From Verrucomicrobiota bacterium (GTDB lineage: Bacteria > Verrucomicrobiota > Verrucomicrobiia > Chthoniobacterales > Terrimicrobiaceae): a stretch of 64,000 nt of DNA. The DNA lies in NCBI GenBank assembly GCA_026398275.1, contig JAPLTF010000024.1, forward strand, positions 1-64,000. Reading direction: 5' to 3'. The notes under the pieces are model-generated. The model had not been told where the DNA came from. It saw nothing but the letters and a program-made list of their open reading frames with translations, and made no database searches. The position numbers and the translations under genes are program-made. Shown piece after piece: positions 1 through 64,000 of this stretch (positions are counted from its first letter, which is position 1; each line of letters begins with the position of its first letter).

Positions 1-2
1 CC

Positions 3-116
3 GAAAAAGTCCTCGCTTTCCGTTGCATCAACGCGAGCCGCAGACTCGATTCCTTCTGGAAAGACCGCCTCAACTCTCAGGCCGCGCAGAACCACTTGCT
101 ACCCCTTGCTGCCTGA
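3..116 (+). CDS. 3' end of an unidentified upstream gene (partial)
   Basis: A frame open from the window edge ends with TGA at 114-116 and encodes 37 residues ending in LLPLAA. Third codon positions are mostly G or C, as in the confident genes nearby, whereas the other open frame over the same bases is not. No family can be named from this tail, and it does not look like the IF3 C-terminus that often precedes rpmI. It may simply be non-coding. Confidence 0.3.
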   Translation, partial: EKVLAFRCINASRRLDSFWKDRLNSQAAQNHLLPLAA

Positions 117-208
117 CGGAAGATTTTTGTCCTGCACCCGAACTTCAAAACGCCCCCAGTTTCTGGTTGCATCGTTTGGGCCGTTTGGTATTCTACCGGA
201 CTTTTCCC

Positions 209-421
209 ATGCCAAAGCCAATCGCCCGTAGCAAAACCCGCAAGTCCGTGGCCAAACGATTCAAGATCACCGGAACCGGCAAAATCAAGCGCTCCAAAGC
301 CAGCCGCCGCCACCTTCTTGCGAGCAAAAGCTCCAAGAAAAAACGCCACATGGCCAAATCCGTTCTCGTCCATGAGTCGGACACCGCCCGGATCAAGGCG
401 AACCTGCCGTTCAGCCACTGA
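209..421 (+). CDS. rpmI: 50S ribosomal protein L35
   Basis: This is a 70-residue basic protein of the large ribosomal subunit. It begins MPKPIARSKTRKSVAKRF and carries the family features: a Lys/Arg-rich N-terminal half, the KITGTGKIKR segment and an RRHLL motif. The ATG at 209 is chosen because the family starts with MPK(M/P); the frame is open further upstream but that extension does not resemble L35. rplT follows after 125 bases, the usual rpmI-rplT order. The gap holds two copies of TCCGGGGATCAC 25 bases apart but no clear L20 autoregulatory pseudoknot. Confidence 0.96.
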   Translation: MPKPIARSKTRKSVAKRFKITGTGKIKRSKASRRHLLASKSSKKKRHMAKSVLVHESDTARIKANLPFSH

Positions 422-546
422 ATTTCTTTTCGATCCCACGGACTGCCCCGGAGTTAATCCGGGGATCACGGAGCCGGTGAGTCCGGGGATCACAACAAAA
501 CGAACAACCGCTCCAAGGAGACCCTGTGAAAGCAGGGTGACATCAC

Positions 547-939
547 ATGCCAAGAGCAACCAATGCTCCCGCCAGCCGCGCCCGCCGGAAACGCGTCATC
601 GACGCCTCCAAGGGCTACCGTGGCCGCCGTTCCAAACTCTTCCGCTACGCAAAAGATGCGCAGATGAAGGGAAAATACTGGGCCTACCGTGACCGGAAGA
701 CCCGCAAGCGCAACTTCCGCGCCCTCTGGATCACCCGCCTGAGCGCCGCCGTCCGCGCCCAGAACCTGACCTACAGCCGCTTCATCGAGGGGCTCAAGGC
801 CGCCAACATCCAGATCGACCGGAAAGTCTTTTCCGACATCGCCATCCAGGATATTGCCGTCTTCAACCAGATTGCGGACAAGGCGAAAGCCGCCCTCGAG
901 GCCAAGCCGGCGAAGCCGACAAAAAAGAAGGCCGCCTGA
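547..939 (+). CDS. rplT: 50S ribosomal protein L20
   Basis: This 130-residue protein binds 23S rRNA early in 50S assembly and in some bacteria represses its own operon. It shows the basic N-terminal arm (MPRATNAPASRARRKRV), the GYRGRRSKLFRYAKDA segment and the conserved core YRDRKTRKRNFRALWITR. The C-terminus extends past the usual end by about 15 residues in a Lys/Ala/Pro-rich tail (KPAKPTKKKAA). It sits between rpmI and pheS, a common bacterial order. Confidence 0.97.
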   Translation: MPRATNAPASRARRKRVIDASKGYRGRRSKLFRYAKDAQMKGKYWAYRDRKTRKRNFRALWITRLSAAVRAQNLTYSRFIEGLKAANIQIDRKVFSDIAIQDIAVFNQIADKAKAALEAKPAKPTKKKAA

Positions 940-984
940 CCCAGGGGAGCCCAGGCTTCCAGCCTGCAAAAACTCATCGGAGAC

Positions 985-1079
985 TTAACCACGGAGGACA
1001 CGGAGCGTTCGGAGATCTTAGAAAGATTTCTCAAATGAGTTCCCTTTCCTCCGTGTTCTCTGTGTCGTCCGTGGTTTAA
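985..1079. repeat. Inverted-repeat element in the rplT-pheS gap
   Basis: The left arm TTAACCACGGAGGACACGGAG is mirrored at the right end by CTCTGTGTCGTCCGTGGTTTAA with a few mismatches, giving arms of about 21 bases around a 50-base centre. The whole gap between rplT and pheS is essentially this element. It resembles dispersed CCACGGAGGACACGG-type repeats of many environmental bacteria. RNA from this strand could fold into a long hairpin between the two genes. Confidence 0.7.
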
Positions 1080-1100
1080 CATTCTTTGGTTCCTGTTTTC

Positions 1101-2108
1101 ATGGAGCATCAAATCGAAGTCCTGCGCGCCGAGGCGCTTGAGGTCATCGGGGCCGTCACAGACGCAGCCACGCTGGATGCGGCGCGCGTGCGGTTCCTTG
1201 GGAAAAGCGGTGCGGTGACCGCCCTGAGCGAAGGCATGCGCCACGTCGCGAAGGAAGACCGCCCGCGCTTCGGAAAGCTCCTGAACGACCTCCGCCAGTC
1301 GGTCACCTCCGCGCTGGAGGTTCAGGAGATCCGTCTTCTCGAGGAGGCCGACGCATCCGCGGCCGCGTCCCTCGACCTGAGCCTGCCCGGGACGTTTGCC
1401 GCCACCGGCACGCTGCATCCGCTCACGCAGCTGATGGACCGCGCGGTGAAATGTTTCCGGCGGATGGGATTCTCGATCGCCGACGGGCCGGACATCGAGA
1501 CCGAGTGGCATTGCTTCGATGCGCTGAACACCCCGCCCGACCATCCGGCAAGGAACGAGCAGGACACATTTTATCTTCCGGACGGACGCCTTCTCCGCTC
1601 GCACACATCGACGGTGCAGATCCGCGTGATGGAGAACACCCCGCCGCCCGTGCGGATCATCGCCCCGGGCGCGGCCTACCGCCGCGACGAGGTCGATGCC
1701 ACGCACCTCTCGCAATTCACGCAGATGGAGGGGCTCTACGTGGCGGAAAATGTGAGCCTCGCCGACCCCAAGGGAACGCTCGAATTTTTCTTCCGCGAGC
1801 TTTTCGGCCCGGACACCGACCTGCAATTTCGCCCACACTTTTTCCCGTTCACCGAACCGAGCTACGAGATCGACATCCGGACCGGCGCGCTCGGGGACCG
1901 GTGGATGGAACTCGCCGGCTGCGGGATGGTCGACCCGGCGGTCTTCGAGGCGATCTGCGACCGCCGCGGCGACCGCGTCTACGATCCCGAAACCGTCACC
2001 GGATTCGCCTTCGGCTTCGGCCTCGACCGCCTCGCCATGAACCTCGCCAAAATCCCCGACATCCGGATGCTCGTCGAAAACGACCTCCGGTTCCTGCGGC
2101 AGTTCTGA
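1101..2108 (+). CDS. pheS: Phenylalanine--tRNA ligase alpha subunit
   Basis: This is the catalytic class II subunit that activates phenylalanine and charges tRNA-Phe as an alpha2beta2 enzyme. The 335 residues match the usual length. An N-terminal helical arm (about residues 1-90) precedes the catalytic core, with class II motif 2 around FTQMEGLYV and motif 3 in GFAFGFGLDRLAM near the C-terminus. The ATG at 1101 is preferred over an in-frame TTG at 1086 because MEHQIEVLRAEAL matches the family start. pheT follows six bases after the stop. Confidence 0.97.
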   Translation: MEHQIEVLRAEALEVIGAVTDAATLDAARVRFLGKSGAVTALSEGMRHVAKEDRPRFGKLLNDLRQSVTSALEVQEIRLLEEADASAAASLDLSLPGTFAATGTLHPLTQLMDRAVKCFRRMGFSIADGPDIETEWHCFDALNTPPDHPARNEQDTFYLPDGRLLRSHTSTVQIRVMENTPPPVRIIAPGAAYRRDEVDATHLSQFTQMEGLYVAENVSLADPKGTLEFFFRELFGPDTDLQFRPHFFPFTEPSYEIDIRTGALGDRWMELAGCGMVDPAVFEAICDRRGDRVYDPETVTGFAFGFGLDRLAMNLAKIPDIRMLVENDLRFLRQF

Positions 2109-2114
2109 CCGCAT

Positions 2115-4460
2115 ATGAAAGTTTCGCTCAACTGGCTCCGCGATTTTGTGGATTGTCAACTTCCCGCCTCCGAACTGGAGGCGCTGTTCCGCCGTGCCGG
2201 CCTCGAGGTGGCATCGGTCGAGGAGCGCGGCGCTGCCTTTGACAAGGTGGTCGTGGCGCAGGTTCTCGAATCTGCCCAGCACCCGAATGCCGACCGGCTC
2301 AGCGTCTGCAAAGTGGATGACGGGTCCGGAACGCCGCGGCAAATTGTCTGCGGGGCAAAGAACTACAAGGTCGGCGACAAGGTGCCGCTGGCTCTGCCGG
2401 GCGCGGTCCTGCCCGGGGATTTCAAAATCAAGACCGGCAAGCTGCGCGGGGTCGAGAGCGAGGGCATGATGTGCAGCGCGAAGGAGCTGAAGCTGGCGGA
2501 AGACGCGGACGGCCTGCTGATTTTGCCAGCGGATGCGGTCGTCGGCTCACCGATTGCGGACCAGTTTCCGACGGATGTCCTGTTCGAGCTGGAGATCACG
2601 CCGAACCGTCCGGACTGGCTCAGCCATCTCGGCGTCGCGCGCGAGATCAGCGTCTTCACAGGACTTCCGCTTGCGACCCCGGGGATTCCCGCGCCGGCGA
2701 TGGCTCCGGCGGGTCCGGCGGTTTCTATCGAGGCTGACGAATGCCCGTATTATACGCTCCGGCGGATTCGTGGCGTGAAGGTTGGGCCGAGCCCGCAGTG
2801 GCTGGCCGACCGCCTCATTTCGATCGGGCTGCGCCCGGTCAACAATGTCGTCGACGTGACCAACTACGTTCTCTTTGAGCTCGGCCAGCCGCTGCATGCG
2901 TTTGACGCGGCGAAGATCGAGGGCGCCCTCCACATCCGGAGGGCGGCCGAAGGCGAAATCTTCCGCGCGCTTGACGGGAAAGATTACACGCTCGGAGAAG
3001 ACTATCTGGTGGTCGCCGACGACAGGCGTCCTGTCGCGCTGGCCGGCGTGATGGGCGGCGAGGATTCCGGGGTTTCCGCCACGACGACCGACATCCTGCT
3101 CGAGAGCGCGGTGTTCGAGCCGTCCTTTGTCCGGCGCGCCTCGCGCACGCTCGGGCTGATCAGCGATTCCAGCTACCGCTTCGAACGCGGCGTCGATCCC
3201 GAGATGGTGGCGTCCGCATCCGCCCGCGCCGCGGAGCTCATTGTCCAGGTTGCGGGTGGGGTGGCGGATGAAATCGTGCTCGAGGCCGGCACCCACTGGG
3301 CCCGAACCGAAATCCCGCTGCGCCATGCGCGCGTGAGATCGCTGCTCAGCGTCGAATTGTCGGACCAGGAAATCGAGGAGGCGCTGTCCGGAATCGGCCT
3401 GGAAAAATCCTGCGGCGGCGGCGACTCGACGTGGTCGGTTCCGGGATTCCGGCACGAGCTGTCACGCGAGGTCGATCTCATTGAGGAAATCTCCCGGGCC
3501 ATCGGGATCGAGCGGATCCCCTCCCTGACCGCAGGCTTTTTTTCTCCCTCCTCCGAGCCGGATGCCGCGTATGATTTTGTCATGGCGAGCCGGCATGCGC
3601 TGGTCGGGATGGGATTCTCGGAGGCCCGCACGAGCACGCTCGTTTCTGTCGCCGAAGCCGCGTGGTTCGGTCCCGCGGTCGAATTGAAAAACCCGTTTGG
3701 CGACGATCAGTCCCGCCTGCGCACGAGCCTGCTGCCCGGACTGCTTGCCGCGCTGAAGCGCAACCTCGACCTCGGCGCGCCGTCGGTCCGGCTCTTCGAA
3801 TGCGGCCGGATCTTCTCCGCAGCTGGCGAGGAATCCCGGATCACAATGGTCGCGACCGGTGCGCTGTCCGCATCCGACTGGCGCGGGGGCACGCGCAGAA
3901 ACTGGGATATTTTTGACCTCAAGGGAGCGGTGGCGGAATTTGCGGATTTGAGCGACGGGGACTTTGTTCCTCTCCCGAATCCTCCGCTCCCGTTCGGGGC
4001 GGCGCTTGAGGTTTTCAAGAACGGGATCCGCATCGGAATTCTTGGAACCCTGCATCCTGCCGAAGCCCGGAGGCTCGACGCCGCTGCGGACATCGTCTCC
4101 GCGGAGTTTCACACCGGGGCGTGGATGCGCGCATGGGATGCTGCGGGTGCGATGAAGCCGCTGCCGAAATTCCCCGGCTCCACGCGCGATATCGCCCTCA
4201 TTGCCCCGCTGGGCCTTGCCTACGGCGATGTCCGGGCCGCCGTGCTCGCGCAAAACGAGCCGCTTCTCGAGTCGGTTTCGCTGTTCGATCTGTTCACGGA
4301 TCCCGCCGGGAAAAATCTTCCTGCCGACCGGAAATCGCTCGCAATTTCCTTGACATTCCGGGCCGGCGAGAGGACTCTGACAACAGAGGAAGTCAACGCC
4401 ACCACGGACCGCTTGAAAGCAGGATTGAAAGAGCGCCTGGGGGTAGATTTCCGAGAATAG
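2115..4460 (+). CDS. pheT: Phenylalanine--tRNA ligase beta subunit
   Basis: This 781-residue protein is the editing and tRNA-binding partner of PheS. In order it shows the N-terminal MKVSLNWLRDFVD start, an EMAP/OB tRNA-binding domain (about 39-150, with HPNADRLSVCKVD), the B3/4 editing region with PLHAFDA and DSGVS motifs (about 210-380), the B5 domain, a catalytic-like core, and a C-terminal FDX-ACB anticodon-binding domain ending in KERLGVDFRE. It is co-transcribed with pheS and no domain is missing. Confidence 0.97.
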   Translation: MKVSLNWLRDFVDCQLPASELEALFRRAGLEVASVEERGAAFDKVVVAQVLESAQHPNADRLSVCKVDDGSGTPRQIVCGAKNYKVGDKVPLALPGAVLPGDFKIKTGKLRGVESEGMMCSAKELKLAEDADGLLILPADAVVGSPIADQFPTDVLFELEITPNRPDWLSHLGVAREISVFTGLPLATPGIPAPAMAPAGPAVSIEADECPYYTLRRIRGVKVGPSPQWLADRLISIGLRPVNNVVDVTNYVLFELGQPLHAFDAAKIEGALHIRRAAEGEIFRALDGKDYTLGEDYLVVADDRRPVALAGVMGGEDSGVSATTTDILLESAVFEPSFVRRASRTLGLISDSSYRFERGVDPEMVASASARAAELIVQVAGGVADEIVLEAGTHWARTEIPLRHARVRSLLSVELSDQEIEEALSGIGLEKSCGGGDSTWSVPGFRHELSREVDLIEEISRAIGIERIPSLTAGFFSPSSEPDAAYDFVMASRHALVGMGFSEARTSTLVSVAEAAWFGPAVELKNPFGDDQSRLRTSLLPGLLAALKRNLDLGAPSVRLFECGRIFSAAGEESRITMVATGALSASDWRGGTRRNWDIFDLKGAVAEFADLSDGDFVPLPNPPLPFGAALEVFKNGIRIGILGTLHPAEARRLDAAADIVSAEFHTGAWMRAWDAAGAMKPLPKFPGSTRDIALIAPLGLAYGDVRAAVLAQNEPLLESVSLFDLFTDPAGKNLPADRKSLAISLTFRAGERTLTTEEVNATTDRLKAGLKERLGVDFRE

Positions 4461-4526
4461 TTCTTTCCAAAAATTTACGGGTTTCGCGGTGGAGGGACAC
4501 GAAAACTGTCCTCCTGCCGCATCAGA

Positions 4527-4710
4527 TTTGCCCTACTGTGTTCGCGATTAAACGAAGTAAACTCCCGAACCGATAATTAAAACAAACCCGGAGGCTAGGC
4601 TCCCGGCGCCATGACAGGCCTTCATTGGAAGTCAGAGCGCAGGGCAGGCGGTCATCCACCCTATATCGAGGGAACGGGAAATGCTTCAGAACGGCATAAG
4701 CGGGGCAAAA
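4527..4710 (+). ncRNA. ssrS: 6S RNA
   Basis: 6S RNA mimics an open promoter and sequesters the housekeeping RNA polymerase in stationary phase. The predicted closing stem pairs TTTGCCCT (4527-4534) with GGGGCAAA (4702-4709), extended by TGTGT with GCATA. A second helix pairs TCCCG near 4563 with CGGGA near 4676, framing a central bubble. The 3' half contains a CATCCACCC...GAGGGAACGGG hairpin and ACGGCATAAGCGGGGC, as in many 6S RNAs. The length of about 184 nt fits. It follows pheT and is closed by its own terminator. The exact 5' end is inferred from the stem. Confidence 0.75.
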
Positions 4711-4716
4711 TTTTAC

Positions 4717-4755
4717 AAAGGACGGTCCTTCAGACGAAGGGCCGTCCTTTTTTAT
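4717..4755 (+). terminator. Rho-independent terminator of the 6S RNA
   Basis: AAGGACGG-T-CCTTC pairs with GAAGG-G-CCGTCCTT across an AGAC loop, and a run of six T follows. It begins about seven bases after the 6S closing stem. It may also stop leftward readthrough from the GH9 gene that ends at 4789. Confidence 0.88.
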
Positions 4756-4788
4756 GCGGCGAGCGAATGAGCTTGTTGCCGTGGGCGC

Positions 4789-7461
4789 TCAGCGTTCCAT
4801 GACACGGAACGGCTGAACGGCGGAGATCCTGCGCCCGTCGGGCCAGACGATCTCCGCCTCGATCCGGCTGTCGCCCGCCACCTTTGGCTCGAGAGAAAAT
4901 TCCGGGCCGTATGCGGGCTCGGTGCCCGGCGACTCCCAGATGATTTCCGCGCCCTCGCGGTTCAGCTCCGGCGGCAGTGCGAGCCGGGCAGTGACCCGGT
5001 CGCCCGCGCGAATTTTCTCAGGCAGGCCGACGATCCGGATCGCCTGTGGTTTCCAGGGTTTGCGGGCCTCCTCCGTTTGCGCCATGAGAAACAGGTGGGC
5101 CGCGAGGATCTTTGCCCCGGTGGCCACGCTCCACTCCTCTTTGACATTGTAGGCGTCGGTGAGCGAACGGTCATAAAATGCGAATTGGTCGAGCGGGGGA
5201 AAGAACAGCTTCCGGAGCCCGCTTTTTCCGTCGATCTGGTAGGCACGGAGGTTATCCGGGGTCGAGACGACATTGCCGATCGGGATTCCCGGGGCGGCGA
5301 GGTGGCGGTCGTCGTTGAGCGAAATCCGGTTCACCGCCTCGCGGCGCCAGACCGGCCCGCTGCCGGTCAGGAACGTGCGGTCGATGGGATTTCCTCCAGC
5401 CTCGTATCCGGACCACATGGCCACCGCGCGGGAGAGGTCGTTCCGCTTCTGCGAATCCGGTTCCAAGATCATGGCGCAGATCGCATCCATCGCCGGATCC
5501 ATCGCCCAGAACCATCCGACCTGGGCGCGCCGCTTCGACGATAGCGAAAGCGGAATTCCATAGGCGTTCGCATCGGAAAGTTTCAAGTGGGTTCCGGCGG
5601 CAAGCCGGAGCGCCTCCTGCATTTTGGCGAGGTAGTCCGGATCGCATGTGCCCTTCGGCAGGATTTCCTCCGCTAGCCCATAGACCCTCGCGGCCGAGCC
5701 GTAGGATTCATACATCGGGAGCCAGCCCCACTTTTTGTCTCTGCCGTCGAGAGGGTCCGGCCACCAGCCCATGAGGTCCCGCTCGAATTTTTTGTCTCCG
5801 GTCGCGGCGAAGAGCGCTGCTGCGGCATAGCAGAGCTCATCACGGTGCGCGTGGAAATTGCCGTAGTGGCTGATCGTCTGGTAGCTGCCGTCGAAGCCGT
5901 GCTTTGCGATGGCCGCCTCGAGAAATCCATAGCCCTTCTTCGCGGCGGCGAGGCATTGGCCTGCCAGTTTGGGATCGTGCCGAAGCAATGCGGGCGAGCC
6001 CGCGAGCTGGGCCAGAGCCCCGGTGCAGGCGGCCGTCGCGGCCGTGTTCTTTGGAAAGACGACCTGCGGGTCGCCGTGTTCCGGAAGCACATCAAGCTCG
6101 TAGGCCCGGCCCTTAGGATAGACCAAAAAGAAAAAACCGCCGTCGTCATCCTGCATCTTGAGCAGGAACCGCGCTTCCCACATCGCAATCTGGAGCGCAT
6201 CGGGAACCCCGTCCCCGCTTTCCGGCAGGCCCAGATTGTCAATCTCCGCCACGCCGGGAAAATGGTCCACGGCAAGCACGAGCGAATGGATGAGCTGCGC
6301 GGAGTTGATCACATACTTGCTGTAGTCCCCGGCATCGTAGTGGCCGCCGCTGACATCCACGCTGCCGCTTTTGACAAACGGATACAGCGACTTTCCCACG
6401 GAGTTCAGGACCGGAGCACTTTGGTTTTCTGTGTTCTTGTCCGCCATCGCCGCGATGTGCTTGTTCGTTTTTTGAAACTCGGCGGACTCCGTCGGGATCT
6501 CAGCCGGCCGGGTGTGCGATGCCGGGTGGGCGAACCGCGTAAATGGAGGAGCCTTTTCATATCCGCTGCGCTGGTGGTAAAGTCCCAGGGCCAGCAGGCG
6601 GGCGGGCGCGGCGGCGGCGCTGTCGCGGATGCTGACCGGCCCGGCTCTGCCGAGGCCGGGGACTTCGAGAAAGTAGTCGCCAGGGGTTTGAAACGAGGAA
6701 AAGTCGAACCGCCAGACCTTCTGGTGCCAGCGCCATTCCTTGTCCGGATGAATTTCGAGCGGCCCTTGAAAGACGACCTTGCCCGCGGCGTCCACAAGCC
6801 TGGCTTCGGGCTTCGAGGGCAGATCGATTTCGCCCAGGGTTCCGAGGTCATAGGAAACGAATGCAAACTTCGGTGCGCCCGGGACATAGCCGAGCCGCGA
6901 GAAGTGGATCGCCGGAGAGATCCGCGAGGAATCCGCAACCGCCCAAAACGGCCGATCCGATGGCCAGAGCGAGCCCTGCAGGTCGCTGACCTTGACCTTG
7001 GCGCCATCAGGCAAAGGCTCCGCAAGTTTCAAAAACACCTGCGTCATCACGCGCAGATCCGCCCTCCAATATCCGGCATAAATCGGAATCCGGCGCAGCC
7101 CGGTTTCCGTGACGGCCACCGGCTTGCCGGCCGAGTTCACCGCGAAGGCCATAGGGTCCGGCATCGGAGCGTCCGATCGCGAACTGATCGCACGGATTTC
7201 CAAAAGAGCAGGCGTGAGAACCCTCAGGCCGGCATCACCCGGTGCCGGAAGCGCAACGGGTGTTGGAAATAGCGCATCTGCCGACATAGCTTTCCGAAGT
7301 GGAGGGGCGACCGCCGTGTCGTCCATTGAAGAAGTGGGACCGGACAGCGCCGGTCCCTCCAGTGATCCGGAAGAGGATTTTGGCAACGGCTCCGCCCTTG
7401 CGCAAAAAAGCCAGCCGGCCGCGCAGAGGGCGACGCTTAGCGAAACGTGAACCTTAGCCAA
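4789..7461 (-). CDS. Secreted glycoside hydrolase family 9 protein
   Basis: GH9 enzymes hydrolyse beta-1,4-glucans with inversion. The protein has a short signal peptide (VSLSVALCAAGWLFCARA), an Ala/Pro-rich stretch, an N-terminal Ig-like region (about 170-290), a GH9 catalytic domain (about 310-820) with the hallmark GGHYDAGDYSKY, and a C-terminal beta-rich segment. The expected acid Glu motif is not typical; EEW in NVKEEWSVATGA is the nearest candidate. A TTG at 7461 is chosen because it yields the signal peptide and overlaps the upstream gene by 25 bases; an ATG at 7536 would overlap far more. It is the last gene of a glycosyltransferase operon, so it may trim the polymer made there or degrade plant glucan. 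Confidence 0.85.
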   Translation of the reverse strand: MAKVHVSLSVALCAAGWLFCARAEPLPKSSSGSLEGPALSGPTSSMDDTAVAPPLRKAMSADALFPTPVALPAPGDAGLRVLTPALLEIRAISSRSDAPMPDPMAFAVNSAGKPVAVTETGLRRIPIYAGYWRADLRVMTQVFLKLAEPLPDGAKVKVSDLQGSLWPSDRPFWAVADSSRISPAIHFSRLGYVPGAPKFAFVSYDLGTLGEIDLPSKPEARLVDAAGKVVFQGPLEIHPDKEWRWHQKVWRFDFSSFQTPGDYFLEVPGLGRAGPVSIRDSAAAAPARLLALGLYHQRSGYEKAPPFTRFAHPASHTRPAEIPTESAEFQKTNKHIAAMADKNTENQSAPVLNSVGKSLYPFVKSGSVDVSGGHYDAGDYSKYVINSAQLIHSLVLAVDHFPGVAEIDNLGLPESGDGVPDALQIAMWEARFLLKMQDDDGGFFFLVYPKGRAYELDVLPEHGDPQVVFPKNTAATAACTGALAQLAGSPALLRHDPKLAGQCLAAAKKGYGFLEAAIAKHGFDGSYQTISHYGNFHAHRDELCYAAAALFAATGDKKFERDLMGWWPDPLDGRDKKWGWLPMYESYGSAARVYGLAEEILPKGTCDPDYLAKMQEALRLAAGTHLKLSDANAYGIPLSLSSKRRAQVGWFWAMDPAMDAICAMILEPDSQKRNDLSRAVAMWSGYEAGGNPIDRTFLTGSGPVWRREAVNRISLNDDRHLAAPGIPIGNVVSTPDNLRAYQIDGKSGLRKLFFPPLDQFAFYDRSLTDAYNVKEEWSVATGAKILAAHLFLMAQTEEARKPWKPQAIRIVGLPEKIRAGDRVTARLALPPELNREGAEIIWESPGTEPAYGPEFSLEPKVAGDSRIEAEIVWPDGRRISAVQPFRVMER

Positions 7462-8042
7462 TTGGAAATGAAGGGCAGTTTGATTTTCCCGTGGCACGCG
7501 TGGTAGAACCACTGGCGCCGGAAGAGCGAGCCCCACAGGCTCCAGCAGTTGAAATAGAACTGCCGGTTGAACCGTCGGTCGAGGAGCTTCTCCATCCGGC
7601 GGTAGAGCATCACGCGGCTCAGCGCGCGCTGGTCCCAGAACGGATCGGTGTCGAGCAGGGCCTCGTCAAAAAGGGATTTGATCGCGTCGTCCGGATGATA
7701 CACCAGCACCCCGCTGTTGATCTGGTAGGGGAGCTTGTCGGGGACTCCGGCAATTTTTCCTTCGGGAATCACCGGGAGCGCCGGGGCATCGCGCGCGATG
7801 ATGATGTCTGCATCAATAAACGCAACCTGGGCATAGTCCCGCCACCAAGGCAGGTCGGGCAGGCAGAGCTTCTGCCACGTGAATTTCCGTCCCGGGAGAT
7901 CCCGCACCGGCTCGGTGAGGATGATCGGGTCATAGCCGTGGCGTTTCGCGTAATCCTCAAATCGCTTGCGGGAGTATTGGTCGAAAGCCTTCAGGTAGGG
8001 AGCGCCGACGACGATCGTGCAGAGGGCGGTTTTTTGTTTCAT
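7437..8042 (-). CDS. Glycosyltransferase with DxD motif (GT8-like)
   Basis: The 201-residue protein has a GT-A-type fold signature: a strand-rich start (TALCTIVVGAPYLKAF), a metal- and nucleotide-binding FIDADIII motif at about 75-82, and INSGVLVYHPDD further on, all typical of small transferases that act on NDP-sugars. There is no membrane segment or signal peptide. Its start overlaps the stop of the GT2 gene (ATGA). It is shorter than most GT8 enzymes, and the acceptor cannot be predicted. Confidence 0.75.
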   Translation of the reverse strand: MKQKTALCTIVVGAPYLKAFDQYSRKRFEDYAKRHGYDPIILTEPVRDLPGRKFTWQKLCLPDLPWWRDYAQVAFIDADIIIARDAPALPVIPEGKIAGVPDKLPYQINSGVLVYHPDDAIKSLFDEALLDTDPFWDQRALSRVMLYRRMEKLLDRRFNRQFYFNCWSLWGSLFRRQWFYHACHGKIKLPFISNWLRFTFR

Positions 8043-9109
8043 GTGAGCGTGGTGGTGCGGGTGTCTTTCCAGAGGCCTTTGCCCAGCCCGGATTTCAGCC
8101 GGGCGTTGGATGCGAAAAAGACAGCCAGGTCATACGGGGTTGCTGCGGCTGCGATGGCGAGGAACTTCAGCTTCGCGGCCCCCTTGGCAAACCGCACGCG
8201 CCGCCAGCGCATCATCAGCGAGGGCGTGTCCATCACCCACCAGCCGCGGCTCCGGATCGTGGACTGGATCTCCCGCACGAACCATTCCGGATCGTCACGG
8301 GACAATTTCAGCAGCGCATCAAAGACCGGCCGCTCGGGAATCTCCCGCCTCACGTAGGCGGTGAAATACGTGTAGAGCGTGTGCCCGGTCGCCTGCCGGA
8401 TCTGGTGGTTCCAGATGTCGCGGAATTTCGTGTAGCACTCGAAGAGGTGGCTGGCCCCCTCGGCGCGAACGATCCGGGAGTTGTCCACCGGCTGGCTGTA
8501 GCCCTCGGTGCAGAGGATCTGCTTGATGAAACCGTCGTCCACGATGAGCCCGCGCGGAATCCAGACCCGCCGCAGAAATGCGGCGCGCGCGCAGTAGAGC
8601 TGGCCGGTGAGCTGGCCCGGGGCTGCCTGGGTCATGGATCCGGTGCCGAGGAGCAGGCGGTCGAGCAGATTAAGATTTTTTTTCTTCGCGAGATGCTTGA
8701 CCGGAAGGTCGGTCGAGATCGATGCATGCGGGGTTTTTTCGAGGGCGAGCCACATGTGCTCGAGGGTTTCCGGCGTGAGGAGTTCGATGTCGGCATCGAG
8801 CAGGAGAAAATAGTCGGCATCCGGCGGCGAGAGGCGGTGGACCAGCTCGTTCCACGCATTGGATTTTCCACCCTCGCGCAGCGGCTCGACGCGACCTTTC
8901 ACCAATGGAAAGGCGTCGGTGAGCTTTTTCAGCGCGGCCGCGGCCACCTCGGGCGTGCGGTCGCTGCATCCGTTCGGCACAACAAGGATCTCCACAAGGA
9001 AACTCCGGTCATCGGCGAGCTTGAGAAGGCTCTGGCATTCGAGGCTGCCGATGGTGGCGGCGATCGAGGATTCCTCATTCCATGCCAGAATTCCGAGAAC
9101 GATTTTCAT
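8039..9109 (-). CDS. Family 2 glycosyltransferase
   Basis: GT2 enzymes transfer sugars from NDP-sugars to growing glycans. The N-terminus MKIVLGILAWNEESSIAATI and the LLLDADIELLTPETLEHMW segment with its DxD motif are characteristic, and a C-terminal helical region follows. The ATG at 9109 is chosen because it leaves five bases after the upstream stop, whereas the upstream ATG at 9133 would overlap that gene and add residues unlike the family. The 356-residue protein is probably soluble or peripheral. Confidence 0.85.
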   Translation of the reverse strand: MKIVLGILAWNEESSIAATIGSLECQSLLKLADDRSFLVEILVVPNGCSDRTPEVAAAALKKLTDAFPLVKGRVEPLREGGKSNAWNELVHRLSPPDADYFLLLDADIELLTPETLEHMWLALEKTPHASISTDLPVKHLAKKKNLNLLDRLLLGTGSMTQAAPGQLTGQLYCARAAFLRRVWIPRGLIVDDGFIKQILCTEGYSQPVDNSRIVRAEGASHLFECYTKFRDIWNHQIRQATGHTLYTYFTAYVRREIPERPVFDALLKLSRDDPEWFVREIQSTIRSRGWWVMDTPSLMMRWRRVRFAKGAAKLKFLAIAAAATPYDLAVFFASNARLKSGLGKGLWKDTRTTTLT

Positions 9110-9114
9110 GGTGG

Positions 9115-10239
9115 TCAGGGGTAGTTCTTCCATGCCTCGCGGCAGCGCTCTTCGACCTCGGCGGCAGCCCCCCCGGGACTCCGGAGCAGCCGGGCCGCAG
9201 CTTCAATGGATGTTTCCGTGCGGTCCGGATCGAGCAGGAGGGCGAGCGACTTCCAGACCGCCGAGCGCGGGTGGTCGGATCCCGTCCATGCCACGCGGCC
9301 GCTGCGGGCAAGATCCCGCGCTTGGCGCAGAAAGTTGGATGCGGGGGATTCTTCGGGGAAAATCCGACCGGCAAAATTCCCGTAGTCCTGCGGCGAGGCG
9401 AAGCCAGTCCCGAGCCTCCGGGATTCGACCCAGAGGAATGTCCGGAGCCATGCCGCGCGGAGGTCGCCGAGGGGTTGCTGCCAATCTGCGGGTGCCTGGC
9501 CGGAATGGCGCGGATGAAATTTGAACGCGACTCCCTCCGCGTGCCATTTCATGAGCTGCTCCCAGTCCGGCGGAAAATCCGCGACGTCCGCGAGCAGGCG
9601 GTTTCGCTCCCGGCACGACCAGTGATACCGGCCGAGCGAGCAGAGGACCGCGTCGGCAAGGGCCAGCTTGAGCTTCGACGTGATGCGGTCGCAAAACCCG
9701 GCCGGCAATTCCATCCCGCCATCCGCCCAGCGCAGGCATCGCAGGAGGCTCATGCCGCGGTTGACCAGCAGGCGCGCGGCCTCGAGAGGTGGGATTGCTG
9801 CGGAGCTCCGGAGCGCGGGAGGAAGCGAGCGAATCCAAGCCTCATCGCCCGCCACGACGATGCAGGCGTTCAGCAAATCGTAGTAGAACATGCTCGGCCG
9901 GGCGCGTTCAAACGCAGCCGCAGGAAGCACCTTGATCTCGATCTCGATGTGCAGGCGGCCCTCGCCTTCGCGGATCCATTTTTCCAGCAGGTCAGCGCCG
10001 ACATTTTCTGCAAAAAGGTAAAACTCGAGGTCGTTGTAGAGGCGTGCGGCTCCTTCGCCGATCCAGATCCCGCCTTCGCCCCGGCCGTAGCCGCCGCCAA
10101 GGAGGAGGGCCTTGAATCCCGGCAATCCGACAACCTCATCGCCCAGCCACTTCAGATAGGAATCCAGATCCGCCGCGAGAGCGGGAAGTTCTTCGGGGAA
10201 ATACTTCCGGCCGGTCATCGAATGTTGGGCAATCAACAA
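9115..10239 (-). CDS. Nucleotidyltransferase-like protein of unknown function
   Basis: This 374-residue protein has no name I can give securely. A Gly-rich GGGYGRGEGG (about 48-57) followed by YNDLEFYLF (about 68-76) recalls the GS-x10-DxD signature of pol-beta-type nucleotidyltransferases, and a later IEIEIKVL could supply a third acidic residue. The C-terminal half is alpha-helical and Trp/Arg-rich. It lies second in the operon, 21 bases after the STAS gene and directly before two glycosyltransferases. That context suggests modification of a sugar or of a regulatory component; this is inference. Confidence 0.6.
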   Translation of the reverse strand: MLIAQHSMTGRKYFPEELPALAADLDSYLKWLGDEVVGLPGFKALLLGGGYGRGEGGIWIGEGAARLYNDLEFYLFAENVGADLLEKWIREGEGRLHIEIEIKVLPAAAFERARPSMFYYDLLNACIVVAGDEAWIRSLPPALRSSAAIPPLEAARLLVNRGMSLLRCLRWADGGMELPAGFCDRITSKLKLALADAVLCSLGRYHWSCRERNRLLADVADFPPDWEQLMKWHAEGVAFKFHPRHSGQAPADWQQPLGDLRAAWLRTFLWVESRRLGTGFASPQDYGNFAGRIFPEESPASNFLRQARDLARSGRVAWTGSDHPRSAVWKSLALLLDPDRTETSIEAAARLLRSPGGAAAEVEERCREAWKNYP

Positions 10240-10260
10240 TCCCCATCCGGGGACGAGTGG

Positions 10261-10572
10261 TTACACGACTTGGAAGACGCGATGGAGACGCAGGAGTTCC
10301 AGCACCGCCTGCACGCCGGGCTGGACATTGCGGAGAATGACAACCGACGCATCGCCGGGAAGCTTGCGGTAGATGCCGAGAAGAAATCCGATGCCCGAGC
10401 TGTCGATGAACTGCACGTTCCCCAACTCCACCTCCACGCTTTGAACGGCGGGGTCGAGTTCGGGTTTGAGCTGGCTTTTCAGCGCAGCTGAGGAGCTGGC
10501 GTCGAGCCGGGGGATGTTGACGGCGATGTGGAGGACTCCGCCGGTGACATTTGTCTGGAATTCATCAGCCAT
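10261..10572 (-). CDS. STAS-domain anti-sigma factor antagonist-like protein
   Basis: STAS proteins of the SpoIIAA/RsbV/SypA type are phosphorylated on a Ser or Thr by RsbW-like kinases and dephosphorylated by PP2C phosphatases. This 103-residue single-domain protein contains the phosphorylation loop FIDSSGIGFLLG. The start MADEFQTNV at 10572 is favoured over an ATG three codons upstream because it matches family length. It opens the leftward polysaccharide operon and lies 3.2 kb from a fused kinase/phosphatase gene that could act on it. Confidence 0.9.
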   Translation of the reverse strand: MADEFQTNVTGGVLHIAVNIPRLDASSSAALKSQLKPELDPAVQSVEVELGNVQFIDSSGIGFLLGIYRKLPGDASVVILRNVQPGVQAVLELLRLHRVFQVV

Positions 10573-10645
10573 GGGCAACAAGCTATGGATTCAGCGTGGC
10601 CCTTGCAATGCGAAACCGGCGGAACAATATCATGACCCCCATTCC
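10573..10645. promoter_or_regulatory. Divergent control region between two polysaccharide operons
   Basis: Only 73 bases separate the start codons of the STAS gene (leftward) and the GT4 gene (rightward), so promoters for both operons must lie here or inside the genes. I see no convincing -35/-10 pair and no sigma-54 GG-N10-GC signature. Confidence 0.4.
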
Positions 10646-11851
10646 ATGAAAATCTGCTGGCTGCAGGAAAAGCTGGGGGCTTTTGGTGGTGCCGAGAGCA
10701 ACGTCCTCTCCACCGCGGCCGCGTTGCATGCCAAGGGAGCTGAAAACATCCTCGTCCATCACGAGCGGACCGGCCTCGATGAGGAGCGGTGGAACCAGGC
10801 TTTCCCGCGCACCGAGCTCGTCGGTGCCTCCCGTCCGGTTGTGGACGTCGTCCGGGAGATTTCCCCGGACGTGATCTGGATCCACAATTGGAACACCAGC
10901 CAGGATTTTGTCCCGCTTGGAGAGCTGGGGATTCCCATGGGCCGGATGGTGCACGACCACGCGCTCTACTGCCTGAGGCACTATAAATACCATCCGCTCA
11001 CGCGAAAAAACTGCACGCGTCCGGCATCGGCTGCGTGCATCTTCCCCTGCCTGGCCACGATCCAGCGCGGGTCCGGGAAGTGGCCGCTGCGGTTTGCCAG
11101 CATGTCGGCGAAACTGCGTGAGATTGCGGACAACCGCCGGCTCGACCGCCTCGTGGTGGCGTCGGAGTTCATGCGCGGCGAGCTGGTTAAAAACCAATTT
11201 GAGGAGGCGAAGATCCGGATCCTTCCGCCGGTTCCCCCGGATCCGCAGAATGCCGGGCCCGCGTCAGCCGCGGGGTTCCAGCCGGGGCGGATCCTCTTTG
11301 TCGGGCAGGTGATCCGGGGCAAGGGTGTGGATTTGCTCATCCGCGCATTGCACCGGCTCGAAGGCGACTGGAGCTTTGCTTTGGCCGGGCGTGGATCCGC
11401 GCTGGCCCGCTGCCGCGCATTGATCGAAAAGCTCGGCCTGACTTCGAAAGTGGAGATATTCGGGCACCTGTCCCCCGCAGAGCTATCCGCGCAATACCGC
11501 CTTGCGCAGGTGGTGGCCGTGCCATCCGCGTGGCAGGAACCGTTCGGCATGGTCGGGATCGAGGCGATGCGGCATGCCCGCGCGCTGGTCGGTTTCGATG
11601 TCGGGGGGATCCCCGACTGGCTCCACGACCAGGAGAACGGGCTGCTGGTGCCCGCAGGAAATGTTTCGGTGCTCGGCGGGGCGCTCCGGGGGCTTTTGAA
11701 AGATCCGGCGCGCTGCCAAAAGATGGGAGCCCGGGGATTGGAGATCGCATCGCAGAGCTTTTCATTTTCAAACTATGTGGATAATCTTCAGCGCATGCTT
11801 GAGGAATTGTCCGGCGCTTCAAACTCCGGAGGAAAGTTGAGCCGGCCGTAA
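10646..11851 (+). CDS. Family 4 glycosyltransferase
   Basis: GT4 retaining transferases have a GT-B fold with two Rossmann domains. The N-terminal MKICWLQEKLGAFGGAESNV has the usual GGAE loop, and the C-terminal domain carries GRILFVGQVIRGKGVDLLIRA and the EPFGMVGIEAMRHARALVGF donor-site motif with the EX7E pattern. The ATG at 10646 is the only start that gives a family-like N-terminus. The product is 401 residues with no membrane segment. It begins the rightward operon; the next gene starts two bases after its stop. Confidence 0.9.
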   Translation: MKICWLQEKLGAFGGAESNVLSTAAALHAKGAENILVHHERTGLDEERWNQAFPRTELVGASRPVVDVVREISPDVIWIHNWNTSQDFVPLGELGIPMGRMVHDHALYCLRHYKYHPLTRKNCTRPASAACIFPCLATIQRGSGKWPLRFASMSAKLREIADNRRLDRLVVASEFMRGELVKNQFEEAKIRILPPVPPDPQNAGPASAAGFQPGRILFVGQVIRGKGVDLLIRALHRLEGDWSFALAGRGSALARCRALIEKLGLTSKVEIFGHLSPAELSAQYRLAQVVAVPSAWQEPFGMVGIEAMRHARALVGFDVGGIPDWLHDQENGLLVPAGNVSVLGGALRGLLKDPARCQKMGARGLEIASQSFSFSNYVDNLQRMLEELSGASNSGGKLSRP

Positions 11852-11852
11852 A

Positions 11853-12602
11853 ATGGACCACGACCAGACGCCGATAAAATCCACCCCGCCCCCGGACTAC
11901 GCGATTGATTATTGGGTGCGGAGTTCCACCGCAGGCGGACGTCTGCGGCTCAGGCTCCGGCTGCAGACAAAACTTTTTCTCTGGAAGATGACGCTCTTCA
12001 TCGCGCACGGCCTCAAGCGGGTTCTCGATATTTTCGGGGCCTCGGTGGCGCTTCTCGGGGCGTCGCCGATTTTTGCGGTGACGGCGGGGCTGATCAAACG
12101 GGAGGACCGCGGCCCGGTCTTTTTCAAGCAGAGCCGGGTCGGCTATCGCGGGAAGCTTTTCCCGATGTGGAAATTCCGCTCGATGGTCGTGAACGCCGAT
12201 GCCATCAAGGACCGCCTCAAGGAGCAGAACGAAATGCAGGGCGGTGTCCTCTTCAAAATGAAGGATGACCCGCGCATCACAAAGGTCGGGAAATTCATCC
12301 GCAAATATTCGATCGATGAGCTGCCGCAGTTCTGGAACGTCCTCGTCGGCGACATGTCGCTTGTGGGCCCGCGACCGCCGGTTCCCAAGGAGGTTGCCGA
12401 GTATTCCGCGGAGGAGCGGCAGCGGCTTCTGGCGAAGCCGGGGATCACGTGCCTGTGGCAGGTCAGCGGCCGCAGCGAAATTGACTTTGCCGGACAGGTG
12501 CGGCTCGACCTCGCTTATATCCGCTCCAGCAGCGTCTGGACGGATCTGAAACTTTTGTTTCTCACCATTCCGGCCGTCCTGATGGGCAAGGGGGCCTACT
12601 GA
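11853..12602 (+). CDS. Undecaprenyl-phosphate sugar phosphotransferase (initiating transferase)
   Basis: This enzyme moves a sugar-1-phosphate to undecaprenyl phosphate, the first step in building a lipid-linked repeat unit. The 249-residue form has one N-terminal membrane helix (around VLDIFGASVALLGASPIFAV) and the C-terminal catalytic domain with FKQSRVGYRGKLFPMWKFRSM, KYSIDELPQFWNVL, and SLVGPRPPVP. It lacks the four-helix N-terminal region of WbaP/WcaJ-size proteins, like PglC-type short forms. Its stop shares one base with the next start. Confidence 0.93.
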   Translation: MDHDQTPIKSTPPPDYAIDYWVRSSTAGGRLRLRLRLQTKLFLWKMTLFIAHGLKRVLDIFGASVALLGASPIFAVTAGLIKREDRGPVFFKQSRVGYRGKLFPMWKFRSMVVNADAIKDRLKEQNEMQGGVLFKMKDDPRITKVGKFIRKYSIDELPQFWNVLVGDMSLVGPRPPVPKEVAEYSAEERQRLLAKPGITCLWQVSGRSEIDFAGQVRLDLAYIRSSSVWTDLKLLFLTIPAVLMGKGAY

Positions 12603-13783
12603 TGAAGCCCTGGCATCTGATCGCCCCCGACTGGGGTGCGCTGGATACGATTTGGCGAGCGCCGCGGCCGTTCATCCTCTGGCCGGTTTGCGAAAAGCCG
12701 CTGCTCTCGCATTGGCTCGACGAAGCCGTCCGGCAGGGGGTGCCGTCGGTGAGCATCGAGGTCGTGGACCGGCCGCATCTGGTCCGGCAGTGGCTCGATC
12801 AGCGGGACCTCTGGTCGCGTTCCATACAGGTCCAATCCCAGCCGGGCGGAGGTGCGGAGAAGGATTGCTTTGTCATGAGCACGCTTCCCGGCGAGCTCGA
12901 TCCCACGTCCGTTCAGTCGGCCAGGGAATTGATGCAGCGATGGTATGGGCTTCAGGTCGAGGCTTTGCGGCGCAGGGCGAGCGGGATGGTCCACCTCGAC
13001 CACGAATACCGCCCCGGGATTTGGTTCGGCCCGGGCACCCGTGCGGCGCCGGATGTCGCATTCACTCCGCCGTGCTGGGTCGGCAGCCATGCCAATATCG
13101 GCCCCGGCTGCCGGATCGGTCCCCATGCCTTCATCGGGCAGGGGGTGTTCCTTGACGGAGATGTCGAGGTCTCGGAAGCGATCGTCTGCGCGGAGACCTA
13201 TGTCGGATCGCATACGACATTGAAACGGATGGCGGCGCAGGGCGGCCTGCTGATGGATTTTGAGCGCGGGGTCGGCATCGAGATCGCGGATGATTTCGTG
13301 CTCTCCTCGCTCGGGGCGGCAAGCACCAGGCCCTCCTGGGCGGAGCGCATGGTCGCCGCGCTGGCCGCCGGACCATTGGAATGGCTGGCCCGCAGGGTCA
13401 ATGGCGGGAACCCGCCCGCCCCAACCAACGTGGTGCTCGGCCGTTCGCGGCCGCTGACACTGCCGACCTATGCATCGGGCGCGCTCTGCCTGCGCCGCTC
13501 GCCCTGGCTCCGGCAGGTGGCTGCCGGGAATTTGCGCCTCACAGGCGTCCTGCCCCGCAGCGAGAAGGATTGGCAGGCCCTGTCCCCCGAGGCGCAATCC
13601 GCACTCAAGGACGCGCCGGTCGGAGTTTTTGCGCTGTCAGATTTGTATGGCTGTCATGCCCCCGATGAGCCGGATGAATGGATCCACGCGGTTTTTCAGG
13701 CGGGCGCGGCCGGTGGCGCCGGCCAGCGGCTCGCGAAAAAATCCCTGCTGAAAATTGCGATGACGAAACCTGCCCAACCATGA
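12602..13783 (+). CDS. NDP-sugar transferase-like protein with left-handed beta-helix
   Basis: The 393-residue protein starts like a sugar nucleotidyltransferase (RPFILWPVCEKPLLSHWLDEAV) but lacks the Gly-rich GxGTRLxP nucleotide-binding signature, so catalytic activity is doubtful. Residues about 150-215 form hexapeptide repeats (VGSHANIGPGCRIGPHAFIG), as in acetyltransferases and GlmU. The C-terminal third is unlike known domains. Tight coupling to the genes on both sides (1- and 4-base overlaps) ties it to polysaccharide synthesis or its control. A sugar acyltransferase role is possible. Confidence 0.65.
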   Translation: MKPWHLIAPDWGALDTIWRAPRPFILWPVCEKPLLSHWLDEAVRQGVPSVSIEVVDRPHLVRQWLDQRDLWSRSIQVQSQPGGGAEKDCFVMSTLPGELDPTSVQSARELMQRWYGLQVEALRRRASGMVHLDHEYRPGIWFGPGTRAAPDVAFTPPCWVGSHANIGPGCRIGPHAFIGQGVFLDGDVEVSEAIVCAETYVGSHTTLKRMAAQGGLLMDFERGVGIEIADDFVLSSLGAASTRPSWAERMVAALAAGPLEWLARRVNGGNPPAPTNVVLGRSRPLTLPTYASGALCLRRSPWLRQVAAGNLRLTGVLPRSEKDWQALSPEAQSALKDAPVGVFALSDLYGCHAPDEPDEWIHAVFQAGAAGGAGQRLAKKSLLKIAMTKPAQP

Positions 13784-15495
13784 ATTGCCACCTTTCCTGC
13801 TGCTTCGAGGTCCAAAATCCCGATCTGAAGGATTCTTCCGAAGCCGTAGTCGGGGTGAAGGGGTTTCTTCGTGACCATGGCGTGGGCGACGAGGCATTTC
13901 TGAATAATTTCGAAGTGGCGGCGGCCGAGGCGATCAACAATGCCGTCATTCACGGCTGCGCCAGGCCGGCGGAAAAATTTTTCCGGGCGACCCTGTCGCT
14001 GCGGGCGGACCACGTGGAGCTGCGCGTGATGGACCCATCGGATTTTGGCGGGTGGAAGCACGCCCCAGCCCTGCCGGACGATCCGTTCGACGAGAGTGGC
14101 CGCGGGCATTATCTGATGAGTCAGATGACCGATGAACTCCTGCACGTGAAGGAGAACGGGTGCCATGTCCTCATTCTGCGGAAGCGGTTTCCCGAATCCG
14201 GGTGGAGCTACAACCCCGGCGAGTCCGACCGCACGATCACCGAGATGACCGACGAGCTCGTCTCGAGCTACGAGATGATCAGCACGATGGTCGGCCTCGG
14301 GCAGTGGCTCGCCACCGCGCCGGACATGTATGCGTTCATGGACGGCGCCCTGGAGCGGCTGTGCGACGTGACCGGTTCCGAGACCGCCTACGTGCGGTTT
14401 GAGGATCACGGCGAACTGAGGTTGCTTCGGCAGTGGGGCAGGAGCCTGAAGCCTCCCGCCGCAGTTCTTGATCCCCTCGGTCAGGGAACCGAGGCCGAAG
14501 TCTTCCGCACCGGAAATGAAATCACTCTTCCCATGGATTTTTCGCTGCCCGGCGACGACCCGCTCAGCGGCGGGCTCATCAGCGGTTTCGTGGCCCCGGT
14601 GCTTTTCAAGGACCAGCGGCGGGGTGCGCTTGTCATGGGTCGCACGCAGCCATCACAATTTTTTGATGCGGGGAAGCTGAAGATCGCGCGGATGGTGGCG
14701 GAATACCTTGGGATTATCGTGACGCTCGGCGAGCTGCAGAAGCGCCGGGGGGACGAGGAGCGGGCGCTCCGCGACCTCGAAATCGCGGCGCAGATCCAGC
14801 TCTCGCTGATGCCCCAGGAATTTTCCGCCGTGCGGGATCTCGATCTCTACGGCACCTGCCGCCCGGCGCTGCAGGCCGGGGGCGACTATTTCGATGTGCT
14901 GGTTCTGCCGGACCAGTCGATCCTTTGCGTGATGGCGGACGTGATGGGCAAGGGCCTGCCCGCGGCCCTCCTCGCCAACATGCTCCGCACCAACCTCCAC
15001 GCCATCGTCGCTTCGCACGTGGATTCCCCGGGGGAGATCATCACGAAAGCCAACGCGCTCATGAGCCGGGATCTGATCAAGCTCGAAATGTTTATCACGA
15101 TGGTCTGCGCGTGGATCTCGCCCGACCGGAGCCAGATCCGCCATGCCAGCGCCGGGCACCTCGCCAGCCTCCTCCAAAAATCCGGCGGAGAAATTCTCAA
15201 GATCGACGGGGCGGGGATGCCGGTGGGGATATTCCACGACAGCGCCTATGCATCCTACTCCACGCCGTTTCTCCCGGGCGACCGGCTCCTGCTCTACACC
15301 GATGGGATTGTCGAGGCCACCGCGGCGGACGGGTCAATGTTTGAGATGGAGGGAGTGAAGGACAGCCTCACGCGCTCCCGTCCGCTCACCTCGCGGGGAA
15401 CCATCGACAATCTTCTCAACGAGGTCGCGCTTTTCTCCGGCAATGAAACTCCCTCTGATGACCGCACGGTCGTCCTGATTTCACGAACCCACTGA
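13780..15495 (+). CDS. Fused anti-sigma-type kinase, GAF and PP2C (SpoIIE) phosphatase
   Basis: The 571-residue protein combines a GHKL kinase domain (about 1-140; N-box EAAAEAINNAVIHG), a GAF-like sensor (about 165-325), a short coiled linker (AAQIQLSLMPQEF) and a SpoIIE-type Ser/Thr phosphatase (about 345-570) with metal-binding Asp residues in GGDYFDVL and VMADVMGKGLPAALLA. It could therefore both phosphorylate and dephosphorylate a STAS protein, as SypE does for SypA. The start overlaps the preceding stop (ATGA). The response regulator gene follows after eight bases. Confidence 0.88.
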   Translation: MNCHLSCCFEVQNPDLKDSSEAVVGVKGFLRDHGVGDEAFLNNFEVAAAEAINNAVIHGCARPAEKFFRATLSLRADHVELRVMDPSDFGGWKHAPALPDDPFDESGRGHYLMSQMTDELLHVKENGCHVLILRKRFPESGWSYNPGESDRTITEMTDELVSSYEMISTMVGLGQWLATAPDMYAFMDGALERLCDVTGSETAYVRFEDHGELRLLRQWGRSLKPPAAVLDPLGQGTEAEVFRTGNEITLPMDFSLPGDDPLSGGLISGFVAPVLFKDQRRGALVMGRTQPSQFFDAGKLKIARMVAEYLGIIVTLGELQKRRGDEERALRDLEIAAQIQLSLMPQEFSAVRDLDLYGTCRPALQAGGDYFDVLVLPDQSILCVMADVMGKGLPAALLANMLRTNLHAIVASHVDSPGEIITKANALMSRDLIKLEMFITMVCAWISPDRSQIRHASAGHLASLLQKSGGEILKIDGAGMPVGIFHDSAYASYSTPFLPGDRLLLYTDGIVEATAADGSMFEMEGVKDSLTRSRPLTSRGTIDNLLNEVALFSGNETPSDDRTVVLISRTH

Positions 15496-15503
15496 ACAAA
15501 ACC

Positions 15504-15920
15504 ATGCCTTCCACCATACTGATTGTTGATGACCAGGAGCTGATGATCCGCGTGCTCCAAGCCACCCTGCGCCCGCTCGAGGTGAAGATTGGAACGGCAA
15601 AAAGCGGCGCGGAAGCCGTGCGCTTCATCGAGGAATCCGGCGCGCCGAGCGCCATGATCCTGGACTTTTCGATGCCCGGCCAGGACGGCGTGGAAACGCT
15701 CCGGCAGATCCGCAGCCTCCCGAACGGGGCGGCCATTCCGGTCGTCATGCTTACGGCGCGGGATCAAACCCTGATTCGGAAAGCCGCCGAGGGGCTTCAC
15801 GTGCATGTGTTCATGACCAAGCCATTCAGCCCGACCTCGCTCCTCCAGACCCTGCGGGAGATGCTCGAAGGCGGGGTGCAACCCGGCTGCCCGGACACAA
15901 GCACAGATTCCCGCATGTGA
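15504..15920 (+). CDS. Single-domain response regulator (CheY-like)
   Basis: The 138 residues hold one receiver domain and no output domain. The acidic pair is in ILIVDDQEL, the phospho-acceptor is Asp54 in MILDFSMPGQDG, the switch Thr is in VVMLTAR and the Lys is in FMTKPF. It is the last gene of the operon and lacks a cognate histidine kinase nearby. It probably feeds an input into the adjacent kinase/phosphatase, whose Vibrio analogue SypE carries its receiver domain internally. Confidence 0.92.
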   Translation: MPSTILIVDDQELMIRVLQATLRPLEVKIGTAKSGAEAVRFIEESGAPSAMILDFSMPGQDGVETLRQIRSLPNGAAIPVVMLTARDQTLIRKAAEGLHVHVFMTKPFSPTSLLQTLREMLEGGVQPGCPDTSTDSRM

Positions 15921-15936
15921 ACTTTTATCGTCCAGT

Positions 15937-15958
15937 AAGTTGCTTTTTCTAGCAACTT
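15937..15958. other. Perfect 8-base inverted repeat beyond the tRNA 3' end
   Basis: AAGTTGCT and AGCAACTT flank a TTTTCT hexamer. It lies between the response regulator stop and the tRNA-Ala 3' end and may terminate one or both transcripts, though no T-run follows on either strand. Confidence 0.4.
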
Positions 15959-15964
15959 AAAGAG

Positions 15965-16037
15965 TGGAGCCTAGGGGATTCGAACCCCTGACCTCCTCAA
16001 TGCCATTGAGGCGCTCTACCAACTGAGCTAAGACCCC
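15965..16037 (-). tRNA. tRNA-Ala (anticodon GGC)
   Basis: The 73-base minus-strand sequence folds as a complete cloverleaf. The acceptor GGGGTCT pairs with AGGCTCC with a G-U at position 3, the discriminator is A, the D-arm contains AGCTCAGTTGGTAGAGC, the anticodon stem CCTCA/TGAGG holds loop ATGGCAT with anticodon GGC, and the T-arm is AGGGGTTCGAATCCCCT. CCA is not encoded. The tRNA is intact although an integrase remnant lies beyond its 5' end. Confidence 0.96.
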
Positions 16038-16121
16038 TAATCAGTTATAGATGAAGTAATTACAGATAATTTACGGAGCGCTTTTGAGGCCTTTGCAACC
16101 CGTTTTTGTAACCTATAGGTT

Positions 16122-16375
16122 GTGCGTGTGAAGACAGCAACCCCACAGGCTGAAAAGCCGGAGTTTCAAAAGACTGACGTTCCGTGTCTCTATCGGTATT
16201 CATCGAACGGAGTGTATTATGCACTCGTAAACCACGAGGGCAAACAAAAACGCGCATCGCTGGAGACCACAGACAAGGCGGAGGCGAAACGAAAGTTGGC
16301 CGACTTCCAGCGGGATCTTGGCAAGGTGGTTGCCGCACGAAAGAAGGTGGTTCCCTTCGCGCTCGTCTCCTCACT
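16122..16375 (+). pseudogene. Truncated phage-type integrase (N-terminal fragment)
   Basis: The frame from GTG 16122 encodes an Arm-type DNA-binding N-terminus typical of tyrosine recombinases: VPCLYRYSSNGVYYALVNHE, then KQKRASLETTDKAEAKRKLADF. Similarity stops near residue 80. No core-binding or catalytic domain (R-HxxR-Y) follows, because the sequence runs directly into the oppositely oriented amidase gene. An AACCTATAGGTT palindrome lies just upstream (16110-16121). It looks like the scar of an island once inserted by the tRNA, later deleted. Confidence 0.7.
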
Positions 16376-16383
16376 TATAACTG

Positions 16384-17007
16384 TCAGGATCCGCGGGAAT
16401 ACGCCGCGACCCTGGCGAGGAAGGCGTTCCATTTTGCGCCAGGTTTTCCATGGTCGAGGAGGATGGCTGGGCATTGTTTGCAGCCGATATCCCGCCCGTC
16501 GCTGAATCGGATCCTGCGCCAGTGCATATGGGGCACGACATGGCTGAGCGGGACGCGGTATTGTCGCATGAGCATGGCGGTGAGCCGGGCCGTGCGGTCG
16601 ATGGTTTTTGCGATGTCGTTTCCCCGGTTCACGCACATTTCGATGCCGATGGACGACCTGTTTCCCGGGCCTTCGTAGTCGGCATGCTCGCCTGTTTCGG
16701 TGGTCGGCAGGCTTTGGTAGATGGAGTGGTCGTCCACGGTGAAATGCCATGTGAGAAAGTGCGAGCGGTTGTGCCGGGCCCGGAGCCCGCTCCGCATGGC
16801 CCGCGCATGGTTCAACGCGTTGGCGCTCCGGGCGGGGTTGTCGGTGGAATGGATGGTGATGAAGGCCGGCCGCATCGGCTTGTGCAGGGAGCGGCCGCAT
16901 TCGCCGGGCGGGATGATGTCCGGCGTGATCGTCAATTCGGCACCTGCGGCGTGAGCCGCGCAAAACAAGGCGGGAATCAGGTTGCAGGTGAAGGAGCGGA
17001 GTGTCAT
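16384..17007 (-). CDS. Secreted N-acetylmuramoyl-L-alanine amidase (amidase_2 type)
   Basis: The enzyme cleaves the bond between N-acetylmuramic acid and the stem peptide. A signal peptide (about 1-22, ending AAHAAGA) precedes a zinc-dependent amidase_2/PGRP domain. Putative zinc ligands are the His of FITIHSTDNPA, the second His in VVPHMHW and the Cys of GCKQCP, matching the T7 lysozyme H-H-C set. The length of 207 residues suits a single-domain enzyme. It may belong to cell-wall turnover or derive from a phage. Confidence 0.85.
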   Translation of the reverse strand: MTLRSFTCNLIPALFCAAHAAGAELTITPDIIPPGECGRSLHKPMRPAFITIHSTDNPARSANALNHARAMRSGLRARHNRSHFLTWHFTVDDHSIYQSLPTTETGEHADYEGPGNRSSIGIEMCVNRGNDIAKTIDRTARLTAMLMRQYRVPLSHVVPHMHWRRIRFSDGRDIGCKQCPAILLDHGKPGAKWNAFLARVAAYSRGS

Positions 17008-17118
17008 GAGCGTTTGTGCCGCCGGACGGAATGCTTGCCGGGGACAGGATAGCCCGGGTTATCCGGTTTTGGAAAATTTATCCTCGTGGGCCCGTCGTGG
17101 TGCCACGGCTTCGGGAGT

Positions 17119-17487
17119 TTACTTCCAGGCAAGAATGCCTTTGGCCCAGGCCCAGACAAGTCCCTCGACGAGGAGGAGCAGGAATACCATGAGGGCGAGA
17201 AAGGCGGAGACCGGGAGCTTCAGGAACGCGGCGGCGAACGGCATGAGGAAGACGGTCTCGACGTCGAAGACGAGGAAGACGAGCGCGTAGAGGTAGTAGT
17301 GGGACTGGAACTGGATCTGAGCGGGCCCGGTGGACTCGATGCCGCATTCGTAGCTGCTCTGCTTGTCGTAACCGGGCTTCGCGGGCGAGAACAGCCGCGC
17401 CCAGGCCCAGGCCATGGCGAGCGGGATCAACGGAAAGACGATCGCGATGGCGAGGAAGACCGTCAGCAGCAGGTAGTCATTGGTCAT
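17119..17487 (-). CDS. nuoA: NADH-quinone oxidoreductase subunit A
   Basis: NuoA is a small membrane subunit of respiratory complex I. The 122-residue protein has three transmembrane helices, the conserved loop KQSSYECGIESTGPAQIQF (with the Cys used as a conformational marker) and the VFDVETVFLMPFA segment. Its start overlaps the nuoN stop by four bases. It is normally the first gene of the nuo operon; here it comes after nuoN, and no other nuo gene follows within the window. Confidence 0.95.
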   Translation of the reverse strand: MTNDYLLLTVFLAIAIVFPLIPLAMAWAWARLFSPAKPGYDKQSSYECGIESTGPAQIQFQSHYYLYALVFLVFDVETVFLMPFAAAFLKLPVSAFLALMVFLLLLVEGLVWAWAKGILAWK

Positions 17488-18935
17488 TTGTCGTGGGTCA
17501 AAATGGCGACTTTTGTTGTTTGGTCCTTGTTGAGCGATGTGAGCAGGAGGTTCGGGACGAGGCCTAGCGCCAGGACCGAGAGGGCAAGGGCGAGGACGAG
17601 TGCCCTCGAGGCCGGAGCGGCAGCGGGGCTCGCGTCATCCCGCGCGGGCAGGACGAAGGCGTGCTTGAGGACGATGAGATAGTAGTAGAGCGAAACAGCG
17701 TTCATCGCGACGGCCAGGATCACGAGCCAGAGGTGGTTGCCGTTCGCGAGAGCCGATGTGAACAGGTAGAGCTTTCCGAAAAATCCGGCGAGCGGCGGAA
17801 TCCCTGCCAGGGAGATCAAAAACACGAGCAGGCAGAGCGCGAGCACGGGCGAGGATTTTGCCAGCCCGTCAAAATCGTCCAGCCGGGATCCGCCGCGCTG
17901 CTTTTCCACGATGGCCACGACCCCGAAGGCCCCGGCGGTGGTCAGGGCGTAAATGACGACGTAAAACAGAACCGCGGTCAGGCTCTCCTGGCTGGCGGAG
18001 CAAAGCCCGAGGAGAAGGTATCCGCCGTGGGCGATGGCCGAGTAGGCGAGGAGGCGTTTGACGTTGGATTGAACGAGCGCGGTGACGTTGCCGAGCACGA
18101 TCGACGCGGCGGCCATGAGCGCGAGCACGGGCGCCCAGCCCGGCAGGAATTGCCCCCATCCGGCCGATCCCGCCCAGTGTCCGAGCCCGCAGGTGAGGAG
18201 CTTGGCGAGGATGAAAATGCCGGCGACTTTCGAGCCCGAGGCGATGAGCGCTGCGGCGGCTGTGGGGGCGCCTTCATAAACATCCGGCGCCCAGAGTTGG
18301 AATGGAACGGCGGCGACTTTGAAGGCAAAGCCGGCGAGCGTGAGAACTATGCCGGCGATCAGGAGCGGATCGGCCACGCCGGAAACATTCGAGATGACAC
18401 CGAGGCTGGTGCTGCCGGTGACCCCGTAGATGAGGCTCAGCCCATACAGGAGGAAGGCGGCGGAGATGCTGCCGATGAGAAAATACTTCAGCCCGGCCTC
18501 GGCGGATGATCGGCTTTCCTTGGCGAAGGCGGCCAGGACATAAAGCGGGATGCTTGTCAGCTCGAGCGCGATGAAGATCATGAGGAGATCCTCCGTCCCG
18601 GTGAGCAGCATCATGCCGACGGTGCTGAACAGGATCAGGGCGAGGGATTCGGCGAGGTGGATTCCCGGAAACGAGTCGGAGGCGAAAACAACGGCGACCA
18701 GGCCGAGCGCGAGGATCACGAGCTTGAAAATCCGGGCCAGCGGGTCGAGGACGACCATTCCATGCAAGAAGTTTCCATCCACCGGGAGGACGAGCACGGC
18801 GGCTGCGGCAACCAGCCCGCCAAGGATGGTCGCGGCCGTGATGGCGGCTCTGGTGCCGGGCGTGGAAACCCCCAATCCGAGGACCACCAGCGCGGTGATG
18901 ACAAGGATGAGTTCTGGAGCAAGCGCGGACAGCAT
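17484..18935 (-). CDS. nuoN: NADH-quinone oxidoreductase subunit N
   Basis: NuoN is an antiporter-like proton-pumping subunit of complex I. The 483 residues form about 14 membrane helices with the family segments LLMIFIALELTSIPLYVLAA (Glu in the pumping channel), a VPFQLWAPDVYEGAPT loop and KRLLAYSAIAHGGYLLLG. Length matches the family. It is upstream of and overlapping nuoA, an inverted order relative to the canonical operon, where nuoN is last. Confidence 0.95.
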   Translation of the reverse strand: MLSALAPELILVITALVVLGLGVSTPGTRAAITAATILGGLVAAAAVLVLPVDGNFLHGMVVLDPLARIFKLVILALGLVAVVFASDSFPGIHLAESLALILFSTVGMMLLTGTEDLLMIFIALELTSIPLYVLAAFAKESRSSAEAGLKYFLIGSISAAFLLYGLSLIYGVTGSTSLGVISNVSGVADPLLIAGIVLTLAGFAFKVAAVPFQLWAPDVYEGAPTAAAALIASGSKVAGIFILAKLLTCGLGHWAGSAGWGQFLPGWAPVLALMAAASIVLGNVTALVQSNVKRLLAYSAIAHGGYLLLGLCSASQESLTAVLFYVVIYALTTAGAFGVVAIVEKQRGGSRLDDFDGLAKSSPVLALCLLVFLISLAGIPPLAGFFGKLYLFTSALANGNHLWLVILAVAMNAVSLYYYLIVLKHAFVLPARDDASPAAAPASRALVLALALSVLALGLVPNLLLTSLNKDQTTKVAILTHDK

Positions 18936-18964
18936 AAAGGAAAGGCGGATATCAGAACCCGGAA

Positions 18965-19048
18965 GTTGGAGCCGGGGCGCAAGCGCCCGCGGGACGCTTC
19001 GCGGAGTAGTCGGGGAGAATCGTAGGGGTTCTCCGCAGAGGCTTCAAC
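18965..19048. repeat. Nested inverted-repeat element upstream of nuoN
   Basis: GTTGGAGCC at the left edge and GGCTTCAAC at the right edge pair with one mismatch, and smaller hairpins such as GCGCAAGCGC and GCGGGACGCTTCGC lie between. It occupies the gap between nuoN and the ParE-type locus. The remaining bases to 19151 show no gene. Confidence 0.45.
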
Positions 19049-19151
19049 CCCCAAATCAGCGCATCTGAATATGGGGGCGCGTGCGAATCTCGGAGTCAGG
19101 AAAGGCAGTCTGTCCCTCTTGGAAAAGCCCGCCATGTCAAATGCAGCGTTG

Positions 19152-19446
19152 CTAAAAGATGGGGTCGGACTCACGCCGACCATCCCAACAACGCAGCACC
19201 TCCACGGTTCGTGACTCATAATGCACCCGGTAGAACACTTTGTAGTATTTGCCGACAACATATCGCCTGATTCCTGGTCGCTGCCGGACTTTGGGATGGC
19301 GTTCGGGAAAGAAAGTGAGGTTTTCACCATCTTGGATGATCCGTTCACCCAACTTGAGCGCTGCGGTGGGGTTATAGCCGGCTCCACCGAACCAGTCGTT
19401 CAAGGTCGTCCAGAAACGTGTCCTTGAAAATTACCTTGAAATCCAT
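19152..19446 (-). pseudogene. ParE/RelE-family toxin, disrupted by a frameshift
   Basis: ParE toxins poison gyrase. The proper start is ATG 19446, which overlaps the antitoxin stop by 16 bases and encodes MDFKVIFKDTFLDDLERLVRW, the usual ParE beginning. That frame then hits TAA. The rest of the toxin (NPTAALKLGERIIQDGEN ... YYKVFYRVHYESRTVEVLRC) continues in the next frame, down to 19152. A single extra base near 19375-19390 explains the break. The downstream frame has an ATG at 19403 but would lack the first beta-strand and helix, so the toxin is probably inactive unless the frameshift is bypassed. Confidence 0.75.
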
Positions 19447-19676
19447 TCTTGCAATCGGGTGCGTGCCTGACGTGCAGAATGCCCTTGATCCGGGGTCGCG
19501 TCGGCGCTCCTAATCGCCTCGTCCAGTGCACTCAGGAGCTGCGGGTCAAACTCGTCACATTCGTTGACACCACCACTTTCCTTCGCCTGGAATGTCGTCC
19601 ACGATTTCAAAGCAATGCGGCGGAGTTCCTCCGGCGGCATCTGGTCCAGTTGCGCTTCAATTTCAGCGTAGCTCAT
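19431..19676 (-). CDS. Antitoxin of the ParE-type locus
   Basis: The 81-residue protein starts MSYAEIEAQLDQMPPEELRRIALKSW; an earlier ATG at 19697 would add seven residues of no clear family character. The C-terminal segment (LLSALDEAIRSADATPD ... RTRLQEWISR) looks like an antitoxin toxin-wrapping tail. It precedes and overlaps the toxin, the usual order for this class. I cannot assign its DNA-binding fold with certainty. It appears intact although its partner is frameshifted. Confidence 0.65.
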   Translation of the reverse strand: MSYAEIEAQLDQMPPEELRRIALKSWTTFQAKESGGVNECDEFDPQLLSALDEAIRSADATPDQGHSARQARTRLQEWISR

Positions 19677-19809
19677 GACAGGGAAAGCTGGTCTCACCGG
19701 CAGGGGAAAGCAAGGACCGGAAGCTTGAAGGCTGACGAGGGACGAACGTCGAGGCCCAGTAAAGAAGGCTTCGCCTTCAACGGGCCAAGCGTCGAGGGCG
19801 GGAAGGAAA

Positions 19810-20169
19810 TCAGTAGGGGATCCGAATCATTGGATGATCTTTATCGAAGTCTTTCGTGTTCCGAGTGACGAGGATGCAGCCTTCGCTGTCTGCCGTAGCC
19901 CAGATCACGGCGTCGGGAAGTTTGAGCCGGTGCTTTCTTCGCGCCTCGACAGCAAGATGCGCGACTCGCGAGGAGAGTTCAACGATTCGCATGGACTCCA
20001 GAAGCCTCTTGGCGGCTGCTTCTTCCGACTCCGTGTCTGCTCCGCACATAATTTCCATCCACGAGATCACCGAATAACGGAGGTCATCGTAACGTTCGAT
20101 CTCCTCCGCAGCCCGTGTGTCCCCTTGGAGAAAATCAATCAGCACATCGCTGTCCAGGACCGCTTTCAT
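19810..20169 (-). CDS. vapC: PIN-domain toxin of the VapC type
   Basis: VapC toxins are Mg-dependent RNases. The 119 residues show the PIN acidic set: Asp6 and Asp8 in VLDSDVLIDFL, Glu in WMEIMCG, DAVIWATAD near residue 90 and a C-terminal TRNTKDFDKD. Its start overlaps the antitoxin stop by four bases (ATGA). All catalytic positions appear kept, so it should be active. Confidence 0.9.
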   Translation of the reverse strand: MKAVLDSDVLIDFLQGDTRAAEEIERYDDLRYSVISWMEIMCGADTESEEAAAKRLLESMRIVELSSRVAHLAVEARRKHRLKLPDAVIWATADSEGCILVTRNTKDFDKDHPMIRIPY

Positions 20170-20387
20170 TTATCCCATTCGGCACGGAGTGACTCGACAT
20201 ATTCCCTGCTGTTTATCTTCTTGGCGGCCCACGCACCAAAAGCATCCGCGCGGGGACTGGAATTCCGGGTTGAAAGAGCATCGCGAACAGCGCGCCGAAC
20301 AGCCTCGGCTCGGGAAATCCGTTCCCGCTGACACCACAAGTCAAGACCGCGCACTTGTTCCTCCGGCAAATCAACAATCGTCCTCAT
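20166..20387 (-). CDS. vapB: VapB-type antitoxin (ribbon-helix-helix)
   Basis: The 73-residue protein begins [20 protein letters not shown], the short beta-strand and helix of a ribbon-helix-helix repressor, followed by [15 protein letters not shown] and a toxin-binding tail. The ATG at 20387 is preferred to one seven codons upstream because it fits the fold and sits just behind the promoter. Such antitoxins repress their own operon through repeats at the promoter; two TATGATA copies occur here. Confidence 0.85.
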
Positions 20388-20396
20388 GATGACGTT

Positions 20397-20424
20397 ATCA
20401 TATATCATACAATCTGATTGTCAA
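20397..20424 (-). promoter_or_regulatory. Promoter of the vapBC operon, nearly leaderless
   Basis: On the minus strand TTGACA (20424-20419) and TATGAT (20402-20397) are 16 bases apart. The expected start site is only two or three bases before ATG 20387, leaving no room for a ribosome binding site. Tandem TATGATA copies overlap the -10 and could be the VapB operator. Confidence 0.65.
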
Positions 20425-20517
20425 TGGAGCGCGTTCGGGGTTCGCCTGCGGCGTCCTGCTGGCCTGGGTTTCCACATCCCCGATTGCAGAAATCCGGGCG
20501 CCGTCGTATGGGGGGGC

Positions 20518-22532
<2,015 letters not shown>

Positions 22533-22539
<7 letters not shown>

Positions 22540-23765
22540 AAAAACTCTCTCAGTTGCGGTTCCCGCGAATAGAGCCGGATGGCTTGGTCGTTCATGAGGT
22601 AGCGGAAGAGAGCGGGGTCGGTCCGGGTTCTGGTGGAATTCAATATTTTTGCAGCCTCGTCAAAGCGGCCTTTTCGCATGGCGATGTAGGCTGCGGAAAA
22701 TGCCGGTGCCAGATTCTTGTCCGGATCGCCCGCCACCGCCAGATCCCCGTCGGGTGAGGACTGGAGGGTTGCCAGAAGGACTGTGGCATCGACGAACGGA
22801 ATCAGATCGACCGGTTGGACCCGGGATCGTGTCGCCCGCAGAACCTCCAGCGCTTCGTCATTTTTTCCGTGCTCCCGAAGGAGTGCGGACAGTTCTATCA
22901 TGGGCAGGGGGTTTGAGACGTCCGCCAGGATCGCCTGCTTGAGAACAAGCTCCGAGCGCAGGTCGTTGTCGGCGAACTTCTGGGCTTTCGGACCCCCGCT
23001 TTTCCTGGCCTGGATCAAGGCCTGGAGGGCGATCGCGTCGGAGACTTTCTCCCGTTTGCGGATGCTTAGCGCAGCCTGTTCCCCGGCAAGAGCGACATCT
23101 CCGCTGCGCATGGCCGCCAGCGCGACGAGATACGACATCGATGCCACGTCGGGATTCCGGGTTTCCAGCTCTTGAAACACCTGCAGGGCCTCGCCGGACT
23201 TTCCTGCGCGCAAATTCTCAAAGGCGTTGTTCAGCCGCTCAAAATAATCCGGAGCAACCACGACGTCGGATTTTGTCTGCTCCCCGATCAGCCGCTTTAC
23301 TCCGGCATCCGCCCCAAGCTTCCAAGCGGTGAGCGAGGAGAAAATCGCGGTCGCGCAGACCAGGACGATGATCGCGAGAAAGGCATGGTCCACCCGAACT
23401 CTTTCCTGCCCCAGCGTCCGCAAGAACCAGCTGATGCGCCGACTGTCGAAACGGGGTGGCGTTCCGGCGGTCTCCGGTTCCGGTGGTGCTGACTCCCAGC
23501 CCTCGGGCTCACAGTCTGCATTGGGATCCATGGCCTGCGGAACCGCCTTCGCAACTCCTTCCCCGAGCGGGGGCACCGTCGGGTCGAAAACTTTCCGCTT
23601 GGGGTGCCTGAGTGCCATCGCTGGGAGAAATCCGCCCTTGGAGCCGGAAACCTCGGGCCGCTTTCCCCCTGCTGGTCCCTGGCCGGCATTCCGCGGATTT
23701 CCCGTCTGCTCCGGAACCGGGGGCGGAAGCTGCAGTTTTTTTTCGGAATGTTGTTCGTCAGGCAT
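22533..23765 (-). CDS. Membrane-anchored TPR-like protein of unknown function
   Basis: The 410-residue protein has a Pro-rich cytoplasmic N-terminus (about 1-125), a single membrane helix (around [19 protein letters not shown]) and a large C-terminal region of helical repeats resembling tetratricopeptides ([38 protein letters not shown]). No enzymatic motif is visible. It starts 18 bases after the stop of the DUF2723 gene upstream on the same strand. The pair probably form an operon and may act together on surface glycosylation or sorting; that link is inference. Confidence 0.7.
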
Positions 23766-23782
23766 GGGAGATATCGGGACAG

Positions 23783-26635
23783 TTAACGGGTGGCCGACTC
23801 CGGCTCCGTGAGTTTTTGAAATTCCGGCTCGCTGAGAAGCGGCTTGAAGCAGGGATCCTGCCGGATCCTCCCGCGGGCGGCAGGCCCGCCGAGAGCGGCG
23901 GCTTTCGCGGCGGCGGTGTAGAATTCCGCGGTATTTGTCTGCAGATACCAGGCCCGGGCGAGCAGATAATGGTTTTCATAGAAGGTCGGCTCGATTTCGA
24001 CAAGTCTCTGCGCGGGGGCAAGCGAGTCGAGAGGCTTGTTGCTGAGCTGGAAGTAGGCGATGGCGAACCTGAGAAAATCCGGATCGTCCCGGTGGAGTTT
24101 GAGCCCTTTGTCCAGCCACTCCCCGGACTTGCTGGTTTCGGCGACCTGCCTGTAGAGCGCGATCAGTTCTTTCAGAGCCTCACGGTTTTTCGGCTGCGCC
24201 TCAAGGGTTGACTCCAGAGACCGGATCGCCCCCTGAATCTCTTTGCGCTTGAGGGCGTGGCCTTGGATCTCCCGCCAGGCCGCTCCATTCGGGTCCTCCT
24301 GTGCCGCCCGCCCGAGATATTTCAGGATCCCGTCAAATTCGCCGCGCTCCCATTGGAGGAGCATGAGCGCGTTGAGCGAACCTCCCTCGCAGGGCCAGAG
24401 GTCCAGCGCGTCCTTGTAGGCCCGCTCGGCCTCGGGGAACATTTTCCAGTGCCTGTAGATATTCCCCGCCGTGCTTCTCAATTTGGAAAACGATCGCCGC
24501 GCATCGAAATCCGCACGGAAATTCGGATCATCGAGCAGGCGCGTTTTATAATCCGCCCAGAAGGAAAAGTCCGCTTTGACCGCCTCGTCCGGAATTTTTT
24601 CCAGTTTGGTTTTATTCATCCGGTAGACGAGGCCATGGGGGATGGCATAGTCGTAGGTCCATTCGATCGGGAAGCTTTCCTCGACAAAGAAGTCATGGGC
24701 ATCCCGGTTCTGGTTCCAGATCCAATGGAGCACGGCGCTGAAGGCGAGGAGCCCGTCAACCGCTTCGAGGCGCTTGCCAGTGTTGCGGTCGGGGGTCGCC
24801 GCGGCGACGATGGCCTTTTCCACCTCCCTGGGGTTTGGCAGCACCAGGAATCCTTCCGGGTAGGTGTGTTCCCGCCCGAGCCAGCGCTCGAACCCGTTTT
24901 TAACCTGCGGTCTTCCGCTGCTGTAGTGGTCGTGAAGATACTGCATGTAGAACGGATCGCCGAGCGCGTTCTGCGTGATGATGTAGAGGTCGCTGCGATC
25001 GAACGCGGGATCCCGCTTTACCGCACCCGCCTGGGGGCTCTCGCCAAAGATCATGTAGGTGGAAACAAAGCGTCCGGGATCGGTGCCGCCGATGACCACG
25101 CTGCCTTTCGGAAGATCTTTCAGCATGTCGTGGCCGAACTGCCATCCGAACCAATGATCCCGCTGGCTGGCCGCGTCGTAATTCTTGACCAGCGGCACGC
25201 CTGGCAGCAGGAGCAGCAGCCAGGCGGCGTGACGGAAGCCGGGAAAGCGCGCGAGGAGCAGGGAAAAGCAAACAAAAAAACCGGTTCCGCAGAGCAAGCC
25301 AAAAATCAGGTTCGTGTGGGCATGGTAGGGCATCTGGAGCCACCAGCCGCTGGCGTCGGTGCCCGCATCATCGAGCAGGGGCTGGAGAAATGCGGCGAGC
25401 CCAAATGCCGAAAACATAACGGCCAGCCAGGCGCGGTGCCGGGGATCGGACACGCGGAATACCAGCCCAAATGCCGCAAGCAACGCGAGGGCGCTGAACG
25501 GGGTAAAGTTTTTCAGGAGTTGCCAAAAAAAGAAGCCCGCCCAATTTTTCCAGTGCTCGAACGAGAAAGCCGGCTTCTGGATTGCCGGGGCGGGCGGTCC
25601 GTGAGGGATGAGATCCGTTTTTCTGGGAACGCCGACGAGCGGCCCGAGGACCCGCAGGCTCTGATCCGTGAGGTTTCCGCTGTATTGCGAGCGGTTGAAG
25701 GAGTAGAAAAATCCCTTCGCATCCCTCGTGTATCCCCAGTTCATCGGGGGATTCGTGGAGGAGGCGAACGGCATGTAGGCATAGGGCAACAGCCCCAGCA
25801 CAACCGCAAGCGGCAGCAGGGCGATGAGCCTCCACCTCACACGGTTTTTCCGCAGCACCACGTAGATCGCGGTCAGGGCGGCCACGCAGTAGAATACCCG
25901 CATCGCGGTCCTCAGCACCAGGGGATCCTGGGAGAGGACGGCGAGGGCCAGGTAGAAAAGCTCAGCCGTCAGCACCGCAGCGACCACAAGATCCCAGAAG
26001 ATCCGCCGCCGGACGAGGATCACCGCCAAAAACGGGAGTGGCGCGAGCGCAAGCGTCAGCTGGTGGTTGGAAAATGCCAGCGAGAGGAAAAAGAAAATCG
26101 AGAGCAGCAGCAGGAGGCTCTGCGGGCGGCGGAGCCAGGCGCAGGTCGCCGCCAGCGTCAGTCCGATCAGCAGGGCGTGCAGGGTGTAGATTTCCGCGAT
26201 GACCGCCTGTGACCACATGGACTGGCTGAACGCAAAAAGCCACGCGCCCGTGAGCGCCGCGATCGTTGACAGCCTCCCGGTCCTATTCACCGCATCAGGA
26301 AGCATCCAGCGCAGGGAACTCCGGCACAGCGCCGCCACAAGCCCGACCGCAAGCGCCCCGCAGATGCCGCTCAGAAGGTTGATCTTCCACGCATCATTTC
26401 CGAACGGCAGCAGGTGGATCAGCCAGGCCAGGATCGTCCACAGCGGGTAGCCGGTCGGATGCGGGACCCCGAACTGCTGGCCCGCCGTGATGAATTCCCC
26501 GGAGTCGAGGAGCGTGACGCTTGGCGCGGCCGTCCAAAAATAGACAGCGAAACTCAGCAGGGCCGCCGCGCCGCCTGCGGCAAGGTCGTTCCGGTCGAAA
26601 GCTCCTCCTGCGGGCTGCCGGCGTCCCGCGCTCAT
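23783..26635 (-). CDS. DUF2723 membrane glycosyltransferase with C-terminal TPR region
   Basis: DUF2723 proteins are multi-span GT-C-type transferases related to TMEM260 O-mannosyltransferases. The 950-residue protein has about 11-12 N-terminal membrane helices. The signature TLLDSGEFITAGQQFGVPHP (about 40-60) supplies the catalytic-type Asp/Glu in the first loop, and HPTGYPLWTILAWLIH follows. The C-terminal 350 residues are helical repeats. It lies directly downstream of a Thr/Asn-rich PEP-CTERM protein, a plausible substrate. Confidence 0.85.
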   Translation of the reverse strand: MSAGRRQPAGGAFDRNDLAAGGAAALLSFAVYFWTAAPSVTLLDSGEFITAGQQFGVPHPTGYPLWTILAWLIHLLPFGNDAWKINLLSGICGALAVGLVAALCRSSLRWMLPDAVNRTGRLSTIAALTGAWLFAFSQSMWSQAVIAEIYTLHALLIGLTLAATCAWLRRPQSLLLLLSIFFFLSLAFSNHQLTLALAPLPFLAVILVRRRIFWDLVVAAVLTAELFYLALAVLSQDPLVLRTAMRVFYCVAALTAIYVVLRKNRVRWRLIALLPLAVVLGLLPYAYMPFASSTNPPMNWGYTRDAKGFFYSFNRSQYSGNLTDQSLRVLGPLVGVPRKTDLIPHGPPAPAIQKPAFSFEHWKNWAGFFFWQLLKNFTPFSALALLAAFGLVFRVSDPRHRAWLAVMFSAFGLAAFLQPLLDDAGTDASGWWLQMPYHAHTNLIFGLLCGTGFFVCFSLLLARFPGFRHAAWLLLLLPGVPLVKNYDAASQRDHWFGWQFGHDMLKDLPKGSVVIGGTDPGRFVSTYMIFGESPQAGAVKRDPAFDRSDLYIITQNALGDPFYMQYLHDHYSSGRPQVKNGFERWLGREHTYPEGFLVLPNPREVEKAIVAAATPDRNTGKRLEAVDGLLAFSAVLHWIWNQNRDAHDFFVEESFPIEWTYDYAIPHGLVYRMNKTKLEKIPDEAVKADFSFWADYKTRLLDDPNFRADFDARRSFSKLRSTAGNIYRHWKMFPEAERAYKDALDLWPCEGGSLNALMLLQWERGEFDGILKYLGRAAQEDPNGAAWREIQGHALKRKEIQGAIRSLESTLEAQPKNREALKELIALYRQVAETSKSGEWLDKGLKLHRDDPDFLRFAIAYFQLSNKPLDSLAPAQRLVEIEPTFYENHYLLARAWYLQTNTAEFYTAAAKAAALGGPAARGRIRQDPCFKPLLSEPEFQKLTEPESATR

Positions 26636-26740
26636 GACGGCATTTTCATTCCGGCATTCGAGTGGGAAAGGAACCTCCCGTCAAGCAGGCGGGATCCGTT
26701 TCCCGTCGCGTCCGGCCGCACTTCGTTCCGTCTCGAACGC

Positions 26741-28348
26741 TCAGATCTTCTTCCTGCGGACACGGCCCTTGTAAGCGGCGAACCCGATGAAGAAGACAAT
26801 CGTTGCCACGGCAAACGTGGGCTCGGGAATGGCGTGCAGGGGATCCCCGAGCTCGATCAGCCAGCTGCCGACCGAAGGGGCGGCGCTGACATAGGGCGAT
26901 CCGTTGTTGAAGCGATCGCTGTAGGTCATCCCATACACGGAATTGGTGGAGTTCTGATAAATGATGTTCGCATACTCATTGAAGAAGCCGTTCGTGGACT
27001 GGACATCGGAAAATGCGACGATGGGGTTGAGGTTCCACCAGTCTCCGCTGGGGAGTTCCCCCAGTGGCGTGGATCCGAACTGCGCCACGGTGTTCGTGCT
27101 TCCCGGGAATCCCGCGCTGTAGCCCGCCGAGAGTTCGCCCGGAATCTGGGCGCGGACAATATTCGCGGCCGGGTTGTTTCCGCCATCAACAAACCCGGCG
27201 ATGTTGGTTGTGAAGTTCGCCCAGCCCGCCCCCCCCAGCGTGATGTTGGTGCCGGGGGAGTAGTCCCCGTAGTAGGTGAATGCGGCGGCCAGCAGGGATT
27301 CTCCCGGGCCGGGAGTGACTGAAAAAACCACATTGCTGCTGACGTTGACATTGGTGCTGATCGGCGTGCCGCCGACCGCGTAGCCGATCTTCGTGGTTGT
27401 GATCTGGCCGGTGGCGGTGAAGGCATATCCGTTCGTCGTGCTGCTCACCTGGTTGGTGAGAACAAAGACGACGTTGGCATTGGTGTAGGCGACATTGGTG
27501 CCCGGGGTTTGGACGGTGTTGTAGCCGCTCTGGTTGCTGAAAACCGTGGTCGTGTTGCTCAGGCTTCCGAAGTAGCCGGAGAAGTTCGTGAATCCGCCGA
27601 AATCCGCGGCGTTCGGCTGCCCCGCCCCGAACTGCGTGGGGCCCAGCACGCGGGTGATCTGTCCGTTTGTGTTCGAGAGAATCGTATTGGTGGCCCCTCC
27701 GGTGACGGCCTGAAACTGGGTCAGCATCGCCGCGGTGGCGGGCGCGGAGGGATTAAACCCGACAGTTGCCAGAGGGGTGCCGGTCGCGTTGCTGGATGCG
27801 TAGTTGCTGACTCTGACCGGTGCGGTAAAATAGTTAATCGCCGTGATATCTCCCTGATCGTTGGCATTGTTGCCGTAGTATGTGAGCTCCACGGTGGTGT
27901 AGGGGATGTGGTAGCTGGGATCGACGGTGGCACTGGGACTTATGCCGCTGAGAGAATATTGCGAAACAGGGAGAGGAGACCCGTAGGAAATATACACCAC
28001 AGCCGAGGGTGCGTTGCTCGTCCAGGTGAGCCCTCCCGCCGCATTGATGTCTTGAAGGAGCACCGAATTGGCAAAGAGATTTCCCACTTGAGTATTGGTC
28101 CCGACGGTATTTGTGTAGGTGTTCCACACGAATTGATTCGCGCCGTAGGTCACGCCAGGGATGTTGGCGCTGTTCGTCGGCGACGATGCCGGATTCTGGC
28201 CGCGCTGGATGGTGATCCAGGTGTTCGTGGCGCTATACTCCGTGCCGGTGTTCGTGAAGAACATGTTGAGCTGTGAAGCCGCCGCCGTCTGCGCCGCGGC
28301 GAAGAGAGCCAATGCGAATAAACCCCCGAGCCATTTTATTTTTTTCAT
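26741..28348 (-). CDS. PEP-CTERM-anchored surface protein
   Basis: The 535-residue protein has a signal peptide (MKKIKWLGGLFALALFAAAQ...AAA), a body very rich in Asn, Thr, Ser and Gly (beta-rich, low Lys), and a C-terminal sorting signal: the PEP motif in AIPEPTFAV, a hydrophobic helix (ATIVFFIGFAAY) and a basic end (RVRRKKI). Exosortase (EpsH/XrtA) would cleave at PEP. The composition offers many O-glycosylation sites. No exosortase gene is present in the window. Composition and GC3 differ from the neighbours, as is common for such exported proteins. Confidence 0.9.
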   Translation of the reverse strand: MKKIKWLGGLFALALFAAAQTAAASQLNMFFTNTGTEYSATNTWITIQRGQNPASSPTNSANIPGVTYGANQFVWNTYTNTVGTNTQVGNLFANSVLLQDINAAGGLTWTSNAPSAVVYISYGSPLPVSQYSLSGISPSATVDPSYHIPYTTVELTYYGNNANDQGDITAINYFTAPVRVSNYASSNATGTPLATVGFNPSAPATAAMLTQFQAVTGGATNTILSNTNGQITRVLGPTQFGAGQPNAADFGGFTNFSGYFGSLSNTTTVFSNQSGYNTVQTPGTNVAYTNANVVFVLTNQVSSTTNGYAFTATGQITTTKIGYAVGGTPISTNVNVSSNVVFSVTPGPGESLLAAAFTYYGDYSPGTNITLGGAGWANFTTNIAGFVDGGNNPAANIVRAQIPGELSAGYSAGFPGSTNTVAQFGSTPLGELPSGDWWNLNPIVAFSDVQSTNGFFNEYANIIYQNSTNSVYGMTYSDRFNNGSPYVSAAPSVGSWLIELGDPLHAIPEPTFAVATIVFFIGFAAYKGRVRRKKI

Positions 28349-28447
28349 GATCGCAAAACCCCGTTCCGGAATTAAGGCCTCCGGCCTGCCGGGTCAAGAG
28401 CATTATGGCCTGGGTCAAGGCGGGCGCTTCCGGCTTCGCCGGGCCGA

Positions 28448-29644
28448 TCAGCAAATCCCGGCGGGCATCCGCTCCGGCACCGCGCCGGCAAACACTTCCG
28501 CACGCACAGGCTTGGGCGACAGGTGCGGCTCCTTTGGAAACCTCACGAAGAAGATGGTCCCCGCTCCGGGGGTTGAGGAAAAATCCGCCTTCCCGTCGAG
28601 GAACCGCTCGGTCAGAAGCTTCACGCTGTAGGTGCCGAGGCCGCGGCCGGTTCCTTTTGTGCTGAACGAGCGCTTGAAGATCTGGAGCTGGATCTCGCGC
28701 GGGATGCAGGCCGCGTTGTGAACAAAAAATTCGACGGTGCTTTCTGTTGGCGCATGGCAGCCCACGGTGACGGTGCCGCCGGGAGGCGTGGCTTCGAGCG
28801 CGTTCTTCGCGAGGTTTCCCAGCACCCTGAGAAGGAGCGCCATGTCCGTGCAGAGAGGGATCTCGTCGCAGATTTCCGAGGCATGAATCGTCTTCCCGTC
28901 GCAGGCCTGGTTTTTCAGATACAGGGAGATCGTCTTTGCCACGACATCGCGGCTGTTCACCTTCCGCGCCTGCACGTGAAGCTCCCCGCGCTCAGCGGAG
29001 AGGAGGTCCCGCTGGGATTGGATCTCGTCCACGAGCTGTTCGGAAAGGCTGGCGATCACCTCCCGCAGTTCGTGCAGTTCCCCCGGGGCGGATCCCTCGA
29101 TGATCTCGCTGATCGATTTCAGCCCGCCGGCTGTGTTGAGAAGGTCGTGGAAAAAGATTTTTTCGAGGACCTGGCGGCGCTTTTCATCGCTGATGTCCTG
29201 GATGGACAGGAAAAGAAACCGCTCGTTCTCGAGCTGGAACGGGCGGGCCCAGACGCTGAGGTCCAGCGGGGAGCCTCCGGTGAGCATCATCCGGCATTCC
29301 TCGACGGAGGATTTTCCGTGCAGGCCCTGCTGGATGGCCAGGAACGCGCCACAAACCCGGCACGCCTCGGACGTGCCGCAGCCGCCCGGAGTCTCACGGC
29401 TGTGGACGCATCCGGCCGCTTCCCCGGGACGCCTGCCCCACAGCTCGCTCGCATTGCGGGCGCGGAAAAAATCCACGGCGGCCTGGTTGGCGTAGACGAT
29501 CTGGCGGGTGGAGTTGACGGCCACAAGCACATCCGGAATCGCATCGAGCAATCCCAGGACTCCGGTCCACGCACCGATTTTTCCGGCTTGGGATTTCACA
29601 AGGTCCATGGGGACCGAAAGATCCGCGGATGGGGTCGCGCTCAT
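28448..29644 (-). CDS. PAS-domain sensor histidine kinase with Cys cluster
   Basis: The 398-residue protein has a PAS domain (about 28-150), a dimerisation/phospho-acceptor helix with FFHDLLNTAGGLKSISEI (His about 168) and a GHKL ATPase domain with N-box NLAKNALEATPPGG and glycine-rich GTGRGLGTYSVKLL. The PAS region holds Cys at about 79, 89, 95 and 98 (GGCGTSEACRVCGAF), which could bind metal or sense redox state. There is no membrane segment, so it is cytoplasmic. The start MSATPSADL at 29644 is chosen; an ATG nine codons upstream is also possible. No response regulator is adjacent. Confidence 0.85.
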   Translation of the reverse strand: MSATPSADLSVPMDLVKSQAGKIGAWTGVLGLLDAIPDVLVAVNSTRQIVYANQAAVDFFRARNASELWGRRPGEAAGCVHSRETPGGCGTSEACRVCGAFLAIQQGLHGKSSVEECRMMLTGGSPLDLSVWARPFQLENERFLFLSIQDISDEKRRQVLEKIFFHDLLNTAGGLKSISEIIEGSAPGELHELREVIASLSEQLVDEIQSQRDLLSAERGELHVQARKVNSRDVVAKTISLYLKNQACDGKTIHASEICDEIPLCTDMALLLRVLGNLAKNALEATPPGGTVTVGCHAPTESTVEFFVHNAACIPREIQLQIFKRSFSTKGTGRGLGTYSVKLLTERFLDGKADFSSTPGAGTIFFVRFPKEPHLSPKPVRAEVFAGAVPERMPAGIC

Positions 29645-29761
29645 TCGATCCCGAAGATACCCCCGAGGCATGTTGCGCACAATAGAATAACCGCTGGTTT
29701 TCGCGGGTGGGCGGAGAAATTCCCGCTTGATTTTCCCCCGCTCCCGCCCGCATGATGCCGC

Positions 29762-31336
29762 ATGGAACCCACTGCGCCTCATCTTCCGGGGGAATTGGAC
29801 CGGCTGTTTTATCGTCCCGCCGACGAATTCTTCGTCTCGCACTCCGGATTCTCCCTCACCTACGACGACGTCTCGCTGGCCACGCTGTATTCCGAGATCC
29901 TTCCGAAGGATGCGAATTTCGAGACGGCGCTTGCGCCGGGCCTGTCGCTGCACCTGCCGGTTGTCTCCGCCGACATGGACACGGTGACCGAGTCGCGGAT
30001 GGCGATCGCGCTCGCGCTGAACGGCGGGCTCGGGCTCATCCACTACAACATGCCCGCCCGCCAGCAGCTCTCCGAGGTCTCGCGGGTGAAAAACCACGTC
30101 CACGGGCTGATCCGCGAGCCGATCAAGGTCGCGCCCGACCAGCTCATCGGGAACATCCTGGAATTGATCGAGGAGAAAAAATATTCCTTCAGCACATTTC
30201 CGGTCGTCGATGAATCCGGCATCCTGCTCGGCCTTCTCCCCGGCCATTGCGTGCGCCCGCGGTTTGCGCCGCGTGCTGTGACCGAGGCGATGGTGGCGCG
30301 GTCGTCGGTGCTCACGATCCGGGAGGATGAACTTGGCGATGATCCGATCGCGCGGGCCGACCGGTTTTTCACCGAGCACATCGGGATTCACAAGCTTCTC
30401 GTGGTGGATTCCAAGGACCGCCTGCGCGGGCTCTTCACGCTGAGCGACATCGAGCGGATCACGCAGGAACGCCTGCTGCAGACGAAGCCGGCGCGCGACG
30501 GAAAATTCCGCCTGCTCTGCGGCGCCGCGGTGAGCGCCCCGCGCGAGGCCTCCGGCGGGATCGACCGCAAAGCCCTCCTCGAGCACATGGAGGCATTGGT
30601 GGAACGAGGCGTCGATGCCGTCGCCGTCTCGACCGCGCACGGGCATACCAAAGGCGTCGGCGATTCTGTCCGGCTCATTCGCGATGCCTTTCCCGAGCTG
30701 CCGATCATCGCCGGAAATGTGACCAGCGCGGCCGGCGTCGAATTTCTTGCGGGCTGTGGCGCGAACACGATCAAGGTCGGCCAGGGCCCCGGCTCGATCT
30801 GCACGACCCGCGTGGTTGCGGGAGTCGGGATCCCCCAGCTGACCGCCCTCTATGTCTGTTCGAAAGCCGCCGCGCACTGCGGGGTCACGATCCTCGCCGA
30901 CGGCGGCATCACGAAATCCGGCGACATCGTGAAGGCGCTCACCCTCGCGCACGCGGTCGTCTGCGGAAGCCTGCTGGCCGGCTGCCCCGAGGCACCCGGG
31001 CAGATCATGGAGATCAACGGAAAATTCTACAAACAATACCGCGGGATGGGAAGCCACGCGGCGATGAAGGCAGGCAGCGCCGCGCGCTACGGGCACGCGA
31101 AGGACAGCGGGCGCAAGTCCGCCGCCGAGGGGGTCGAGGCCCTGAAGGAAGTCTCCGCCCCCGCCGACACCGTCCTCGCGCAACTGGCGGGCGGACTCCA
31201 GAGCGGCATGGGCTACCTCGGCGCACCCGCGCTCGACGTTCTCCGCAAAAATGCCCGCTACACCCGGATCACGGCCGCGGGCCTGAAGGAAAGCGCCCCG
31301 CACGACATCATCGAGGTGAAGACCGGAAACGAATAG
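29762..31336 (+). CDS. guaB: Inosine-5'-monophosphate dehydrogenase
   Basis: IMPDH oxidises IMP to XMP, the committed step of GMP synthesis. The 524 residues contain the catalytic barrel interrupted by two CBS domains (about 110-240). Key motifs are [22 protein letters not shown], the Cys loop [18 protein letters not shown], the phosphate-binding [15 protein letters not shown] and [11 protein letters not shown]. The length and CBS pair distinguish it from GMP reductase. It is divergent from the sensor kinase and closely followed by the M14-like gene. Confidence 0.93.
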
Positions 31337-31345
31337 CGCGCTTTC

Positions 31346-32101
31346 ATGCTCCACGTCCGCGCCCACGATTACCCGTTTCTCGTCAATCGCTGGAAGCGCG
31401 CCGCCGCTGCGGCGGGATTGAAGATGCGGGAGTTTGCGGAGAGCGGGGGATATCCGATCTATTTCCTGGAATCGGCACCGTCCGCCGCCGAACAGCCATC
31501 CCTCTACATCTCCGCCGGCATCCACGGCGATGAGGCGGCCTCGACCGAGGGGCTGATCGCATGGGCGGAGAAAAGCCCGCGCCTGCTCCGCAAATTCCGC
31601 GCGCTGATTTTCCCGTGCCTGAACCCATGGGGCCTGGTCAACAACTGCCGGCTCGACCCGAGCGGCCGTGATCTCAACCGGTGCTACAACAATCCCCGCG
31701 TCCCCCAGATCCGTGCGCAGGTGAAAGTCCTCGGGCGTTCGCGCTTTGATCTCGCCCTCCAGCTCCATGAGGATTTCGACGCGCACGGGGTCTACATTTA
31801 TGAGATTGCCGGGAAGCGCCCGTTCTGGGCCGGGGACCTCCTCAAGGCGGGCACCCGGAACCTGCCCCCCGATTCGCGCACCAGCATCGAAGGAAGAGCG
31901 GCAAAGAATGGCATCGTTCGCCGCAAAATCACTCCCGACCTCATGCCCAACTGGCCGGAAGCCTTTCTCATCCACTTCCGGCACGCTGCGCGCACGTTCA
32001 CGATCGAGACCCCGTCGGAATTCGCCATCGACGCCCGCGTGGCCACTCAAGAGGCGATCCTGACCGCCGCCCTCAACAAGTGCCTGGCGGAATCCCGGTA
32101 A
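31346..32101 (+). CDS. M14-family zinc metallopeptidase (aspartoacylase/desuccinylase-like)
   Basis: The 251-residue protein shows the zinc site GIHGDEAAS (HxxE), a third ligand His in LQLHEDFDAHG, substrate-binding Arg/Asn in DLNRCYNNP, and the catalytic-type Glu in FTIETPSEFA. This is the pattern of compact M14 carboxypeptidase/AstE-AspA-like enzymes. There is no signal peptide, so it acts in the cytoplasm. It is nine bases after guaB and probably co-transcribed. Substrate unknown. Confidence 0.83.
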   Translation: MLHVRAHDYPFLVNRWKRAAAAAGLKMREFAESGGYPIYFLESAPSAAEQPSLYISAGIHGDEAASTEGLIAWAEKSPRLLRKFRALIFPCLNPWGLVNNCRLDPSGRDLNRCYNNPRVPQIRAQVKVLGRSRFDLALQLHEDFDAHGVYIYEIAGKRPFWAGDLLKAGTRNLPPDSRTSIEGRAAKNGIVRRKITPDLMPNWPEAFLIHFRHAARTFTIETPSEFAIDARVATQEAILTAALNKCLAESR

Positions 32102-32145
32102 GAGCCATCCCGCATCCTCGACCGTGTATCGTGCGTCGCGGCGGA

Positions 32146-32174
32146 TTGACAGTCGGCATTATTATGCGAATATG
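32146..32174 (+). promoter_or_regulatory. Promoter of the second vapBC operon, leaderless
   Basis: TTGACA (32146-32151) and AATATG (32169-32174) are 17 bases apart, and the antitoxin ATG is at 32180, where transcription would start. The region is AT-rich against a GC-rich background and carries repeated TATGCG units that may be an operator. Confidence 0.7.
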
Positions 32175-32179
32175 CTTTT

Positions 32180-32437
32180 ATGCGAACGACGATGGAAATC
32201 CCTGACGCCATTTTCAAGAAAGCCAAGCTGCGGGCCGTGCAGGAAGGCGTGGCGTTGAAGGAGGTGGTCACGCGGGCGCTCGTGCGCGAGCTGACGCCCG
32301 GCGGCGGCAATGCGGCGCTGAGAAAAGCGAGGGCCGGGCGGCTTTTCAAGGAATTGGACAAGGCGGGAAATTCCCGTCCGGTCGGTCGTTTGAACCGTAA
32401 GGAAATCTATGACCGCCCGGTGCTTCGCGGACACTAA
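32180..32437 (+). CDS. vapB: VapB-type antitoxin
   Basis: The 85-residue protein begins MRTTMEIPDAIFKKAKLRAV with a strand-helix pattern, followed by GVALKEVVTRALVRELTPGG, consistent with a ribbon-helix-helix DNA-binding antitoxin. Its last 29 bases overlap the PIN toxin gene. No Shine-Dalgarno precedes the ATG, which coincides with the predicted transcription start, so translation is probably leaderless. A second in-frame ATG four codons on also lacks a binding site. Confidence 0.8.
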   Translation: MRTTMEIPDAIFKKAKLRAVQEGVALKEVVTRALVRELTPGGGNAALRKARAGRLFKELDKAGNSRPVGRLNRKEIYDRPVLRGH

Positions 32438-32828
32438 CATCTTTCTTTACGCGGCGTCGAAGGCCTCGGAGGACCGCGGGAAAAGGAAGGTGGCGCGAAC
32501 GCTTCTGGAATCGGAAGACGTGGGAATTTCGGCCCAGGTTTTGCAGGAGTTCTTCGCGGCCGCCGCAGGAAAGAAGCGCCTGGGCATCTCGGAGGCGGAG
32601 GCTTTGCAGGCCATCACTGCGATGAGGGAGTTCCCCGTTTTGCCGGTGACCGGAGAGCTCGTGCAGGAGGCCATCGGCCTGAAGGCCAGGCATGGCATCT
32701 CCTACTGGGATGCCGCGATTGTCGCCGCCGCCCACGAGCTCGGCTGCGAAGTGCTCTACACCGAAGACCTGAATGACGGCCAGGACTACGGCGGCGTTAT
32801 CGTTCGAAATCCATTCGTGAAGTCCTGA
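32409..32828 (+). CDS. vapC: PIN-domain toxin of the VapC type
   Basis: The 139-residue protein carries the PIN set: CFADTNIFLYAASK (Asp near 8), Glu in AQVLQEFFAA, DAAIVAAAHELGC and YTEDLNDGQDYGG. The pattern matches COG5573-like PIN proteins. It overlaps its antitoxin by 29 bases, implying coupled translation. All acidic active-site residues look intact. Confidence 0.88.
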   Translation: MTARCFADTNIFLYAASKASEDRGKRKVARTLLESEDVGISAQVLQEFFAAAAGKKRLGISEAEALQAITAMREFPVLPVTGELVQEAIGLKARHGISYWDAAIVAAAHELGCEVLYTEDLNDGQDYGGVIVRNPFVKS

Positions 32829-32863
32829 GACAGGAGCGGGCGCGGGCAAAATCTGCAAGCAAG

Positions 32864-33271
32864 TTATGACCAGTTCTCCACTTTCAATCCCGGCACGCGG
32901 CGAAACTCATTTTCGTTTGCCGTCACCAGGATCGCGCCCACCGCGCGGGCTGTCGCCGCGATAAAGAGGTCGTTGGGCCCGATCACTTTTCCGGCGGATT
33001 CCAGCGCCGTCCGAATCCCGGCGTAGTGGTCGGCGCACGAATCGTCAAAATCCACAACAGTGACATTCGCCAGGAATCGATCGACCTGTTCCCGGTGAAG
33101 TTCTGGCCGTTGGCTCTTGAGGCAACCGACCAGCAACTCCGCCCGCACGACTTGGGAGACCGCAAGTTGCCCTGCGCTCACCGAGTTGATCTTTGCCCGC
33201 AATTTCGGAGACTTCGCCCGCAGGAACAGCACGACCGTGCTGGTGTCGAGATGGTAAAATGGGGATGCCAT
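32864..33271 (-). CDS. vapC: PIN-domain toxin of the VapC type
   Basis: The 135-residue protein starts MASPFYHLDTSTVVLFLRAK, placing the first PIN Asp at residue 9. Glu follows in SQVVRAELLVG, and GPNDLFIAATARAVGAILVT supplies the later Asp. It lies 12 bases after its antitoxin on the minus strand and converges with the preceding vapBC pair, a tail-to-tail arrangement. It looks intact and resembles the MazF-independent tRNA-fMet-cleaving VapC group; that substrate is a family-based guess. Confidence 0.88.
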   Translation of the reverse strand: MASPFYHLDTSTVVLFLRAKSPKLRAKINSVSAGQLAVSQVVRAELLVGCLKSQRPELHREQVDRFLANVTVVDFDDSCADHYAGIRTALESAGKVIGPNDLFIAATARAVGAILVTANENEFRRVPGLKVENWS

Positions 33272-33283
33272 ACGGGAGCGGCG

Positions 33284-33520
33284 CTAATCGAACGCCTCCC
33301 GGGGAGAATCGCTGGACGCAGGCAATTCCTTGGGCGCACGGAACGAAGCGTCCGAAATGCAGCCGTAAAAGACATCCAGCGTGCCTTTTCCGCCGTCCCG
33401 CCGCGCCGCTTCCTGAAGCCGCTCCCGCGCCCAACGCGAGATCGACACAGCTTCCCGGGCAGCGGCCGCCTCCACCGCCTTCTGCGTCGCTCCGTCAATG
33501 TAGATAGTCATCTGGGCCAT
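33284..33520 (-). CDS. vapB: VapB-type antitoxin
   Basis: The 78-residue protein begins MAQMTIYIDGATQKAVEAAA with the strand-helix-helix pattern of a ribbon-helix-helix repressor (SISRWARERLQEAAR), followed by an acidic/Pro-rich toxin-binding tail. The ATG at 33520 is chosen over an in-frame ATG at 33655 because the upstream stretch covers the promoter and the edge of the repeat. It is followed by its PIN toxin. Confidence 0.82.
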   Translation of the reverse strand: MAQMTIYIDGATQKAVEAAAAREAVSISRWARERLQEAARRDGGKGTLDVFYGCISDASFRAPKELPASSDSPREAFD

Positions 33521-33526
33521 GACAAA

Positions 33527-33554
33527 AGCATAGCAGACGAAGAGATCGATACAA
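33527..33554 (-). promoter_or_regulatory. Extended -10 promoter of the third vapBC operon, leaderless
   Basis: On the minus strand TGCTATGCT provides an extended -10 (TATGCT at 33532-33527), 16 bases from a weak TTGTAT. Only six bases separate the -10 from ATG 33520, so the transcript should start at or next to the start codon. Flanking sequence is AT-rich. Confidence 0.55.
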
Positions 33555-33594
33555 GTATATGTTGGCACATATATGAAATGTGTCACTCGCGACT

Positions 33595-33839
33595 GTTCAG
33601 CATTCGATCCGGCGTGTGCGCGAGCGGGTGAAGAAGGGTGGACACGATGTTTCAATCATTCACTTGAAACGCCGGTTTCTGCCCAGCCTGCACAATTTTT
33701 TCGGACTCTATCTCCCGCTTGCCGACAAGGCCGTTCTCTACAACTCCACATTGCATCCTCCAAAGTTGGTGGCACATGGAGGGAAGGAAAATTCGAGCTC
33801 CACTCACCTCGCGATTATGAATCCATCCGCTCCCGCTGA
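33595..33839 (+). pseudogene. Decayed C-terminal copy of a zeta-like kinase gene
   Basis: This segment matches the last 80 or so codons of the intact zeta-like gene at 35770: VQHSIRRVRERVKKGGHDV, LKRRFLPSLHNFF and DYESIRSR are shared. The P-loop half is absent. One base is missing near 33776, so the reading frame shifts between KLVAHGG and WREGKFELHSPRDYES. The protein cannot be a functional kinase. It retains its overlap with the small ORF starting at 33817, exactly as in the intact copy. Confidence 0.8.
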
Positions 33840-34020
33840 CCACCAGCCCGATGCCCATGACCGCTTCTTTGAGGAAGCGCAAGCCGCCATGCTCCGCGCC
33901 TCCCGACAGGTCACCGCCGAGAACCGGCGTCTCGGCCTCCCCCTGATTGTGGAAAGACCCAGGCACAAAAGGCCGGCCCGGAAGCGTCTCGTAAAGGGTG
34001 CCGCCCTTCTTCAGTTTTGA
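33817..34020 (+). CDS. Small partner protein of zeta-like kinase, second copy
   Basis: The 67-residue protein starts MNPSAPADHQPDAHDRFFEE and contains the core LRASRQVTAENRRLGLPLIV, closely matching the 57-residue protein at 36320. It overlaps the end of the decayed kinase fragment by 23 bases in another frame. Its reading frame is intact although the kinase beside it is broken, as expected for an antitoxin that outlives its toxin. The C-terminal extension KRLVKGAALLQF is absent from the other copy. Confidence 0.55.
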   Translation: MNPSAPADHQPDAHDRFFEEAQAAMLRASRQVTAENRRLGLPLIVERPRHKRPARKRLVKGAALLQF

Positions 34021-34096
34021 GACGATCCCACTTTCGGGGTCAGGTCAGAACGACTCAGCCCTTGAAGGATGGGCCGGATAGGTGTATCCATTCGCC

Positions 34097-34306
34097 ATGG
34101 GTGAGTTGATTTTCGAAGTGGTTCAGGAGGCCGATGGCGGGTTTGTCGCCGAGTGCCTGACCGAGCCGATTGTAACCCAGGGAGATGACTGGGCTGCGCT
34201 TCGCATTGCGGTGACGGATGCGGTCCAAGGCTATTTCTTTGATTCCCCCGCCCCCCAATCCGTGCGGCTGCATCTGGTAAGGGACGAAAGCTTCGCCCTC
34301 GCTTGA
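34097..34306 (+). CDS. hicB: HicB-like antitoxin (short form)
   Basis: The 69-residue protein begins MGELIFEVVQEADGGFVAEC and continues with LTEPIVTQGDDWAALRIAVTDAVQGYF, the partial RNase H-like fold of HicB-family antitoxins. It lacks a C-terminal DNA-binding domain, so it belongs to the short HicB class. The stop shares bases with the TTG start of hicA. The ATG at 34097 is preferred over one five codons upstream by family match. Confidence 0.8.
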   Translation: MGELIFEVVQEADGGFVAECLTEPIVTQGDDWAALRIAVTDAVQGYFFDSPAPQSVRLHLVRDESFALA

Positions 34307-34545
34307 AACTGCCCAGAGATCTCTCCGGAAGGGCGCTCGTCAATTGCCTCTGCAGGAACTGGGACTACAAGGCGCTTCACCAGTCCGGAAGCCACATCAT
34401 CCTTGAAACGGAAATTCCAGGCCACCAGAGAATTCCCGTCCCGGACCACTCGTTTCTTCGGGTTGGAACCCTGAATGCCATCCTGAGATTGGTGTCCGCC
34501 CACAAAGGCGTCTCGAAAGAAGATATTCTCGATATGCTGCAATAA
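34303..34545 (+). CDS. hicA: HicA-type mRNA interferase toxin
   Basis: HicA toxins have a double-stranded RNA-binding-like fold with a catalytic His. The 80-residue protein shows the key ALHQSGSHIILETE motif (His in GSH) and RIPVPDHSFLRVGTLNAILR, matching the YcfA/HicA family. The start is TTG at 34303, overlapping the hicB TGA, which fixes the frame. HicB before HicA reverses the order in E. coli but is common elsewhere. Confidence 0.85.
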   Translation: MKLPRDLSGRALVNCLCRNWDYKALHQSGSHIILETEIPGHQRIPVPDHSFLRVGTLNAILRLVSAHKGVSKEDILDMLQ

Positions 34546-34643
34546 TACCAATTCACCGGGGAGCTCCAACACTGGGGATCCCATCAATTCCACGCCATCC
34601 GCATGTGGAATTGCACGGTGCGGGCTGCTAGGAATAACCCCAA

Positions 34644-35780
34644 ATGATTTACCTCGACCACAATGCCACGACCCCCGTGCTACCGGAAGTGGTTGATGCG
34701 ATGATGCCATTCTTTCGCGAGGAATGGGGGAATCCGTCGAGTTCCTACCGGTTTGGGTCGAGGGTCAAGAAAGCCATCGAGACCGCCCGCGAACAGGTCG
34801 CGGAGCTGGTCGGTGCTCACCCGCTGGAGATCGTCTTCACGAGTGGGGGCACAGAAAGCGACAACACCGCGCTTCACGCGATGCTCCGTGCGGACCCGGC
34901 CAAGCGGCACATCATCACCTCGGTCGTCGAACACTCGGCCGTCCTCACATTCTGCCGGGGATTGGAGAAGACGGGCTTCCGGATCACCTGCCTGCCAGTG
35001 GACCGGGACGGGCTGCTCACGATGAGCGACCTGGAGAATGCCATCACGCCCGAGACGGCGGGCGTCTCGTTGATGTGGGCAAACAACGAGACCGGCGTCC
35101 TTTTTCCTGTCGAGCAAATTGCCTCGCTCTGCTGCTCACGTCGCATACTCTTCCACTGCGACGCTGTTCAGGCTGCGGGCAAGATCCCCATCGACCTGAA
35201 AAATGTTCCCGTTGATTACCTGTCGCTCACCGGACACAAGATCGGAGCGCCCAAGGGCGTTGGTGCTTTGCTCGTGCGGCGCAAAGCTCCGTTCTCCGCG
35301 TTCATCCAAGGCGGCCACCAGGAACGCGGGCGGCGCGGCGGAACCGAAAGCGTCCCGCTTGTCGCCGGTCTCGGATTGGCGGCGGAAATTGCCCGCAAGA
35401 AAACGGCAGCCTTTGACGGCAAAGTCTGGCCATTGCGCGATGCACTGGAGAACGGGATTCTCACCGCTATCCCGCACACCGAACTCAACGGTCACTCCAC
35501 GCTGCGCCTTGCGAACACGACGAACATCACGTTCCACGGAATCGAATCTGAAGCACTACTCCTCCTCCTAGATCAAGCCGGGATCTGCGCCAGCAGCGGG
35601 TCGGCCTGCCTCGCGGACTCGCCCGACCCCTCGCATGTTGTTGCTGCGATGAAGCCCGGAAGCGCGGCAAGGCAGTGCGTGAGGTTTTCGCTCGGGACCT
35701 CCACGCAGAAGGCGGATATTCAGAAATCGCTCTCAGAGCTTCGCGCAATTACGCGCACACTTGCTTCTCATGCCGGATAA
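34644..35780 (+). CDS. Cysteine desulfurase (NifS/IscS/DndA family)
   Basis: The enzyme takes sulfur from cysteine as a persulfide for FeS clusters, thiolated tRNA or phosphorothioate DNA. The 378 residues start MIYLDHNATTPVLPEVVDAM, and carry the PLP cofactor Lys in SLTGHKIGAPKGVGALLV, the TSGGTESDNTAL phosphate loop and the active-site Cys in ICASSGSACLADSPDPSHVV. No iscU, dndB-E or ssp genes are nearby. It overlaps the zeta-like kinase gene by 11 bases. A DndA/SspA-like role fits the defence context, but housekeeping iron-sulfur use cannot be excluded. Confidence 0.92.
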   Translation: MIYLDHNATTPVLPEVVDAMMPFFREEWGNPSSSYRFGSRVKKAIETAREQVAELVGAHPLEIVFTSGGTESDNTALHAMLRADPAKRHIITSVVEHSAVLTFCRGLEKTGFRITCLPVDRDGLLTMSDLENAITPETAGVSLMWANNETGVLFPVEQIASLCCSRRILFHCDAVQAAGKIPIDLKNVPVDYLSLTGHKIGAPKGVGALLVRRKAPFSAFIQGGHQERGRRGGTESVPLVAGLGLAAEIARKKTAAFDGKVWPLRDALENGILTAIPHTELNGHSTLRLANTTNITFHGIESEALLLLLDQAGICASSGSACLADSPDPSHVVAAMKPGSAARQCVRFSLGTSTQKADIQKSLSELRAITRTLASHAG

Positions 35781-36342
35781 CTCTCCCATCCTCTACCTGA
35801 TTGGCGGCCCGAACGGTGCCGGGAAGACCACTTTTGCAAAGCAGTTTCTACCGGCGGTCGGAGTCATGGAATTTCTGAATGCCGATTCCTTGGCGGCAGG
35901 ACTCTCACCCCTTGATCCGCCATTGGCGGCCACCCGAGCGGCGAGACTGCTCCTGTCGAGATGGAAGGAACTTGTTAATGGGCGGCAAAGCTTCGCCTTC
36001 GAATCCACACTCAGCGGCCGCACATATGCGACGATGATCCGCACGGCGAAGGCACAGGGGTATCGTCTGCACCTCTCCTACCTGTATCTGGAAACCGTTC
36101 AGCATTCGATCCGACGCGTGCGCGAACGAGTAAAGAAAGGTGGGCACGATGTTCCAGTTTCCGACTTAAAACGCCGGTTTCTGCCCAGCCTGCACCATTT
36201 CTTTGATCTCTACCTCCCACTGTCTGACGAGGCTCTTCTTTACAACTTCACCTTGCAACCGCCGCCCTTGGTGGCAGCTTGGAGGAACGGCAAACTGAAT
36301 GTCCACTCACCTGCTGATTATGAATCCATCCGCAACCGTTAA
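35770..36342 (+). CDS. Zeta-toxin-like P-loop kinase (COG4185 type)
   Basis: These proteins are predicted nucleotide or sugar kinases related to zeta toxins. The 190 residues contain Walker A in YLIGGPNGAGKTTFAKQF (about 13-20), AFESTLSGRTY (substrate-site motif) and the lid helix SIRRVRERVKKGGHDVP with two Arg. The start MPDNSPILY at 35770 matches the family and overlaps the desulfurase stop. The C-terminus overlaps the small ORF at 36320 by 23 bases. All motifs appear intact. Confidence 0.85.
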   Translation: MPDNSPILYLIGGPNGAGKTTFAKQFLPAVGVMEFLNADSLAAGLSPLDPPLAATRAARLLLSRWKELVNGRQSFAFESTLSGRTYATMIRTAKAQGYRLHLSYLYLETVQHSIRRVRERVKKGGHDVPVSDLKRRFLPSLHHFFDLYLPLSDEALLYNFTLQPPPLVAAWRNGKLNVHSPADYESIRNR

Positions 36343-36493
36343 ACACCCGTCAAAAGATCAATTTCTGCAACAAGCGAATGCTGCGGTGCTCCGCGTCTCC
36401 CGCCAGGTTGCCGCAGAGAACAAGCGCCTCGGACTACCACTTATCGTCAATGTTGCAAGGCATAGACCTCCCGCTCGCAAGGCCAAAGCTTGA
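36097..36493 (+). repeat. Direct repeat copy B of the zeta 3' end plus small ORF (copy A at 33595-33995)
   Basis: The nucleotide sequences of 36097-36493 and 33595-33995 align over about 400 bases at roughly 75-80% identity by eye, both starting with GTTCAGCATTCGATCCG. They lie 2.5 kb apart in the same orientation and bracket hicBA, the cysteine desulfurase and the 5' part of the kinase gene. Divergence is spread out and copy A has a frameshift, so the duplication is old. Confidence 0.75.
36320..36493 (+). CDS. Small partner protein of zeta-like kinase, candidate antitoxin
   Basis: The 57-residue protein starts MNPSATVKHPSKDQFLQQAN, with a predicted amphipathic helix (AAVLRVSRQVAAENKRLG) and a LPLIV strand before a basic tail. 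It overlaps the kinase C-terminus by 23 bases (the kinase codons for DYESIRNR). The second copy at 33817 keeps the same overlap. Such small helical proteins with a PLIV-type end accompany COG4185 kinases in many genomes, so an antitoxin role is likely but unproven. Confidence 0.6.
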   Translation: MNPSATVKHPSKDQFLQQANAAVLRVSRQVAAENKRLGLPLIVNVARHRPPARKAKA

Positions 36494-36512
36494 TTCCAAA
36501 CGAAAACCGCAA

Positions 36513-36761
36513 ATGACACTCGAACTCTACAAGGACGCAGTCATGAGCGTGGACCTGCCCGAATACGGTCTCCGCAAGGGCGATATCGTGAAGCTCATCG
36601 ATGATCTCGATGCAGCCGACGGATCCCGCGGCTATGCCGTGGAGGTTTTTGACGTTTTTGGAAACACCATTGATGTTCAGTTCATTCCGGCAAATGCCGT
36701 GGAACCGCTCCGGACCGGCGAGGTTTATTGTATCCGCTCCCGCGAACACGCGGCTGCCTGA
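36513..36761 (+). CDS. DUF4926-family protein
   Basis: The 82-residue protein starts MTLELYKDAVMSVDLPEYGL and contains RKGDIVKLIDDLD, YAVEVFDVFGNTID and a valine/proline-rich end, the beta-barrel-like pattern of DUF4926. DUF4926 proteins often sit beside toxin-like genes and are suspected antitoxins; no partner toxin is adjacent here. It starts 19 bases after the preceding small ORF. Confidence 0.7.
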   Translation: MTLELYKDAVMSVDLPEYGLRKGDIVKLIDDLDAADGSRGYAVEVFDVFGNTIDVQFIPANAVEPLRTGEVYCIRSREHAAA

Positions 36762-36784
36762 GCGGTTCGGTTGGAGCGGCGGCC

Positions 36785-37006
36785 ATGAATACAACCCCGG
36801 CCAAGTTGCTTGATGTCGTTGCCGTGCTTGAAGACAAGCCCACATCCGGGCTCGTTGCCGGACAGGTGGGAACCATCGTGGAATTGCTGGCACCCGATGT
36901 TTTTGAAGTGGAGTTCTGCGACCTTGTGGGAAACACCATCGGTTTTGCGGAACTGTGCCGCCATGAGTTTCTTGTCCTGCGCCACGAGGCTGCTTTTGCC
37001 GCGTGA
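36785..37006 (+). CDS. Second DUF4926-family protein
   Basis: The 73-residue protein (MNTTPAKLLDVVAVLEDKPT) has GLVAGQVGTIVELL, FEVEFCDLVGNTIG and a C-terminal Leu-rich strand. It matches the preceding gene in the same pattern, including a shared GNTI, so the two are diverged tandem paralogues 23 bases apart. No separate toxin gene is visible between or after them. Confidence 0.7.
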   Translation: MNTTPAKLLDVVAVLEDKPTSGLVAGQVGTIVELLAPDVFEVEFCDLVGNTIGFAELCRHEFLVLRHEAAFAA

Positions 37007-37008
37007 AT

Positions 37009-37250
37009 TTGGCAGCCGGTTGCTCGATTGAGGTCTTCAATGCCCTCGCCGACAGTATTGCGCTGTAATGATCGACGAGGGCCATGACTTCGAGCCCGCG
37101 TGGCTCTGCCTGGTCACCCAGATGACCGATCCCGAACAGGATTTCCTGCTCCTGCTCTATGTCGGCATGACGCGGGCCAAAGAACAACTGCTCCTGACTT
37201 CTTCGGAGCCAAACCCGTTTACCGAACGCCTCACGGCACTGGCTGCCTGA
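37009..37250 (+). pseudogene. Remnant of a UvrD/superfamily I helicase
   Basis: A fragment in one frame encodes IEVFNALADSIAL and then stops. In another frame MIDEGHDFEPAWLCLVTQM is a Walker B/motif II region, followed directly by FLLLLYVGMTRAKEQLLLTS, which is helicase motif VI. In intact helicases these motifs are about 150 or more residues apart, so a large internal deletion is present. The gene is not functional. It abuts the stop of the methyltransferase-HNH-S24 gene on the other strand. Confidence 0.72.
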
Positions 37251-39506
37251 CTATTTCAGCACTTCCAGCATCGTCCCGAGAATCGGGTGGGAGGTTTCAT
37301 TTTTTGAAACCCGGATCGGCTGGTGGGCCGGGTTGTCTGATTGGAATATCCAGCAGTCCGCATCCTGAGTGATGCGCTTGATCGCTTCGGTGCCAGGGCT
37401 GCCGGCACCGAATTCCGGGAGGTTTGCGATAATGATCTCGCGGTCGCGGCGAGGGGAGCGGTGGTATTCGAAGACGACGAGATCGCCGATCCGGAGAGTC
37501 GGCTCCATCGAGTCGCCGGCGACGCGCACGACGAAGCGGCCGGACTTCGCAAGGTGCCCGGGAACTTTGATCCAATCGAGGTCGCCGCTGGCATCGAGCG
37601 AGCCGGGTTCGAGTCCGTGGAACGGGTTTCCGGCGGCGAGGGAGCCGACGATGGGGAGATGGGTCTTGAATGCGCCATCGCCCACCTCGGGGAACGGAAT
37701 GATGTTCGCGGTCACGAATCCCTTGGGCGTGCCGCCGCCGTGCATTCTTTCCTCCGGCTCCGGATAGCGAACCGGCGAGGGCTGCGGGCGTGAAACTGGC
37801 GGTGCAGTGGCGACGCGACTTTCGACTTCCCATCGTCCTGCGCCGCGTTGATTGGCGGTGACCTCGAATGCCTCGACAAACCGCGCGAACAGGCGGGGCT
37901 CCCAACTGCCGGGCCTGAACGGATCACGGCCGAGAAGGGTCTGCGCCTCGCGGGCGAATCGTTCGCCGAGGGCGGAGTCCAATCCGCGCCAGTAGTGGAT
38001 GATCGTGTCGCGCTGTCGGTGAAGCAGGCCGTAGGTAGGAAGCTTGTCGCTTTTCGCGGCATTGATACCCGGTGCAGCGGGAAAAAGATTCCAGAGGTCG
38101 TTGTTCCGCCAGAGCGAGAACGGCATCGCGTGGTCCACCGCAAAGTCCGCTTCGAGCGACCTGTCCGACCACACGCAGACGCGATCCGGCAGCGACTGAA
38201 AGTAGCGCCGGGCATCGTTGACATTCCGGGCTGGATCGGGGATCGCCAGCAGGCAGTCGATCACCAGGCTGGCTTTCACTGCGCCCTTCGTGAGCTGTTC
38301 AGTCAATTCCGCCCAGCGGAGAATCGTGGCATCATGGATCCAGCTTCCGGTGAGGCACAGTTCGCGCCAGAGGTTCGCGTCCATGCAGATGCTTTTGTCG
38401 AGTCGGTCGTATTGGAAAACATCGAAGTCGCCGCCACCCGCGTGGCGGACGGGCATGGTCCAGATCGTGTTTTGAAATTTCGCGCGCGCCGATTTCCAGA
38501 GCCTTGCAGCATCCTTCGTGAGGGTTCCGCTTTTCCAATCCGTATAAAATCCGGTCAGGCCGCCGGAAGTGCGGAAATGGTTGATCAGCGTTTCGAGCGG
38601 AGGGCGTATCGCGACGCCGCTGCCGCCTCCCCTTTCCTCGCCGGTCCGCTGGCCGATGAATGCCGCGCTCTCGAAAATCGGCCAGTAGTAGAGCATCCAT
38701 TTATCGGCGATCGCCTCGACCGGGATTTTGACTTTTCCTTCGGGTGTGTAGGCGGCGAGATGGTTCTGCGTCTGCGCGATTTCTGCAAGGGCCCGGAACA
38801 ATGCCAGCTTGTAGGTGGCGTCCTTTTTGTCGCGGTTCAGGATGCCCTCAACGAGATGGAGCGGTCGTTCCGCGGACTCGTCGAGGCGCACAAACTCGAT
38901 CACACACCATTGGATTCCGTCGCGCCCAAGAGAATCCGCGACAATTTCGGAATTGCGGACGGAGAATCCCACCCGTTCGAAAAGCAGTTGCAGCTTCGCG
39001 GGTGGCAAGTCGCTGAACAGACGACCGTGAGCATCCCGACGTGTCGCGGGATCCACATCACTTCGCGAGCAGGGAACAGAAACAAGGAGCGTGCCGCCGG
39101 GCTTGAGAACCCGGCGGAGCGCATAGACGGTATCAAAGATTTTGTCCTCGGGCAGATGCATCAGGACAGCCGAGCAGAGAATACCGTCGAACTCCCCCTC
39201 GTCGAAGCGGCTCAGATCAGGCAGCTCCGCTTCGAGCAAGCGTCCATCCACCCTAAGCCCGTCCGCCTCGAGCGCGGATTGAGCGGCCGTAAGCATCGCC
39301 TGCGATGCATCCACCCCGAAAGCGTCTTTGCCATTCTTCAGTAAGAAGCCGAGGTCGCGTCCGGTGCCGCAGCCGACATCAAGGATTCGCCGGCTCTTCT
39401 CAAATGTCCGCAGGAGGCGGCTTTCAAACTCCGGCGAAACCCCGGCATACCCGGAGGCGAGCCGCGAGGCATTTGTCGAATAGAATTCCGATGTCCGGGC
39501 ATCCAT
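37251..39506 (-). CDS. Methyltransferase, HNH nuclease and S24 peptidase fusion
   Basis: Three domains lie in 751 residues. A class I SAM methyltransferase (about 1-200) has motif I RILDVGCGTGRDLGF and FDGILCSAVLMHL. A helical region and HNH nuclease follow (about 210-520), with DHAMPFSLWRNNDLWNLFP near 457-475 and KSDKLP. The C-terminal S24/LexA-like peptidase (about 615-751) shows the cleavage motif LPIVGSLAAGNPF near 618-628, catalytic Ser in VAGDSMEPTL near 665 and Lys in EAIKRI near 709. All three S24 features are kept, so self-cleavage that frees the nuclease part from the C-terminal domain is plausible. It converges with the helicase remnant. Confidence 0.82.
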   Translation of the reverse strand: MDARTSEFYSTNASRLASGYAGVSPEFESRLLRTFEKSRRILDVGCGTGRDLGFLLKNGKDAFGVDASQAMLTAAQSALEADGLRVDGRLLEAELPDLSRFDEGEFDGILCSAVLMHLPEDKIFDTVYALRRVLKPGGTLLVSVPCSRSDVDPATRRDAHGRLFSDLPPAKLQLLFERVGFSVRNSEIVADSLGRDGIQWCVIEFVRLDESAERPLHLVEGILNRDKKDATYKLALFRALAEIAQTQNHLAAYTPEGKVKIPVEAIADKWMLYYWPIFESAAFIGQRTGEERGGGSGVAIRPPLETLINHFRTSGGLTGFYTDWKSGTLTKDAARLWKSARAKFQNTIWTMPVRHAGGGDFDVFQYDRLDKSICMDANLWRELCLTGSWIHDATILRWAELTEQLTKGAVKASLVIDCLLAIPDPARNVNDARRYFQSLPDRVCVWSDRSLEADFAVDHAMPFSLWRNNDLWNLFPAAPGINAAKSDKLPTYGLLHRQRDTIIHYWRGLDSALGERFAREAQTLLGRDPFRPGSWEPRLFARFVEAFEVTANQRGAGRWEVESRVATAPPVSRPQPSPVRYPEPEERMHGGGTPKGFVTANIIPFPEVGDGAFKTHLPIVGSLAAGNPFHGLEPGSLDASGDLDWIKVPGHLAKSGRFVVRVAGDSMEPTLRIGDLVVFEYHRSPRRDREIIIANLPEFGAGSPGTEAIKRITQDADCWIFQSDNPAHQPIRVSKNETSHPILGTMLEVLK

Positions 39507-39650
39507 CGTCGTGATTCAGAGGGTTTGTGGCACTCGCCGCGAGCTTGGTGTTTTCCCGCCTGGCAATAAAGTCCAAAAACTGCGAATCGCAGCGAGGCAA
39601 ATTTTCATCCGGCCCGCGATCCTATCACCGGAACCCGGTCAACGGCTGTC

Positions 39651-40433
39651 CTACTCCGCCGGCTTTTTGAGCTGCTCGTCGATGAGGGGACGGATGGCGT
39701 TGGTGAGGGCGGTGTAGCCGGCGGCGTTGAGGTGGAGTTGGTCATCGCGGTAGAGGTCCATGCGGGGTTCGCCCTTTTCGTCGAAGACGAGGCTGTTCAT
39801 GTCGAACCAGGCCGCAGCGGGGTCGGCTTTGATGACTTCGGCCATGTCCCGGTTGATGGCATCCATTTTGTCCCAGAAGTTGCGGCGGCTCGGGCTTTTG
39901 GTGAGCGAGAGGTAGAGGACGCGCGTCCCTGGGAGCTTGGAATGGACGAGGTCGAGGAATGCCTTCGTGTTTTGCACGGTGCTTTCCGGGGTTCGCTTCG
40001 GGTCGACCGTGTCGTTGGTTCCGCAGAAATACACGATGAGGCGCGGTTTGTAGGGGGCGACGATCTCGTCGAAGAAGTAGAGGCACTCCCAGGTTCTGCC
40101 GCCGCCGAAGCCGCGGTTGATCCAGGGAAGATCAGGAAAATTTTCCGCCATGGTCGGTTGCCAGAGCCGGATCGTGCTCGATCCCACGAAGAGAACTCCG
40201 CCGGGCGCGGGCGGTGACTGGACATCAGCGGCGAGAAACGCGCCGACCTCATTTTTGTGACCCTCGGCGACTTCGGTGGGAGGGATTCCGTGGCGGTCGA
40301 TGGCCGTTGCTTCAGCCGGTGCCTCCGGGCTTTTGGCGCCGGCCAACGGAGCGGCCAGGACAAGGGCGGCAAGAAGGGCGGATGGGAAAACCGTCCGCGC
40401 GGCCTGCGGGAATTTCGAAAAATATGGAGTCAT
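39651..40433 (-). CDS. Secreted SGNH/GDSL-family hydrolase
   Basis: SGNH enzymes are esterases or lipases, often acting on glycans or acyl groups. The 260-residue protein has a signal peptide (SALLAALVLAAPLAGA), block I in VLFVGSSTIRLW, block II Gly in NRGFGGGRTW, block III GTND and block V DQLHLNAAGYTAL with the catalytic Asp and His. All four blocks are present. It is alone; the 143 bases upstream toward 39507 hold no gene. Confidence 0.85.
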   Translation of the reverse strand: MTPYFSKFPQAARTVFPSALLAALVLAAPLAGAKSPEAPAEATAIDRHGIPPTEVAEGHKNEVGAFLAADVQSPPAPGGVLFVGSSTIRLWQPTMAENFPDLPWINRGFGGGRTWECLYFFDEIVAPYKPRLIVYFCGTNDTVDPKRTPESTVQNTKAFLDLVHSKLPGTRVLYLSLTKSPSRRNFWDKMDAINRDMAEVIKADPAAAWFDMNSLVFDEKGEPRMDLYRDDQLHLNAAGYTALTNAIRPLIDEQLKKPAE

Positions 40434-40474
40434 ATGAAATGGAAAAATGGACGGGAGGGTGTTGGGCTAATTCC

Positions 40475-40576
40475 AATGCTGTTCACTTAAGAAGGGAGCG
40501 CGGGCGTCCCGCCCGCTGGTTTTTCGGTTGCGGGCGGGACGCCCACGCTCCTTTTTGCAGCAAAGTGAACAGCATT
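40475..40576. repeat. 102-base palindromic element
   Basis: Outer arms AATGCTGTTCACTT (40475-40488) and AAGTGAACAGCATT (40563-40576) are perfectly complementary. Inside, GGAGCGCGGGCGTCCCGCCCGC pairs with GCGGGCGGGACGCCCACGCTCC around TGGTTTTTCGGTT, with inner arms that can also fold as small hairpins. It fills the gap between two leftward genes and abuts the DUF192 stop, so it may terminate that gene. Confidence 0.8.
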
Positions 40577-40580
40577 GTTG

Positions 40581-41033
40581 TTAATTCCGCACCGGTTGAG
40601 GCAGGCCCGAGACGCGTTCGCCCGGCCAGATGTTTTTCTTTCCGAACCACCCCTGCTGCATCTCGAGGGCGTAGGCGATGCGAGAGAACGAGCTCTTGAT
40701 GACTTTTTCGTCCTTCGGCTGCATGTCATGAATTTCCATGATCGTCCCGTTCTCGTCCATGAACGCGATCGAGAGCGGGACGAGCGTGTTTTTCATCCAG
40801 AACCCGGCGGGCCCGACCGAGGGCATGACGAAGAGCATGCCGGAGTCGGTCGCGAGCGCCTCCCGGAACATCAGGCCCGCAGAGCGCTCCGTATCGTCGT
40901 CCGCCACCTCGGCCCGCAGGCTTGTCGAGCCGATGCGCAGCGTGGCGACAGGGAGCTCGGGCTGTGCGACCTCAGCGGAATACAGGAGATGCGCGCTAAG
41001 GAGGAGCGCGGCAAACAGGTGGTGGATTTTCAT
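40581..41033 (-). CDS. Secreted DUF192 protein
   Basis: DUF192 proteins are small, exported beta-rich proteins of unknown function. The 150-residue product has a signal peptide (HHLFAALLLSAHLLYSA), then the family markers ERSAGLMFREAL, GMLFVMPSVGPAGFWMKNT and a C-terminal ALEMQQGWFGKKNIWPGERV. The length is normal. It is divergent from the act operon; the 178 bases between them contain a TTGACA at 41058 but no good -10 for actA. Confidence 0.85.
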   Translation of the reverse strand: MKIHHLFAALLLSAHLLYSAEVAQPELPVATLRIGSTSLRAEVADDDTERSAGLMFREALATDSGMLFVMPSVGPAGFWMKNTLVPLSIAFMDENGTIMEIHDMQPKDEKVIKSSFSRIAYALEMQQGWFGKKNIWPGERVSGLPQPVRN

Positions 41034-41211
41034 AAAAAGAAATTTTACCGATTCTGTTGACAGTCGCGACCAGTATTTTGCACCCTCCTGCTTTCTTTAC
41101 CCCATGGGCCAATTTTTGTTCTGCGTCAAAATTATTCAAGGAAGTGCCTCCGGGCAGTTCCTGCAGAACCGATCCGTGGATGCAATCCGTTGTTCATTTG
41201 CGCGGTGATCC

Positions 41212-41865
41212 ATGGCGAACTTTTTTCCTAAATGGACAAACTGGATACCCCTCAAGGTCGTGATCTGCCTTGGTGTGGTGGGTGTGGCTGTCGCGGGCGG
41301 GATCACGTATTACTTCACGCCGAAATACACGCGCGTCGGCTACATGCCCACACAACCGGCTCCCTTTTCGCATGCGATCCATGTGGAACAACTGGGCATG
41401 GACTGCCGGTATTGTCATAGTTTTGTCGAAGTGGCCTCGCATTCGAACATTCCCACCACCCAGGCCTGCATGGCGTGCCACACGCAGATCCGGCCGACGA
41501 GTCCGAAGCTTGAGGCGGTGCGCGAGAGCTGGAAGACCGGGCAGCCGGTGAACTGGGTCCGCGTTCACAAGGTGCCGGACTACACGTATTTCAACCACGC
41601 CGTGCATGTGAACCGCGGGGTGAGCTGTTTCAGCTGTCACGGCGCGGTCAACGAGATGAAGACCGTCTTCCAGGACCAGCCGCAGAGCATGTCCTGGTGC
41701 CTCAACTGCCACCGCGCTCCGGAGAATTTCCTCCGCCCGCCCACGGAAATTTACAACATGAAGTGGAAACCGGCACCGGGCGAGAGCCAGAGGAAGATCG
41801 GCAATGAATTCAAAGCGGCCTGGGAAGTGAACCCGCCGGTCACCTGCGGAGGCTGCCACCGATGA
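41212..41865 (+). CDS. actA: Alternative Complex III pentaheme cytochrome c (ActA)
   Basis: ActA passes electrons from quinol oxidation to the monoheme ActE or external cytochromes. The 217 residues begin with one N-terminal membrane anchor (VVICLGVVGVAVAGGITYYF) and contain five CxxCH sites: CRYCH, CMACH, CFSCH, CLNCH and CGGCH. The heme count and layout match ActA of Rhodothermus-type complexes. It starts the operon and its stop overlaps the actB start (ATGA). Confidence 0.93.
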   Translation: MANFFPKWTNWIPLKVVICLGVVGVAVAGGITYYFTPKYTRVGYMPTQPAPFSHAIHVEQLGMDCRYCHSFVEVASHSNIPTTQACMACHTQIRPTSPKLEAVRESWKTGQPVNWVRVHKVPDYTYFNHAVHVNRGVSCFSCHGAVNEMKTVFQDQPQSMSWCLNCHRAPENFLRPPTEIYNMKWKPAPGESQRKIGNEFKAAWEVNPPVTCGGCHR

Positions 41866-44800
41866 AAAAGATCCTCAACCATCCGCCAAGGGAAGCCCGG
41901 CCGAACATCTGGCGCAGCCTGCGCGAGTTCGAGAACGATCCGGAGTTTGCGAAACACCTCGAAGCGGAATTTCCGCGCGGGGCGGATGTCTATGAGGACA
42001 GCGGGCTTTCGAAGCGCGATTTCCTCAAGCTCATGGGGGCGTCGATGGCGCTGGCAGGCGTCGGGTTGACCGGATGCCGGCGCCCGGAGGCCCACCTCGT
42101 GCCGTTCGCGAAAGGCGTCGAGTGGACGATCCCCGGAAAATTTCTTTACTACGCGACATCGATGCCGACGCGGACCGGCGCGATCCCGCTGATCGCGAGC
42201 ACGTCCGACGGCCGGCCCACGAAGCTCGAAGGCAACCCGCTCCATCCGTTCAGCAACGGCGGAACCGATTCGTTCGCGCAGGCGGCGATTCTTGATCTCT
42301 ACGATCCGTATCGCGCGAAGACGATTCTCGACCGGGGCAAGGCGGTGGATGCCGCGGCGTTCGATGCGTTCCTCCAGTCCGTGAGCCAGGGCGGAGGAAA
42401 AGGCGTCGCCTTCCTCGCCGAAAAGAAAAATTCTCCGACCCGTGACCGGCTGCGCACCGAGCTGGAGCGGAACTTCCCCGGTGTCCTCTGGGCGGAATAC
42501 GAGCCGCTTGGTGACAGCGAAGCCGAGGCTGCCGCTGCGGCGGCATTCGGTGCGGGGACCCGCTTGCTGCCGAAGTTCGACCGGGCGGATGTCATCCTCG
42601 CGCTCGACAGCGACTTTTTGAATCCGATCGAGACCGGCATCGGCTACGCCGCCGGATTCTCCGCCCGCCGGAACCCCGATCAGCAAGGGGCTCCGATGAA
42701 CCGCCTTTATGTGGTCGAGAACCACTACACGATCACAGGCGGGATGGCCGACCACAGGCTTCGCAGCAAAGTTTCCGATCTCGGGGAATTCGCCCGGCGG
42801 CTTGCGATCGTCATTGCCGGGCAGACCAGTGACCCCGGGCTGGCAGCGGTTCTCGGGGCGTTCCCGAAAGCAGAAGCGGAGTTCGACGAGGCATGGATCA
42901 CCGGGTGTGCGAACGACCTGCTCGCCAACCCCGGCCGGTCGCTTGTTCTCACCGGACCGCAGACGCCGGCGGCCATCCAGGTTCTCGTCCATGCGATCAA
43001 CAACGCGCTCGGAAACCTCGGCACGACGCTCTTGGGAGTCGCGAATCCCGCACCGGCGGCGGCCACCATCGCCGACCTCGCGAAAGCCATGGCCGCGGGC
43101 GCGGTCAAAACCCTTTTCATCCTTGGCGGGAATCCGGCCTACAACGCGCCGGCCGATCTGAATTTTGTTTCCCTGCTCGCGAAAGTTCCCGACGTAGTGA
43201 AGCTTGGCCTGTTCGAGGACGAGACCTCCCGCGTCTCCCGCTGGCACGTCCCCGCCGCGCACTTCCTGGAAACATGGGGAGACGCCCGCACATACGACGG
43301 CACATACTCCTCGGTCCAGCCGATGATCCTTCCCCTTTGGGGCGGCGTCTCCGAGTTGGATATCCTGTCGAAACTTCTCGGCGGAGCCGCTGTGGACGGT
43401 CCGGAACTTGTCCGGGCGACATTCGATTCTCTCGCGCCAGCCAGCGCCGTCTCCGAGGCCGGCGGACCGGATCTGCTTTGGAACAGCTTCCTTCGCATCG
43501 GATTCCTTCCCGGGACCGGATTCGCGGAAGCGGCTCTTCATTTCTCGGCCGCGGCCGCATCCGCCATCGCTGCAAAAGCCGCGCCCGCCGCCCATGGGAT
43601 CGAGCTCGTCTTCCTGCAAAGCCCGAGCGTCGACGACGGCCGCTACGCCAATAATTCCTGGCTCCTCGAGACTCCGGATTTTGTGACCAAGGTGACATGG
43701 GACAATGCGGTTCTTGTCAGTCCGGCCACGGCGAAAGCTCTCGGGATCAAGGCCAATAATTTTGGAAAATTTGAGGAGATTGCTCAGAAGCTGGGGAACG
43801 AGATCGACTACGACCTGGTCGCCGACATCGTCGAGCTCAGCGACGGTAAAAACACGATCGAGGCCGCCGCGATCGTGGCTCCCGGCCATGCCGACGACTC
43901 GCTGTCGATCGCGCTCGGCTACGGCCGCAAAGGCGTCTCCGCATTGATGGAGAACGTCGGCTTCGACGCCTATCCGCTCCGCTCGTCGTCCTCACCGCGG
44001 CTTTCCACAGGGGTGTCGATCAAGGTTACCGGCAAAACCTATCCGCTGGCCCAGACGCAGGAGCACCGGAGTATGGAGGGCCGCGACCTTGTCCGCGAGG
44101 GCACGATCGAGCGCTATAAGGAAAACCCCGCCTTCGCCCAGAAGATGGGTATGGATGCGCACATCCCGGAAAACATTTCGCTCTACACCCACCCGGCGCT
44201 CACGTCGGCCGAGCAGTGGGGGATGACGGTCGACCTCAACACCTGCACCGGATGCAATGCCTGCGCGGTCGCGTGTCAGGCGGAGAACAACGTGCCGGTC
44301 GTCGGCAAGGCGCAAGTCCGGAAAAACCGCGACATGGCATGGATCCGGATCGACCGCTACTTTGCGGGCGAGCCCGATGAGCCCGAGATGCTGTCGCAGG
44401 CGATGATGTGCCAGCACTGCGAGAATGCGCCGTGCGAGACCGTCTGCCCGGTGAACGCCACGGTCCACAGCGAGGACGGCCTGAACCTCATGGCCTACAA
44501 CCGCTGCATCGGCACCCGGTATTGCGCGAACAACTGCCCGTGGAAGGTCCGCCGCTTCAACTATTTCGATTACAACCAGCGCCCGATCGACCAGCTCTAC
44601 TGGGGGCCGCTCGCCAAAAAAGGCATGGCCGACAGCCTCAAGATGGCAAAAAACCCGAACGTCACCGTCCGCATGCGCGGCGTGATGGAAAAGTGCACGT
44701 TCTGCATCCAGCGGATCGAGGAGGCAAAAATCTCACGACTCGTCGAGGCCGGCCCGACCGCGAAGAGCGAGACCCCGATCAGCGCGTTCAAGGTCGCCTG

Positions 44801-45101
44801 CCAGCAGGCGTGCCCGAACGACTCACTCGTTTTCGGCGACATCATGGACCGCGAAAGCCGGGTAGCCCGCCTGCGAAGCAGCGAGCGCGGCTACACGATG
44901 TATAACTACCTCAACGCCGCCCCGCGCGTCACCTATCTCGCAAGGATCAGAAATCCGAACCCGAAAATGCCGGGCGCCGACAGGGTCGGAATGGCCAACG
45001 GCGCCCCGCACGGCGAACACGAGGCCGCCGGCCCCCATGATTCCCAGACCTCCCATTCTTCCCATGAGCCCGCTGCTCCCACCCCTGCGGAGGCCCACTA
45101 A
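41862..45101 (+). CDS. actB: Alternative Complex III fused molybdopterin-like and FeS subunit (ActB)
   Basis: The 1079-residue protein joins a large molybdopterin-oxidoreductase-like domain (about 1-760, without an evident cofactor-binding set) and a four-cluster ferredoxin-like domain (about 770-1010). Cys motifs are [44 protein letters not shown] and [10 protein letters not shown]...CQQACP. A Tat-like [19 protein letters not shown] ends in LTGC, suggesting export with a lipid anchor. It is the FeS wire of the quinol-oxidising complex. Confidence 0.93.
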
Positions 45102-45103
45102 CC

Positions 45104-46516
45104 ATGTCCGAAGCCACCGCCACGATTGAGGAGAAGCTAAGCGACGAGGAGAAGCAGGTCGTCCGGCCGCCGCTCGTGCTTAACAAGCGCACGATGGGCT
45201 GGATCAGCAGCTACATCAGCTCGATCGTCGAGGACAAGACACCGACATGGTGGTGGGTTTCGATGGGGGTCACGGTTCCGCTGACGCTCATGTGCCTGGC
45301 ATGCCTCGCGTATCTCATCGCGACCGGCGTCGGCGTCTGGGGAAACAACCATCCGGTCGGGTGGGCGTGGGACATCACCAATTTCGTTTTCTGGATCGGT
45401 ATCGGCCATGCCGGCACCCTGATTTCGGCGATTCTTTTCCTGACCCGCCAGAAGTGGCGCACGTCGATCAACCGTGCCGCCGAGGCGATGACATTGTTCG
45501 CCGTCGTCTGCGCCGGCATCTATCCCGCGCTCCACGTCGGCCGCGTGTGGATGGCGTGGTTCCTTGCGCCTGTGCCGAACGCGAACGGGATCTGGCAAAA
45601 CTTCCGCAGCCCGCTCCTGTGGGACGTGTTCGCGGTGTCCACGTATTTCACCGTGTCCGTGTTGTTCTGGTATACCGGGCTGATTCCGGATCTCGCGACG
45701 ATCCGCGACCGCTGCACCTCGAAGATCAAGAAGTTTATTTACGGGGTGATGGCGCTCGGATGGCGCGGCGGCAACCGCCAGTGGCGGCACTACGAAAAAG
45801 CTTACCTCATCCTCGCCGGCCTCTCGACCCCGCTCGTGCTCTCGGTCCACTCGGTCGTGTCGTTCGATTTCGCCACGTCGGTGATCCCCGGCTGGCATAC
45901 GACGATCTTCCCGCCCTACTTCGTGGCCGGCGCGATCTTCGGCGGATTTGCGATGGTGCTCACGATCATGATCCCGGCCTGCGCGATCTACAAGCCGCTG
46001 CACGACCTGGTGACGATCAACCACGTGGACAAGATGTGTAAGATCATTTTGCTCACCGGCTCGATCGTTGGCTACGCCTACCTGATGGAGTTGTTCATCG
46101 CATGGTATGGCGGCAACCCGTTCGAGCGCGCGGCGTTCTGGTATCGGGCGTTCGGCCCCTACTGGTGGGCTTACGCGGCGATGATGTTCTGCAACGTGAT
46201 CGCCCCGCAGATGTTCTGGTTTAAATATTTTCGGACGAATTTGCTGTGGGTCTGGATCATCGTCCAGTTTCCGAACATGGGCATGTGGTTCGAGCGCTTC
46301 GTGATCATCGCGACGACGCTGTCGCGCGACTTCACGCCGTCCGCGTGGGGGATGTTCCATCCGACCTGGGTCGACATCTGCACGTTCATCGGAACGTTCG
46401 GGCTCTTCACGACGCTGTTCCTGATCTTCATCCGGTTCCTGCCGATGATCTGCATGTTTGAAGTCAAGGCGGTCCTGCCCGAGGCGGATCCACATCACGG
46501 GGAGGCGCACCACTGA
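45104..46516 (+). CDS. actC: Alternative Complex III NrfD-like quinol-oxidising subunit (ActC)
   Basis: ActC carries quinol-binding membrane helices of the NrfD/PsrC type. The 470 residues predict about ten helices, and the segments [29 protein letters not shown] and [20 protein letters not shown] are family-like. It starts two bases after actB and its stop overlaps actD by one base. No missing helix is seen. Confidence 0.92.
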
Positions 46517-47076
46517 TGAGCACCGCCGGCAACAAATCCGCCCCGGTCTTCGGCATCGCCGCGGAATTTTCCTGCGCGCGGGACCTCTACCATGCGGCGG
46601 AAAAGATCCGCGACGCGGGGTTCCGGAAATGGGACGTCTTCTCGCCGTTCCCGATTCACGGGATGGACGAGGCGATGGGGATGAAGCGGTCGCTCCTCGG
46701 GAAGATCGTCTTTCTCGGCGGGCTCACCGGATTTTTCACAGCCGTGACGCTGGAGTTCGTGCCGACATCGTTTCTGTATCCGCTCATCGTCGCCGGCAAG
46801 CCGACAAACCTGTTCACCGTGCCCGCGTTTTTTCCGATCATGTTCGAGCTCACGATCCTGATCTCGGCGTTCACCGCGGTCTTCGGGATGCTGATCATGA
46901 ACGGGCTCCCGCGCCTCAACCATGCGCTCTTCAACTGGGACCGGTTCAAGAAAGTGACTGAGGACAAGTTCTTCGTCGCGATCGAATCCGGTGACCCGAA
47001 ATTTTCCGAGCGCTCCGTCCGCGACCTCCTCGAATCCCTCGGGGGCACGAACGTCACCACCATCCACGGAGACTAG
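46516..47076 (+). CDS. actD: Alternative Complex III subunit ActD (DUF3341)
   Basis: ActD is a two-helix membrane subunit. The 186-residue protein begins with a soluble N-terminus (AEFSCARDLYHAAEKIRDAGF and KWDVFSPFPIHGMDEAMG), then two membrane helices (KIVFLGGLTGFFTAVTLEFV; FPIMFELTILISAFTAVFGM) and a short C-terminal part ending SLGGTNVTTIHGD. This is the DUF3341 pattern of ActD proteins. It is located between ActC and ActE as expected. Confidence 0.92.
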   Translation: MSTAGNKSAPVFGIAAEFSCARDLYHAAEKIRDAGFRKWDVFSPFPIHGMDEAMGMKRSLLGKIVFLGGLTGFFTAVTLEFVPTSFLYPLIVAGKPTNLFTVPAFFPIMFELTILISAFTAVFGMLIMNGLPRLNHALFNWDRFKKVTEDKFFVAIESGDPKFSERSVRDLLESLGGTNVTTIHGD

Positions 47077-47079
47077 GCC

Positions 47080-47772
47080 ATGTTGAAATACTTCTTCATC
47101 CTCTTCGCACTGCTCGTGATCCTGGTGGTCTCTATGGCCGGGTTCCGCGGGCAGAAGTCCCCGCGCTCGCCGATCGAGATTTTCCCTGACATGGACCACC
47201 AGCCGAAGGTGAAAGCTCAGGTCGCCAGCTCGTTTTTTGCGGATGGCCGCAGTAACAGAAAGCCGGTGGCTGGCACGGTGCCGATCGGCTACGCGATTCC
47301 GCTGCACAAGCCGGTGGGCGATTCCGTCGGCGAGGCCAGCGGACCCTACAAGCAGATCTATTTTTCTTCAGGCCCGATCTATTTCGACACGGGAAAAATC
47401 GGCGACCAGTGGGGGACGGGGATGCCGTATGAGATCACTCCGGAATGGATGGATCGCGGGCGCGAGCGGTTCACGATCAACTGCGCCCCCTGCCACGGCG
47501 CTACTGCCGCCGGAACCGGGATCGCAGGGAAATTCGGCCTCGTCGCCATCGCGAACCTTCACCAGGACAGGATCCGTCAGATGGCCGACGGCGAGATTTT
47601 CAACACCATCACAAACGGCAAGAACACGATGATGGGATACGGCGACCGCATCCAGGTTCAGGACCGCTGGGCGATCATAGCCTATGTCCGGGCGCTGCAA
47701 AAGTCGCAGGGCGGGGCAACGGTCAAGGATGTGCCGGATGGCGAACGGGCCGCACTGGAGGCGCAGAAATAG
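47080..47772 (+). CDS. actE: Alternative Complex III monoheme cytochrome c (ActE)
   Basis: ActE is a membrane-tethered monoheme cytochrome. The 230 residues have one N-terminal helix (YFFILFALLVILVVSMAGF), a stretch ADGRSNRKPVAGTVPIGYA typical of ActE, one heme site CAPCHGATAAG with distal Met in GKNTMMGYGDRI, and a Gln/Lys-rich end. It stands in its normal place before actF. Confidence 0.9.
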   Translation: MLKYFFILFALLVILVVSMAGFRGQKSPRSPIEIFPDMDHQPKVKAQVASSFFADGRSNRKPVAGTVPIGYAIPLHKPVGDSVGEASGPYKQIYFSSGPIYFDTGKIGDQWGTGMPYEITPEWMDRGRERFTINCAPCHGATAAGTGIAGKFGLVAIANLHQDRIRQMADGEIFNTITNGKNTMMGYGDRIQVQDRWAIIAYVRALQKSQGGATVKDVPDGERAALEAQK

Positions 47773-47775
47773 ACC

Positions 47776-48966
47776 ATGAGCGACCACCATCAAGATTCAC
47801 CGCAGACATTCGACTACAAGCATGTCGGAGGCCGGTTCCTCGGCCTCGTCGCGACCGCGCTTGTGGCCTACATCGCGGTCTTTGTCGGGGCCGGCTACGA
47901 TCCGGCGCAGTTCGCGTTCTCCTACCTGTTCGCGTTTACCTTTTTCCTCACGATCTGCATGGGCGGGCTTTTCTGGATCCTCGTTCACCACGCCGTTGAC
48001 GCGGAGTGGAGCGTGGTCGTCCGCCGCCAGTTGGAAAACATCGCCAGCCTGCTCCCCGTTCTGGGCCTGCTTTTTGTGCCGCTCGTCTTTGTGGCTCCCC
48101 AGCTCTGGCAGTGGATGCGCCCGGAGAACGCGCACGACCCACTGCTTCTGGAAAAGTGGCCGTATCTCACCCCCGCATTCTTCTGGGGCCGCGCCGCCTT
48201 CTACTTTTTCTTCTTCACCGTGGCCGCGGTCTGGCTGCGCGCGAACTCGATCCTGCAGGATAAGGACGGCGCGCCGCGCTACACGGTCTTCAACCGCCGG
48301 ATCACGTTCGCTAGCCTTCCGCTTTTTGCCGTGTGCCTCACCTTCGGTGCGATCGACTGGCTGATGGGCCTCGACTACCACTGGTTCTCGACGATGTGGG
48401 GGGTTTATATTTTCGCCGGCACAGCGCTGAGCTCGCTGTGCGTGCTTGTCCTGCTGATCACCGCGCTGCGCGGGGCGGGATATTTCCGGAACATCATCTC
48501 GGTCGAGCACTACCACATCATCGGCAAGCTGATGTTCGCGTTCACGGTTTTCTGGGCCTACATCGGCTTCAGCCAATACATGCTGATCTGGTATGCGAAC
48601 ATCCCGGAGGAAACGATCTACTTCCTGCGCCGGAATACCGAGAGCTGGCAGATCCTGAGCACGGCGCTCGTCGTCGGGCATTTCTTCGTGCCGTTCCTGC
48701 TGCTGCTCCCGAATCCGGGCAAGCGGAAGCCGGCGTTCCTCTGCGGGGTGGCGGTCTGGATTTTGCTGATGCACCTATTGGATATTTATGTGGTCGTGCT
48801 GCCCGCGCTGCACAAGGCCGGGGTGGCTTTGAGCTGGATGGATTTCGCCTGCCTCGCCGCCGTCGGATGCACGCTCGCCGCGGTCTTCCTCAAACGACTC
48901 GGAGACGCGCCGCTCTGGCCGCTCCGTGATCCACGCCTTCCCAACTCGATCGCCCTCAAAAACTGA
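47776..48966 (+). CDS. actF: Alternative Complex III NrfD-like subunit ActF
   Basis: ActF is a second NrfD-related membrane subunit thought to help bind quinol or translocate protons. The 396 residues predict about ten helices with the segments DAEWSVVVRRQLENIASLLP, ITFASLPLFAVCLTFGAIDW and YMLIWYANIPEETIYFLRR. It starts three bases after actE and shares one base with the next start. Confidence 0.9.
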   Translation: MSDHHQDSPQTFDYKHVGGRFLGLVATALVAYIAVFVGAGYDPAQFAFSYLFAFTFFLTICMGGLFWILVHHAVDAEWSVVVRRQLENIASLLPVLGLLFVPLVFVAPQLWQWMRPENAHDPLLLEKWPYLTPAFFWGRAAFYFFFFTVAAVWLRANSILQDKDGAPRYTVFNRRITFASLPLFAVCLTFGAIDWLMGLDYHWFSTMWGVYIFAGTALSSLCVLVLLITALRGAGYFRNIISVEHYHIIGKLMFAFTVFWAYIGFSQYMLIWYANIPEETIYFLRRNTESWQILSTALVVGHFFVPFLLLLPNPGKRKPAFLCGVAVWILLMHLLDIYVVVLPALHKAGVALSWMDFACLAAVGCTLAAVFLKRLGDAPLWPLRDPRLPNSIALKN

Positions 48967-49358
48967 TGTCGCACGACGCTTCCAACCCTGCTGCCAAGTC
49001 CCCGCGAGCTTCCGCTCTCTGGATGTTCTTCGCGCTGGCCATGGTGCTTCTGCTCCTTTTCTGGGGGGCGACTGTCTGGCTCACGCGCTGGCAGGGCGGG
49101 GACGCCGAGCCGGAGGAGGCCGCGCGCGCGGAGTTTCGCGCGAAGACGCTCGCGGAGCTTAGGGCCGACAATGCCAAAAAGCTGGAAGCCTACGCATGGG
49201 TAGACCGCGCGAAGGGCAGCGTGCAAATCCCGATCGCCGAGGCGATGAAACTCGTCCTACCGGAAATCAACATCCAACCCAAAGCCGCCTACCCGGTCGC
49301 CGCCCCGGCAACGGCGGTCCCGCCAACCCCGGCGGCCCCAACTTCCGCAAAGCCATGA
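48966..49358 (+). CDS. Small membrane protein of the act-cco operon, unknown function
   Basis: The 130-residue protein has one membrane helix (ALWMFFALAMVLLLLFWGAT), an acidic coil-like region (PEEAARAEFRAKTLAELRAD) and a conserved-looking segment YAWVDRAKGSVQIPIAEAMK, then a Pro/Ala tail. Similar small proteins occur between act and oxidase genes in related bacteria, so an assembly or linker role is possible, but I cannot assign a function. Confidence 0.6.
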   Translation: MSHDASNPAAKSPRASALWMFFALAMVLLLLFWGATVWLTRWQGGDAEPEEAARAEFRAKTLAELRADNAKKLEAYAWVDRAKGSVQIPIAEAMKLVLPEINIQPKAAYPVAAPATAVPPTPAAPTSAKP

Positions 49359-49537
49359 CAGCCGGACTTGTTCTCATCATTGGCGGGCTGGTTTTTCTGA
49401 GCGGAAGCGCCGTGCTGGCATTCTGCTGGGCGATCCGCGACGGGCAGTTCCGCAACCTCTCAGCCGCCCCGCTGACCATTTTTGACAAAGACGAACCGGT
49501 TGGCTTGCCGACCGACAGATTTCCTTCCCGCAAATGA
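49355..49537 (+). CDS. ccoS: cbb3-type oxidase assembly protein CcoS
   Basis: CcoS helps insert heme and copper into cbb3-type oxidases. The 60-residue protein has a single membrane helix (LVLIIGGLVFLSGSAVLAFC) followed by WAIRDGQFRNL and an acidic TIFDKDE segment, the CcoS pattern. The start overlaps the previous stop by four bases (ATGA) and the next gene begins inside its end. Confidence 0.82.
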   Translation: MTAGLVLIIGGLVFLSGSAVLAFCWAIRDGQFRNLSAAPLTIFDKDEPVGLPTDRFPSRK

Positions 49538-51012
49538 AGCCGCAAAGCCTGCTCTCATCCATCAATCCGGCGAATGAACCGGATGCACTCGCGTCTTACG
49601 AGCGGGCGGAGATCGATGCGTCGACGCGCGGCCCCGTTCTCCTCTTTTTCGGATCGGCCGTTTTCTGGCTGCTGGTGGGATCGGTGCTCGGACTCCTCGC
49701 CGCCTGGAAGATGACGCATCCAGGCCTGCTCGACTCGCTCGGCTTTCTGACCTTCGGCCGGATCCGTCCGGCGCACCTCAACGCTGTTATATACGGATGG
49801 GCGTCCTCCGCCGGGATCGGGACCGGTCTCTGGCTGATGGCCAGGCTCTGCCGGGTTCCGCTGATGCACTCGAAGCTGCTCGTCAGCGCGGCGGTATTTT
49901 GGAATCTCGGGGTTCTGGTGGGAGTTCTCGGAATCCTTGCCGGCGACAGCCGATCGATCGAATGGCTCGAGTTCCCCGGCTACGCGACCCCGATTCTTTT
50001 CGTCGCCTACGCCTGCATCGGCATCTGGGCGGTGATCATGTTCCGCTACCGGAAGCCGGGTCACGTCTACGTTTCGCAGTGGTATCTCCTCGCCGCATTT
50101 CTCTGGTTCCCGTGGATGTATGCCACGGCGAATATCCTGCTCGTGTGGCAGCCGATCCAGGGCTCCGCGCAGGGCGCCGTGAACTGGTGGTTTGCCCACA
50201 ATGTCCTCGGCCTCTGGTTTGTCCCGATCGGCCTCGCGAGCGCCTACTACATGATTCCCAAAGTCATCGGACGCCCGATCCACAGCTACTACCTGGCCAT
50301 CCTTGGCTTCTGGTCGCTGGCCGTGTTTTACAGCTGGAACGGGATGCACCACCTGATCGGTGGCCCGATCCCGGCGTGGATGATCAGCGCGAGCGTGGTG
50401 GCGAGCGTCATGATGTTCATCCCGGTCGTGACGGTGGCGATCAACCACCACATGACGATGCGCGGGCATTTCGATGCGCTGCAGTGGAGCCCGACTCTCC
50501 GGTTCACGGTTTTCGGCGCGATGGCCTACACGATCGTAAGCCTGCAGGGCATCTCGATGGCGATCCCCTCGCTGAACACCCTCACGCACTTCACCGATTA
50601 CACGATCGGCCACGCGCACTTCGGGCTCTACGGGTTTTTCTCGATGATGATGTTCGGCGCCATGTATTATATCGTCCCCCGCCTCGTCGGCTGGGAGTGG
50701 CCGTCTGCAACAATGATCCGCTGGCATTTCTGGCTCGTCGCCTCCGGCGTCCTGCTCATGGTCGGAGCTCTGACCATCGGGGGAATCCTGCAGGGGCTGG
50801 CGCAATACGACCCGACCGTCTCGTTCCGCAGCTCGCTCGACTATGCGACGCCGTTCCGCTGGCTGCGGGGGATCTCGGGATTCCTGCTGCTGGCCGGGCA
50901 TCTGGTATTCGCGACCCTCTTCGTTCAAATGCTCCTTAAAGTCGGACGCCGCAAGGAAGGTCCGGCCCTCTTCGCCGCACCCGCTGACCACAAACCGGAG
51001 GCCGCCGTATGA
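49534..51012 (+). CDS. ccoN: cbb3-type cytochrome c oxidase subunit I
   Basis: CcoN holds the low-spin heme and the heme b3-CuB site where oxygen is reduced. The 492 residues predict about 12-13 helices and carry the His-rich segments FGRIRPAHLNAVIYGWAS, WFAHNVLGLWFVPIGL, SWNGMHHLIGG and AINHHMTMRGHFDAL, with YTIGHAHFGLYGF in the final part. The family match is strong. It overlaps ccoS and ccoO by four bases each. Confidence 0.92.
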   Translation: MKPQSLLSSINPANEPDALASYERAEIDASTRGPVLLFFGSAVFWLLVGSVLGLLAAWKMTHPGLLDSLGFLTFGRIRPAHLNAVIYGWASSAGIGTGLWLMARLCRVPLMHSKLLVSAAVFWNLGVLVGVLGILAGDSRSIEWLEFPGYATPILFVAYACIGIWAVIMFRYRKPGHVYVSQWYLLAAFLWFPWMYATANILLVWQPIQGSAQGAVNWWFAHNVLGLWFVPIGLASAYYMIPKVIGRPIHSYYLAILGFWSLAVFYSWNGMHHLIGGPIPAWMISASVVASVMMFIPVVTVAINHHMTMRGHFDALQWSPTLRFTVFGAMAYTIVSLQGISMAIPSLNTLTHFTDYTIGHAHFGLYGFFSMMMFGAMYYIVPRLVGWEWPSATMIRWHFWLVASGVLLMVGALTIGGILQGLAQYDPTVSFRSSLDYATPFRWLRGISGFLLLAGHLVFATLFVQMLLKVGRRKEGPALFAAPADHKPEAAV

Positions 51013-51641
51013 ACAAACTTCCGATGATTTTTGTCGGCGTGCTGATCACCTTCGCCTCGTCATGGCTCGGGCTCGTCGTCTACCCCTTCCTGGCGCTCGG
51101 GCACATGCAGCCCGCGCCGGATGAGGATACGGGAGGATATTTTCCGCCGACCACAACCGGCCTGGCCGTGGCGGGCCAGCGGGTTTACGCAGCAAACGGC
51201 TGCATCTACTGCCACAGCCAGCAGGTCCGCCCGGCCCCGCTCTCGACCGACATCGCAAAGGGCCTCGGCCCCCGCCGCACGGTGGCGCGCGATTACCTCC
51301 GTGTCCAGCCAGCCTTCCTCGGCACCATGCGCACCGGGCCGGATCTCACGAATATCGGCGTCCGCCAGGAGGAGGCCAACTGGCACCACCGGCATCTCTA
51401 CGATCCCCGCTCGGTCACCGAATGGTCGATCATGCCCTCCTTCCGGTTCCTCTACAAATTGCAGCTGATCCAGGGCCAGCCTTCGGATGATGCCGTCAAG
51501 GGGCTGACCGGACCGCTGGCACCGCCCGCAGGCTACGAGGTCGTCCCGACCGATGATGCCAAGGCGCTGGTGGCCTACCTCCTCTCACTGAAACGAAACT
51601 ATCCGCTGCCGGAGGCTCCGCTGCCACCCGCGAAAAAGTAA
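51009..51641 (+). CDS. ccoO: cbb3-type cytochrome c oxidase subunit II (monoheme)
   Basis: CcoO is a membrane-anchored monoheme cytochrome. The 210-residue protein has an N-terminal helix (IFVGVLITFASSWLGLVVYPF), one heme site CIYCHSQQVRP, the CcoO hallmark DYLRVQPAFLGTMRTGPDLTN region and an axial Met in WSIMPSFRFLY. It follows ccoN with a four-base overlap. Confidence 0.92.
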   Translation: MNKLPMIFVGVLITFASSWLGLVVYPFLALGHMQPAPDEDTGGYFPPTTTGLAVAGQRVYAANGCIYCHSQQVRPAPLSTDIAKGLGPRRTVARDYLRVQPAFLGTMRTGPDLTNIGVRQEEANWHHRHLYDPRSVTEWSIMPSFRFLYKLQLIQGQPSDDAVKGLTGPLAPPAGYEVVPTDDAKALVAYLLSLKRNYPLPEAPLPPAKK

Positions 51642-51645
51642 CCCC

Positions 51646-52500
51646 GTGACTGCTCCCACACAGCCGCCCGACGAGGGCTTCAATGAAAAGGACCAACGGA
51701 ACGAAATGGACGTTGCCGAGGTGCATGGCTCGATTTTGCGCGAGCAGTCCGAGCCGCGGAGCGGTGCCGAGCCGGTCCCGCTCTGGCTCCTGACGGTATT
51801 TTTCAGCATCATCTTCTGGGCAGGGCTCTACCTCGCCTACAACAGCGGGGGATTTCGCGCCGATGTTTTTGATCCCACGCACGGGGCAGCCGCCGGCGAT
51901 GCCGCCGCGCAGGCGGGCCCGGTGGATCCCAGGGTTCTTGGCAAGCGGGTCTTCACCCAGAATTGCGTGGTCTGCCACCAGACGACCGGCCTCGGCATCC
52001 CCGGACAATTTCCTCCGCTGGTCGGCAGCGAGTGGGTGCTCGGCCAGGGCTGGCATGGCGACAATCATCTCGTGAAGATTCTCCTCAAGGGACTTCAAGG
52101 GCCGGTTCAGGTCAAGGGTGCTACATTCAACAATGCCATGCCGACCTGGAGCCAGCTTACGGATGAGCAGATTGCCGCGGTCCTCACCTACATCCGGTCC
52201 GAGTGGGGGAACGCAGCCCCTCCGATCTCCGCCGCCTACGTCAAGGAGATCCGCGACAAGACCACCGCCCGCACCGAGCCTTGGAAATCCAAAGACCTTC
52301 AGGATATCCCCGCGGAAAAAGCCCCTGCTGAAGCCCCTCCGGCACCCGCCGCTCCAGCACCCGGCGCGAGTCCTGCGGCTCCTGGTGCGAGCCCCGCTGC
52401 GCCGGCCACAAGCCCTTCGGCTGTTCCATCTGCAAGCCCAGCCGCGCCAGCCGCAAGCCCGGCTGTTCCATCCGCCAGCCCCGCCGCGCCAGCCGCCTGA
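51646..52500 (+). CDS. Membrane-anchored monoheme cytochrome c (CcoP-like position) with Ala/Pro/Ser tail
   Basis: The 284-residue protein starts at GTG 51646, has one membrane helix (LWLLTVFFSIIFWAGLYLAY), a heme site CVVCHQTTGLG with distal Met in FNNAMPTWSQL, and a low-complexity tail (about 225-284) built of ASPAAP-like repeats. CcoP normally has two heme domains; here only one is present. The gene sits in the CcoP slot after ccoO, so it may be a reduced CcoP or an electron donor to the oxidase. The tail may span the periplasm. Confidence 0.8.
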   Translation: MTAPTQPPDEGFNEKDQRNEMDVAEVHGSILREQSEPRSGAEPVPLWLLTVFFSIIFWAGLYLAYNSGGFRADVFDPTHGAAAGDAAAQAGPVDPRVLGKRVFTQNCVVCHQTTGLGIPGQFPPLVGSEWVLGQGWHGDNHLVKILLKGLQGPVQVKGATFNNAMPTWSQLTDEQIAAVLTYIRSEWGNAAPPISAAYVKEIRDKTTARTEPWKSKDLQDIPAEKAPAEAPPAPAAPAPGASPAAPGASPAAPATSPSAVPSASPAAPAASPAVPSASPAAPAA

Positions 52501-52556
52501 GCGTTTTCATTATCTTTTTCCGGAAAACGAAGCATAGTTTTTAAGCTCACTCCTCA

Positions 52557-53411
52557 ATGAAGTCCCTTTTGCGCGCCATTTTGTTTTTGACCTGGATCAC
52601 AGGTTTCGCAATGCCTGCCTTCGCGGAGGAGCGCAGCGGGAATCTTTATTGGGCGCCCCCAACGGTGACGGTCGGAGGGGAGAAGATCGACGTGCTGCTC
52701 GGGTTCATATTCTGGCTGACCATCGCGGTATTTTTTGCGGTGCAGGCGGTGTATATTTATTATCTCATCCGCTACCGTCGGCGCCCCGGGCACAAGGCGC
52801 ACTACAGCCACGGCAACAACACGATGGAGTTCTGGTGGACGATCATCCCCACGGCGATCTTCCTCCTGCTCGCGGTCTGGAGCAACCGGGTCTGGTTTGA
52901 TCTCACGAAATCCACTCCGCCGCCGGATGCCGTGACCGTGGATGTTGTCGGCTACCAGTTCGGATGGGACATCCGGTATGCCGGAGCCGACGGCCAGCTC
53001 GGAGCCGGGGATGTGAAGCGGATCAGCATGGAGAACAAGTTCGGCGTCGATCCCGCCGATCCCGCGGCCAAGGACGATTTCGTATCGAACGAGCTGGTGA
53101 TCCCGGTGGGAAAGGCGGTGCATGTCCTGCTGCGCTCGCGGGATGTGATCCACTCGTTTTATGTCCCGCAGTTCCGGCTCTACCAGGATGCGGTGCCCGG
53201 GCGGACGATCAAATGGGTGTGGTTCCAGACGACGCGGACCGGGGACTTCGAGCTCGCGTGCAGCCAGCTCTGCGGGACCGGGCACTACAACATGAAGGCG
53301 AAGATCCGGATCGTGCCGCAGGAGGAATACGACAAGTGGTATGCGGGGAAGGTGGCCGCCGCTGCCTCGGCTGCGATTTCGGAAAAGCCCGCCGCCATCG
53401 CGGCGCAGTAG
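52557..53411 (+). CDS. coxB: Cytochrome c oxidase subunit II with CuA centre
   Basis: CoxB receives electrons at a binuclear copper site in aa3-type oxidases. The 284 residues have a signal peptide (MKSLLRAILFLTWITGFAM..AFA), two membrane helices and a cupredoxin domain: RDVIHSFYVPQFR and ACSQLCGTGHYNMKAKI carry the His, two Cys, His and Met copper ligands. No coxA or coxC follows; the next gene is a glycosyltransferase. Its role with a cbb3 subunit I is unclear. Confidence 0.92.
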   Translation: MKSLLRAILFLTWITGFAMPAFAEERSGNLYWAPPTVTVGGEKIDVLLGFIFWLTIAVFFAVQAVYIYYLIRYRRRPGHKAHYSHGNNTMEFWWTIIPTAIFLLLAVWSNRVWFDLTKSTPPPDAVTVDVVGYQFGWDIRYAGADGQLGAGDVKRISMENKFGVDPADPAAKDDFVSNELVIPVGKAVHVLLRSRDVIHSFYVPQFRLYQDAVPGRTIKWVWFQTTRTGDFELACSQLCGTGHYNMKAKIRIVPQEEYDKWYAGKVAAAASAAISEKPAAIAAQ

Positions 53412-53459
53412 GGCGGTTTTCAATTCACTCCCCCCCGCGCCGTGCAAGCGCATTCAGGC

Positions 53460-53570
53460 GGGAGCGCGGGCTTCCAGCCCGCACTCGCCGGCATCCCTGC
53501 CGGGGAGATCGAAACAGGAAAAACCGTTCGGCAGGATGCCAAACGGAGCAGGCAGGATGCCCGCGCTCCC
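53460..53570. repeat. Nested-hairpin intergenic element
   Basis: GGGAGCGCGGGC (53460-53471) and GCCCGCGCTCCC (53559-53570) are perfect inverted repeats. Between them are small hairpins such as GCGGGCTTCCAGCCCGC and CCGGCATCCCTGCCGG, and CGGCAGGATGCC. It fills the gap between coxB and the GT28-type gene. Confidence 0.8.
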
Positions 53571-53637
53571 GTCAATCCGGAAGGCGCTCCGAAGGTTCTT
53601 GAGGAACCGGCGCGCTTTCTTCACTATTCTTGGATCC

Positions 53638-54819
53638 ATGGGCAAGCGGGTTCTTATTCTTTCGGCATCGGTGGGCTCCGGCCACGTCAAGGCGGCGGAT
53701 GCGCTCGCGCGGGTGATGCGGGGTCGCCCGGATGTGGAGGAGGTCCTTTCGGATGATTCCCTCGACCACACGAACGTGCTGCACAAGCAGCTCTACTCGA
53801 CGCTCTACTCCAAGCTCTCCTCGATGCTCCCGGAATTTCTGGGCTGGTGGTATGAGTCGAGCGACGATCCGTGGGTCTCGGACAAGGGCCGGCTGGCGCT
53901 CGACCTTCCGCAGGCGCTCCCGCTGATGAATCTGGTCAAGGAGTTCCGGCCGGACATCATCCTCTGCACGCACTTCATGCCGGCGGGCGTGATCTCGTGG
54001 CTGATCTTCAACGGCAAGCTCGATGCGAAGCTCGGGATCGTGGTGACGGACTTTCATTTTCACGCGTTCTGGATCACGCGGGCATTCGACTGGTATTTCG
54101 TCGCGCAGGAGGAGGACAAGATCCACATGGAGGCGCTCGGGCTGCCGGGTGATCACATCGAGGTTACCGGAATTCCCGTCGAGCCGGAGTTTGAAAAGCC
54201 GGTCGATGCGGCGGCCGTGCTCCGACGCCACGGATTGAAGCCCGGCCGGCCGACACTGCTTGTGGCCGGCGGGACGCTCGGGCTCAGCCCTGCCACGGCG
54301 GTGGTGAGGCGTCTGCTCCAGCTCGATTGCGATTTCCAGGCGATCATTGTCTGCGGAAAAAACAGCGAGCTCAAAGATGAGGTGAGCCATCTGGTGCGCG
54401 ACCGGCCGGATGATTTCCGGGTCTTCGGCTACACGAAGGAGATGCCGGATTTCATGGGAGCTGCGACGATCCTGCTCAGCAAGCCCGGAGGAATGACAAC
54501 GGCCGAGGCGCTTGCGCGCGGGCTTCCGATGGTGATCCTCGACCCGATCGGCGGGCAGGAGGAGCGGAATTCTGACGTGCTTCTGGAGGCGGGCGCTGCG
54601 GTCAAATGCACCGAGGTGACCGTCGTCGCGCACAAGCTCAAGAAGCTCCTCGAGAATCCGGCGCGCATCCGCACCATGTCCGAAAACGCCCGTGCGCTCG
54701 GCCGTCCCTCCGCCGCACGCGACATCGCCAGCATCGTCCTGGAAGCGCCGGACCGTCCGCATGTCAAAATCTCCAAGCTCCGTGAGAAGGCCCTCCGCAA
54801 GCGGATTGCGGCCGCGTGA
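53638..54819 (+). CDS. MGDG synthase-like lipid glycosyltransferase (GT28)
   Basis: Enzymes of this family transfer sugars to diacylglycerol to make glycolipids. The 393-residue GT-B protein starts MGKRVLILSASVGSGHVKAA (acceptor/nucleotide loop) and continues with LGIVVTDFHFHAFWI, VAGGTLGLSPATAVV and the donor-binding KPGGMTTAEALARGLPMVI. The ATG at 53638 is chosen by the family start; the frame extends upstream across the repeat element, which is not coding. No membrane helix is evident. Confidence 0.87.
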   Translation: MGKRVLILSASVGSGHVKAADALARVMRGRPDVEEVLSDDSLDHTNVLHKQLYSTLYSKLSSMLPEFLGWWYESSDDPWVSDKGRLALDLPQALPLMNLVKEFRPDIILCTHFMPAGVISWLIFNGKLDAKLGIVVTDFHFHAFWITRAFDWYFVAQEEDKIHMEALGLPGDHIEVTGIPVEPEFEKPVDAAAVLRRHGLKPGRPTLLVAGGTLGLSPATAVVRRLLQLDCDFQAIIVCGKNSELKDEVSHLVRDRPDDFRVFGYTKEMPDFMGAATILLSKPGGMTTAEALARGLPMVILDPIGGQEERNSDVLLEAGAAVKCTEVTVVAHKLKKLLENPARIRTMSENARALGRPSAARDIASIVLEAPDRPHVKISKLREKALRKRIAAA

Positions 54820-54834
54820 AACGGGAGTCCCGTT

Positions 54835-54942
54835 GGAGCGCACGCATCCTGCGTGCCAGGCGAGGCATCCTGCCTCGCAATCTTCGTTATTGGGCATCCG
54901 GCAGGGATGCCGGATGTCCCACACGCTGGAAGCGTGCGCTCC
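54835..54942. repeat. Nested-hairpin intergenic element
   Basis: GGAGCGCACGC (54835-54845) and GCGTGCGCTCC (54932-54942) form perfect ends. Inside are four small hairpins with ATCCT, AGGGAT or TGGAA loops: GCACGCATCCTGCGTGC, GCGAGGCATCCTGCCTCGC, CATCCGGCAGGGATGCCGG, and CACGCTGGAAGCGTG. The architecture matches the element at 53460, with different stems. Confidence 0.82.
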
Positions 54943-54974
54943 CTCGCGTCCCTGAACACTGAAAACATTCCAGC

Positions 54975-56534
54975 ATGATCGCGCCCGGAAATATCGAGAC
55001 CGCAAACGGTGGCATATCCGCGCCGGACTTTCTGGTCGGAGTCGCCACGTCGGGCTACCAGTGCGAGGGGGGATTCAATGGCTCCGGGCAGCCCTTGAAC
55101 AATTGGGCCGCGCATGAGATGGCCGGGAAAGTGGCGGTCACAGGACCCGCGACGGATTTTTGGAACCGCTACCGGGAGGACTTTGAGCTCTGCCGCGGCA
55201 TGGGGCTGAATGCGTTCCGTTTGAGCATCGAGTGGGCGCGCGTCCAGCCGGGCGCGGCGTTGGATGCCGGGCCGGCTCCGGAATTCGACCTTGCGGCGAT
55301 CGACGCCTACGCCGACCGGATCGCCGCCTGCCGCGAGGCCGGACTTGAGCCGGTCGTGACCCTGCACCACTTCACGCATCCGGCCTGGCTGGGCGTGGAT
55401 GCCTGGCTCAAGGACACCACGCCGGAGTTGTTTGAGAAATTTGTCTCCCGGACGCTCCACCACCTCAATGAGCAATTGTGCGGGCGGCTGGGGCAGAAGC
55501 CGGTGGCGTGGTATGTGACGCTCAACGAGCCGAACATGCTCGTCCTGAATACGTATATGAACCGGCATTTTCCCGGCGGGCCGGAATCTGGAATTTCTGT
55601 CGGCGTCCGCGCCTACAACCGCCTGCTGGCGGCACACGTCCGCGCTTACAACGCCATCCACGACCTCTACGAGTCGCGCAGCTGGCACGTGCCCCGCGTG
55701 ACGATGAACACGTTTTGCAGCGATGTTTACTGGTCCGAGCAGCTGCTGCTCGACCTGCTCTGTCTTCGCGAAAACGGAATCGCCCGCGAGTCGCTCCCGG
55801 CGTATTGCGCGGCACGCGCCGGGGAGATGCGCGACTCTTTGCAGCAGTCCTATCTGCCGCTCCGCGCCGATCCGCTGGCCTGGGCGGGGCGGGCGATCCA
55901 AGGCATCGCCAATTTTTTTGCGGGCCGCGCGGCCACGACCGAGGCATTTGAATTTTTCCTCAATGAAGCCGCCCGCTCGAAGCGGGAGCGCGTGCTCGAT
56001 TTCCTCGGCCTCGACTACTACGATCCGTTTCTCAGCCACATTTTCCGGATTCCGTCGTTCAGCGATCTCGAATTCCCCAGCGGCAGCCTGCACGGGTATC
56101 TCATGGACGGGCTCTCGAGCAAGTGGTGGGACTGGCACATCCTTCCCGAGGGCCTTCACGCGTTTTGCTCCCACTACGCGCGGGCGTTTCCAGGCAAGGG
56201 AATCCTTATCGCGGAGAACGGGATGGCCCAGCGGCTCAAAGCCGACAACCGTCCCAGCGGGCACAGGAAGGACCGGATCACGCGCAGCGAATTTCTCACG
56301 ATCCACTTCGGCGAAGTCCGACGGATGCTGGCTGAAAAGCTCCCGATCCTGGGCTACCTCCACTGGTCGCTGACCGACAACTACGAATGGGGGTCGTTCA
56401 CTCCGAGATTCGGGCTCTTCCGCATCGACTATGCCGATGGCCTGCGCCGCATTGCCGTCGACCATCTCGGCGACAACCCATCCGAAACCTACGCCAGGCT
56501 CATCCGGGATCTTCGGCAGGCGAGGACTGTTTGA
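54975..56534 (+). CDS. Family 1 glycoside hydrolase (beta-glucosidase type)
   Basis: GH1 enzymes hydrolyse beta-glucosides and related sugars by retention. The 519-residue TIM-barrel protein contains SIEWARVQP, TLNEPNMLVLN (acid/base Glu about 185) and GILIAENGMA (nucleophile Glu about 413), followed by HWSLTDNYEWG. There is no signal peptide, so it works on sugars taken up. The longer length than typical reflects an insertion between residues about 265 and 330. It stands alone after a nested-hairpin element. Confidence 0.9.
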   Translation: MIAPGNIETANGGISAPDFLVGVATSGYQCEGGFNGSGQPLNNWAAHEMAGKVAVTGPATDFWNRYREDFELCRGMGLNAFRLSIEWARVQPGAALDAGPAPEFDLAAIDAYADRIAACREAGLEPVVTLHHFTHPAWLGVDAWLKDTTPELFEKFVSRTLHHLNEQLCGRLGQKPVAWYVTLNEPNMLVLNTYMNRHFPGGPESGISVGVRAYNRLLAAHVRAYNAIHDLYESRSWHVPRVTMNTFCSDVYWSEQLLLDLLCLRENGIARESLPAYCAARAGEMRDSLQQSYLPLRADPLAWAGRAIQGIANFFAGRAATTEAFEFFLNEAARSKRERVLDFLGLDYYDPFLSHIFRIPSFSDLEFPSGSLHGYLMDGLSSKWWDWHILPEGLHAFCSHYARAFPGKGILIAENGMAQRLKADNRPSGHRKDRITRSEFLTIHFGEVRRMLAEKLPILGYLHWSLTDNYEWGSFTPRFGLFRIDYADGLRRIAVDHLGDNPSETYARLIRDLRQARTV

Positions 56535-56666
56535 TCCGGGCCCTCTCTCCAATGGTTGCAGCATCTGCCTGCAAGCGAGGATCGTCACGAACACGGCGAC
56601 ACAGCGCCATTGCTACACGGCCAGTGCTCTGGTCACGCCAAGCGTCGTTGTAGCCGCCCTGCTGTG

Positions 56667-56958
56667 TCAGGGCGTGGTTGCGGCTTCGCCGCCACTTTTG
56701 CAGCCATCGGAGATGCGTCGAGGAGCCTCCTCCGCGTTGCCCTCGTCGAGGTATTCGGTGTCTCCCACGGAAACCGTCTTCAGATGCTGGTGCCGATCGC
56801 GACTTGCCGAGGATAAGGTCTTTTCGCGTAGCTCAGGGGCGGGGAATGGAGGGGTCCTGAGAGCCTCGCCAAGGATCCTGCCATCCATCTTGTGCGGTGA
56901 AGCCACCCCGAAAATCCACAGCACGGTCGGGGCGACATCGACATTTCCCGAAGGAAGT
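56667..56958 (-). pseudogene. 3' remnant of a phosphatase/sulfatase-type gene
   Basis: On the minus strand, directly beyond the EamA stop, a frame encodes ANELPSGNVDVAPTVLWIFG, MDGRILGEAL and LKTVSVGDTEYLDEGN, resembling the C-termini of alkaline phosphatase/sulfatase-superfamily proteins (VDVAPTVL...MDGR). No start or catalytic part is present. The 423 bases between GH1 and the EamA gene contain nothing else that I can support. Confidence 0.5.
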
Positions 56959-57390
56959 TCATTTGCACGCGATGACGGCGGCCCCGCAGAGGATCAGAAG
57001 CCCGCCCACCCAATGGTGCCATGTCAGGGGTTCGTGCAAAAACCAGCCGGCCATCGCAATCGCAAAGATCACGCTCAGCTTGTCAACCGGCGCGACCTGC
57101 GACGCCTGGCCGAGCTGGAGCGCCCGGAAATAGCACACCCACGAGAGGCCGGTCGCCAGGCCGGACAGGGCCAGAAAAATCCAGGTCCGCCGCGAGATGT
57201 TGGCAAAGGCTTCCCCGGAAATTGCGCTCGATGCCAGGAGCCAGGTGAATACGAGAACGACCGTCGTGCGGATCGCCGTGGCCAGATTCGAGTTCACCCC
57301 CTCGACTCCGATCTTCGCAAGGATCGCCGTCGCGCCCGCGAAAAGCGCGGCAAGAAGCGACCAGGTCAGCCAGTTGTTCAGGGCGCTCAA
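56959..57390 (-). CDS. Single-domain EamA/DMT-family transporter
   Basis: Half-length EamA proteins of about 140 residues have four to five membrane helices and likely act as dimers. The product starts MSALNNWLTWSLLAALFAGATA and ends LLILCGAAVIAC, with FRALQLGQASQVAPVDKLSV between, the conserved segment of this subfamily. The substrate is unknown. The stop abuts the remnant at 56958. Confidence 0.85.
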   Translation of the reverse strand: MSALNNWLTWSLLAALFAGATAILAKIGVEGVNSNLATAIRTTVVLVFTWLLASSAISGEAFANISRRTWIFLALSGLATGLSWVCYFRALQLGQASQVAPVDKLSVIFAIAMAGWFLHEPLTWHHWVGGLLILCGAAVIACK

Positions 57391-57444
57391 GTGCTCAGCT
57401 TTCCGGCTTGCCTTCCCGGCGAGACGTTCGACTTTCCCATTTCT

Positions 57445-57816
57445 TCACGAGGCGCTGTCGCGCGGTTGTTCCGCCTTGTTCCGATCCGCGCGGTAGTGGA
57501 TGACCTTCACGTTTTGCATCGTGACGAGCCCGCCACCGAGCATGCCGTCCAAGGCGGGCAGAAAGGCATTGATTTTCTCAGCGGAGTCCACGACCTCGAT
57601 GGCGACAGGAAGGTCCATCGAGAGCTGGAGAATTTTTGCGGTGTGGATGAGGCTGGTCGCGCCAAAGCCCATCGGGCTCCGGAAGACGGTGGCACCGGCA
57701 AGTCCGAGCTCGCGGATTTTGAGCACCAGTGCCTCGTAGAGAGGCTTGTGCTCCCATCGGTCGCTTTCTCCAATCAGGATTCTCAGCAGAACGGCATCTT
57801 CTTCGAGGTGTTTCAT
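57445..57816 (-). CDS. DUF190 family protein
   Basis: DUF190 (COG1993) proteins are small ferredoxin-like or P-II-like soluble proteins often beside crcB. The 123-residue protein starts MKHLEEDAVLLRILIGESDR and contains GLAGATVFRSPMGFG and DLPVAIEVVDSAEKI. The ATG at 57816 gives the family start; an ATG far upstream is out of the family pattern. It follows crcB by seven bases, as in many fluoride-export pairs, and may regulate it. Confidence 0.88.
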   Translation of the reverse strand: MKHLEEDAVLLRILIGESDRWEHKPLYEALVLKIRELGLAGATVFRSPMGFGATSLIHTAKILQLSMDLPVAIEVVDSAEKINAFLPALDGMLGGGLVTMQNVKVIHYRADRNKAEQPRDSAS

Positions 57817-57823
57817 GGGGCGG

Positions 57824-58216
57824 TTACTTCGGGGTGACCAACGAGGCGAGGATGATTCCCAGCCAGACGAAAGCGAGACAAACCACAACCGAAAGCACGA
57901 CGTTGAGAGCCGCGTAAAGCCACTCCCCATCGGTCGCCAGATTGATTGTCTGCAGGCCGAACGAGGAAAATGTCGTGAACCCGCCCAGCACGCCGATCAT
58001 TATAAACTGGCGGGTCAGCGGAGAAGTCATGATCACGCCATCAGGGCCGGTCGCCGCAGCGAATGCCCCGATCACGAAGCATCCGATCGCGTTCACCGCG
58101 AGGGTGCCCACCGGGAAGCTCTCCCCGAAGCGCGCCGCGCACCACAGGGACAGCCCCATCCGGGCAGCGCTCCCGATCGCGCCGCCTGCCATCACAACGA
58201 GGTAGGGCATAAGCAT
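57824..58216 (-). CDS. crcB: Fluoride ion channel CrcB/Fluc
   Basis: Fluc channels export fluoride as antiparallel dimers. The 130-residue protein has four helices, with GGAIGSAARMGLS in the first, PVGTLAVNAIGCFVIGAF (with the pore Asn) in the second, and GFTTFSSFGLQT in the third, which provides the Na-binding loop. A second copy is absent, so a homodimer is expected. No convincing fluoride riboswitch is seen in the 139-base upstream gap. Confidence 0.92.
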   Translation of the reverse strand: MLMPYLVVMAGGAIGSAARMGLSLWCAARFGESFPVGTLAVNAIGCFVIGAFAAATGPDGVIMTSPLTRQFIMIGVLGGFTTFSSFGLQTINLATDGEWLYAALNVVLSVVVCLAFVWLGIILASLVTPK

Positions 58217-58355
58217 GGCTGGTTGACCGGAAAACTAGATGGCGGCCGGGGCCATCGGCGAGAAAAGAATCGCGGCGGCATCCTGGACGATGCCCGATCC
58301 CCTTCGAATAAATCTTTTCAAACGCAATCGGGGTGTGTAGGAGAACCGCAACCAT

Positions 58356-58625
58356 ATGAAACCACATCGCGGAACACTCATTCTTATTCTCGGAATCCTC
58401 GGTCTCATCGTTTGCCAACCCGTCGGGGTTGCAGCCTGGATCATGGGCAACGCCGATCTCAAGCAGATCGCGGCTGGCACCATGGATCCCGAAGGAAAGC
58501 AACTCACCCAAATCGGGAAGATCCTCGGCATCATCGCCTCGGTCCTCCTGATCATCGGCATTGTCATCGCGATTCTCAGCCTCGTGCTCGGAATTGGCGC
58601 GGCGGTGGTTGCCCCTCAGAGCTAA
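58356..58625 (+). CDS. DUF4190-like two-helix membrane protein
   Basis: The 89-residue protein has two hydrophobic helices (GTLILILGILGLIVCQPVGVA and IASVLLIIGIVIAILSLVLG) separated by a charged loop with MGNADLKQIAAGTMDPEG. This is the pattern of DUF4190 proteins, which have no known function. It is followed by a terminator and is monocistronic. Confidence 0.75.
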   Translation: MKPHRGTLILILGILGLIVCQPVGVAAWIMGNADLKQIAAGTMDPEGKQLTQIGKILGIIASVLLIIGIVIAILSLVLGIGAAVVAPQS

Positions 58626-58648
58626 GGGCTTGCGGCATCACGAAATTT

Positions 58649-58686
58649 GCCTGCCTCCCCGGCACATGCCGGGGGGCAGGCTTTTT
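58649..58686 (+). terminator. Rho-independent terminator
   Basis: GCCTGCC-TCCCCGGC pairs with GCCGGGG-GGCAGGC around an ACAT loop, followed by five T. It lies 24 bases after the DUF4190-like stop. Confidence 0.9.
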
Positions 58687-58693
58687 CGTGCCT

Positions 58694-58816
58694 GCCCGCA
58701 TCTCTCACGGTCGAGTTGTAGGGGTGCTCTATGAGCGCCTATCCCCGCTTGTTTGCGGGGCGATCCGGGGTCATAGACCCCAGCCACAACCAAACCGGAA
58801 AGTGAGACATGCGGGC
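58694..58816. repeat. Long imperfect inverted-repeat element
   Basis: GCCCGCATCTCTCAC (58694-58708) and GTGAGACATGCGGGC (58802-58816) pair with one mismatch. Further in, GTTGTAGGGGTGCTCTATGA and the opposite TCATAGACCCCAGCCACAAC also pair partly, and ATCCCCGC/GCGGGGCGAT forms the tip. No transposase is nearby. It begins eight bases after the terminator T-run. The remaining bases to 58912 show no gene. Confidence 0.75.
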
Positions 58817-58912
58817 TGGAACCACAGGGTTACTCCAAAAAGGCCGGTGACCGCGGCGGGGGTTGCCCGAATGGCGGCCGCCCGGGTCGCTCGATTTTTC
58901 CGGATCCGTCTT

Positions 58913-59362
58913 TCAAGAAAGTGATGGTTGACCTGCCATTCTCGGACTTGGCCTGGAGCAGGATGGTATCCGGGGGATCAGGCCGGCGATGGCAGTCCCC
59001 CTTCCGTCGAGCGAAGGATCCCGCTTGATCCGCCCCAGGCTGACATGGCCGCAGATCACGGCCGGGATGCCTGCAAGAAAACTGCAGCCGACGAGGGACA
59101 GAATCCCGAGGACGAGCGACCAGGTCGAGAGCGGTTCGGTTTTTTTGAGGGCTGGTAGCGCGGGCGCGGATGCCGGAAGCGGCGGCGGCCCGGCGGTGAA
59201 GGATTCAAACTGCGCGAACGTCGAGAGCGGATGCCATTTTTCCATGCCCTCGCTCCAGGCGGGATCGTTCGGTGCGGCTTGCCCGGCTTTCAGCATTTCG
59301 GCGACTTTTGCTTCGGGGAAGGGTCCGAGTTGCTGTCCGTTTTTGTGGATAAAGATTTGCAT
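58913..59362 (-). CDS. GYF_2/DUF4190 protein, C-terminally truncated
   Basis: The 149-residue protein starts MQIFIHKNGQQLGPFPEAKV, a GYF_2-type domain (PGPFxxxxV...W pattern), then a Pro/Ala linker and one DUF4190 helix (LVLGILSLVGCSFLAGIPAV) followed by GHVSLGRIKRDPSLDGRGTA. The second helix expected after GTAIAGLI is replaced by PRIPSCSRPSPR. A run of five C lies just there, and a shift at this run does not restore a helix, so the domain appears truncated. The ATG at 59362 is chosen by family match. Confidence 0.6.
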   Translation of the reverse strand: MQIFIHKNGQQLGPFPEAKVAEMLKAGQAAPNDPAWSEGMEKWHPLSTFAQFESFTAGPPPLPASAPALPALKKTEPLSTWSLVLGILSLVGCSFLAGIPAVICGHVSLGRIKRDPSLDGRGTAIAGLIPRIPSCSRPSPRMAGQPSLS

Positions 59363-59474
59363 CGGGAGGTTGCTGGAGGATTTCCCATTGCCCGTGTTCC
59401 GGCAATAAATATCCCGCCGATCGTTCTCGCTTTCGGAATGCCGGGATGGTTTGAATCTGCCAACCACACATCAA

Positions 59475-60458
59475 ATGATATTACTCGGCATGTTCGTCGG
59501 CTTTGTTGGTTGGTTCCTTGTCCGGTATCTGATGGCCGGCATCTTCACGGTCGACCAAAACGAGCGGGCGGTAAAAACCGCCTTCGGGCGCGCGGAGCGG
59601 ATCGGCGGCCAGACCACGCTCGATGATCCCGTCTCGGAGATGCTGACCGAGGAGGAAAAGCTCCGGTATTGCTACCCGCAGGTGAGGGTGATCCCGCCGG
59701 GCGGACCGTATTTCAAATGGCCGTGGGAGAAGGTCTACAAAACCAGCATCGCCGTGCAGACGGTCAGCATGGCGTATGATCCGGAGGATGCCGACGCGAA
59801 CGAGGGCGGCACCCGGCTCAGCGCGGTGACGAAGGACCAGCTCGATACCGGGCTGAGCGGTCAGCTGCGGTTCCGGATCTCGGAAAGAAATCTCTACGCC
59901 TGGTTTTTCGGGGTCAAAAATCCGATCGCCCATGTGATGGGATTTTTCATCAGCGTGCTGCGCGAGCGGATCGCCAACTTCGAGGCGCCCGCCGGAGCGG
60001 CAGGCCCCGACAGCGACGGCATGGCGGCTGCGGTCGCGGGGATCTCGATCAACGACCTCCGCAAAAACCTCTCTTCACTCAACGAGCACATGGACCGGGA
60101 ATGCGCGGGGGCTGCCGCGCGCTACGGGATAGCGCTCGATGCATCGCTGATCACCAGCATCGACCCGCCACCCGAGGTGGAATCCGCGCTCGCCGCGATC
60201 AACACCGCCCACAACCAGGTCTCGAGCGACATCAGCCTTGCCCAGGCGCATGCGGACCAGAAAATCGTTCAATCCCGCCGGGCGGTGGAAATCGAAACCC
60301 TCAACGCGCAGGCCGAAGTTGAGCCGCTCCTCGCTCTCGCCGGGCAGGTCTCGTCGCTCCAGGCCAGCGGCGACGCCGTCCTCCCCGCCTACCTGCGGAA
60401 CGTCAAGCTCTCGCTTTTTCGAAAAGCCGGCCAAGTCATTCTGGAGGAGGTCCGATGA
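59475..60458 (+). CDS. SPFH/Band 7 membrane protein
   Basis: SPFH proteins form large cage-like assemblies at membranes. The product has an N-terminal helix (ILLGMFVGFVGWFLVRYLM), the SPFH domain from about 20 (VDQNERAVKTAFGRAERI...FKWPWEKVYKTSIAVQTVSM), and a coiled-coil region with SLAQAHADQKIVQSRRAVEI. ATG 59475 is chosen over a TTG at 59451, because it gives the membrane helix directly. Its stop overlaps the second SPFH gene by four bases. Confidence 0.8.
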   Translation: MILLGMFVGFVGWFLVRYLMAGIFTVDQNERAVKTAFGRAERIGGQTTLDDPVSEMLTEEEKLRYCYPQVRVIPPGGPYFKWPWEKVYKTSIAVQTVSMAYDPEDADANEGGTRLSAVTKDQLDTGLSGQLRFRISERNLYAWFFGVKNPIAHVMGFFISVLRERIANFEAPAGAAGPDSDGMAAAVAGISINDLRKNLSSLNEHMDRECAGAAARYGIALDASLITSIDPPPEVESALAAINTAHNQVSSDISLAQAHADQKIVQSRRAVEIETLNAQAEVEPLLALAGQVSSLQASGDAVLPAYLRNVKLSLFRKAGQVILEEVR

Positions 60459-61357
60459 GCTTTCTGATCGCTGCGATCTTCACGTTTTTCGGCATGTTCA
60501 TTTTCATGCCGGCGTTCCAATTCCTCCTGCGCCTGCTTGGGTTCTATGCAGTCGTCGAGGAAGGCACATGCCACGTTTATGTGCTGTTCGGCAAGGTCCT
60601 CGCCGTCCTCGACGATGCGGGGTTCTACTTCCTGTGGGTCAAGCTCGGGCTGGCCGCGCCGATCGTGAACTGGCTCGGAAAGCGCTATGTCCTCGACCGT
60701 CGGCTCGATCAGATCTACCTGCGCAGCCAGGCTGTGAACAGCGAGGAGGGTGCTCCGATGGGCATCGGCATGTGGTGCGAGATGCGGATCGGCGACCCGG
60801 TCGCCTACCTGTTCAAAAATGCCGACCCGCGCGGATCGCTCGCGGCCAACGTAAGCAACGCGACCGTGCGCTGCCTGAGCAACATGAAGCTCTCGGCCAT
60901 GCTCGAGAGCCGTCACGACATGTCCCAGACCGTCCGCTCGGAGGTCAGCCCGAAATCCGAAGAGTGGGGGTTCCAGCTCGGCAGCATCTACATCCGGAAG
61001 GTCCACTTCCGCGACCTCGCCATGATCCAGCAGATCCAGGAAAAAGTCGTGAACCGCCTGCGCCAGGTCACCAGCGCGATCAAGCAGGACGGGGCCAACC
61101 AGGTCAGCATCATCACCAGCACCGCCGAGCGTCAGGCCGCCGTGGAATTCGCCAAAGCCGCCGCCATGCGCCCGGCCATCGTCGGCAGCGCGCTCCAGCA
61201 GATCGGCCAGGACCCGAACGTCCTCGCCGCGATGTTCGACATTTTGGAAACCCAGCAGATCCTCGGAGGCGAGGCGAAAATCTCGATCCTCCCGCCGAAG
61301 AGCGACCTGCTCGCCCAGCTCATCGCAAGCAAGGAAGCCCCTCCGCCGCAGGCTTGA
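60455..61357 (+). CDS. Second SPFH/Band 7-like membrane protein
   Basis: The 300-residue protein has an N-terminal membrane segment (AAIFTFFGMFIFMPAFQFLL), an SPFH-like domain with EEGTCHVYVLFGKVLAVLDD and LDQIYLRSQAVNSEEG, and a coiled-coil C-terminal half (QIQEKVVNRLRQVTSAIKQD). It overlaps the first SPFH gene, so the two products probably form a hetero-oligomeric ring like HflK/HflC. Function in this organism is unknown. Confidence 0.78.
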   Translation: MSFLIAAIFTFFGMFIFMPAFQFLLRLLGFYAVVEEGTCHVYVLFGKVLAVLDDAGFYFLWVKLGLAAPIVNWLGKRYVLDRRLDQIYLRSQAVNSEEGAPMGIGMWCEMRIGDPVAYLFKNADPRGSLAANVSNATVRCLSNMKLSAMLESRHDMSQTVRSEVSPKSEEWGFQLGSIYIRKVHFRDLAMIQQIQEKVVNRLRQVTSAIKQDGANQVSIITSTAERQAAVEFAKAAAMRPAIVGSALQQIGQDPNVLAAMFDILETQQILGGEAKISILPPKSDLLAQLIASKEAPPPQA

Positions 61358-61517
61358 TCCAAGGCCCCGCCGGCACTCAGACTATTTTCACTTTGAAATC
61401 GGTTGATGAGATGGGCGGCAGCGGTCGGTCCGGAGGCCCGACCCTACCAGCGCAACAGGCAGGGCGTGACGTCCCGGCGCGCCGCAGAATTTTACCTGTT
61501 ACGCAGTGAATTTGGCA

Positions 61518-62279
61518 TCAGACCGTCGGCATCGACCCTTCCGGGTGGATCGCCAGGCAGGCGGCACCGATGATCCCCGCCTCGTTCCGCATCTGCGCGG
61601 GCTCCACAATGACCTCGGTCCTCGCTGTCAGAAACGGTAGAAACTTTTCCGATTTGTTGCTGACTCCGCCGCCGATGATAAAGAGGTCTGGGGAGAAAAG
61701 CTTTTCGAGGTAGGCGAGGTAATCGCTGACCCGCCCGGCCCACTTTTTCCAGCTGAGCCCCTTGTCTTCACGGACCTTCTCCGACGCGCGCTTCTCCACG
61801 TCCTTTCCGCGGATCTGGATGTGGCCGAGCTCGGAGTTGGGCAGAAGCTTGCCGTCATGGAAAATCGCGGACCCGATGCCGGTCCCGAAAGTCAGGAGGA
61901 TGACAACCCCGCGCCTTCCGCGGCCGGCCCCGAAATGCATCTCGGCGATTCCGGCGGCATCGGCGTCATTGACCACGGTCACCGGGCCGCCGACGTGGCT
62001 GCGGAAGAGCTCCGCCGCATCGGTGCCGATCCAGGACTTGTCCACGTTGGTCGCGGAGTAGACCACGCCTTTTTTGATGATGGCCGGAAACGTGATCCCG
62101 GCCGGGCCGGAGTAGTTGAAATGCCGCGCGATTTGCTCAACGACATCCGCCACCGCGTTTGGCAGTGCCGGCTGCGGGGTCGGGATCCGGAAGCGCTCGG
62201 CCAGCAGCTCGCCGGTTTCCACATTGACCGGCGCACCCTTGATGCCCGTTCCACCGATGTCGATGCCGAGTGCGTTCAT
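61518..62279 (-). CDS. ppgK: Polyphosphate glucokinase (ROK family)
   Basis: PPGK phosphorylates glucose with polyphosphate or ATP. The 253 residues begin [20 protein letters not shown] (phosphate loop), carry [12 protein letters not shown], the catalytic Asp in [19 protein letters not shown] and [20 protein letters not shown], plus the family's [13 protein letters not shown]. Length matches the actinobacterial enzymes. It follows the odhB gene on the same strand, separated by a repeat element. Confidence 0.9.
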
Positions 62280-62303
62280 GGCGCTAGAGCGGTAAAAGAA
62301 GAG

Positions 62304-62385
62304 GTAGCCACGCCCGTGTCGGGCGTGTTGGCAGGGATCGTGGTCAGGATGGCCCCAGAGGCGCGTCCGACACGGACGCGGCTAC
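62304..62385. repeat. Inverted repeat of the GTAGCC type
   Basis: GTAGCCACGCCCGTGTCGGG at 62304 pairs with CGACACGGACGCGGCTAC at 62368-62385 with a few mismatches. The arms enclose about 40 bases. It sits between ppgK and the 2-oxoglutarate dehydrogenase E2 gene and fills most of that gap. Confidence 0.7.
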
Positions 62386-62427
62386 AGCGCGTTTCTTTTG
62401 ATTCGGCCATAATTTTATTTAAACCGC

Positions 62428-63537
62428 TCAAGCGTCCAGCAACAGACGGGCGGGGTTTTCGATGCAGTCCTTGACGCGCAGGAGGAACGTGACGGCTTCC
62501 TTCCCGTCCACGAGCCGGTGGTCGTAGCTGAGGGCGAGATACATCATCGGGCGGACGACGATCCGGCCGTTGATGACGACCGCGCGCTCCTGGATTTTGT
62601 GCATGCCGAGAATGCCGCTCTGCGGCGGGTTCAGGATCGGGGTGCTGAGGAGCGATCCGTAGATCCCGCCGTTGGAAATGGTGAAGACCCCGCCCTGGAG
62701 GTCGCGGACCGAGACTTTTCCCTCGCGGGCCTTCACCGCGTAGTGGACGAGCTGGTTTTCGATGTCCGCAAACGAAAGCGTCTCGCAGTCGCGGAGCACG
62801 GGAACGATGAGCCCCCGCTCGGTGCCGACCGCAACCCCGATGTCGAACGAGTTGTTCAGGATGAGGTCATCGCCGTCGATCTTGGAATTGATCGCCGGGA
62901 CGGCCTGGAGAGAATCCACCACCGCCTTGATGAAGAAGCTCATGAAGCCGAGCTTGACGCCGTATTTCTGGAGAAAGACCTCCTGAAGATCCTTGCGGAG
63001 CTGGATCACCGCGCTCATGTCGCACTCGTTGAACGTGGTGAGAATGGCCGCGGTGTGCTGGGCCATCACAAGCTGGGCCGCAATCTTCCGGCGGAGCGGG
63101 GAAAGCTTTTTCCGCACGGCGCGGGAGTTTGCGGCCTGCGGTGTCGAGGGGGCCATCGAGGAGAACGTTGCTGCCGGAACGGCCGGTGCCGCCGGCGTGG
63201 GTGCCAGGCTTGGCGCTGCCGGAACCGGAACGGCAGCGGGTTCCGCAGGCTTGGGGGCTGCAGATTTTTTTGAAGATGCCTTCGTGGTGGCCGGCGCGGC
63301 CGGGGCCGGGGCGATCTCCGCAACCACCTGTCCGATTTTCACCTCGTCCCCCTCCGCGACTTTCAGGTGGACGACTCCGGCTTCCGGGGCGGTCACCTCC
63401 TGCGAAACTTTGTCGGTCTCGAGGGTGAAAAGGACGTCATCTTTGCGGATGTGCTCGCCGTCTTTTTTGTGCCAGACGGAGAGGATGCCGGAGGAAATCG
63501 ATTCTCCGACGGCAGGGACTTTCACTTCGATATTCAT
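62428..63537 (-). CDS. sucB: Dihydrolipoyl succinyltransferase (2-oxoglutarate dehydrogenase E2)
   Basis: E2 carries the succinyl group on lipoyl-lysine and passes it to CoA in the citric acid cycle. The 369-residue protein has a lipoyl domain (about 1-75, [14 protein letters not shown] with the lipoyl Lys), an Ala/Pro linker, and the catalytic domain (about 140-369) ending with the active-site [14 protein letters not shown]. The peripheral-subunit-binding domain of about 35 residues between linker and catalytic core is not visible, and the length is about 40 short of the usual 400. The start follows the E1 stop by 17 bases. Confidence 0.92.
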
Positions 63538-63554
63538 GAGAATGGGTCGTTTTC

Positions 63555-64000
63555 TTAAACTTCAAAAGCCTGTTTGACCAGCGCGGCTTGCTGCGCTTTG
63601 TGCGTTCCGAGGGATCCGGCTGCGGTGCTCGCGCTGCCGGGGCGCCCGGCGTAGCCGATGAGCGAGCCGACGAGGCCCGCGATTCTGGGGGCGATGAAAT
63701 TCCATGCGCCCATGTTCTCCGGCTCCTCCTGGCACCAAACATAGCGCGCCACCTTCGGGTAGCGTTTCGCGATCCGCTGTAGCTTCGCCCCATAAAGCGG
63801 GTAGAGCTGCTCGACCCGGACGATTGCGGTGGTGGCGGATTGCCCCGCCTCCTCGCGGCCGCGAACGAGATCGTAATAAACCTTGCCCGAGCAGAAGATC
63901 AGCCTGGTGACCTTCTTGGGGTCCTTGATCCCGTCGTCGAGAATCTCGTAAAACCGGGAGTTCGTGAAGTCGTCGCCGCGCGATGTCGCGTCCTCCGAAC
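63555..64000 (-). CDS. sucA: 2-oxoglutarate dehydrogenase E1 component, 3' end (partial)
   Basis: The last 148 codons of a thiamine-diphosphate enzyme run off the right window edge. They encode [48 protein letters not shown] and end [18 protein letters not shown] is diagnostic of 2-oxoglutarate dehydrogenase E1 C-termini. The gene precedes sucB by 17 bases on the same strand. Confidence 0.93.

Follow-up and report, generated by a model that had tools for sequence, protein, structure and literature searches.

A LexA-type self-cleaving module appears to have been plugged repeatedly onto the C-termini of restriction subunits that are not related to one another (Type I, II and III enzymes, Schlafen-type helicases and methyltransferase-HNH proteins). 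It would wire these enzymes directly to the signal of DNA damage, and the enzyme itself could then switch restriction off (or on) without any transcription, a general reading to which we give about an even chance. For one such protein, a methyltransferase-HNH (MTase-HNH) nuclease of restriction type from a Verrucomicrobiota bacterium, we propose, tentatively and at somewhat under an even chance, that the S24 tail is a plug-in off-switch, a form of built-in restriction alleviation. The gene occupies 37251..39506 on the minus strand of the window (the whole 64,000-nucleotide stretch of contig JAPLTF010000024.1 that was analyzed) and encodes 751 aa from an ATG at 39506. This start codon call is taken as right because the homologs have the same first residues (MDxRT..Y). 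The strand had not been given in the original prediction; the minus strand is the coding one, and a plus-strand reading of the locus was rejected, as the frame is not open. The protein consists of a class I methyltransferase, a helical domain, a Cas9-type HNH core, a disordered linker and an S24/LexA-like domain that lacks a helix-turn-helix (HTH). The predicted order of three domains was thus confirmed, with Pfam matches to all three, and every quoted motif was found: DHAMPFSLW..NLFP..KSDKLP, SLAAGNP (A625-G626), Ser666 in GDSM and Lys710 in AIKRI. An AF2 model of the window protein, made with 40 family members, had a mean pLDDT of 83.9, with the domains predicted confidently, and fell below 50 at the linker (residues 564-599) and at a loop (622-638).

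The neighbors scanned in the window were a GDSL lipase gene and a stretch rich in toxin-antitoxin genes, with a UvrD stub at its end. That stretch (32180-37250) contains VapBC-like, PIN, HicB/HicA-like and zeta toxin genes, zeta-toxin pieces and two DUF4926 genes, with an IscS-like aminotransferase gene interspersed. The stub (37068-37250, plus strand) is a 60-aa UvrD C-terminus (PADLOC NERD+UvrD, E 2.1e-10), the relic of a lost helicase neighbor, and its stop codon abuts the convergent MTase-HNH-S24 gene.

The C-terminal domain (residues 613-751; 37254..37670, minus strand) matches Peptidase_S24 (PF00717) in Pfam at residues 618-746 (2.8e-13, 50.0 bits against a cut-off of 23.3), and a profile of the fused S24 domains retrieved only UmuD, LexA and cI from the PDB. 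Its identity as an S24 domain was therefore upheld, and the non-peptidase fold that would have spoken against it was not seen. Like LexA, UmuD and lambda cI (MEROPS S24), it stands at the C-terminus and has a Ser-Lys dyad (predicted catalytic Ser666, 37509..37511, and Lys710, 37377..37379, both minus strand) and an Ala/Cys-Gly bond (predicted scissile bond Ala625-Gly626, 37629..37634, minus strand). Unlike them, it lacks an HTH DNA-binding domain and any role in Pol V, its cargo is a methyltransferase-nuclease, and its cleavage is predicted. In the model, the low-confidence loop at 622-638, around the predicted cleavage site, resembles LexA's mobile cleavage loop.

The dyad is always kept and the Ala-Gly site almost always, the pattern to be expected if RecA stimulates self-cleavage. 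All 21 MTase-HNH-S24 homologs have the Ser and the Lys, and all but L087 the Ala/Cys-Gly pair. Among all fused S24 domains collected, of which 43 are distinct, 46/46 have the dyad and only L060 and L087 lack the [A/C]-G pair, figures somewhat favored by the collecting profile, which weights the Ser, Lys and scissile columns heavily; as a sequence pattern, this conservation across unrelated partners is still informative. The two exceptions retain the dyad without the scissile Gly, and the cleavage region of L079 is shortened and divergent. Such cases would suit an S24 domain that does not cleave and instead dimerizes, or docks on a ligand or a RecA filament and so recruits the nuclease to DNA that is damaged or replicating, the dyad being structural; S24 domains are indeed dimerization modules in LexA and UmuD. 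Pure dimerization, however, needs neither the dyad nor the scissile pair, and both are kept in nearly all of the 43 distinct domains and on many partners, and we consider this explanation unlikely.

The S24 domain is under purifying selection, with a dN/dS of 0.12-0.17, equal to that of the HNH domain, and the variable linker (residues 561-612, of which 564-599 are predicted to be disordered; 37671..37826, minus strand) is 18-41% identical between the window protein and its nearer relatives, with a dN/dS of up to 0.46; these are Nei-Gojobori estimates, and some pairs are near saturation. Selection on the tail argues against a chance fusion or a decaying gene whose tail is without function. The toxin-antitoxin-rich region with its gene remnants might suggest such an accident, which we hold to be extremely improbable; for the family it is refuted, since at least 20 other genomes share this domain order and the same core bears two S24 subtypes. 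These subtypes separate on the S24 tree and do not fully match the HNH tree (five label changes, in quick trees with several weak forks), so the core has probably gained or swapped its tail more than once. No TGTTC-N4-GAACA sequence, which we take to be the relevant LexA box, was detected at up to two mismatches in 17 upstream regions, a result that has no bearing on post-translational control.

The predicted nuclease core, an HNH (beta-beta-alpha-metal) fold of Cas9-HNH-like type, spans residues 454-490 (38037..38147, minus strand). In the window protein, HNH_4 matches this region below the Pfam cut-off (8e-4, 19.8 bits against 22), and in homologs L055 and L056 it is above it (26.1 and 30.3 bits). 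Absence of the HNH His and Asn across homologs had been named as grounds for refutation, and the opposite was found: D458, H459, N473, N482, K485 and D487 are invariant in 46/46 sequences, and the general base His and the metal-binding Asp/Asn are present (D458, H459, N473 and N482). The AF2 model places strands at 456-459 and 474-477 and a helix at 479-485. Folded alone, residues 206-560 reached a pLDDT of 88.4, and nearly all of the structures they matched were Cas9 HNH domains, best of all that of Nme1Cas9 (Z 7.2, 92 residues, rmsd 3.1); this modeled match is modest (Z at most 7.2) but appears consistent with the conserved HNH residues. The fusion has a D-H...N...N..K-S-D-x-x-P core, and its NxxKSDxLP run presumably resembles that of Cas9 HNH, with what we take to be Cas9-type residue spacing. 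Unlike Cas9, it has no RuvC and no guide RNA, and the N-terminal half of the domain lacks a clear fold match.

The N-terminal domain (residues 1-205; 38892..39506, minus strand) is a class I SAM-dependent methyltransferase, matched by Methyltransf_25 at residues 41-138 (4e-19), with SAM-binding motif I (LDVGCGTGRD, residues 42-51; 39354..39383, minus strand), whose glycines are conserved in the family. It is not a DNA-modification methyltransferase. The DNA amino-MTase motif IV, [DNS]PP[YFW], was found in 0/43 family MTase domains, and the fold matches of the METHYLTRANSFERASE domain are class I enzymes of small-molecule and RNA type (3e23, Z 24.5; METTL6, Z 22; UbiG, Z 21.8); the domain is therefore not the modification half of a restriction-modification (R-M) system. 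A reading of the protein as an R-M fusion was rejected for want of a DNA-MTase motif. The methyltransferase region also matches the Mad2 profile of MADS in PADLOC (E 1.8e-20, profile positions 267-468 of 492), but the match covers neither the HNH nor the S24 part and no MADS gene set was seen among the neighboring genes scanned, and MADS membership was rejected. Between the methyltransferase and the nuclease lies a conserved, mostly helical domain without a Pfam family (residues 206-440, with ATYKLALFRAL and YYWPI; 38187..38891, minus strand). It is common to all MTase-HNH relatives and is conserved together with the HNH everywhere, including in proteins without the methyltransferase; its match to residues 88-242 of ScoMcrA (Z 6.5, rmsd 4.3) is too weak to use.

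The original prediction called for a genome-wide search for the same architecture, and at least 20 other genomes proved to encode the whole of it, S24 domain included. Nearly all belong to Verrucomicrobiota, Lentisphaerota or Kiritimatiellota; one is an alphaproteobacterial MAG. The architecture is thus not an accident of the window genome. Outside these three phyla, relatives mostly lack the tail. The usual form in Proteobacteria and others, annotated as class I SAM-dependent methyltransferase, has the same methyltransferase, helical domain and HNH, is collinear with the window protein and about 25-45% identical to it, but has no S24 tail. Such tail-less proteins are common, so the core does not depend on S24 for its retention. 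In some genomes (L141-L143), the methyltransferase and the HNH are separate genes. On an Acinetobacter plasmid (L026:6900-8542), a broken methyltransferase gene and an intact HNH gene directly precede a WYL regulator and a BREX operon. The plasmid collection yielded one weak match to the S24 tail, which is therefore not typical of plasmids. A phage origin of the fusion was not supported, as a search for close relatives in viral contigs returned none.

The neighbors of S24-bearing MTase-HNH genes vary and are often defense-like. They include NERD, MazG and an SLFN-g3 helicase itself ending in S24 (G328), PLD-helicase-DUF3427 (G456 and L074), an SMC-like ATPase matching PbeC (L069 and L113), PglW (L083), and Mrr with HNH_2 (L067). 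In L055 (4498-10607), MTase-HNH-S24, NERD, MazG-like and SLFN-g3 helicase-S24 genes form an apparent operon beside a ZacC-like gene, placing two S24-tailed proteins side by side. The setting around many homologs favors the part of the original prediction that made the protein a defense effector, though not its activation by cleavage as an abortive effector; at the window locus, a defense role is suggested by homology only. The same neighborhoods would suit a tail that reports infection rather than host damage, its cleavage being altered by phage-caused DNA damage or by phage RecA inhibitors. Nothing specific supports infection sensing, and the viral-contig result also counts against it; we judge it very unlikely.

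The tail is not restricted to the MTase-HNH family. Strong matches (profile A5, E <1e-20) occur in 23/388 genomes of the phylum, and in every fused protein found the S24 domain is C-terminal. The tailed ORFs comprise SLFN-g3 helicases (ten loci), HsdR, HsdS, an AlwI restriction endonuclease, three ResIII/Type III-like Res proteins (L063, L182 and L187), a DEAD/MZB helicase of 2000 aa, an HNH_2 protein, a helicase with HNH_repeat and a PLD-helicase (L122). Several adjoin a modification gene: AlwI-S24 a DNA methyltransferase gene of the D12 class, HsdS-S24 an N6_Mtase gene, and the Res-S24 proteins of L182 and L063 a Type III Mod gene and an N6_N4_Mtase gene, respectively. A betaproteobacterial SLFN-g3-S24 (L196) indicates that the tail extends beyond a single phylum. 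The PLD-helicase of L122 (682-3951) ends in S24 and its relatives in L058, L090 and L128 end in DUF3427, and from these sequences the two seem to be interchangeable tails; the gene before the L122 helicase is a methyltransferase of the MTase-HNH family. In L061 (around 7800-8700, minus strand), a decayed nuclease-like gene (DUF1016-like by eye) is followed by a stop and then by a type I S24 domain.

In the proposed off-switch, the S24 domain, while uncleaved, probably keeps the enzyme dimeric and masks a degron. Upon host DNA damage, RecA-ssDNA filaments would stimulate Ser666 and Lys710 to cut the Ala625-Gly626 bond, and the MTase-HNH part would be detached with a new C-terminus, -PIVGSLAA. 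ClpXP would then destroy this freed part, as it does the LexA N-terminal fragment, and the activity of a nuclease presumed to act on invading DNA would fall while the host repairs its own. The proposal builds on the observed architecture, its conservation, the purifying selection and the recurrence of the tail on restriction proteins, and on a host that encodes RecA, LexA and ClpX and whose tmRNA (ssrA) tag, ADYEDLALAA, ends in -ALAA. The predicted neo-C-terminus, -SLAA, resembles that ssrA end, a ClpXP degron, and it is by an end of this kind that ClpXP clears the N-fragment of LexA. LAA stands at the predicted cleavage end in 10/13 type I tails, and type II tails have AAA, AAC or ATA. The LAA ending may, however, reflect only the cleavage-site preference of S24, as LexA-type sites are alanine-rich anyway.

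The same residue evidence for cleavage would serve the opposite outcome, put forward in the original prediction, in which S24 inhibits the MTase-HNH core and RecA-stimulated cleavage frees an active, toxic nuclease for abortive defense upon DNA damage. Tail-less relatives could then be constitutively active forms under other control, and many homologs adjoin defense genes. Yet S24 would need to act as the inhibitor of many unrelated enzymes (HsdR, AlwI, Res, SLFN-g3 helicase and HNH) through an unconserved, disordered linker, and a host whose nuclease became active upon any DNA damage would kill itself; we find this activation doubtful and, in the form predicted, unsupported. The off-switch fits better because tail-less relatives are common, the linker is neither conserved nor ordered, the tail sits on the R side of ordinary R-M enzymes and the cleaved end is degron-like. 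One tail plugged onto unrelated enzymes by a floppy, fast-changing linker suggests a generic output (dimer loss and degradation) rather than enzyme-specific autoinhibition, and a module shared by restriction subunits is more readily understood as a means of controlling restriction than as an activator of one particular enzyme.

Destruction of a restriction enzyme after DNA damage has a precedent in the restriction alleviation of E. coli, where ClpXP destroys the HsdR of the Type I enzyme EcoKI (PMC11109961); this shows that cells need the outcome proposed here. The signal of EcoKI is not a fused LexA-like domain, and its alleviation is independent of LexA self-cleavage, so the link to the off-switch is one of analogy (PMC11109961). 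Two further points count against the off-switch. The tails of L087 and L060, with the dyad kept and the Gly lost, may serve another role, and HsdS is needed for modification too, so that its tail is left unexplained by a restriction-only switch. In L065 (6870-10552), the HsdS gene with the S24 tail overlaps its HsdM gene, an odd arrangement for such a switch.

All the parts are known, but no description was found of their combination or, more importantly, of its recurrence across restriction enzymes: a search of the open-access literature (subscription papers and most preprints being outside its scope) returned no account of an S24 tail on restriction enzymes. To our knowledge, the protection of a cell's own damaged DNA from its restriction enzymes is understood in detail for only a few Type I enzymes, through ClpXP acting on HsdR. 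If the proposal is true, the self-restriction problem would have a new and directly testable answer in a self-contained LexA-type switch carried by many restriction enzymes. Such a switch would couple immunity to the SOS signal at the level of the protein, and engineered enzymes could be given it as a portable off-switch controlled by damage.
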